A program made the translations under genes and the position numbers. From contig CABXSA010000008.1 of NCBI GenBank assembly GCA_902514765.1, positions 1 through 35,918 on the forward strand: 35,918 nt of DNA, written 5' to 3'. The notes below the pieces were generated by a model that searched no databases, was not told the DNA's origin, and saw only the letters and a program-made list of their open reading frames with translations. Source of the stretch: an uncultured SAR86 cluster bacterium. GTDB taxonomy: Bacteria; Pseudomonadota; Gammaproteobacteria; Magnimaribacterales; AG-339-G14. Positions 1-35,918 of this stretch are shown piece by piece (positions within the stretch are counted from its first letter, which is position 1; every line of letters begins with the position of its first letter).

Positions 1-2
1 AA

Positions 3-143
3 TACCTGCAACATCATCCTTCTCCTGAAGATTGCGAATATTATCTTTGTGGTCCTCCTATGATGATGTCAGCAGCATTTAAAATGCTTGATAGTCTAGG
101 TGTGGAACCAGAAAATATAATGTTTGATGATTTTGGTAGCTAA
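3..143 (+). CDS. nqrF: Na+-translocating NADH:quinone reductase subunit F, C-terminal end (partial at window start)
   Basis: Frame 3 translation [46 protein letters not shown] matches the NqrF C-terminus; followed by apbE and nqrM as in classical nqr loci. Confidence 0.93.
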
Positions 144-972
144 TTTTTCTAAACAATCTTTAATACTTTTTCTCCTATTTTTAGGAGCATGTTCTAGTAA
201 TAACGAAATATTTTCTGTATCTGGTCAAGCTTTTGGAACTTTTTACGATATAAAGTTTGACAAATCTCAACATAATATTGAGAAAGTTAGTGACGAAATA
301 AATAATATTTTTATTTCTATTAATCATTGTTGTTCAACTTATAAAAATGATTCTTTAGTGTCTTTTAAAAGAGATAAAAAAAATATCGATTCTTTCGATA
401 CAGAAGTTAAGGATTATTTTCAAGAGGTTGTAAACATTTCATTAAAAGCAAATAAAACTGCTAAAGGATTTATATTATTTGATAATTACGACTATTTTAA
501 TGCTGTTGCAAAAGGTTATGCGGTTGATATCGTTTCTTTTAAATTTAAAGAATTAAACATAAAAAATTTTTTTATAAATATTGGCGGCGAAATTAGAGCA
601 GAAGGAATGAAAAATAAAAATTTTTGGAAAATTGGAATTGAGAATCCCTTACCTAATCAGCAAGGTATTTTTAAGACTTTTGAACTTAAACAAAACCTTT
701 CAATTGCTACCTCAGGAAATTATAGAAATCCTGGACACATCGTTGGTATTGAAGGAAATAAAATTGATCAAGATGTGCTTTCTATTTCAGTAATAGATAA
801 AAAATCAACTGCCTATGCTGATGGTCTTGCAACTGGTTTATTTGCATTAGGAAAAGTTAATTTAATTAAAAAAAATATCATTGATAATGAAATTCCCGCA
901 TTACTTATCTTCAAAGATAATGAAAAATTACAATCTTTTGAATCAAAACAATGGAAGGAATTGTTACAATAG
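124..972 (+). CDS. apbE: FAD:protein FMN transferase (ApbE family), lipoprotein, shortened
   Basis: Lipobox-like [31 protein letters not shown] and [12 protein letters not shown] motifs; position after nqrF. TTG start at 124 or the following ATG. Confidence 0.85.
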
Positions 973-976
973 ATAA

Positions 977-1135
977 ATGATTACAGCCTTATTAGCCATC
1001 TTTATTATCATTCTTTCAATTATTGGAATGTCTATAGGACTTATTATTAAAAATAAACCCCTCCAACCAAGCTGCGGAGGAATTTATTTAGAAAAGGGTG
1101 ATACCTGTAAGGTTTGTGGTAAAACAGTCGATTAA
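977..1135 (+). CDS. nqrM: Na+-NQR maturation protein NqrM (52 aa), not in the supplied ORF track
   Basis: MITALLAIFIIILSIIGMSIGLIIKNKPLQPSCGGIYLEKGDTCKVCGKTVD*: one N-terminal TM helix plus Cys-rich tail (CGG...CxxC), located after apbE as expected. Confidence 0.88.
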   Translation: MITALLAIFIIILSIIGMSIGLIIKNKPLQPSCGGIYLEKGDTCKVCGKTVD

Positions 1136-2736
1136 AACTGATTCATTGTATTATCGTCACCACTAGCTTTAAGAGCATTATCTCCAGAAAAATATTCTTT
1201 GTGAGTATCGCCAACAGTTGAACCAGCTAAATCCTGATGCTTAACAGAGGACATATCACGTCTGATTTCTTGCCTTTGAATCTCTTTAACATAAGCCAAC
1301 ATGCCTTGATCGCCAAAATAACCTTCAGAAAGCACTGATGTACCCAATGCCGTTTCATGATAGGTAGGTAGGGTGATTAAATGATGAAAGATTCCTGCCT
1401 CTTTTGATGCATCTTTTTGAAAATTTTGAATGTATTTATCAGCTTCAATTGCAAGTTCAGAATCATCAAATTTTTCATCCATCAAACCTTTTGGTTCCTT
1501 AGCAGGATCTGGATAATTTGAAACATCTTTTCCAGCTTCAACCCATTCTTGATAAACCTGCTCTCTAAAAGATAAAGTCCAATTAAATGAAGGAGAATTG
1601 TTGTAAACAAGTTTTGCTTGCGGTTGTTTTTCTCTAATAGCAGAAACCATCTCCGCAATCTGTTTTACATTTGGTTTTTCAGTTTCAATCCATAAAAGAT
1701 CTGCACCGTTTTCAAGGCTTGTTATGCAATCGAGCACCACTCGATCAAACCCTGTATCTTTTTTAAATTGATAGAGGCCATTTGGAAGTCTTACAGGTTG
1801 AACAAGTTTTCCTCCTTGATGAATGGTTACATCGTTATCTTCTAATTCACTCAAATCATTAATTTCATGAGATTCAAGAAAGGTGTTGTATTGATCAGCA
1901 AGATCTCCAGGTTGTTTTGAAACAGGAACCTTTTGAGTTAAGCCTGCACCTAAAGAATCAGTTCTCGCAACAATGATTCCATTTTTTATTCCCAACTCTA
2001 AGAATGCATATCTGACAGCATTAACCTTTGATAAAAAATCTTCATGTGGAACGGTTACTTTCCCATCTTGATGGCCACACTGTTTTTCATCAGATACTTG
2101 GTTTTCAATTTGAATAGCACATGCACCAGCTTGAATCATCTTTTTTGCAAGCAAGTAAGTTGCCTCTTCATTACCAAATCCAGCATCTATATCAGCAATG
2201 ATAGGAACAACATGAGTTTCAAAATTATTAATTCTCTTAATTACATCATCAGTTTTATTTCCAGCAGCTTCTGCCTCGTCCAATTCATTAAACAAATGTT
2301 GCAGTTGAACAGAGTCAGCTCTTTTAAGGAAGGTATAAATCTCTTTTATAAGATTAGGAACTGCAGTTTTTTCATGCATACTTTGGTCTGGAAGAGGACC
2401 AAATTCTGATCTCAAGGCAGCAATCATCCAGCCACTTAAGTAAACATATCTTTTAGAAGTTGTTGTATGTGAACGTTTAATTTCCATCATCATTTGTTGA
2501 GCAGTAAAACCGTGCCAACAACCTAAAGACTGAGTATAAACACTAGAGTCTTTATCATAGTCAGCCATATCTGCATGCATTATGTCAGCTGTGTATTGAG
2601 CAATATCCAAGCCGGTATGAAATCTATTTTGTAATCTCATTCTTGCAGCAGATACAGGATTTATATTTTTATAAATATTTGGACTTTGGTTCTTAAGATC
2701 CTCATATTCTTTAACGATTTTTTTGTAATCAAACAT
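1132..2736 (-). CDS. aceA: Isocitrate lyase (long ~530 aa type)
   Basis: DEKQCGHQDGKVTVPHEDF active-site region, ADIDAGFGNEEATYLLAKKMIQAGA, YNNSPSFNW. Likely start is MFDYKKIVKEYEDL (internal Met of the listed 2790 ORF). Confidence 0.96.
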   Translation of the reverse strand: MFDYKKIVKEYEDLKNQSPNIYKNINPVSAARMRLQNRFHTGLDIAQYTADIMHADMADYDKDSSVYTQSLGCWHGFTAQQMMMEIKRSHTTTSKRYVYLSGWMIAALRSEFGPLPDQSMHEKTAVPNLIKEIYTFLKRADSVQLQHLFNELDEAEAAGNKTDDVIKRINNFETHVVPIIADIDAGFGNEEATYLLAKKMIQAGACAIQIENQVSDEKQCGHQDGKVTVPHEDFLSKVNAVRYAFLELGIKNGIIVARTDSLGAGLTQKVPVSKQPGDLADQYNTFLESHEINDLSELEDNDVTIHQGGKLVQPVRLPNGLYQFKKDTGFDRVVLDCITSLENGADLLWIETEKPNVKQIAEMVSAIREKQPQAKLVYNNSPSFNWTLSFREQVYQEWVEAGKDVSNYPDPAKEPKGLMDEKFDDSELAIEADKYIQNFQKDASKEAGIFHHLITLPTYHETALGTSVLSEGYFGDQGMLAYVKEIQRQEIRRDMSSVKHQDLAGSTVGDTHKEYFSGDNALKASGDDNTMNQF

Positions 2737-2746
2737 ATTATGCCCC

Positions 2747-4120
2747 TTAGGAATTAAAAGAAGATATAGCCAATTTGTCTGCCAATCCAATATATTTATT
2801 TGGAGATAGGCTTAAAAGAAGTTCCTTATCTGCTTTATTTATTTTTAAGTCGTCAATTATCTTTAAGTAAGCATGATAATCAAGCTTTTTTCCACGTGAA
2901 ATGGATTTAATTTTTGTATAACTATCTTCAATACCATTTTTTCTGAGTATGGTTTGTATAGCTTCAGTTAAAATTTCCCAACTGTTATCAAGGTCTTTAA
3001 GGATTAACTCCTTATTTGGCTCAATTTTAGCAATGCCTTTTTTTAAAGAATTGAGGCTGATAATAATATAAGCAAATAACGAGCCAATATTCCTTAAAAC
3101 AGTTGAGTCGGATAAATCTCTCTGCAATCTAGATATTTGAATTTTATTTTTAAGAGCGATAATAAGGCCATTTGAAATGGATAGATTTCCTTCTGCATTT
3201 TCAAAATCTATAGGGTTAACTTTATGAGGCATAGTTGAGGAACCAACTTCTCCAGCTTTCAAATTTTGCTTTAAATAATTTTTTGATATCAAGAGCCAAA
3301 TATCTTGAGCAAAATCAATTAAAACATTATTAAAGTTATGCGTATTTGCTAACTGAAATGCCAGAGCATCTTTAAGTTCTATCTGAGTTGAGTGGCTTGA
3401 AAAATCTAAACCTAGAGAATTTACAAATTTTTTAGACAAGGCTTCCCAATTCACTTTATTTTCGGCAACTATATGAGCATTATAATTTCCTGATGCTCCG
3501 TTAAATTTTCCTTTTTGCTTTATAGACCTAATTAGGTCTAAATGAAATTTAATTCGATAACTATAATTAGAAAATTCCTTACCAAGTGTAGTAGGGGAAG
3601 CAGGTTGACCATGAGTAAAAGCTAACATTGATATTTTCGAATATTTCTTAGATAAAGAATTTAAATTTTTCTGAAAAGAAGAAACTTCAGGTAAAAAATC
3701 ATTGCTTAAAAATCTTTGTAACATCAAAGAGTAAGAGAGATTGTTTATATCTTCAGAGGTACAACAAAAATGCACAAATTCGCAAAGTTTTTTAAGTTTT
3801 AATTTTTTAAGTTTTTCAATAATAAAAAACTCAACTGCTTTAACATCATGATTTACTCTCTTTTCAATTTTCTTAACTTGTCTAGCATCTTGGATAGAAA
3901 AATCCTTAAAAATGTTAATTATTTTTTTTTGCTGATTTTTTGTTATTTCAGGAATAAATTTAAGAGACTTATTCTTTGATATCAGTAAAAGCCATTTAAT
4001 TTCTACTTCAATTCTAGTTTTGATTAAAGCAAACTCACTAAAGTAATTTGATAGAGATTTAGTTTGAGATTCATATCTCCCATCTACGGGAGTTACAGAA
4101 AGCAGATTATCTTTGGGCAT
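2747..4120 (-). CDS. purB: Adenylosuccinate lyase
   Basis: VTPVDGRYESQT N-terminus, TSEDINNLSY, SSTMPHKVNPIDFENAEGN signature; downstream of mnmA as in gammaproteobacteria. Confidence 0.95.
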   Translation of the reverse strand: MPKDNLLSVTPVDGRYESQTKSLSNYFSEFALIKTRIEVEIKWLLLISKNKSLKFIPEITKNQQKKIINIFKDFSIQDARQVKKIEKRVNHDVKAVEFFIIEKLKKLKLKKLCEFVHFCCTSEDINNLSYSLMLQRFLSNDFLPEVSSFQKNLNSLSKKYSKISMLAFTHGQPASPTTLGKEFSNYSYRIKFHLDLIRSIKQKGKFNGASGNYNAHIVAENKVNWEALSKKFVNSLGLDFSSHSTQIELKDALAFQLANTHNFNNVLIDFAQDIWLLISKNYLKQNLKAGEVGSSTMPHKVNPIDFENAEGNLSISNGLIIALKNKIQISRLQRDLSDSTVLRNIGSLFAYIIISLNSLKKGIAKIEPNKELILKDLDNSWEILTEAIQTILRKNGIEDSYTKIKSISRGKKLDYHAYLKIIDDLKINKADKELLLSLSPNKYIGLADKLAISSFNS

Positions 4121-4137
4121 TAAATTTTAAAAGAGAA

Positions 4138-5196
4138 TTATATATCTATCTCGCCTCCACCTAAACATATTTCACCTTCATAAAATACAATAAATTGACC
4201 TGGAGTTACTGCTCTTTGTGGTTCTTTAAAGAAAACTCTAGCTTTATTTCCTTGAACATCGACTTCACAATTCTGGTCTTTTTGACGATATCTAATTTTT
4301 GCCGAAACTTTATTCGAAGATGGCTTTTTCAACCAATTGATATTTGAAACCGAAAGTTCTTGTTTAAAGAGTAAAGGATGATCATTTTCTTGAACAACTA
4401 TCAATTTATTGTTTAAAAAATCTTTCTGTGCAACATACCAAGCTTTTTCTGCTCTATTCTTCATTCCTCCGATTCCTAAACCTTGTCTTTGTCCGATGGT
4501 ATAAAAATATAAACCCTTATGTTCTCCAATTACCTCATTATTTTCATCTACAATTTCTCCATAATCTTCAGGAAGATAATTTTTTAAAAATTCTGGAAAT
4601 GGTCTTTCGCCAATAAAGCAAATCCCAGTGCTATCTTTTTTATCGTAAGTAACCAAATTTTCTGCTTCAGCTATCTTTCTCACGTCAGTTTTAAGAAGAT
4701 TTCCAAGAGGAAATTTAATATTCTTAAAAACATCTTTTTTAACCTGACTTAAAAAATAAGTTTGATCTTTACTCTGATCATAAGATTTACATAAGAAAAA
4801 TTGTTTATCTAATACCTGAACCTTAGAATAATGTCCTGTCGCAACAGCTTCGAAGTCATTTTGAATTGCGTAATCTGTAAACTCTTTGAACTTAATAAAT
4901 TTATTACAGTAAATGTCTGGGTTAGGAGTTTTACCATTGTTCAATTCGTCTAGAAAATAGCTGAAAACTTTTTCTTTGTATTGTTTAGCAAAATTCATTT
5001 GCACTAAATTTATGCCTAATTTGTCAGCAACTTGTGCAGCATCTAAAAAGTCTTCTTTTGCGCTGCAATAAGGGCTGCCGTCATCGTCTTCCCAGTTTCT
5101 CATAAATCCAGCTGTAACGTCGAAACCCTCTTGTTTTAAAAGGAATGCAGCGACTGACGAATCTACTCCGCCTGATAAACCTACTAGGACTTTCAC
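4138..5196 (-). CDS. mnmA: tRNA-specific 2-thiouridylase MnmA
   Basis: SGGVDSSVAA PP-loop, PDIYCNKFIKFKEF and GICFIGERPFPEFL catalytic Cys motifs. Confidence 0.96.
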   Translation of the reverse strand: MKVLVGLSGGVDSSVAAFLLKQEGFDVTAGFMRNWEDDDGSPYCSAKEDFLDAAQVADKLGINLVQMNFAKQYKEKVFSYFLDELNNGKTPNPDIYCNKFIKFKEFTDYAIQNDFEAVATGHYSKVQVLDKQFFLCKSYDQSKDQTYFLSQVKKDVFKNIKFPLGNLLKTDVRKIAEAENLVTYDKKDSTGICFIGERPFPEFLKNYLPEDYGEIVDENNEVIGEHKGLYFYTIGQRQGLGIGGMKNRAEKAWYVAQKDFLNNKLIVVQENDHPLLFKQELSVSNINWLKKPSSNKVSAKIRYRQKDQNCEVDVQGNKARVFFKEPQRAVTPGQFIVFYEGEICLGGGEIDI

Positions 5197-5219
5197 AATT
5201 TTTATAGATAACTAAAAAA

Positions 5220-5228
5220 TGCTATGAT
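5220..5228 (+). promoter_or_regulatory. Possible extended -10 element (TGCTATGAT) upstream of icd
   Basis: TG-N-TATGAT 30 nt before the icd ATG in the 62-bp divergent mnmA/icd gap; no convincing -35 seen. Confidence 0.3.
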
Positions 5229-5258
5229 ACCGCGCTTTAAAGGACTTTAATAACACTT

Positions 5259-6518
5259 ATGGCTTATAAACACATAGAAATTCCAGAAAATGGTGAACAA
5301 ATAACTATTACTGATTCTGGTGAATTGGTTGTTCCATCAAATCCAATTATTCCCTTCATTGAAGGTGATGGCATTGGCACGGATGTAACTGCTGCGATGA
5401 TCAAAGTAGTAGATCATGCAGTTGATCTTGCTTATAACGGAGAACGAAAAATTGCTTGGATGGAAGTATTTTGTGGAGAAAAATCTTTAGATGTATATGG
5501 TGAAAATCAATGGCTTCCTGATGAAACCATTGATGCATTAGAAAATTATTTAGTAGGTATAAAAGGACCTTTAACTACTCCCATAGGAGGCGGAATACGA
5601 TCTTTAAATGTTCGATTGAGACAAGTTCTTGATTTATATGTTTGCCAAAGACCCATAAGATATTTTGAAGGCGTTCCAAGCCCAGTTGTAATTCCTGAGA
5701 CAACAGACATGATTGTCTTTAGAGAAAATTCCGAAGACATCTATGCAGGCATAGAATTTGAAGCAAGTTCTGATGAAGCTATAAAACTTATTGATTTTCT
5801 TACCAAAGAAATGAACGTGAAAAATATAAGATTCGAAGATGCTTGTGGTATTGGAATTAAACCTATTTCAAAAGAAGGAACAGAAAGACATGTCAGAAAA
5901 GCAATTCAATATGCGATAGATAATGATCGCTCATCGGTAACTATTGTTCATAAAGGGAACATCATGAAATATACCGAAGGTTCTTTCAAAGAATGGAGTT
6001 ATTCTTTAGCCGAAAGAGAATTTGGTGCTACATCTCTTGATGGCGGTGAATGGATGAGCTTCAGAAATCCAGTAACAAAAAAATTGATAATCATGAAGGA
6101 TATTATTACTGATAACTTTCTTCAGCAGATCCTCACAAGACCTGGTGATTATGACGTCATAGCTACAATGAATTTAAATGGCGATTTTATCTCTGATGCT
6201 TTAGCTGCAAAAGTAGGAGGCTTAGGCCTTGCGCCAGGAGCAAATTTAGGTGATAAAGTTGCTTTATTTGAAGCTACCCATGGTACGGCCCCCAAATATG
6301 CTGGGCTGGATAAGGTTAATCCTGCCTCATTAATTTTATCAGCTGAAATGATGCTTAATCACATAGGTTGGCATGAAGCTTCTGATAATGTAATTCGAGG
6401 AATAAGCTGGGCAATTAAGAATAAGTTAGTAACTTATGATTTAGAAAGATTGATGACAGGAGCAAAATTACTAAAATGTTCTGAATTCGCAGAACAAATT
6501 TGTAATGGAATGTCATAA
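5259..6518 (+). CDS. icd: Isocitrate dehydrogenase (NADP+)
   Basis: [65 protein letters not shown]. Confidence 0.97.
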
Positions 6519-6534
6519 TAAATCTTTTTAATGA

Positions 6535-6885
6535 ATGATAGAGATTAAATTAAGTAATAAATCTGAAAAATTCGATTCCGGGACTTCCTCTCTTGTAGAG
6601 CTCGAAGAACCTAAATTAAAAAAACCTTCACTATACAGAGTTATTCTTTTAAACGATGACTATACTCCAATGGAATTTGTCATTTACGTTCTTCAAACGT
6701 TTTTTAGTTATGATAAAGAAAAAGCTACACAAATAATGTTAGCGGTGCATACCAAAGGAAAGGGTGTTTGTGGAATTTATACTAAAGAAGTTGCTGAAAC
6801 CAAATCCAACCAAATAAACAATTTCGCCAAACAAAATGAACACCCCTTGGTAAGTGATATAGAACCAATTGATGAGGAAGATTAA
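6535..6885 (+). CDS. clpS: ATP-dependent Clp protease adaptor ClpS
   Basis: [24 protein letters not shown]...[26 protein letters not shown]; overlaps the clpA start. Confidence 0.96.
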
Positions 6886-9134
6886 TGTTAGAAAAAAACC
6901 TTGAAGAATGTCTCAATAATGCCTTTAAATTTGCTCATGAAAATAATCATGAATTTGTAACTACTGAGCACTTGCTTCTTTGCATTTTAAACAATCAGGA
7001 TGCTCTAAACGTTTTGTTGGCTTGTGATGTCAATTTAGATATTCTTGAAGCTGAGCTAAAGGAATTTATTTCAAAAAATTGTCCAGAAAAAAAAGATGAT
7101 GCTATTGAAATTCAACCAACATTATCCTTTCAAAGAGTTATTCAAAGAGCTGTTTTTCATGTGCAATCATCTGGCACAGGAGAAGTAACAGGAGCAAACA
7201 TTTTAATAGCACTTTTCAGCGAAAAGGAATCTCACAGCGTTTACCTCCTAAAAAAACAAGGTATGACAAGATTGGATGCTGTTTCCTATATGAGTCATGG
7301 CGAGGGTGTTACAGAGGACGAGTCTTTTGATGATCTATCTCCAGAATCTTCGGCAAAAAATGAATCCGGTTACTTGGGTAAATATGCCTTAAATCTTAAT
7401 GAGGAGGCTAACGCAAACAGAATTGATCCTTTGGTTGGAAGAGATAATGAAATTGAACGCATATCTCAAATTCTTGCAAGGAGATCAAAAAATAATCCTA
7501 TTTTAGTTGGAGAATCTGGTGTTGGAAAAACTGCCCTAATCGAAGGCTTAGCAAAAAACATAGTGGAAAAAACGGCTTCTCCATCTCTTCAAGAAAGCGT
7601 CATTTTCTCACTAGATATGGGTTCTTTACTTGCTGGAACAAAATATCGAGGTGATTTTGAAAAAAGGCTCAAAGGAATTCTAAAAGAACTTTCAAATATC
7701 CCCAATGCCATCTTATTTATTGATGAAATTCATACCATCATTGGAGCAGGAGCTACATCTGGGGGGGTGATGGACGCCTCGAATCTGCTTAAACCAGTTC
7801 TAGGAAAAGAAGGAATTAAGTTCATTGGTTCTACTACCTTTAAAGAATTTAGAACGATCTTTGAACAAGATAGAGCTTTGTCTAGAAGGTTTCAAAAAGT
7901 TGATTTGGTTGAACCTTCAGTTCAAGAAACAATTAAGATTCTAGAAGGCCTTAAGAAAAAATATGAACAGCATCATGATCTTAAATATTCAAAAGCATCT
8001 TTAAAAGCTGCAGCAGAACTTTCTGCAAAACACATTAATGACAAGTTTCTTCCTGATAAAGCGATTGATGTCATTGATGAAGCTGGAGCCAGACTAAGAT
8101 TAAATTTAAATGTCAAAAGGAAAACTGTGAATGAACAAGATATTGAAAGAGTAATTTCTTTAATGGCTCAAATTCCAGAAAAAAGTGTTTCTACCAAAGA
8201 CAGAGTCTCATTAGGAAAATTAGAGGAAGATCTCAAAAGAGTTATTTTTGGTCAGGATGAAGCTATTCAAAAATTATCAAACTCCATCATGATGTCTAGA
8301 GCAGGACTAGGAGAGGATGAAAAACCAATTGGTTCCTTTTTGTTTTCTGGCCCAACAGGTGTAGGTAAAACTGAAGTTTCTAGGCAATTGGCTAATATAC
8401 TAGGGGTCGAATTAATAAGGTTTGATATGTCTGAGTACATGGAAAGACATACGGTTTCAAGGTTAATTGGTGCGCCTCCGGGCTATGTTGGTTATGATCA
8501 AGGAGGATTATTAACAGAAGCAGTAACTAAAAACCCACATTCGGTCATTTTATTAGATGAAATTGAAAAAGCTCATCCCGAAGTTTTTAATGTACTTCTC
8601 CAAGTAATGGATCATGGCATGCTAACCGATAACAACGGCAGACAAGCAAGTTTTAGAAATTGTGTTTTAATCATGACCACCAACTCTGGAGCTTTGGAAA
8701 TGGCTAGAGAGTCAATGGGTTTTCAGAAACAAGATAATTCCACTGACGGTTCTGAAGTTATTAAAAAGACTTTCAGTCCTGAATTTAGAAATCGATTAAC
8801 TTCTATAGTTCAATTTGGTGCACTAAGTGAAGATGTCATTCATACGGTGGTTGATAAGTTCTTAACAGAATTACAGGCTCAATTAGATGAAAAAAGAGTG
8901 GTGTTAGAAGTTGATGAAAAAGCGCGTGCTTGGTTAGCTGATAAAGGTTATGACGAAAAAATGGGTGCAAGGCCAATGCAAAGACTCATTCAAGATGAGA
9001 TAAAACAAAAATTAGCTGAATCCATATTGTTTGGAGAGCTTGCTAAAGAGGGGGGAATAGCTAAAGTTTCAGTAAAAAAAGAAAAATTAGATATTAAGTA
9101 TCTTCCTCACGAAGCAAAAGAACTTACTTCCTAA
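6885..9134 (+). CDS. clpA: ATP-dependent Clp protease ATP-binding subunit ClpA
   Basis: Two AAA+ Walker A motifs (GESGVGKTA, GPTGVGKTE), Clp-N repeats, DEIHTIIGAGATSGGVMDASNLLKP; clpS-clpA context. Confidence 0.97.
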   Translation: MLEKNLEECLNNAFKFAHENNHEFVTTEHLLLCILNNQDALNVLLACDVNLDILEAELKEFISKNCPEKKDDAIEIQPTLSFQRVIQRAVFHVQSSGTGEVTGANILIALFSEKESHSVYLLKKQGMTRLDAVSYMSHGEGVTEDESFDDLSPESSAKNESGYLGKYALNLNEEANANRIDPLVGRDNEIERISQILARRSKNNPILVGESGVGKTALIEGLAKNIVEKTASPSLQESVIFSLDMGSLLAGTKYRGDFEKRLKGILKELSNIPNAILFIDEIHTIIGAGATSGGVMDASNLLKPVLGKEGIKFIGSTTFKEFRTIFEQDRALSRRFQKVDLVEPSVQETIKILEGLKKKYEQHHDLKYSKASLKAAAELSAKHINDKFLPDKAIDVIDEAGARLRLNLNVKRKTVNEQDIERVISLMAQIPEKSVSTKDRVSLGKLEEDLKRVIFGQDEAIQKLSNSIMMSRAGLGEDEKPIGSFLFSGPTGVGKTEVSRQLANILGVELIRFDMSEYMERHTVSRLIGAPPGYVGYDQGGLLTEAVTKNPHSVILLDEIEKAHPEVFNVLLQVMDHGMLTDNNGRQASFRNCVLIMTTNSGALEMARESMGFQKQDNSTDGSEVIKKTFSPEFRNRLTSIVQFGALSEDVIHTVVDKFLTELQAQLDEKRVVLEVDEKARAWLADKGYDEKMGARPMQRLIQDEIKQKLAESILFGELAKEGGIAKVSVKKEKLDIKYLPHEAKELTS

Positions 9135-9136
9135 AA

Positions 9137-9355
9137 CTATTTTTCTCTAAAAGTAATTCGGCCCTTGGAAAGATCGTAAGGGGTCATTTCTACTTTCACT
9201 TTATCACCGGTAAGAATCCTGATGTAATTTTTTCTCATTTTCCCGGATATGTGAGCTGTAATGACATGATCGTTTTCAAGTTTAACTTTGAAGGTAGTAT
9301 TAGGCATGGTATCGATAACCTCACCAGACATTTCAATTAAATCTTCTTTTGCCAT
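9137..9355 (-). CDS. infA: Translation initiation factor IF-1
   Basis: [71 protein letters not shown]. Confidence 0.98.
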
Positions 9356-9379
9356 AAATATTGTTCATAATTATGCCTG

Positions 9380-9487
9380 ATGGATAAGAAAGATAAAAAA
9401 TTTAATTTAAAGGGTTTGCTTTTTGTAATCATCATTGTCAATGCTTTTTTAGCATTAGCTGCTTATCTAATAGATTTATTTTTTTAA
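9380..9487 (+). CDS. Putative 35-aa single-TM small membrane protein
   Basis: ORF MDKKDKKFNLKGLLFVIIIVNAFLALAAYLIDLFF*: charged N-terminus then a hydrophobic helix, between infA and the dehalogenase; below the ORF-track size limit. Confidence 0.35.
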   Translation: MDKKDKKFNLKGLLFVIIIVNAFLALAAYLIDLFF

Positions 9488-9499
9488 AAATTATTGGCT

Positions 9500-10357
9500 T
9501 TAAATTGATTCAATAAATTGTTTAATTGCATCACCAATTTCATCAGGAGAATGTTCCTGAATAAAATGATTACCTTTGACAGTTATTTCCTTTAAGTTCT
9601 TCCAAGACCTTACGTATTCTCTTTGTTTTCCCACGAGAATACTCCCAGGATCAGCGTTGATGAATAACTTAGGGATATCTGATCCTTTATGAAATTCTCC
9701 ATTTTTTGATACTTCATCAATTACAGCTTGAGGAGATCCATCTATAGGAATTTGACGAGGCCATGTAAGAGTAGGGCGACGATCTTCTCCTGCATTTTTA
9801 AAAGGACGAATGTACTCAGCTTTTTCTTCATCAGAAAATCCATTTGCAGAATCATTTAATAATATTCGTTCCACAAACACATTTTTCTCTAAAACTATCT
9901 CTTCGCCAGCCTCAGATCTCATCAACTGAAAAATATTTCTAGCATTTTCAGGCCAATCATCCCAGGTCATGGGCATTACAATAGCCTCCATAAAAGAGAT
10001 AGATTTTATCCTATCTGGATTTTCTCTAGCATACTGAAAACCCATTGCAGAACCCCAGTCATGAATTACTAAGTTTATTTCGTTTCCTAAATCTAATGCA
10101 TCAAGAAAATTTGATAAATATTTATATTGTCCGTGATATGTATAGTCAGGATTATCTACACCCTCAAGTTTTTCTGAATCTCCCATACCTATTAAGTCTG
10201 GAACAACAACTCGCCCAAGATTTTTTACAAAAGGAGTTATATTTCTCCACAAAAAAGATGAAGCTGGATTACCATGAAGAAAAACAATTGATTGTCCAGA
10301 ACCTTCATCAAGGTATGCCATTTGTTTTCCTAATACTTCCATATATTTCTTTGTCAT
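9500..10357 (-). CDS. Haloalkane dehalogenase family protein, HLD-II (DhaA/LinB)-like
   Basis: HGNPASSFLWRNI, IHDWGSAMGF nucleophile elbow, FMEAIVMPMTWDDWPE (catalytic Glu), GNHFIQEHSPDEIG (catalytic His). AAGGAG Shine-Dalgarno at 10365-10370 on the minus strand supports the start at MTKKYMEV. Confidence 0.88.
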   Translation of the reverse strand: MTKKYMEVLGKQMAYLDEGSGQSIVFLHGNPASSFLWRNITPFVKNLGRVVVPDLIGMGDSEKLEGVDNPDYTYHGQYKYLSNFLDALDLGNEINLVIHDWGSAMGFQYARENPDRIKSISFMEAIVMPMTWDDWPENARNIFQLMRSEAGEEIVLEKNVFVERILLNDSANGFSDEEKAEYIRPFKNAGEDRRPTLTWPRQIPIDGSPQAVIDEVSKNGEFHKGSDIPKLFINADPGSILVGKQREYVRSWKNLKEITVKGNHFIQEHSPDEIGDAIKQFIESI

Positions 10358-10421
10358 TGTTTTTCTCCTTAAAAGATGCAAGTTAATATATCATTAAAAA
10401 ATAATTATTTGAGGGTAAAAA

Positions 10422-10973
10422 ATGTTTGATCCAAATCAGAGAAGCAAAGCCTTTAATTTTGCTTTGAAAGCCCAAGGTAGCTTTGGTTTGATAATGGGAA
10501 TACTTATTATTTGGTCTTTTTGGGCATTATTTTTCTCAGATTTTGAATATGTTTTTATCGCAAAAGTATTGTTAACTCTAATTTCAATTGGATTTGCATT
10601 GATAACTCCTCTTATAGATTTTAATGAATCACATGCAACAAATCCTTTATGGACTGGACATGCGAGATTTCATTTAGTCTGGCAAGTTAATGCTATGATT
10701 TTGAGTTCTTTTCTTTCTTTATATCTAATATGGTTTGTTGGAGATATATTTAGCCTGGGAGTTGTATTTTGTATTAATTATCTATGGATAGCAGCTTTTG
10801 TATTATCAATGCTTTCAATGCCTCTTTATGACGGTGAATTGAATGATATAAATGGCGTTCCTCCAATAAGAAATACTTTCTTTGGAAAGACTATTGAGAT
10901 AGATAGAAACGTTCAGGCTATTTCTGGACTATTCTTCATAAGTACTTATTCCTTGATCCTCGTATTAATTTAA
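10422..10973 (+). CDS. Integral membrane protein of unknown function (183 aa)
   Basis: Several hydrophobic segments, motif TGHARFHLVWQV; divergent from the HLD-II gene. Confidence 0.7.
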   Translation: MFDPNQRSKAFNFALKAQGSFGLIMGILIIWSFWALFFSDFEYVFIAKVLLTLISIGFALITPLIDFNESHATNPLWTGHARFHLVWQVNAMILSSFLSLYLIWFVGDIFSLGVVFCINYLWIAAFVLSMLSMPLYDGELNDINGVPPIRNTFFGKTIEIDRNVQAISGLFFISTYSLILVLI

Positions 10974-11118
10974 CTTGTATATATTCTTTGAGAAGGGTTT
11001 TCCTTTTTAAAAATAGGTATCTTATGTCTTTTCTTTATTTAACATAATATATATTATACGAATGTATATATATTGAAAGATTAGGATTTAAATAGCCTAT
11101 CCATTCCAAACATATTAA

Positions 11119-11145
11119 GAAAAGCCGCTATAAAGGCGGCTTTTC
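11119..11145. terminator. Bidirectional intrinsic terminator hairpin
   Basis: GAAAAGCCGC-TATAAAG-GCGGCTTTTC: perfect 10-bp stem, 7-nt loop, A tract/T tract on either side, between convergent genes. Confidence 0.85.
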
Positions 11146-11161
11146 TATTTGTAAATGAAGG

Positions 11162-11893
11162 CTATCTTTCAGCAGGATAAGCTTTAACTAATTGAGCTAA
11201 TGTTGAATTAACTAACTTACGGATGTTTCCTACCTTCCTATTGAATGTTTTAAATTCATTTGATGCATAAACTTCTTCTAGGGAATCGTTTAAGTCTTGA
11301 ATAGAATTAGCACCGTTATACAACATATGTGAAACATATTTATTTCCATAAACTACTCTATTAATACCGTACGATCCGAACGAATCTGCAGTAGATTCTG
11401 TTAGCTGTTTGTAAGCTTCTAGGTAAGATGCCTGATTTCCATTTTTTACCTTAACTTCAATGTTTGAAAAGACTGTATTCAATCTCCAATCACCAGCTTC
11501 TAAAACTAGCTCGGTAACGTAATTGTAATAATCTTCACTAACAGACGTCTTAGCAAAAGCAACATTCATTTCTGATGATGCAGAACAAGAAGCAAAGATA
11601 TTTTGTCCTTTTTGCATCATGTCATAATCTTTATAAGCAACCAAAATAATATGTGAGTGACCTCCTCCCATCCGAGAATAAAGACCAACATTTGCTCCTG
11701 ATTCATCTCTCCATTTTGCAGCACATGATGAAGAGTCAAAGGTCTCAATAGCAGCTACGAACCCTGCAGGATTAGTTACATTAAAAAAATGGAATTCATA
11801 AACACCACTCCCGGGTCTCAAAGTATTCTCATCTGAAAATAAATTAAAAGACAATAATCCAGTAAGGATTAAATAAATAATTTTATTTTTCAT
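11162..11893 (-). CDS. Secreted protein of unknown function, possible tandem dimeric alpha/beta-barrel (ABM-like) fold
   Basis: Signal peptide MKNKIIYLILTGLLSFNLFS; two repeat-like halves; 9-bp gap to the upstream 11903 gene. Confidence 0.7.
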   Translation of the reverse strand: MKNKIIYLILTGLLSFNLFSDENTLRPGSGVYEFHFFNVTNPAGFVAAIETFDSSSCAAKWRDESGANVGLYSRMGGGHSHIILVAYKDYDMMQKGQNIFASCSASSEMNVAFAKTSVSEDYYNYVTELVLEAGDWRLNTVFSNIEVKVKNGNQASYLEAYKQLTESTADSFGSYGINRVVYGNKYVSHMLYNGANSIQDLNDSLEEVYASNEFKTFNRKVGNIRKLVNSTLAQLVKAYPAER

Positions 11894-11902
11894 ATTTTAC
11901 CT

Positions 11903-12595
11903 TTAATTTCTTGTGTAAATTGTTTCACAATACTCAAAAGTTTCTTCAACTTCTTCGTCTATGTATTGCTGAGCATCATCCCAAGTCTCAGCCCAACCTG
12001 CTCCTCTAAAATACTCATCTATAATTTTTCCAGTTTCTGCAGCAGTTTTAGTAATAGTTCTTACATGAAACATTCCAGTTTCAGCAAATCCACCACCAAG
12101 TTGAGCAAATACTCCAATCATCATATTGTGACCTGCATCATCAAGTTCTTTTTGCAGTTTTGTCATTGAATTTGAAAAAGCCTGCCAATCATTAAGCTTT
12201 ACTCTCCAAAGTCTGTGATATCCATTTCTAGCTTCAAAGTCTTTTAAAGGTTTAAAGGCTGATGAATATTTAACAGTTCTCAATTGTTTAAGATCAAAAT
12301 CAGCACTTGCTGGATCATATAACTCAATAAAACCTATGGCTTTCTCAACGCTAGAAAAAGCATTAAAGATAAACATTTGACCCTGATAGCTCTCCCCTGT
12401 TCTAGTTTTACAATAACCAACTTGTTCAGATCCGAAGTTATCGAAATCTACATTTTCTTTTAAAAAATCAACGTACTTATCAATATCTTTAGCTTGGACC
12501 ATAAGCGTAGTGAACGCCCCTTCTGGAATAGCGCTAAGATTTATTGAAAATATTGAACAAAAAAGAATTAATAAAGATATTTTTATATTTTTCAT
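11903..12595 (-). CDS. Secreted protein of unknown function, possible tandem dimeric alpha/beta-barrel (ABM-like) fold
   Basis: Signal peptide MKNIKISLLILFCSIFSINLSA; same length and layout as the 11162 product. Confidence 0.7.
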   Translation of the reverse strand: MKNIKISLLILFCSIFSINLSAIPEGAFTTLMVQAKDIDKYVDFLKENVDFDNFGSEQVGYCKTRTGESYQGQMFIFNAFSSVEKAIGFIELYDPASADFDLKQLRTVKYSSAFKPLKDFEARNGYHRLWRVKLNDWQAFSNSMTKLQKELDDAGHNMMIGVFAQLGGGFAETGMFHVRTITKTAAETGKIIDEYFRGAGWAETWDDAQQYIDEEVEETFEYCETIYTRN

Positions 12596-12652
12596 ATTTT
12601 TCTCCCAAAATGTTTTTTTAAATATTACAAGAGAAAAAAAAGCTTTTTTGTA

Positions 12653-13117
12653 TCAAATTAGGTCATTTTTTTTGAACAAGGAAAAAACAAATAGAAGAAA
12701 TAAGTACAAAGTCATATAAGGTGCGTAAACCATTCCAGGAGTAATTCCGTCTGAATATATAGAATCATTAACAATTGGGTTTGAATTAAATACTCTTATA
12801 GACCATTCAACTAAAAAGGCTAATATTATTAAAGGTGTCAAAGATCTGTATCTAAAAATTACAACCCATGAGAAAGCGCAAAAGATTAGCTGAATTAACC
12901 CCCATGCAGAAAAAAAAGCATATACCAGCGGCATTGGGTCAGGATTACCAGTTAATACTTTTACATTAGCAATACCATGCAATCCAAATTCCTCAAAAGA
13001 CATATGAATTACAGAACGCCAGGTCATTAATAATAAGAATGGAATGAAGGCATAAAAAATAAATTTATAGCCTAAATAATTATTATCTGCAGATTTTGGA
13101 AAAAGCATTTCAAACAT
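12653..13117 (-). CDS. Integral membrane protein of unknown function (154 aa)
   Basis: Four hydrophobic segments; starts 2 bp after the HLD-I stop, last gene of a four-gene operon-like array. Confidence 0.7.
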   Translation of the reverse strand: MFEMLFPKSADNNYLGYKFIFYAFIPFLLLMTWRSVIHMSFEEFGLHGIANVKVLTGNPDPMPLVYAFFSAWGLIQLIFCAFSWVVIFRYRSLTPLIILAFLVEWSIRVFNSNPIVNDSIYSDGITPGMVYAPYMTLYLFLLFVFSLFKKNDLI

Positions 13118-13119
13118 AA

Positions 13120-14208
13120 CTAATTATTCTTTTTAATGAAATTTGCTAGTAGGTCAGATAGTTCTTTGGGTCGAGTCCATTGATAAAAGTGCCCTCCTCC
13201 TATATGGGGCGCGCTTTTAGCATTGGGACACATGTTCAAAACATCCCTTTCAGCACCATTGGTTACTGGATCATCTCCTGCAAAAACACTTAAAAAAGGT
13301 TTATTCCAATTTTTAAAAATTTCTCTTGCTTCTTTTACTGCATTTAAGGACTGATCTGGAATTGTGGGAACATGACTCGGCATAGCTCTAGGTCCCATTT
13401 TAAAAGATGGATCAGGAAACGGAGCTTCATAGGCATGATCTATTACTTTATTTAAAGGAAATAATTTTCTTAGTCCTGATTTAAGAAATAAGTAAGAAAT
13501 AAGAGTTTTTAAAGTGGAATTTTTTTCCATCATATTTGACATCAAAAAACCAATTGGTAAATCTTCTGTATCCCAACAAAATTTCTGCCAATACATAAAC
13601 TTTAGTGCTGGACTGGCAGGTGTTTTATCATCAGAAAGGTTCTTTCCATCCATTTGACTGACTTCTTTTTGCATGGACATAACAGTAAGTTTTATATCGC
13701 TATCTCTGAACGCTTTTACTTTATCTATTACATCTTGAGGAGTATCTGGATTATAAGGGAGGCCTGTATTTCCCATTGCAACCTTTAGAAATCTATCAGG
13801 CTCATTTGCCACTACCCTTAGCCCTATAAGACCTCCCCAATCCTGACCAAAAAAAGTTAAGTCTTTAAAATCATTTACTTTAAGCCAATCAGTCATCCAA
13901 TCAACTTGTCTTTGATAAGAATAGTCTTCTCTGAATGCTGGTTTATCTGACTTTCCATAACCGGGAAGATCAGGAGCAATAACTCTTATTCCTGCACCTG
14001 CTAAAAAAGGAATCATTCTGCTGTATAAATAACTCCAAACTGGTTGGCCATGCATAGCTAAGAGAATTGGACCATCTTTAGGCCCTTCATCAACGTAATG
14101 AATTCTCAATTCAGAGCCATCATGAGTTTGTATTGTTGTGTAGTGAGGCTTGAAAGGATAATTTTTTATATTCTCAAAAGCGCTATCTGGAGTTCTTAAA
14201 ATCTTCAT
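13120..14208 (-). CDS. Haloalkane dehalogenase family alpha/beta hydrolase, HLD-I-like
   Basis: RTPDSAFENIKNYPFKPHY N-terminus, HGQPVWSYLYSRMIP, FFGQDWGGLIGLR nucleophile elbow, FAGDDPVT catalytic acid, GGGHFYQW catalytic His. Confidence 0.82.
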   Translation of the reverse strand: MKILRTPDSAFENIKNYPFKPHYTTIQTHDGSELRIHYVDEGPKDGPILLAMHGQPVWSYLYSRMIPFLAGAGIRVIAPDLPGYGKSDKPAFREDYSYQRQVDWMTDWLKVNDFKDLTFFGQDWGGLIGLRVVANEPDRFLKVAMGNTGLPYNPDTPQDVIDKVKAFRDSDIKLTVMSMQKEVSQMDGKNLSDDKTPASPALKFMYWQKFCWDTEDLPIGFLMSNMMEKNSTLKTLISYLFLKSGLRKLFPLNKVIDHAYEAPFPDPSFKMGPRAMPSHVPTIPDQSLNAVKEAREIFKNWNKPFLSVFAGDDPVTNGAERDVLNMCPNAKSAPHIGGGHFYQWTRPKELSDLLANFIKKNN

Positions 14209-15134
14209 AATTCAAATTTAGAGTTAGATAAAGATTCACATACAGAATTAAATTCTTGCATAGTTTGTTTGATGATTTGCTCTACTGGTAGCACTTCATT
14301 TATGAGTCCAATAGATTGACCTGCTAAAGCTGGGGCTGCATTCATATCGCCACCAAAATACAAATCTTTTATTCCACTAAGAGCTGACATATCCATCAAC
14401 CCTTCTTCATAAATCTTATCAGTTAAGTCTGTCTTTAAAGCTCTAATACATGGTTTTGCTTTTTTATTAAGTATGTAAGTACCTTGTTCAGATCCATTTA
14501 CAATTGCACATTTGAAATTTTCATGAACAGGGCTTTCTAGAGAAGAGACAAATCTTGTGCCCATTTGAATACCATCAGCACCTGCTGCAAAAGCAGCTGC
14601 CATTCCAATTCCATCGACAATACCGCCAGCAGCAACGATGGGTAGATTGGTATGCTTACGAATAGATTGAATTAAAACATGTAGGCCTACTTCTTCAGGA
14701 CTTTTGAAACCCCCTCCTTCTGTTCCTTCAACAACCAGTCCATCTACACCGGCATCTACTGCCTTAAGGGCTCCTGCAAGGCTTGGAACTGCGTGAAATA
14801 CTTTGATATCTGCTTCCTTTAGTTTATGAATATATTTTGCTGGATCTCCTGCTGAGGTGGTAACAAATTTTACATTTTCTTCAATTACAACTTCCAACAT
14901 ACTTTCGTCTGAAAGAAATAGAATTGGAAGATTTACTCCAAATGGACTATTCGTAAGGGAAGCCATTTTTCTTATTTCATCTTTACATTGATCTACTTCT
15001 CCCGATGAAGTTTCAATAATTCCAAAACCCCCAGCATTTGATACAGCTGAAGCGAGTTGACTCCTAGCAATCCAGCCCATTGGTGATTGAATGATCGGAT
15101 ATTTGCAACCCAACATTTCAGTTATTCTATTCAT
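14205..15134 (-). CDS. Nitronate monooxygenase / 2-nitropropane dioxygenase family FMN protein
   Basis: PIIQSPMGWIA, VEGTEGGGFKSPEEVG, LPIVAAGGIVDGIGMAAAFAAGADGIQMGTRF. Likely start MNRITEMLG. Confidence 0.85.
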   Translation of the reverse strand: MNRITEMLGCKYPIIQSPMGWIARSQLASAVSNAGGFGIIETSSGEVDQCKDEIRKMASLTNSPFGVNLPILFLSDESMLEVVIEENVKFVTTSAGDPAKYIHKLKEADIKVFHAVPSLAGALKAVDAGVDGLVVEGTEGGGFKSPEEVGLHVLIQSIRKHTNLPIVAAGGIVDGIGMAAAFAAGADGIQMGTRFVSSLESPVHENFKCAIVNGSEQGTYILNKKAKPCIRALKTDLTDKIYEEGLMDMSALSGIKDLYFGGDMNAAPALAGQSIGLINEVLPVEQIIKQTMQEFNSVCESLSNSKFEL

Positions 15135-15136
15135 TA

Positions 15137-16162
15137 TTACTCCACTAAAGATTGACAATTAGTTGCCGTTAAAAAACCTAATACTTTTTCCTGATTTTCA
15201 TCATCAAGACTCCTGAATTCATCTCTTATCCAGTCTAAGCACTTAGCTTGATATGGAAATGATTTTTGTTTCCAAGGATAACCCGCAAGATCAACAGACC
15301 ATTCCTTTTTAACTTCATTTATGGCTTTATAATTTTCTATCATGGTTGGTATATAGGAAGTTGATAATTCCTTGAAGAGATCATGGATTGAGTCGCTAAG
15401 AGAATCTAGAGATTTATTTTCTTCTGAGTAGTTTAATCCTCCCCTATCTTCTAACGTGCTTACCCAAGCAACGGTTCTGGGCGAAACTTCATAAGCTATT
15501 TTTCTGGGAGTAGGATCAAATCCTACTAATTGAGTAAATTGCCCATAAACTGCAAAATCACAGGATGATGGAAAATTACCAAGAAGGAAAGGTTGTTCTT
15601 TAAAATGTTCTTCAAAAATAGTAAGTACTTTTTTATAGCTATTGTCTATAAATTCAGCAGTATCATTATTAGAACCAACAACCCATAGTCTATCTATTTG
15701 TCTTTTTGCAAAATGCTCTTTAAAAAAGGCTAACTCATCGTCTTTTAAATTACTGTTTATACCCAGAGGTAGAATAGTTCCTGCATTATCAGCATCCTCA
15801 TCAAAATGCCACCTATAGTGAAACATAAACTTTGTACACCACTCATCGCCAAAATCTTCCAAGACAAAATTTATAAATTTTAGTGCTGGGTCTTTGGGAA
15901 GAACTGATCTATCTGGGTATTTTTCTTCAAACTCTCTTATAAGCGGCGTTGAATCAGTTACTGCAGTTGGTTGACCATCTCGATCTAATATAAAAACTGG
16001 TAAAAGAATAGGTTTTGGAGGTTCAATATTCATCTTCTCAAGAACATCTTCCGGTTGACCCCAAATTACTTCGTATGGAATTCTTTTATATCTAAGATAT
16101 GCAAGCATCTTCCTGGTGTATGGTGATGCTACATTTCCTATGAGTTTTATTTGGCCTGTCAT
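15137..16162 (-). CDS. Glutathione S-transferase family protein (~341 aa, extended)
   Basis: N-terminal thioredoxin-fold signature LIGNVASPYTRKMLAYLRYKRIPYE, LLPVFI cis-Pro loop, TDSTPLIREFEEKYP; all-helical C-terminal part. Confidence 0.82.
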   Translation of the reverse strand: MTGQIKLIGNVASPYTRKMLAYLRYKRIPYEVIWGQPEDVLEKMNIEPPKPILLPVFILDRDGQPTAVTDSTPLIREFEEKYPDRSVLPKDPALKFINFVLEDFGDEWCTKFMFHYRWHFDEDADNAGTILPLGINSNLKDDELAFFKEHFAKRQIDRLWVVGSNNDTAEFIDNSYKKVLTIFEEHFKEQPFLLGNFPSSCDFAVYGQFTQLVGFDPTPRKIAYEVSPRTVAWVSTLEDRGGLNYSEENKSLDSLSDSIHDLFKELSTSYIPTMIENYKAINEVKKEWSVDLAGYPWKQKSFPYQAKCLDWIRDEFRSLDDENQEKVLGFLTATNCQSLVE

Positions 16163-16219
16163 GAAGATACTCCTAGAATCGAAAAAATTATCTTATCAAA
16201 TTTATATCATTTTTATTTA

Positions 16220-16248
16220 AGAAAGGAGACCTAACTAGTCTCCTTTCT
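16220..16248 (-). terminator. Hairpin, probable terminator downstream of the signal-peptide dehalogenase
   Basis: AGAAAGGAGAC-CTAACTA-GTCTCCTTTCT: perfect 11-bp stem, 7-nt loop, 18 bp beyond the minus-strand stop at 16266; weak U tract. Confidence 0.55.
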
Positions 16249-16265
16249 ACTCTTGAGAGAAACCT

Positions 16266-17366
16266 TTAATTTTTAGCTGGTAAATCCTCTACTGGCCTTC
16301 CTTGTATAAAATCACTAATTATTTGTGCAAGCTCAGGACCAACCTCTTCTTGTACAAAATGACTTGCTCCTCCTAAAGTTATAACAGTTGGATTAGGAAT
16401 ACGTTCAAGGAAGTCAGCTTTCATAGTAAGAGTAATTCTTTCATTTTCTCCAAAAGCTACTAAGAAAGGTTTGTCCCATTTTTCATATACTTCTTTCCAT
16501 AGTTTTTCATTTTCTGGTAGTTGAGTTGGAATAAGATAAGGCCAAATATGAGCTCCTGCTTTATATGAACCTGAAGGATACGGAGCTTCATAAGCATAAG
16601 CTTCCTCTTTTGATAAATCTATCCTACCAAAATTTTCAATTATGCCGGTTATATTCATATCTTCTGCATAATATGAATAAGCTATCCAATTACTAAACAT
16701 CGAAATTCCTATAAAAGGGGAAGGATTTTCAACAGTTAGAGCATCTTTCGCTTTCGCCATTAACTCTTCAAAGGTAATTGGTCCAATCCACCAAACTCTT
16801 AACTGAACAAATTTTTCAAATAGCCATGCTGTTATGCCAGATCTAGCAACCATTCCGGTATTTGATACAACTACATGACTAAAACGATCGGGTAATTCCG
16901 CAACAACTCTTAAACCAACCAAACCTCCCCAGTCTTGACCAAAGAAAGTTGCATTTTGAAGATCGAGGTTTTCAACTAATTGCTTCATTACATCTACATG
17001 ATGTTTGTAAGAATAATCATATTTTGAAATAAACTTATCTGATTTACCAAAACCAACACAGTCTGGGACAATTACTCTGTGCCCTTGTGCAGTAAGTACA
17101 GGTATCATTTTTCTAAACAGATAACTCCATGCAGGTTCACCATGAAGAAGAAATATGGGATCAGCATCCCTCGGCCCTTCATCAAGATAGTGAATTCTCA
17201 ATCCATCAATCATCATGTAATTAGGTTTAAAAGGATAATCTTTCAGATTTTCAAATCTTTCATCAGGAGTTCTTAAAACACCCTCTTTAATTTCTTCACC
17301 ATTTAAATTAGCTAATAAGAAAAAATTTAAAATAAAAGCTATCAACAAATTCTGTACTAATTTCAT
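16266..17366 (-). CDS. Secreted (periplasmic) haloalkane dehalogenase family protein, HLD-I-like
   Basis: Signal peptide MKLVQNLLIAFILNFFLLANLNG; RTPDERFENLKDYPFKPNY, HGEPAWSYLFRKMIP, FFGQDWGGLVGLR, GGASHFVQEE. Start taken at MKLVQN. Confidence 0.85.
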   Translation of the reverse strand: MKLVQNLLIAFILNFFLLANLNGEEIKEGVLRTPDERFENLKDYPFKPNYMMIDGLRIHYLDEGPRDADPIFLLHGEPAWSYLFRKMIPVLTAQGHRVIVPDCVGFGKSDKFISKYDYSYKHHVDVMKQLVENLDLQNATFFGQDWGGLVGLRVVAELPDRFSHVVVSNTGMVARSGITAWLFEKFVQLRVWWIGPITFEELMAKAKDALTVENPSPFIGISMFSNWIAYSYYAEDMNITGIIENFGRIDLSKEEAYAYEAPYPSGSYKAGAHIWPYLIPTQLPENEKLWKEVYEKWDKPFLVAFGENERITLTMKADFLERIPNPTVITLGGASHFVQEEVGPELAQIISDFIQGRPVEDLPAKN

Positions 17367-17410
17367 ATTTTTTATATCCTTGCCATGATAGTTCAATTAA
17401 ATATAAAATA

Positions 17411-17427
17411 TGACAGTATAACTGTCA
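17411..17427. promoter_or_regulatory. Putative TetR-family operator (inverted repeat)
   Basis: TGACAGT-ATA-ACTGTCA, perfect 7-bp arms, between divergent starts of the dehalogenase (17366, -) and the TetR gene (17436, +). Confidence 0.75.
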
Positions 17428-17435
17428 AAACTTTT

Positions 17436-18008
17436 ATGAATAAACTTAAAATAGATGGACGAAAATTAAGAAGTGAATCTACTTCTGACCATATTTTAAA
17501 TACAGCCATTAAGATTGTAAGAAAAGGTGATATTGATATTTCCTTTGATTCAATTGCTAAAGAAGCGAAAATAGGTACTCGAACAATTTTTCGTCATTTC
17601 AAAGATCAAGAATCGCTTCTAGAAAGTTTAGATAAAAAACTTGCTCATGAATTTAAAACTTCTTTTTCATCCATAAATAGTAAAGATGATATAGAGGCTA
17701 GAATCAAAAACCTTTCTGCTGTTTTGATTAAGCTTTATAAAGAAAATCAGAATATTCTTAGATGGACACTTAAAAACGTTTGGAGAGATAAAACTTTAAG
17801 AAAAAATATGTTTTCTTGGAATCAAATCTTAAAAGATTTTGTTTATTCCATTCTTCCTGAGATTCAAGACAAAACTAAACCAGAGAGAGAAATAATATTT
17901 GAGTGTATTTCCTTTATTTTTTTCTTAAGACTAAATGTTATCCAAGGACTGAATGATAAACAGATAAATGAAATTTTTATCCTGAATACTAGAAAATATT
18001 TAACTTAA
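17436..18008 (+). CDS. TetR/AcrR family transcriptional regulator
   Basis: N-terminal HTH: ILNTAIKIVRKGDIDISFDSIAKEAKIGTRTIFRHFKDQESLLESL. Start MNKLKIDGRKLR preferred over the listed 17385 because the operator-like repeat would otherwise be coding. Confidence 0.85.
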   Translation: MNKLKIDGRKLRSESTSDHILNTAIKIVRKGDIDISFDSIAKEAKIGTRTIFRHFKDQESLLESLDKKLAHEFKTSFSSINSKDDIEARIKNLSAVLIKLYKENQNILRWTLKNVWRDKTLRKNMFSWNQILKDFVYSILPEIQDKTKPEREIIFECISFIFFLRLNVIQGLNDKQINEIFILNTRKYLT

Positions 18009-18013
18009 AAAAA

Positions 18014-18964
18014 CTAAGAGACTCTAGAAATATTTTCTATTATTTCATTTATTATTTCGGAAAATAACTCCTCAGGAATTTCATGCCCAACCCCTTCCAT
18101 AATAAACCTTTTTGAATCTTTAATTCCATTTGCTAATGCGATTCCATGGTCTATAGGTAAAATTGCATCTTCAGTTCCATGAATGACTAATGTTGGTATA
18201 TTAATCTCGCTTAGTCGATGAGATCTATCTGGGCTTGCCCCAACAGCTGCTCCGTGCAGTGAAAAAGGATTATTACCATGTTCCATAACAGGTTTTAATT
18301 TTTCTCTAAATTTTTCTTCATCAAATGGAAAACGTGATCCTGTCAATTGACGATAGATTTCAACAACGCCATTTTCTACTTTGCCTTTTAAATTAAAGAC
18401 AAAAGATTGTTTCATTGCATCTAACAAATCATTTGTTGGTCCAGATAATGATTCATTTTGGATGCCTGGAGATGTCATGATGGGAGTAATGCTTAAAACC
18501 TTTTCTGGATGATCTAAAGCAATTATCTGCGTAATCATTCCTCCCATTGAAGCTCCTATAATGTGTGCTTTTTGAATGTTTAAAAAATCCATCAAAGATA
18601 CGGCATCTTTTGCCATATCAGATAGATCATATTGAATAGACGAGTTGTTAAACTTAAATTTACCTTTATCATCAACTGCTAAACCAAAAATACTATTAAC
18701 GATCATTTTTAAAAGAAAATTTGGAAGTATCTTTAGAAATTTATTAAAAAATGGTTCTTTTCCAAACCAGGTAGATTTTCCTACGTCTCTATTATCAAAT
18801 CTCACAACATGGAAATTTTTCGATACTAGTTTGTCAATAAACTCTTGATCCCACTGCATACAATTTGCATTTGCTCCCATGATAAGCAGAATGGTTTCGT
18901 TCAAAGGATCACCATTCTCTTCAAACCATAGTTCTATATCGTTAACTTTAGCTATATCTCCCAT
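18014..18964 (-). CDS. Alpha/beta hydrolase
   Basis: IGASMGGMITQI nucleophile elbow, LVIHGTEDAILPIDHG acid, GVGHEIP His. Confidence 0.85.
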   Translation of the reverse strand: MGDIAKVNDIELWFEENGDPLNETILLIMGANANCMQWDQEFIDKLVSKNFHVVRFDNRDVGKSTWFGKEPFFNKFLKILPNFLLKMIVNSIFGLAVDDKGKFKFNNSSIQYDLSDMAKDAVSLMDFLNIQKAHIIGASMGGMITQIIALDHPEKVLSITPIMTSPGIQNESLSGPTNDLLDAMKQSFVFNLKGKVENGVVEIYRQLTGSRFPFDEEKFREKLKPVMEHGNNPFSLHGAAVGASPDRSHRLSEINIPTLVIHGTEDAILPIDHGIALANGIKDSKRFIMEGVGHEIPEELFSEIINEIIENISRVS

Positions 18965-18976
18965 TATTTACTCCCA

Positions 18977-19525
18977 TCAAATATTATTAAATTCCTTAAA
19001 TCTCTCTAATTTTATGTATGGTTCAATCCCATTTCCAGGCTTCCAATTACAAGTGTATGATTTAAATTTTTTTATATCATTTATAAAGATTTTATATCTG
19101 ACAATATCTCTAAGTTTCTTATTTACTAAGTTTTGTTTTAAATCTTCTTTAGAAATAAAACCTTCAAGATATTTTATTGATTGATAGTTCAATTTTTGTT
19201 CTAAATTATCAGATATCAAAGGTCTCTCAAGTATAAAATTTTTACAAAATTCTTTCAGGCCAATATCTTCATTTTTGTCTACTGACAACATATAAATGTA
19301 AAGTCTCTTCCTTTTTGCAGAAAACTTACAGATGAAAAAATTTTCAAATTTTTTATTATCTAAAGATGAAATCCGTTTTGATTTAAAAAAAGTGTTACAG
19401 TCATTTAAGCCTTTTTTAATCATTAGAGAATCGAAATTTTCTTTAGAATTTTTTAAAATTTCACTAAATGCTAAAGAGGATAAAAATAAAAAGGCAAAAA
19501 GCAATTTGAAAGCAGTTATATTCAA
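18977..19525 (-). CDS. Secreted protein of unknown function (182 aa)
   Basis: Signal peptide MNITAFKLLFAFLFLSSLAFS; four Cys in the mature part; no family recognised. Confidence 0.55.
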   Translation of the reverse strand: MNITAFKLLFAFLFLSSLAFSEILKNSKENFDSLMIKKGLNDCNTFFKSKRISSLDNKKFENFFICKFSAKRKRLYIYMLSVDKNEDIGLKEFCKNFILERPLISDNLEQKLNYQSIKYLEGFISKEDLKQNLVNKKLRDIVRYKIFINDIKKFKSYTCNWKPGNGIEPYIKLERFKEFNNI

Positions 19526-19584
19526 GGTATTTTAATTTTACATGTTTAATTATTATTTACTCTAAAAGAAAATATTATCGATAT

Positions 19585-21621
19585 ATGAAAGCACCTATAC
19601 CAAAAAAAATAAGAAAAATTTTAAAGAATCATAATGATCAAAGAGTAGATAATTATTATTGGCTTAGAGATGATTCTAGAAAAAATAAAGAAATTTTAAA
19701 TTATCTAAATCAAGAAAATAAATATTCTGATTATTGGTATAAAACTAACAAAGTAAATTCAAGAAAAATTTTTGAATACTATAAAAATACTTTGCCAAAA
19801 TTTGAAGAAAGTCTTAAAACTCAATTAAAAGCTTACAAATATTTTTCAACAGCATCTTTAACGCAAGAATATAGAAAATATTATCGAATTTTTAAAAAAA
19901 AGAAAAAACTTATTCTTGATGTAAATAAACTAGCTAAAAATAAAAAATATTACGATTTATCTTCTATTCATCCTTCTAGAGATCATAGGTTTATTGCATA
20001 CGGAGAGGATATAAATGGTAGAAGAGAATTCTCAATAATCATCAAGGACATAGATAAAAATAAAATTTTAGAAAGAAACTTATGTACATCAACTGGAAAT
20101 ATAATTTGGAATAAAGAATCTAACGGATATTTTTATCTTAAAAAAGATCCAAAAACTTTGATAACAAATTCTTTGTATTTCCATAGAATCGGTGAACAAG
20201 CAAAAAAGGATAAATTAATATACAAGGAGAGTGATAGGCAATTTAATTTAAGTATTTCACTTAGCAGAACAAAAAAGTATATTTTTTTACAAATTTCTAA
20301 AACTGAATCTAATGAAACGTGGTACCTCAATCTTGATAATGAAATTGATGGTCTTAAACTTTTTTATAAAAGAAAAAATAATCACTTGTATTATGTAGAT
20401 GACACTCCTGAAAATTTTTTTATTTTAAGCAATAGGAAAAATAAGAAAAATTTTGCTCTCTATAAGACAGATTTAAATACAACTAACGAAAATAACTGGA
20501 AAACTTATATTGCTCACAGAAAGGACGAACTTATTGAAGATTTTTTATGTTTTAAAGATTTTATTATTTTAGAAACTAGAAAAAATGGTTGTTCAAATTT
20601 AATTCAATTTAATAGAAAAAATAAAAGAAAGAAATATATTGATTTTAAAGATGAAGCTTTCACTGTCAGTCTGACTAATAATAATGACTATAAAAGAAAA
20701 GAATTTTCTTTTGCTTTTTCCAGTTTAAAAACTCCACCTTCTATTTTTGCTCAAGATCTGTATTCAGGAAAAAGGAAAAAACTTTGGAGTCAAAAGATAA
20801 ATAACCACAAGGAAAATGATTTCACAACGAAAAGAATATCAATTAGAGCGAGAGATGGAACAAAAGTTCCTATCTCTTTGATTCATAAAAAAGGTATTAA
20901 TTTAAAAAAAGCTCCTTTGTTACTGTATGGTTATGGATCTTATGGATTAGTTGTAGAGCCTTCATTTAAATTAACATTTATGCCGCTTATTCAAGATGGC
21001 TTTATATTTGCTATAGCTCATGTCCGCGGTGGTCAGGATTTGGGTAGAGATTGGTATGATCAGGGAAGGATGATGAATAAAATGAATACATTTTATGATT
21101 TTATTGATTGCACAAAAAAACTTTTAAAAAAAAATATTGGTAATAAAGATAAGACTTTTGCAATGGGGGGAAGTGCTGGAGGTCTTCTTATGGGAGCAAT
21201 AATAAATATAGAGCCGAAATTATATAAAGGTATAGTTTCAGCAGTTCCATTCGTTGATGTTTTAACGACTATGTCTGATGAAACCATTCCTCTAACTACT
21301 TTTGAGTACAAAGAATGGGGTAACCCAAATAATAAAAAAGAGTATTTTTATATGAAGAAATATTCCCCATATGACAATATTAATTTCAAATCGTATCCTT
21401 CAGTTTTAGTTACATCGAGTTTGTATGATTCTCAAGTACAGTATTTTGAGCCAGCAAAATATATTGCAAAACTAAGAGAATACTCAACTTCAAATAATCC
21501 AATACTTTTGAAGATGAATATGATCGGCGGACATGCTGGAAAAAGTGGAAGGCTCGCATCTCTTAGAGAGACTGCTGAAGAATTAGGATTTTTATCTTAT
21601 CTTTCTACAAAAGACTCTTAA
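19585..21621 (+). CDS. ptrB: Prolyl oligopeptidase family serine peptidase (S9A, oligopeptidase B-like)
   Basis: APIPKKIRKILKNHNDQRVDNYYWLRDDSR N-terminus, GGSAGGLLMGA Ser motif, SLYDSQVQYFEPAKY Asp, GGHAGKSGR His. Confidence 0.9.
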   Translation: MKAPIPKKIRKILKNHNDQRVDNYYWLRDDSRKNKEILNYLNQENKYSDYWYKTNKVNSRKIFEYYKNTLPKFEESLKTQLKAYKYFSTASLTQEYRKYYRIFKKKKKLILDVNKLAKNKKYYDLSSIHPSRDHRFIAYGEDINGRREFSIIIKDIDKNKILERNLCTSTGNIIWNKESNGYFYLKKDPKTLITNSLYFHRIGEQAKKDKLIYKESDRQFNLSISLSRTKKYIFLQISKTESNETWYLNLDNEIDGLKLFYKRKNNHLYYVDDTPENFFILSNRKNKKNFALYKTDLNTTNENNWKTYIAHRKDELIEDFLCFKDFIILETRKNGCSNLIQFNRKNKRKKYIDFKDEAFTVSLTNNNDYKRKEFSFAFSSLKTPPSIFAQDLYSGKRKKLWSQKINNHKENDFTTKRISIRARDGTKVPISLIHKKGINLKKAPLLLYGYGSYGLVVEPSFKLTFMPLIQDGFIFAIAHVRGGQDLGRDWYDQGRMMNKMNTFYDFIDCTKKLLKKNIGNKDKTFAMGGSAGGLLMGAIINIEPKLYKGIVSAVPFVDVLTTMSDETIPLTTFEYKEWGNPNNKKEYFYMKKYSPYDNINFKSYPSVLVTSSLYDSQVQYFEPAKYIAKLREYSTSNNPILLKMNMIGGHAGKSGRLASLRETAEELGFLSYLSTKDS

Positions 21622-22693
21622 CAAATTTTCCTATTGCAAGAGAGGATGTCAGGCCGGGGCTTTCAATACCTTGAAGATTAATTAGATTTTTAACGCCATG
21701 TTCTTTTGAAGCTTCGATACTAAAATCTCTCATAGATTCATCTGGTTTAGTTATCTTGGGCCTTATGCCTGTGTAATCAGGGTGTAATTTTTCTACATTT
21801 ACTTCTGGCCAATACTGTTTAATCGAATTAATAAATTTATCTTTTAATGACTCGTTAAAACTGTAGTCAATTTTATCCACAAACTCTACATCTGGCCCAA
21901 ATCTCATACTTCCTGCTAAATCAAAACCAACATGAATTCCTAGGCTATGTTTTCCAGATACTGGATAAATAAGATTAGAGAAAGGAGCTTTTCCTGAATA
22001 TTTAAAATAATGTCCTTTTGCATAATAATTTTTATAAATCTTATCTGTAGGAAAGTTTTCAATATTTTTCAAAGTAATCTCATTACTTAGGCCACTACAA
22101 TTAATAAGATATTTACTTTCGATAGCGAAGTGATCATCGCTTTTGCAATTTATTATGAATTTATTGTTCCTTTTTTTTGCTCCTATGAAAGAAGTCCTTA
22201 GAGATATTAAACCTCCATGATGTTGAATATCTCCTTCCAAAGCAGTTACGTATTCTGGAACATCTATAACTCCTGAATTAGGAGAATATAAAGCCTCATG
22301 AAATTTTAAACCAGGATTGGCTTCAAGTACTTTTTCTTTTTCTACTTTAACGAGATCAACATTATTTTTTTTTCCTTGAGTTAAAATTTTTTCTAAATTT
22401 GAAAGCTCTCTTTTATTAGTAGCGATAATATACTTGCCGTATCTTTTATGATTTATTTTTTTGTCACGAGCATACTCATAGATAAGGGCATTACCTTCAA
22501 TGCATAATTTAGTTTTTAAGAAGTTTCTAGGATAGTAAATTCCTGCATGGATAACTCCTGAATTTCTTGATGAAGTTACATCGCCGGCTCTTTCATTCTT
22601 TTCTAAAACTATTGTTTCTTTACCGGATTTACTAAGTTCACGAGCAATGCTGAGTCCAATCACTCCTCCGCCAACAACAACTACTTCAGTCAT
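21605..22693 (-). CDS. lhgO: FAD-dependent oxidoreductase, L-2-hydroxyglutarate dehydrogenase/oxidase-like
   Basis: VVVVGGGVIGLSIARELSKSG dinucleotide fold, TSSRNSGVIHAGIYYPRNFLKTKLC, YPVSGKHSLGIHVGFDLAGSMRFGPDVEFV. Confidence 0.8.
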   Translation of the reverse strand: MTEVVVVGGGVIGLSIARELSKSGKETIVLEKNERAGDVTSSRNSGVIHAGIYYPRNFLKTKLCIEGNALIYEYARDKKINHKRYGKYIIATNKRELSNLEKILTQGKKNNVDLVKVEKEKVLEANPGLKFHEALYSPNSGVIDVPEYVTALEGDIQHHGGLISLRTSFIGAKKRNNKFIINCKSDDHFAIESKYLINCSGLSNEITLKNIENFPTDKIYKNYYAKGHYFKYSGKAPFSNLIYPVSGKHSLGIHVGFDLAGSMRFGPDVEFVDKIDYSFNESLKDKFINSIKQYWPEVNVEKLHPDYTGIRPKITKPDESMRDFSIEASKEHGVKNLINLQGIESPGLTSSLAIGKFVKSLL

Positions 22694-24326
22694 CAGACTT
22701 TTTTTCATAGGATGAAATTAAATTTCTCATTTCATCTCTTAAGAAAAATATTGCAATTAAATTTGGTAAGGTGCTTGCTGCAACGGTGATTAAAGCAAAA
22801 TTCCAAATAATTTCTGTATCTATATATCCACTACCTGCAATAAAAAAAGCAATAATGTATAGCACTCTATAATATATTATTGAGGATTCCCCAAACAAAT
22901 AGGCAGAGCAACGGTCTCCATAATAAGCCCAAGTTATAACCGTCGAAAAAGCAAAAAGAAGTAGCCCAATCGAAACAATATATTCTCCATAACTTCCAAA
23001 AAACCCTTTATTAAATGCTTTGCTTGTCAAAACTGCTGATTTCACTAAAGATTTACCAGTAAATTTAAAATCACCTTCTAATTCACTGTTATCAACATTT
23101 ATTATTCCAGAAAAAGGTACCCCATCTTTAAATACAATTACGTCTTCGGCAATAGATCTATTGTTAATAATAGTTACATTATTTTGAATTTTTCCAGAAA
23201 CAATATTTAATTCACCTGTAAACGTAGTCAGTGAAGAATCTTTCCCAGATAGAAAATCTAAAATTTTATTATTATCTTTTTTTTCTTCTAACTCTCCACT
23301 TAATATAAACATTGAAGTTCTTTCGAAATTGTTCATAAATTTTTCCGTCCAAACATTAGATGAAAGAATTACTAAGCCAGTTAATGTGCATATTATTATC
23401 GTGTCAATAAATGGTTCTAAAATAGAAACAAACCCTTCTTCAGCAGAATATTTAGTTCTTGAAGTAGCGTGGGCTATGGGAGCAGATCCTTGTCCTGCCT
23501 CATTGGAATATAATCCTCTGGCAACACCATATGTAAAAGCTAAAGAAAAAGAAGCTCCTAAGAAACCTCCTACAACAGATGTTCCCTCAAACACATCAAG
23601 AATGATCATCTTGAATGAGTCAGTAATATTATCGTAGTTAAATATCAAAACACTTAAGCCACCAATAAGGTAAATTAAAGCCATTAAAGGAACAATCGAT
23701 GCAGCAATTGTTGAGATTCTTTTTATACCGCCAATAATTACAAGGCTAACTAGTAAGCTCAATACAATAGATGTGATCAAGGGATTAACACCGAAGCTTG
23801 ATTCTATTGTGCTGGAAATATTATCAATTTGAGGCATATTTCCTGAGCCAAAAGTACTAATCAATAGAGAAAAAGCAAAAATTATTCCAAGCCATTTCAT
23901 ATTTAGACCTTTCTCCATGTATATCATTGGTCCGCCTGAAAGTTCGCCATGGTCATTTTTTTCTCTATAAGCATGGGATAAAGTAACTTCAACAAATTTT
24001 GTTGTCATTCCAAGAAAGGCTGTAATCCACATCCAAAATAATGCTGCTGGCCCACCAATGAAGATAGCCATTGCTACTCCACCTATATTTCCTGTTCCAA
24101 CTGTACCGGATAAAGCTGTACTTAAAGCTTGAAAAGGAGATGTCTGTCCTTCATTACCTTTGCCGGATGAAAATAAAATCTTCCATCCCCTTAAAAAGAA
24201 TTTAATTTGAGGAACTCCTAAATATATTGTAAAAAAGATACCAATAGAAAGGAGAAACAAGGGAAACCAGGTTGCACTACCGAAGTAGCTATCAACCAAA
24301 AGAATATAACTATTTAAGCTATCCAA
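22686..24326 (-). CDS. Alanine/glycine:cation symporter family protein (AGCS) with inserted domain
   Basis: LSGTVGTGNIGGVAMAIFIGGPAALFWMW, EAGQGSAPIAHATSRT, GLLLFAFSTVITWAYYGDR. Confidence 0.92.
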   Translation of the reverse strand: MDSLNSYILLVDSYFGSATWFPLFLLSIGIFFTIYLGVPQIKFFLRGWKILFSSGKGNEGQTSPFQALSTALSGTVGTGNIGGVAMAIFIGGPAALFWMWITAFLGMTTKFVEVTLSHAYREKNDHGELSGGPMIYMEKGLNMKWLGIIFAFSLLISTFGSGNMPQIDNISSTIESSFGVNPLITSIVLSLLVSLVIIGGIKRISTIAASIVPLMALIYLIGGLSVLIFNYDNITDSFKMIILDVFEGTSVVGGFLGASFSLAFTYGVARGLYSNEAGQGSAPIAHATSRTKYSAEEGFVSILEPFIDTIIICTLTGLVILSSNVWTEKFMNNFERTSMFILSGELEEKKDNNKILDFLSGKDSSLTTFTGELNIVSGKIQNNVTIINNRSIAEDVIVFKDGVPFSGIINVDNSELEGDFKFTGKSLVKSAVLTSKAFNKGFFGSYGEYIVSIGLLLFAFSTVITWAYYGDRCSAYLFGESSIIYYRVLYIIAFFIAGSGYIDTEIIWNFALITVAASTLPNLIAIFFLRDEMRNLISSYEKKSDD

Positions 24327-24554
24327 TTATTCTTCAGATCTGACTTTTGCTTCAAATTCAGTATATCCACCAATTAATTCTCCATTAATTGTGATTTGCG
24401 GAAATGTTCTGGCAGTAGGAAATTTTTCAAACATCTGCTCTCTTGTAAAGTCAACATCGAGCATATATTTTTTAAATTCAAAACCCTTTTGTATGCATAG
24501 ATTTTCTGCTTTATCACAAAAAGGACATTGCGGTTTAGACCAAATTTCTATCAT
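24327..24554 (-). CDS. grxC: Glutaredoxin
   Basis: MIEIWSKPQCPFCDKAENL with CPFC active site, TFPQITINGELIGGYTEFE. Confidence 0.9.
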   Translation of the reverse strand: MIEIWSKPQCPFCDKAENLCIQKGFEFKKYMLDVDFTREQMFEKFPTARTFPQITINGELIGGYTEFEAKVRSEE

Positions 24555-24574
24555 AATAATCCTCTATTTATTCT

Positions 24575-25270
24575 ATGACACTTCAAGCGATATCAAAAGG
24601 ATTTGAATATTATAAAAAATTTGGTTTTAACTTTACTGTTAAGATATTTCCACTAATCATCTTATTTGGCCTTGTTGCAAGTCTTGGAGCTTCTTCAAAT
24701 CTTTCTGAGGGCTTATCTAACTTTGATATATCTATCTTATTGATAAACAATTTTTTAATTTCTCCCCTATTGACTATTGTTGCAATTTTTATTGCTAACG
24801 ATCTCTTTGAAAAAAGTAATAGAGACGTTCTTGTCTTTTATGTTATTTCATGGAAATTTTTAATAAAGATTTTAGTTTTGTCTCTTATTTACTCAGTTGC
24901 ATTTTGGATTGGGTTTTTTTTATTTGTGATACCAGGTATTTTAATTGCAGGATTACTACTTTTTGTAAACTATTTTGCTATTTTAGAAGACAAATCTGTA
25001 GGGGATTCTCTTTATCTTTCATGGAATAAATCCAAAGAAAATTTAGTGCAATGTATTCTTATGGCAGTTTTTTTTTGGTTCATTACAATTTTGACCATTG
25101 CTATTTTATTCTCAATTACCAATAGTTACAGAGAGTCAGATGAGATTCCTCAAATATTCACAATTATTACAAGCTCACTTGCAGCATATGTACAAATTTG
25201 TCTGGTATGTTTTCCTATATTAATTTTTTTTAAAATACAGTCACCTAATAAAATCGAAGATGGAATCTAA
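24575..25270 (+). CDS. Multi-pass membrane protein (YciC/UPF0259-like?)
   Basis: Several TM segments, GFFLFVIPGILIAGLLLFVNYFAILEDKSVGDSLYLSWNKSKEN. Confidence 0.65.
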   Translation: MTLQAISKGFEYYKKFGFNFTVKIFPLIILFGLVASLGASSNLSEGLSNFDISILLINNFLISPLLTIVAIFIANDLFEKSNRDVLVFYVISWKFLIKILVLSLIYSVAFWIGFFLFVIPGILIAGLLLFVNYFAILEDKSVGDSLYLSWNKSKENLVQCILMAVFFWFITILTIAILFSITNSYRESDEIPQIFTIITSSLAAYVQICLVCFPILIFFKIQSPNKIEDGI

Positions 25271-26155
25271 TTGGATTTTTTTATTTATAGGGACTTTATT
25301 TGCCATCATCCCTTGAAAGGTAATCACTTCTTCTAAAAATAAAAATAGTTCTTCCTCCGACAAGGTCGAAATTATCATTTGATCTTTATAATTTTCTTCG
25401 TTTAATGAGTTATACAATGTTAAAAAAATATTCTGTTTTAAGATATTTAGTCTTAAGTGTAAATAATCATCATTCCATGTCTCAAAGACTCTGTTTTTAG
25501 TAAAATTAAATTTCTCCAGAGATTCCATCGTATCCTCGTAAAGAATTTCTAATTTTTTTAATTCTTCTCCTGATAATGAAGATATATCGAATTCATCCGA
25601 TAGAGCATTTATCAACATAGGATTAAGTTTTTTTTCATTAATTTCATTATTTGAAGAAGAATTTTGTATATTTATTCTCACTAACCTACTCAAAATAGTT
25701 TTTTTCAATCTATAAGGTCTAGATGTCATCATTATTATGTGCGAATTAGGAGGAGGTTCCTCTAAAATCTTTAATAAATAATTTTGTGCTTCTTCATTTA
25801 GTAAATCAGCTCTATTGAGTTTTATAACCTTAGCGGATGAAATTAAAGAAGTTTCGTTAAGAATATTGATAATTCCCCTATTTTTATCATCATCCCCTCT
25901 AATGGTTCCAATGCCAATTTTCTCTTTATCATCAGGATATATCTCTAAAAAGTCTGGATTAGATGCTGAATCAAATGTATGACAAGACTTACATTTATCA
26001 CAGGCTATAAAATTTTCATTTTTGGAGTTACATAAAATTGCTTTGACAAAATAATTTATTAACTTGTGAGAATTTATTGAATCGGTACTTTCAAAAAGAT
26101 ATGCATGAGAGATATTTTTAACATCTATTTTTGAATCAAAAAGATTAGCTTTCAT
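25241..26155 (-). CDS. holB: DNA polymerase III delta' subunit
   Basis: CDKCKSCHTFDSASNPDF zinc module, EEAQNYLLKILEEPPPNSHIIMMTSRPYRLKKTILSR; downstream of tmk. Confidence 0.9.
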   Translation of the reverse strand: MKANLFDSKIDVKNISHAYLFESTDSINSHKLINYFVKAILCNSKNENFIACDKCKSCHTFDSASNPDFLEIYPDDKEKIGIGTIRGDDDKNRGIINILNETSLISSAKVIKLNRADLLNEEAQNYLLKILEEPPPNSHIIMMTSRPYRLKKTILSRLVRINIQNSSSNNEINEKKLNPMLINALSDEFDISSLSGEELKKLEILYEDTMESLEKFNFTKNRVFETWNDDYLHLRLNILKQNIFLTLYNSLNEENYKDQMIISTLSEEELFLFLEEVITFQGMMANKVPINKKIQLDSIFDFIR

Positions 26156-26756
26156 TGATTTTATTTAAAATACTAATTTTGGCTATTTCAAATATCTCAG
26201 AAGGATTTTTATTTGAATCAATTATCAAGAAACGTTCAGGATTTTCATTTGCAAGATTAAGATAAAAGGTTCTAATTCTTTTAAAAAAATTTATCTCTTG
26301 TTTTTCAAACCTATCTAATTCCCCCCTCTTCCTAACTCTTTTGAAGCCCTCTTCAACAGATAAATCTAAATAAATAGTTAAATCTGGAATAGGCAAATCT
26401 AGAGGTTCAATTAGCTTATCCAATACTTCTGTTTTTATTTTTCTTCCTGCTCCCTGATATGCATATGTTGAATCAAGATATCTATCTGACAAAACATGAG
26501 TATTATTTCTCAAAGCTGGATTAATAATTTTTTTAACGTGTTCCAACCGATCTGCTAAAAGAAGAAAAGTCTCTGATAATGAATCTAGCTCAATTGTTTT
26601 ATCTAAAAGAATATTTCTTAACTTTTTTCCTTCTGGCGTAGCACCAGGTTCTCTGGTAAAAATAAAATCTATTTCCTTTTCTATAAAGTATTTTTTTAAA
26701 AGGTTAATTAAAGTAGATTTGCCTACTCCCTCCCCACCTTCCAAAGTAAAAAACAT
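26145..26756 (-). CDS. tmk: Thymidylate kinase
   Basis: FFTLEGGEGVGKSTL P-loop, TREPGATPEGKKLR, DRYLDSTYAYQGAGR. Confidence 0.97.
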   Translation of the reverse strand: MFFTLEGGEGVGKSTLINLLKKYFIEKEIDFIFTREPGATPEGKKLRNILLDKTIELDSLSETFLLLADRLEHVKKIINPALRNNTHVLSDRYLDSTYAYQGAGRKIKTEVLDKLIEPLDLPIPDLTIYLDLSVEEGFKRVRKRGELDRFEKQEINFFKRIRTFYLNLANENPERFLIIDSNKNPSEIFEIAKISILNKINES

Positions 26757-27676
26757 TATTTACTCAATTGGAATTTCTTTATAGCATCTAAATGGTCTTC
26801 ATAATTTGTTGAAAATTCATGAGTGCATTTATCTTTTGCCACAAAGTATAAAAAATTATGTTCTTCTGGTTGGCTTGCTGCAAAAAGAGAGTCTTTAGAA
26901 GGATTTGAAATTGGTCCAGGAGGTAAACCTTTATACATATAAGTATTATATAAGGAAGAATCTTTCAAATCTTTTTTCTTTAAGTCTCCTTGAAAATTTT
27001 TTAACCCATAAATCGTTGTAGAATCCATTTGTAGCAGCATATTATTTTTAAGTCTGTTGATGATAACTCCTGAAATTTTTTGTCTTTCATTAGCACAAGA
27101 TTCTTTTTCTAAAATCGAAGCAATGATTAAAATGTCTGTTTTAGATAAATTGTTTATGATTTTTTTGCGCTTTTCCCAGGCTTCATCGATTAAAACTTTC
27201 TGATTTTTAATTGAAATTTTTAATATGTCTATAATTTCACTTTCTCTATCATAAAAATAAATATCCGGTTTAATTAAACCTTCTAAATTACAAGATTTGT
27301 AGTCTTCATTATTTAGACAAAATTTATTAATGATATCCATAGAAAATATATCCTTTATTTTCGAACCTTCTGAGATTTCAAACCTCTTTAGAATGATCTT
27401 TCCATAATAAATCTTTTTGAATAAATCATATAATGAATCATTATTGTTTATTTTATATTTGCCTAAAAAAATTTTTTTATCTGTACCGGAAATAGTAAAA
27501 ATGAGTTTTATTGCTTTTGGAAAGTAAATCTCTTCATTCTCTAAATCATAAAGAATCTTATTTAAACTGTTCCCTTCTAATATTGAAAAGGTAATTTCTT
27601 TATCAAGGGGCTTAAAAAGTAAAAAAGAGTAAAAAATGATATTCATTGTGAATATCGAAATAATAATAAATCTCAC
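26756..27676 (-). CDS. mltG: Endolytic murein transglycosylase MltG
   Basis: IASILEKESCANERQKISGVIINRLKNNMLLQMDSTTIYG, YMYKGLPPGPISNPSKDSLFAA. Confidence 0.95.
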   Translation of the reverse strand: MRFIIISIFTMNIIFYSFLLFKPLDKEITFSILEGNSLNKILYDLENEEIYFPKAIKLIFTISGTDKKIFLGKYKINNNDSLYDLFKKIYYGKIILKRFEISEGSKIKDIFSMDIINKFCLNNEDYKSCNLEGLIKPDIYFYDRESEIIDILKISIKNQKVLIDEAWEKRKKIINNLSKTDILIIASILEKESCANERQKISGVIINRLKNNMLLQMDSTTIYGLKNFQGDLKKKDLKDSSLYNTYMYKGLPPGPISNPSKDSLFAASQPEEHNFLYFVAKDKCTHEFSTNYEDHLDAIKKFQLSK

Positions 27677-28914
27677 TGAATTTTTTTAAAAATCAAAGAT
27701 ACATTTGTTCCACCAAATCCAAAAGAATTACTCATGGAATAATTTACCTCCTTTTGCTTTGACTTATTTGGGGTTAGATCTAAATTAAGATCTATATCAG
27801 GTTCATTCAAGTTAATAGTTGGAGGAATAACTGAATCTCTCATAGTAAGGAGACAAAAAATAGCTTCAATTGCTCCTGCTGCACCTAATAGATGGCCGGT
27901 CATTGATTTAGTAGAGCTGATAGATAAGTTGTCTCTATCTTTAAAGATTTCTGCTATTGCTCTAGCTTCAATAACATCGCCCAAAGGAGTAGAAGTTCCA
28001 TGAGCATTTATATAATCGATCTTCTCATGGCCTTCTTTGAAATCTTGCAAAGCATTTTTCATTGCATTTAAAGCACCTCGACCGTCTTCAGCTGGAGCAG
28101 TTATATGATACGCATCATCGCTTTGTCCAAAACCTACAATTTCACCATATATTTTTGCTCCTCTTTTTTTTGCTGAATCTATATGTTCCAAAACTAAAAT
28201 TCCTGCACCCTCACCCAACAAAAAGCCATCCCTTTTTTTGTCCCAAGGACAGCTGGCTTGTTGAGGATTTTCATTATTGGTTGAAAGTGCTTTTGCAGCA
28301 TTAAATCCGGCTAGCCCCAAGGGAGTTATTCCTGCTTCTGATCCACCGGTTATCATAATATCAGCATCTCCATTTGATATGGTTCTAGCTGAATATCCTA
28401 TGCTATGACCAGCACTGGAACATGCAGATACAATAGAGATATTGGGACCTTGAAAATTATATTTTATTGCGACATTCCCAGAGGTCATGTTTATGATCGC
28501 ACCAGGAACAAAAAAAGGAGAAATTTTTCTTGGTCCTTTATCATTTAAAATGAGAGCATTTTCTTCAATACTACCTAATCCTCCTATTCCAGATCCAATA
28601 GAAACTCCAATCCGATTTTTGTCAATATCGCTTAAGGGTAAATCAGCATCAACTAGTGCTTCATCAGTTGCGGTTAAAGCATACTGTATGAAAGGATCAA
28701 TTCTTCTCTTTTCTTTTGGAGATAAGCCTGAAACATCATCGTACCCTTTTAGTTCCGCTGCAAAGGTTGTAGCGAATCCAGATGTATCAAACTTGGTTAT
28801 TTCTCCAGCGCCGCTTATACCTTTGGTAATGTTGGTCCAAGAAGTTTCTAAATCATTACCAAGTGGAGAAACTATGCCAAGACCAGTTACGACAACTCGT
28901 CTTTCTGATGACAT
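27673..28914 (-). CDS. fabF: 3-oxoacyl-[ACP] synthase II
   Basis: RRVVVTGLGIVSPLGNDLETSW, SACSSAGHSIGYS active-site Cys, NAHGTSTPLGDVIEARAI, SFGFGGTNVSLIF. Confidence 0.97.
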   Translation of the reverse strand: MSSERRVVVTGLGIVSPLGNDLETSWTNITKGISGAGEITKFDTSGFATTFAAELKGYDDVSGLSPKEKRRIDPFIQYALTATDEALVDADLPLSDIDKNRIGVSIGSGIGGLGSIEENALILNDKGPRKISPFFVPGAIINMTSGNVAIKYNFQGPNISIVSACSSAGHSIGYSARTISNGDADIMITGGSEAGITPLGLAGFNAAKALSTNNENPQQASCPWDKKRDGFLLGEGAGILVLEHIDSAKKRGAKIYGEIVGFGQSDDAYHITAPAEDGRGALNAMKNALQDFKEGHEKIDYINAHGTSTPLGDVIEARAIAEIFKDRDNLSISSTKSMTGHLLGAAGAIEAIFCLLTMRDSVIPPTINLNEPDIDLNLDLTPNKSKQKEVNYSMSNSFGFGGTNVSLIFKKIQ

Positions 28915-28926
28915 ATTTTTAAAAAA

Positions 28927-29160
28927 TTATTCTGCAGAATCTATATAGTTTACTGCATCCTCAACAGTAGCTATTTTTTCTGCCTCTTCATCAGGAATTT
29001 CTATCTCAAATTCCTCTTCAAATGCCATTACTAATTCAACTGTATCTAATGAATCTGCACCTAGATCGTCTATAAAAGACGCGGAGAGAGTAACTTCCTC
29101 TTCACCAACTCCTAATTGTTCGCACACTATTCTACGAACTCTTTCTTCAGTACTGCTCAT
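28927..29160 (-). CDS. acpP: Acyl carrier protein
   Basis: [43 protein letters not shown]. Confidence 0.98.
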
Positions 29161-29260
29161 ATGAACCTCTATTTAAAAAATTTGTCTGAATTATATACCT
29201 TTAAAAAAAAATTTTTTCAATAATCGTATTTTTTTTTGCAACATTTTTGTGCAAGTCAAG

Positions 29261-29992
29261 TCACATATACAACCCACCGTTAACATGAATAGTCTGTCCT
29301 GTAATGTAATTAGCCTGATCTGAAGCCAAAAAATTCACTACTTCAGCAATTTCATTAGGCTTTCCTAATCTTCCTAGTGGGATTTGGGAGGCTAAAAAAT
29401 CTTCATTACCATCTGAAATTTCTTTTGTCATATCTGTTTCTATAAAGCCTGGAGCAACGCAATTCACATTAATATTCCTTGAACCCAATTCTCTAGCCAA
29501 AGATCTAGACATTGCTTCAATGCCTGCTTTTGCCGCAGCATAGTTTGCTTGTCCTTTGTTTCCAAGCACAGCTGAAGTAGAAGAAATATTTATTATTCGA
29601 CCCCACCTGTTTTTAACCATTTTTTTAATAAATGATTTAATGAGTAAATATTGCCCATTTAGATGAACATCAATTACATTATCCCACTCTTCTTCCTGCA
29701 TTCTTAACATAATGTTGTCTCTGGTTATTCCAGCATTGTTAATCAATATATCAGGGTAAATTTCTTTGGAATCAAGTAATGAAGTTAATTCTTTAATTGA
29801 GTTTCTATCACCTAAATCTAATTTAAAGGAATCGCCATCAAAATTCATTGAATCAATATTTTCCAAGATGCTTTGAACACTAGATTCAGAAGTCCCAGTT
29901 CCAACAACAAAATAATCTTTGTTAAAGGATTCAAGAATAGATTTGCCTATTCCTCTTGAGGCTCCAGTAATTAAAACGGTTTTTTTTGACAC
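29261..29992 (-). CDS. fabG: 3-oxoacyl-[ACP] reductase
   Basis: TGASRGIGKSI, NNAGITRDNIMLRMQEEEWDNVIDVHL, YAAAKAGIEAMSRSLARELGSRNINVNCVAPGFIETDMT. Confidence 0.97.
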   Translation of the reverse strand: MSKKTVLITGASRGIGKSILESFNKDYFVVGTGTSESSVQSILENIDSMNFDGDSFKLDLGDRNSIKELTSLLDSKEIYPDILINNAGITRDNIMLRMQEEEWDNVIDVHLNGQYLLIKSFIKKMVKNRWGRIINISSTSAVLGNKGQANYAAAKAGIEAMSRSLARELGSRNINVNCVAPGFIETDMTKEISDGNEDFLASQIPLGRLGKPNEIAEVVNFLASDQANYITGQTIHVNGGLYM

Positions 29993-29995
29993 AAA

Positions 29996-30202
29996 CTAAT
30001 TAGGAGAGTCTTCGTTTGAATCTTCCTTTGTTTTTATATCTAAAATTTTTCTTCCCTTAAAGAAACCATCTTTTGTCATATGATGTCTAAGATGCTTTTC
30101 ACCAGTAACAGGATCTAATGATAGAGCTTCTTTTTTCAAAGCATTATGAGAACGTCTTGCACCCCTTCTTGCTCTAGATACCTTACTTTTTTGAACAGCC
30201 AT
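29996..30202 (-). CDS. rpmF: 50S ribosomal protein L32 (Cys-free, C-terminal extension)
   Basis: MAVQKSKVSRARRGARRSHNAL...TGEKHLRHHMTKDGFFKGRKI. Confidence 0.96.
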   Translation of the reverse strand: MAVQKSKVSRARRGARRSHNALKKEALSLDPVTGEKHLRHHMTKDGFFKGRKILDIKTKEDSNEDSPN

Positions 30203-30237
30203 AATTTAGTGACGCAATTCTAGGGCAATTTGAATAT

Positions 30238-31152
30238 TTATTCATCATTTTTAAGTAATTTTTTAAACTCTTTTGGGGGCTTTACGCTTACATGGATATT
30301 CAAATCCTTTGAAATGAAAGAATTAGAATGAAGGTACATCCTTTTTTTATATCCTGAGCCCTTTGGAAGCTTGTTTTCCTTTAATCCATACTTCTTGTCT
30401 CCTACAATTGGATATCCTAATTCTGAGAGATGAACTCTCAATTGATGAGTTCTCCCAGTAATCAACTCACATTGAATAAGAGAAAAATAGTTTGAGGATT
30501 CAATGGCTTGATAAGAAGTTCTTGCAATTTTTCCTCCTTCTGAAATCTTAACCATCCTTTCTTCGCCTTTGAGCATGTTTTTTTTAATATTGATTTCGTA
30601 CAAGCCGTCTTTATTAATCCAGTTTCCATGAATAACGGCTTGATAGGTTTTTTTAACTTTTCTTTCCGAAATCAACTTGTTACAGCGTCTTAAAAATTTA
30701 TTATTTTTAGCAATTATTTGGCAGCCCGATGTATCTTTGTCTAATCTATGAACCAATTTTGCATCTCTATAAGCTTTGCCGAAGTTTCTAATCGTTTCTA
30801 TCACACCAATTGATATCCCGCTTCCGCCATGCGAAGCAATACCTTCAGGTTTGTTTATTGCAATGTAATCGTCATTTTCTTCCACGATTGTATCTTTTAG
30901 TAAAGCAATAATATTAGTAGGAACAAATTGATTTTCTCTTTTTGAAATCTTAATGGGCGGAATTCTCACTTCATCACTGTTTACTAATTTATATGAAGGT
31001 TTTTTTCTTTTACTATTGATTCTGATTTCGCCTTTTCTGATAATTGAATAAATCTTTGATTTTGGAACGCCTTTCAAATAATTTATTAAAAAATTATCCA
31101 ATCTTTGACCGGAAATATTTTCGTCAATAATTACTTTTTTTACTTCAGGCAT
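30238..31152 (-). CDS. rluC: 23S rRNA pseudouridine synthase RluC
   Basis: S4 domain (GQRLDNFLINYLKGVPKSKIYSIIRKGEIRIN), HRLDKDTSGCQIIAKN, RTHQLRVHLSELGYPIVGDKKYG; divergent from rne. Confidence 0.95.
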   Translation of the reverse strand: MPEVKKVIIDENISGQRLDNFLINYLKGVPKSKIYSIIRKGEIRINSKRKKPSYKLVNSDEVRIPPIKISKRENQFVPTNIIALLKDTIVEENDDYIAINKPEGIASHGGSGISIGVIETIRNFGKAYRDAKLVHRLDKDTSGCQIIAKNNKFLRRCNKLISERKVKKTYQAVIHGNWINKDGLYEINIKKNMLKGEERMVKISEGGKIARTSYQAIESSNYFSLIQCELITGRTHQLRVHLSELGYPIVGDKKYGLKENKLPKGSGYKKRMYLHSNSFISKDLNIHVSVKPPKEFKKLLKNDE

Positions 31153-31363
31153 AAATAATTTAGATTTATTTCAATATTTTCTCTAGAATACGCTTTAAAG
31201 ACCCTTGTTAATAATACTTTAGGGCAAGAATTTTAATTTAGTTTAAATATAAGAATCTAATAAATATAGGTAGCTAAGGCGTAAAACCTAAAGTTTATTT
31301 CCAACATAGCCTCCTTTTAGAGGTATTTCGTTTTATATTTAAGCACTTTCATGAGGTGAAACT

Positions 31364-33385
31364 ATGAAAAGAATGCTTATAAATGCTACTCAGCCAGAAG
31401 AACTGAGAGTTGCTATTACTGAAGGAAATCTTTTGTATGATTTAGATATTGAAAATATCAGTGAAATCCGCAGAAAAGGAAACATATATAAAGGAAAAGT
31501 TAGCAGAATTGAACCAAGTTTAGGTGCTGCTTTTATAAACTATGGAGCAGAAAGACATGGATTTTTACCTTTCAAAGAAATCTCTCCTCAATTTTATCCT
31601 GAAAAACATAATCGTAATTCAAGACTATCTGTTTCAGACTGTTTAAAAAAAGATCAAGAAATTCTTGTTCAAGTTGAAAAAGACGAACGAGGTAATAAAG
31701 GAGCAGCTCTTACCACAAATGTAAGTCTAGCTGGTAGGTATTTAGTTTTAATGCCAAATAACCCAAAAGCTGCAGGAATCTCAAGAAGATTAGAAGGCAA
31801 AGAAAGAGATAAGCTTAAAGAAAGAATTGCATCTTTAAATGTTCCTGAGTCTATGGGATTAATAGTAAGGACTGCTGGAGAAGGAAAAGATCTTGAAGAT
31901 CTTAAATGGGATTTAGAGTATCTACAAAGAGTTTGGGATGGTATTAAAGAAGCAAATACTTTGAAAAATAGTCCAATTTTAATTTTTAAAGAAAGCGATA
32001 TCATTATCAGAGCCTTAAGAGACTATCTGAAAGAAGATATAGAAGAGATTTGGGTTGATACTGAAGAAGCTTTTGAAGAAGCATCTGAGTTCGTAGAACG
32101 TGTCATGCCTGATCAAGCTAAAATTCTTAATAAGTATGAAAATACTCTCCCCCTTTTCACTCGATATCAAATCGAATCTCAAATTGAGACCGCTTATCAA
32201 AGAGAAGTAAAACTTACATCTGGAGGGTCAATCGTCATAGATGATGCGGAGGCTCTAGTTGCAATAGATATCAACTCCTCCCAAGCTACTTCTGGTAAGG
32301 ATATTGAAGAAACTGCGGTCAAAACCAATATAGAAGCATGTGACGAAATTGGAAGACAATTGAGACTTAGAGATATTGGCGGATTAGTTGTAATTGATTT
32401 CATCGATATGATGAAACTTGAAAATAAACGCGCCGTAGAAGATGCCATGAGAGAAGCGCTTTCTGAGGATAGAGCCAGAGTTCAAATTGGGCGTATTTCA
32501 AGATTTGGATTGCTTGAACTATCAAGGCAAAGACTTAGATCATCTCTAAAAGAAAGATGGACTCAAGACATTAATACACTTTCGACCGCAGTCCTTAGAT
32601 TACTCGAAGAAGAATCTAGTAAAGAAAAAACTAGCGAAGTAAGAGCAATAGTATCTCCTGATATGTCAGCATTACTGCTGAATGAAAGAAGAGTTCGTTT
32701 AAATGATATTGAAGCAAGGAGCAATGTAAAGCTTGTAGTAATTTCTGATGCAACCAGACCTGATTCTAGATTTGAAGTCATAAGAATAAAAGACGGAAAG
32801 GTAATAGATCCTGAAAAAAATAGATCGAGTATTTCTGTCGCTGATCATTTTGAGAAAAAAAGCAAGAAAAAAACTTCTGAAGAAAAACCTCTTCTAGACA
32901 TTAAAAGATCGCGTAGACCAAAGAAATCTTTATTTAAAAGAATCATAGAACTTTTTAAGGGCAGCAAACCAAAGAAAAAATTTCAAAAACCCAATAAGAG
33001 ATCTAAATATTCTAAGAATCAAAGCAAAAAATCTTATCAAAAAAATAGAAATAGGTTTGATAGCAGAAATAAATCAAACTCTAATAAGTTTAAGGATAAT
33101 AAAAAAACAAATCCTAAACAGAGAAAGTCTCAAAACTCAACAGAAGTTAAACAAAATAGAGTTGCTAGAAAACCAAAATCTGATAACCCTAGAATATCCA
33201 AACCTAAAGAGATAGTTGAAAGTGGATCGTCTCCAGACAAAGAAAACACAATTAAAAATGAAGTTATTCAAAAACCTAAGAAGTTGAGTAGACCTAAGAA
33301 AGAAAAAAAAGCAAAAGTCTCAAAAGAAGTTGCAGAAGAAAAGAAAACTATAGAACGAGCTTCAAACGATCCAAGAAATAAATAA
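31364..33385 (+). CDS. rne: Ribonuclease E/G, RNase E type with basic C-terminal tail
   Basis: MKRMLINATQPEELRVAI, S1 domain, VAIDINSSQATSGKDIEETAVKTNIEACDEIGRQLRLRDIGGLVVIDFIDM catalytic Asp residues, Lys/Arg/Asn-rich C-terminus. Confidence 0.96.
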   Translation: MKRMLINATQPEELRVAITEGNLLYDLDIENISEIRRKGNIYKGKVSRIEPSLGAAFINYGAERHGFLPFKEISPQFYPEKHNRNSRLSVSDCLKKDQEILVQVEKDERGNKGAALTTNVSLAGRYLVLMPNNPKAAGISRRLEGKERDKLKERIASLNVPESMGLIVRTAGEGKDLEDLKWDLEYLQRVWDGIKEANTLKNSPILIFKESDIIIRALRDYLKEDIEEIWVDTEEAFEEASEFVERVMPDQAKILNKYENTLPLFTRYQIESQIETAYQREVKLTSGGSIVIDDAEALVAIDINSSQATSGKDIEETAVKTNIEACDEIGRQLRLRDIGGLVVIDFIDMMKLENKRAVEDAMREALSEDRARVQIGRISRFGLLELSRQRLRSSLKERWTQDINTLSTAVLRLLEEESSKEKTSEVRAIVSPDMSALLLNERRVRLNDIEARSNVKLVVISDATRPDSRFEVIRIKDGKVIDPEKNRSSISVADHFEKKSKKKTSEEKPLLDIKRSRRPKKSLFKRIIELFKGSKPKKKFQKPNKRSKYSKNQSKKSYQKNRNRFDSRNKSNSNKFKDNKKTNPKQRKSQNSTEVKQNRVARKPKSDNPRISKPKEIVESGSSPDKENTIKNEVIQKPKKLSRPKKEKKAKVSKEVAEEKKTIERASNDPRNK

Positions 33386-33386
33386 G

Positions 33387-34208
33387 TTAAGATTTATTAA
33401 TAAAGTTTTCTATCAACTTTCCAGAAATTGAAATATTTGCTGGGGGAATATTTGCTGGCATGCTTTCTAAAGTGAACCATTGAGCATCATCAATTTCTTC
33501 CCCATCAGGTTCTAATTCTCCAGAATCATATTCTGCATAAAAACCCAACATCAATTGACTTGGAAACGGCCATGCTTGGCTAGAAAAATACTCTAAATTT
33601 TTAATATTAATGTTTACTTCTTCTTTGACCTCTCTTTTTAAAGCACTTTCTACGGATTCCCCAGGCTCTATAAAACCAGCAAGAGTACTATAGAAATTTG
33701 GAGGAAAATTCTTATTGTGCGCAAGTAAAAACATATTTTTTTTGTAGATTAAAGTGATTACACACGGAGAAATCCTTGGGTAAATTAATTGTCCTTTACA
33801 GTTAGGACATTCCATTGCTCTTTCTTTATCGTGTCTTTGCATTGCAGATCCACAAGATCCACAAAATTGATGATCTTTTGACCAATTTATAATTTGAATA
33901 GACCTCGCAATAACATCAAACAATTGATCTGGCATCCTACCGAGAGCTGAACGCATATCGATAAAAATTGAATGTTCTAATTCACACTGATTTTTTTCAG
34001 CGAGAATCACAAAACATGGTTGTTTGTTTAAATATCCTAAAAAGTGTCTTTCTTTTTCCTCTATGTAAGACCAGGTCAATTCGTCTTGTGTAAGAGGCCT
34101 GATGAAATTTTCATTTGAAAATGAGAGGATGCTTTGATCAAATATCACAAAGAAAACTGAATCTTTGGCTTCATTTTCTATATAATTTGCAGGTTCAAAG
34201 GTAAACAA
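33387..34208 (-). CDS. nudC: NADH pyrophosphatase / RNA deNADding enzyme NudC
   Basis: CGSCGS...CPNCKG zinc ribbon, Nudix box [34 protein letters not shown] (NudC-type motif). Confidence 0.94.
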
Positions 34209-34219
34209 GTTTAATCTCC

Positions 34220-35692
34220 ATGGTAAGTTCGATTTATTATAATTTTTTGGGAGCTGCTCCTAATTGGTATAAAAATACAATCATTTCTTTTTTGATTGTT
34301 AATCCGATTATATACATTTTATTCGATGCTATGAGCTTGCCTGCAGGATTTATTCTTGGCTGGATTATTTTAGGAGAGTTTATCTTTACTTTAGCAATGG
34401 CAATTAAATGCTATCCCCTTCAACCAGGAGGATTGATCGCATTAGAATCGATTTTGATGGGTCTAACGAATACAGGACAAATTTATTATGAAGTTGAAGC
34501 AAATTTAAAGGTAATTCTTCTTTTGGTATTCATGGTAGCTGGTATTTATTTTATGAAAGACTTTCTTTTGTATATCTTTACCAAGCTTCTAATTAACATC
34601 AAAAATAAAAGGCTTTTGTGTTTGTTATTTGTATTCGCTGCAGCATTTCTTTCTGCCTTTTTAGATGCATTAACAGTGATGGCCGTTTTGATAGCTGTAG
34701 CTGCAGGTTTTTATCACGTCTATAAAAGCGTTGCATCAAAGGAAGAATCATTTTCTGAGAACTCTGAAGAATTTCAAACTTTCAAAGGTTTTCTTAGAAA
34801 CCTCTTAATGCATGGCGCTGTTGGAACAGCTCTAGGAGGAGTTGCAACGACTGTTGGCGAGCCTCAAAATTTATTGATTGCAAGTGTTGCAGACTGGTCG
34901 TTTATCGAGTTCTTTTTGAAAATGTTGCCGATTTCTTTTCCTGTCTTTATTGCAGGCTTAATAACTTGTTATATTGTAGAAAGATTTTCTTTGTTTTCAT
35001 TTGGAGTTCAGCTTCCGAGTCACATAAGGGGAATACTCTATGATTTTGATAAACAAGAATCTCTAGAAAGAACAACTTCTCAAAATATGAAAATCGTTAC
35101 TCAAGCAATGGTTGCTTTGGTCCTTGTTTTTTCTCTAGCTTTTGGACTTGCTGCCGTGGGATTAATTGGTTTGATGATTATTGTATTGCTAACTGCTTTT
35201 AATGGAGTAATAGAAGAGCCAAAACTTGGAAAAGCTTTTGAAGAAGCTCTTCCATTTACCGCTTTATTGGTTGTATTTTTTGCGGTCGTTGCAGTTATTC
35301 ATGATCAACATTTATTTACCCCTGTAATAAGTTATGTCTTAAGTCTTAAACAAGAAATTCAAATACCTGTATTTTTCATGGTGAATGGCGTTTTATCAAT
35401 GATCAGTGATAATGTTTTTGTTGCTACCATTTATATCAGCGAAGTAAAGGCTGCCTTAGATAGTGGAGTAATAGGAAGAGAACAATTTGATTTGTTAGCA
35501 ATTGCAATTAATAGCGGGACAAATTTACCAAGTGTTGCTACTCCAAATGGGCAAGCTGCATTTTTATTTCTTCTAACCTCTTCAGTGGCGCCTCTTTTAG
35601 GACTTTCTTATTTAAGAATGGTATTGATGGCATTACCCTACACTATTGTTTTATCTGTAGTTGGGGTTCTATCTGTAATTTATTTTCTCTAA
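34220..35692 (+). CDS. nhaB: Na+/H+ antiporter NhaB
   Basis: [75 protein letters not shown]. Confidence 0.96.
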
Positions 35693-35918
35693 TGGATAGA
35701 TCTTTCTGCATTGCTCCAATGATGAGACGAACAGACCGTCATTTCAGATATCTATGTAGTTTATTATCCAAAAAAAATATACTTTTTACCGAGATGATTC
35801 ATGCCAATGCAATAAACAGAAATGAGCCTGAAAGATTTTTAAATAACTCCAATATTTCAAATGCTACAGTTTTGCAAGTTGGAGGTAGTTGTCCAAAAGA
35901 GCTAAAAAGGTACAATTT
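35692..35918 (+). CDS. dusA: tRNA-dihydrouridine synthase A, N-terminal part (truncated by window end)
   Basis: [74 protein letters not shown] overlaps the nhaB stop (TAATG). Confidence 0.88.
   Translation, partial: MDRSFCIAPMMRRTDRHFRYLCSLLSKKNILFTEMIHANAINRNEPERFLNNSNISNATVLQVGGSCPKELKRYN

Follow-up and report, generated by a model that had tools for sequence, protein, structure and literature searches.

The window (the whole stretch of DNA analysed, 35,918 nucleotides) comes from SAR86, an abundant, uncultured lineage of the surface ocean. In it, a gene for a TetR-family regulator (tetR, plus strand) diverges from a gene for a haloalkane dehalogenase-like protein (HLD1, minus strand), and the 69-bp intergenic space between them (positions 17367–17435) contains a perfect inverted repeat. 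This arrangement raises the question of which protein reads the repeat and how many genes are controlled through it. A previous sequence-only reading proposed an autoregulating TetR repressor that also controls its divergent neighbour, with a regulon that may be just these two genes.

The genome of the window (G000, completeness 68%) was compared with 15 other genomes of its genus (n = 16) and with 24 from g2, g4 and the sister genus g3, which belong to the same family, i.e. 40 family genomes in all. It groups with SAR86 single-cell genomes and MAGs. Sequence comparison shows the following: the site itself, its conservation, its overlap with promoters, its co-occurrence with tetR at the locus, the sites elsewhere, and the persistence of those sites in genomes without tetR. 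The features are listed in Table 1.

Table 1. Features of the tetR/HLD1 locus (positions in the window) and further operator sites of the genus (positions, where given, as contig:position in G000).
Feature	Position	Strand	Basis or remark
Conserved cluster protein	11162..11893	-	conservation; no Pfam match
Terminator-like hairpin behind last gene of series	11118..11146	-	sequence
Conserved cluster protein	11903..12595	-	conservation; no Pfam match
Small membrane protein-like ORF	12653..13117	-	conserved in cluster
HLD2, second haloalkane dehalogenase-like protein	13120..14208	-	NCBIfam haloalkane dehalogenase, above cut-off
Nitronate monooxygenase-like protein (NMO)	14205..15158	-	PF03060
Glutathione S-transferase-like protein (GST)	15137..16162	-	PF13417
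Hairpin GAAAGGAGAC-N7-GTCTCCTTTC in HLD1/GST gap	16221..16247	-	10-bp perfect stem; degenerate in orthologues
HLD1, haloalkane dehalogenase-like, signal-peptide-like N-terminus	16266..17366	-	NCBIfam haloalkane dehalogenase, above cut-off; closest solved structures 6f9o, 5esr
Candidate tetR promoter TTGCCA-18-TAAAAT	17380..17409	+	weaker than HLD1 promoter
Predicted HLD1 promoter TTGACA-17-TATATT	17400..17428	-	hexamers and spacing same in 9/9 orthologues
Palindromic operator (predicted)	17411..17427	.	sequence and conservation in orthologues
TetR-family regulator, 190 aa	17436..18008	+	PF00440; predicted TetR fold
Site B, before sulfatase	C17:2528		1 mismatch
Site C, before DUF3604, then a presumably P450-like gene (named by eye)	C7:32103		2 mismatches
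Site D, before Amidohydro_3			
Site E, before glucose/sorbosone dehydrogenase, divergent to acyl-CoA dehydrogenase			
Site F, before short-chain dehydrogenase (SDR)			
Site G, before Baeyer-Villiger-type monooxygenase	C1:116531		
Site H, before flavin oxidoreductase, divergent to MBL-fold protein and second DUF3604-like protein	C1:6362		
Site I, before a presumed acyl-CoA dehydrogenase-like gene, divergent to a presumed VOC-like gene (both named by eye)	C35:3086		

The repeat reads TGACAGT-ATA-ACTGTCA, with perfect 7+7 arms and a centre of three bases, as the earlier reading had described it. It lies 44 bp from the HLD1 ATG (17366) and 8 bp from the tetR ATG (17436); the earlier reading gave 45 and 9 bp. 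The start chosen for tetR agrees with its orthologues, which align from MNKLKKDGRK at that position. No further copy with fewer than three mismatches is present anywhere in the window, in line with the claim that there is no second full copy; the next-best matches have three mismatches (4 matches in total, 0.96 expected). When the 69 bp were shuffled 5000 times with dinucleotides preserved, a repeat of this class (7-bp arms, spacer of at most 3, at least 3 G/C per arm) turned up twice; the whole window has five of them. On their own, these shuffle statistics are modest. What settles the matter is conservation in related genomes: the palindrome is real, a conserved site of the repressor type.

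TetR is found in 8 of the 15 other genus genomes, with 72%–78% identity and the same synteny. The palindrome, together with the HLD1 frame TTGACA-17-TATATT, is kept upstream in all nine genus orthologues (window included). Seven of the nine have a second palindrome, 25 bp nearer to tetR and abutting its start, while the window and G005 have a single one, on the dehalogenase side. The G005 tetR shows a frameshift; indels interrupt tetR, HLD1 and other genes of this genome (loci L012 and L020), a pattern that resembles sequencing error more than the loss of genes.

Six genomes of g3 have a TetR homologue (38%–41% identity) whose recognition region, IAKEAKIGTRTIFRHFKD, matches that of the window TetR exactly. 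Its gene directly faces a GST-NMO-HLD2-membrane protein series. At the equivalent position there is a 17-bp palindrome, TGACAT-N5-ATGTCA, with the same outer half-sites (two of the six have TGTCAT on one side). The earlier reading had staked its proposal beforehand on conservation of the repeat in orthologous loci, and it passes this test in 9 of 9 genus orthologues and 6 of 6 sister-genus homologues.

Where the locus lacks tetR it also lacks the operator (G004 and G009 in the genus, G024 and G025 in g3). The two are present together in 15 genomes and both absent in 4, although these counts represent fewer independent events. The GST gene of g2 and g4 belongs to a different operon, which has no such site. 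This joint presence and absence bears on the possibility that a genus-wide regulator alone reads the palindrome everywhere, the neighbouring TetR acting elsewhere or through another sequence. Such a regulator would account for the sites at other loci, which persist in genomes without tetR, but it leaves unexplained why operator and tetR are either both present or both absent here, and why a separate form of the palindrome abuts the gene of the sister-genus homologue, whose recognition helix is identical. We consider it rather unlikely; binding by the neighbouring TetR is preferred.

The TetR assignment itself is based on the helix-turn-helix domain TetR_N (PF00440, 26.7 bits; cut-off 24) and on an AlphaFold model, which displays an all-helical TetR fold (pLDDT 83.9). 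The best PDB matches of the model are TetR regulators, including KstR and FadR. The spacing of 69 bp to the divergent neighbour falls inside the limit of <200 bp within which TetR regulators usually repress that neighbour (PMC3511530).

The predicted HLD1 promoter matches the sigma-70 consensus at 11 of 12 positions. Its −35 box and spacer are covered by the palindrome, one arm of which supplies the −35 box. The expected start of tetR transcription, derived from a weak predicted promoter, falls inside the palindrome; the ribosome site of tetR is indistinct. Since the palindrome overlaps the −35 box and spacer of one promoter and the start of the other, a dimer bound to it could block both. A conserved palindrome overlapping both promoters, as in a TetR divergon, is present, with the tetR promoter being a weak prediction. 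A scan flags the palindrome as terminator-like on both strands. A terminator or RNA hairpin is, however, almost certainly the wrong interpretation: the palindrome precedes genes and covers a −35 box, its remaining copies likewise occupy promoter regions, and the stem has only three G-C pairs. The TetR-type regulator, the operator-like palindrome and the divergent autoregulatory layout proposed at first are supported by the PF00440 match, fold, spacing, promoter overlap and conservation. An autoregulating TetR divergon at this locus is, as judged by these sequence features, well supported.

The mechanism that we propose is as follows. A dimer of the neighbouring TetR most likely binds the palindrome, which sits on the HLD1 operon promoter, over its −35 box and spacer, and on the tetR transcription start, and would thereby sterically repress tetR as well as the catabolic operon on the opposite strand. 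Repression would reach HLD1 and then, by read-through, GST, NMO, HLD2 and the genes that follow. TetR would release the operator on binding a catabolic substrate or metabolite; that this might be a halocarbon is no more than a guess. The site would be a member of a regulon sharing TGACA-N7-TGTCA at about nine loci, part of which a second regulator would read. Taken as a whole, the probable explanation of the locus is steric repression that a catabolic ligand relieves, within a regulon read in part by another protein.

The likely target of the palindrome is a same-strand operon of up to seven genes led by HLD1, with read-through presumed. HLD1 scores 318 bits with PRK00870 (cut-off 265), and its nucleophile Asp-Trp (GQDWGG) and catalytic His (SHFVQE) align with those of 6f9o and 5esr. 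The late catalytic-acid Asp of these solved relatives is absent from HLD1; all 11 genus HLD1 sequences compared have a Glu instead (FGENERIT). Because of this replacement HLD1 is termed dehalogenase-like. The gap between HLD1 and GST is 103 bp and contains a hairpin and a conserved AT-rich block, and for this reason read-through into GST is put forward as an inference. The hairpin, which is best developed in the window, is a possible attenuator and may weaken read-through.

The operator is not confined to the regulator's own locus, as it would be in a local one-target regulon. The strict pattern TGRCAGT-N3-ACTGYCA occurs in 16 of 16 genus genomes and in 0 of 24 in the three other genera; a reversed control pattern gives zero matches. 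The looser pattern TGACA-N7-TGTCA yields 2–7 matches per genome in the genus and 1–6 in g3 (control matches, 0–1). In g2 and g4 it yields 0–3 per genome, and the two g4 matches inspected are within coding sequence. Nearly all genus sites inspected are intergenic, the exceptions inside genes being L218 and L219. Further copies were obtained by a profile search on sequence alone, at the same loci. Five further gene sets with the operator are present in G000, with some copies degenerate. In g3, the shifted or a mixed operator stands before a 49% HLD1 homologue, DUF3604, sulfatase and an RND-type efflux operon, the last (L205–L207) with a membrane-fusion-like gene first and the same kind of operator.

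Thus the proposal of a two-gene regulon is not supported: the operon has up to seven genes, the operator precedes about eight further gene sets, and it persists without tetR. By these comparisons the palindrome is one copy of an operator that the genus has at about nine sets of catabolic genes.

Five loci, A, B, D, F and G, have the palindrome joined to TTGACA (or TGGACA)-17-TATATT. This fusion is what one would expect if the palindrome belonged to an extended promoter, served by a special sigma factor or an activator, and were not a repressor operator. Loci C, E, H and I, however, have the palindrome without that frame, e.g. directly before the DUF3604 start codon, and both arms are conserved while the centre is free, so that an extended promoter is very unlikely and a repressor operator is retained as the preferred interpretation.

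Two observations concern the surroundings of sites B and D. In several cases (site B: L077, L080, L083, L089; site D: L078, L092, L097) the operator is directly behind an apparent tRNA gene ending in CCACCA; other genomes have a different upstream neighbour, with the operator still next to its gene. The site B sulfatase (L077, L080, L082, L083 and others) falls into two well-separated allele groups within one genus, with the same operator ahead of both, which suggests exchange of the sulfatase gene.

Seven genus genomes, some of them 91%–93% complete, lack TetR. Four of these are without the whole GST cluster, two have the cluster minus tetR, and the contig of G006 stops at that point. Sites B–H have on average 0.96 mismatches in tetR-less genomes vs 1.03 in tetR-bearing ones. 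The three central bases vary freely while the arms stay intact; something still selects for the arms. Because the operator persists in genomes without tetR, the window TetR cannot be its only reader; and because the sites there are equally intact, the reader in those genomes must, by this comparison, be another regulator. This second regulator perhaps also serves the other loci generally, and a reader serving sites elsewhere could also serve the tetR/HLD1 site, if such a reader is needed.

These genomes also weigh on the opposite proposal, in which the window TetR is sole regulator of the whole regulon and the sites in tetR-less genomes are recent relics. TetR and the operator code are indeed found in the same two genera. 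Intact arms and drifting centres in seven genomes, some nearly complete, make relics unlikely, and the genomes lacking tetR are dispersed through three target-gene trees, albeit with weak branch support. A sole TetR is accordingly regarded as quite improbable, and a regulon read partly by a second regulator is favoured.

Which protein this might be was sought among the other TetR_N proteins of the genus: a protein of 194 aa which we take, by eye, to be SlmA-like, a protein of ~214–231 aa termed TetR(ii), and one stray match in G007. The SlmA-like protein, although most genomes of the genus seem to share it, was set aside since the site known for SlmA differs from TGACA-N7-TGTCA. A GntR reader, suggested by the likeness of the GT-N3-AC core to FadR-type GntR sites, is excluded: PF00392 is found in 0 of 40 family genomes, with 12 of 14 controls positive. 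TetR(ii) is a candidate on the strength of its position in g3, where its gene follows a copy of the operator and belongs to the DUF3604 operon. Against this, its recognition helix differs from that of the window TetR, the palindrome is absent from its own promoter in the genus, and it has no match in G004. In G000 the TetR(ii) gene (L139, contig C14, 1471–2116) is split by a frameshift in an A/G run, either a sequencing error or a real pseudogene.

A further-reaching possibility, which we raise tentatively and would sooner doubt than accept, is that two TetR paralogues read one operator code, TGACA-N7-TGTCA, of a SAR86-specific catabolic regulon: the operon-borne, patchily distributed TetR of the window and a resident one that may be TetR(ii). 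The inner bases of the code would have shifted from TGACAGT to TGACAT between the two genera, in parallel at unlinked promoters.

The locus resembles divergons of the tetR/tetA type in having the regulator divergent to its presumed target at <200 bp and a palindrome over both promoters (PMC3511530), and most orthologues likewise have two sites in tandem. The target in tetR/tetA is a pump, whereas here it is a dehalogenase-GST-NMO operon, and the same operator recurs at about eight unlinked loci, and genomes that lack the regulator have it too. KstR (sterol catabolism) and FadR of Bacillus (fatty acids) match the window TetR in fold and, as here, have one operator before many catabolic genes; their sequence identity to it is only ~16%, and their known operators differ from the SAR86 operator. 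DhaR, in Rhodococcus, is a TetR-type repressor that controls a haloalkane dehalogenase cluster. It is similar, by description, in being a TetR-type regulator that adjoins a haloalkane dehalogenase gene; unlike in the DhaR cluster, the dehalogenases here resemble 6f9o/5esr and DhlA and are within a GST-NMO operon. A literature search on a SAR86 regulon, a dehalogenase regulator, DhaR and the operator described here found nothing relevant, and the regulon in SAR86 is apparently undescribed so far.

The divergon by itself is ordinary; the interest, which is moderate, is in the regulon and in the second reader that the operator would need in genomes without the neighbouring TetR. For SAR86 the comparison provides a testable operator and a list of about nine gene sets. 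These operator-sharing sets, for the breakdown of complex organic compounds, are probably controlled together.
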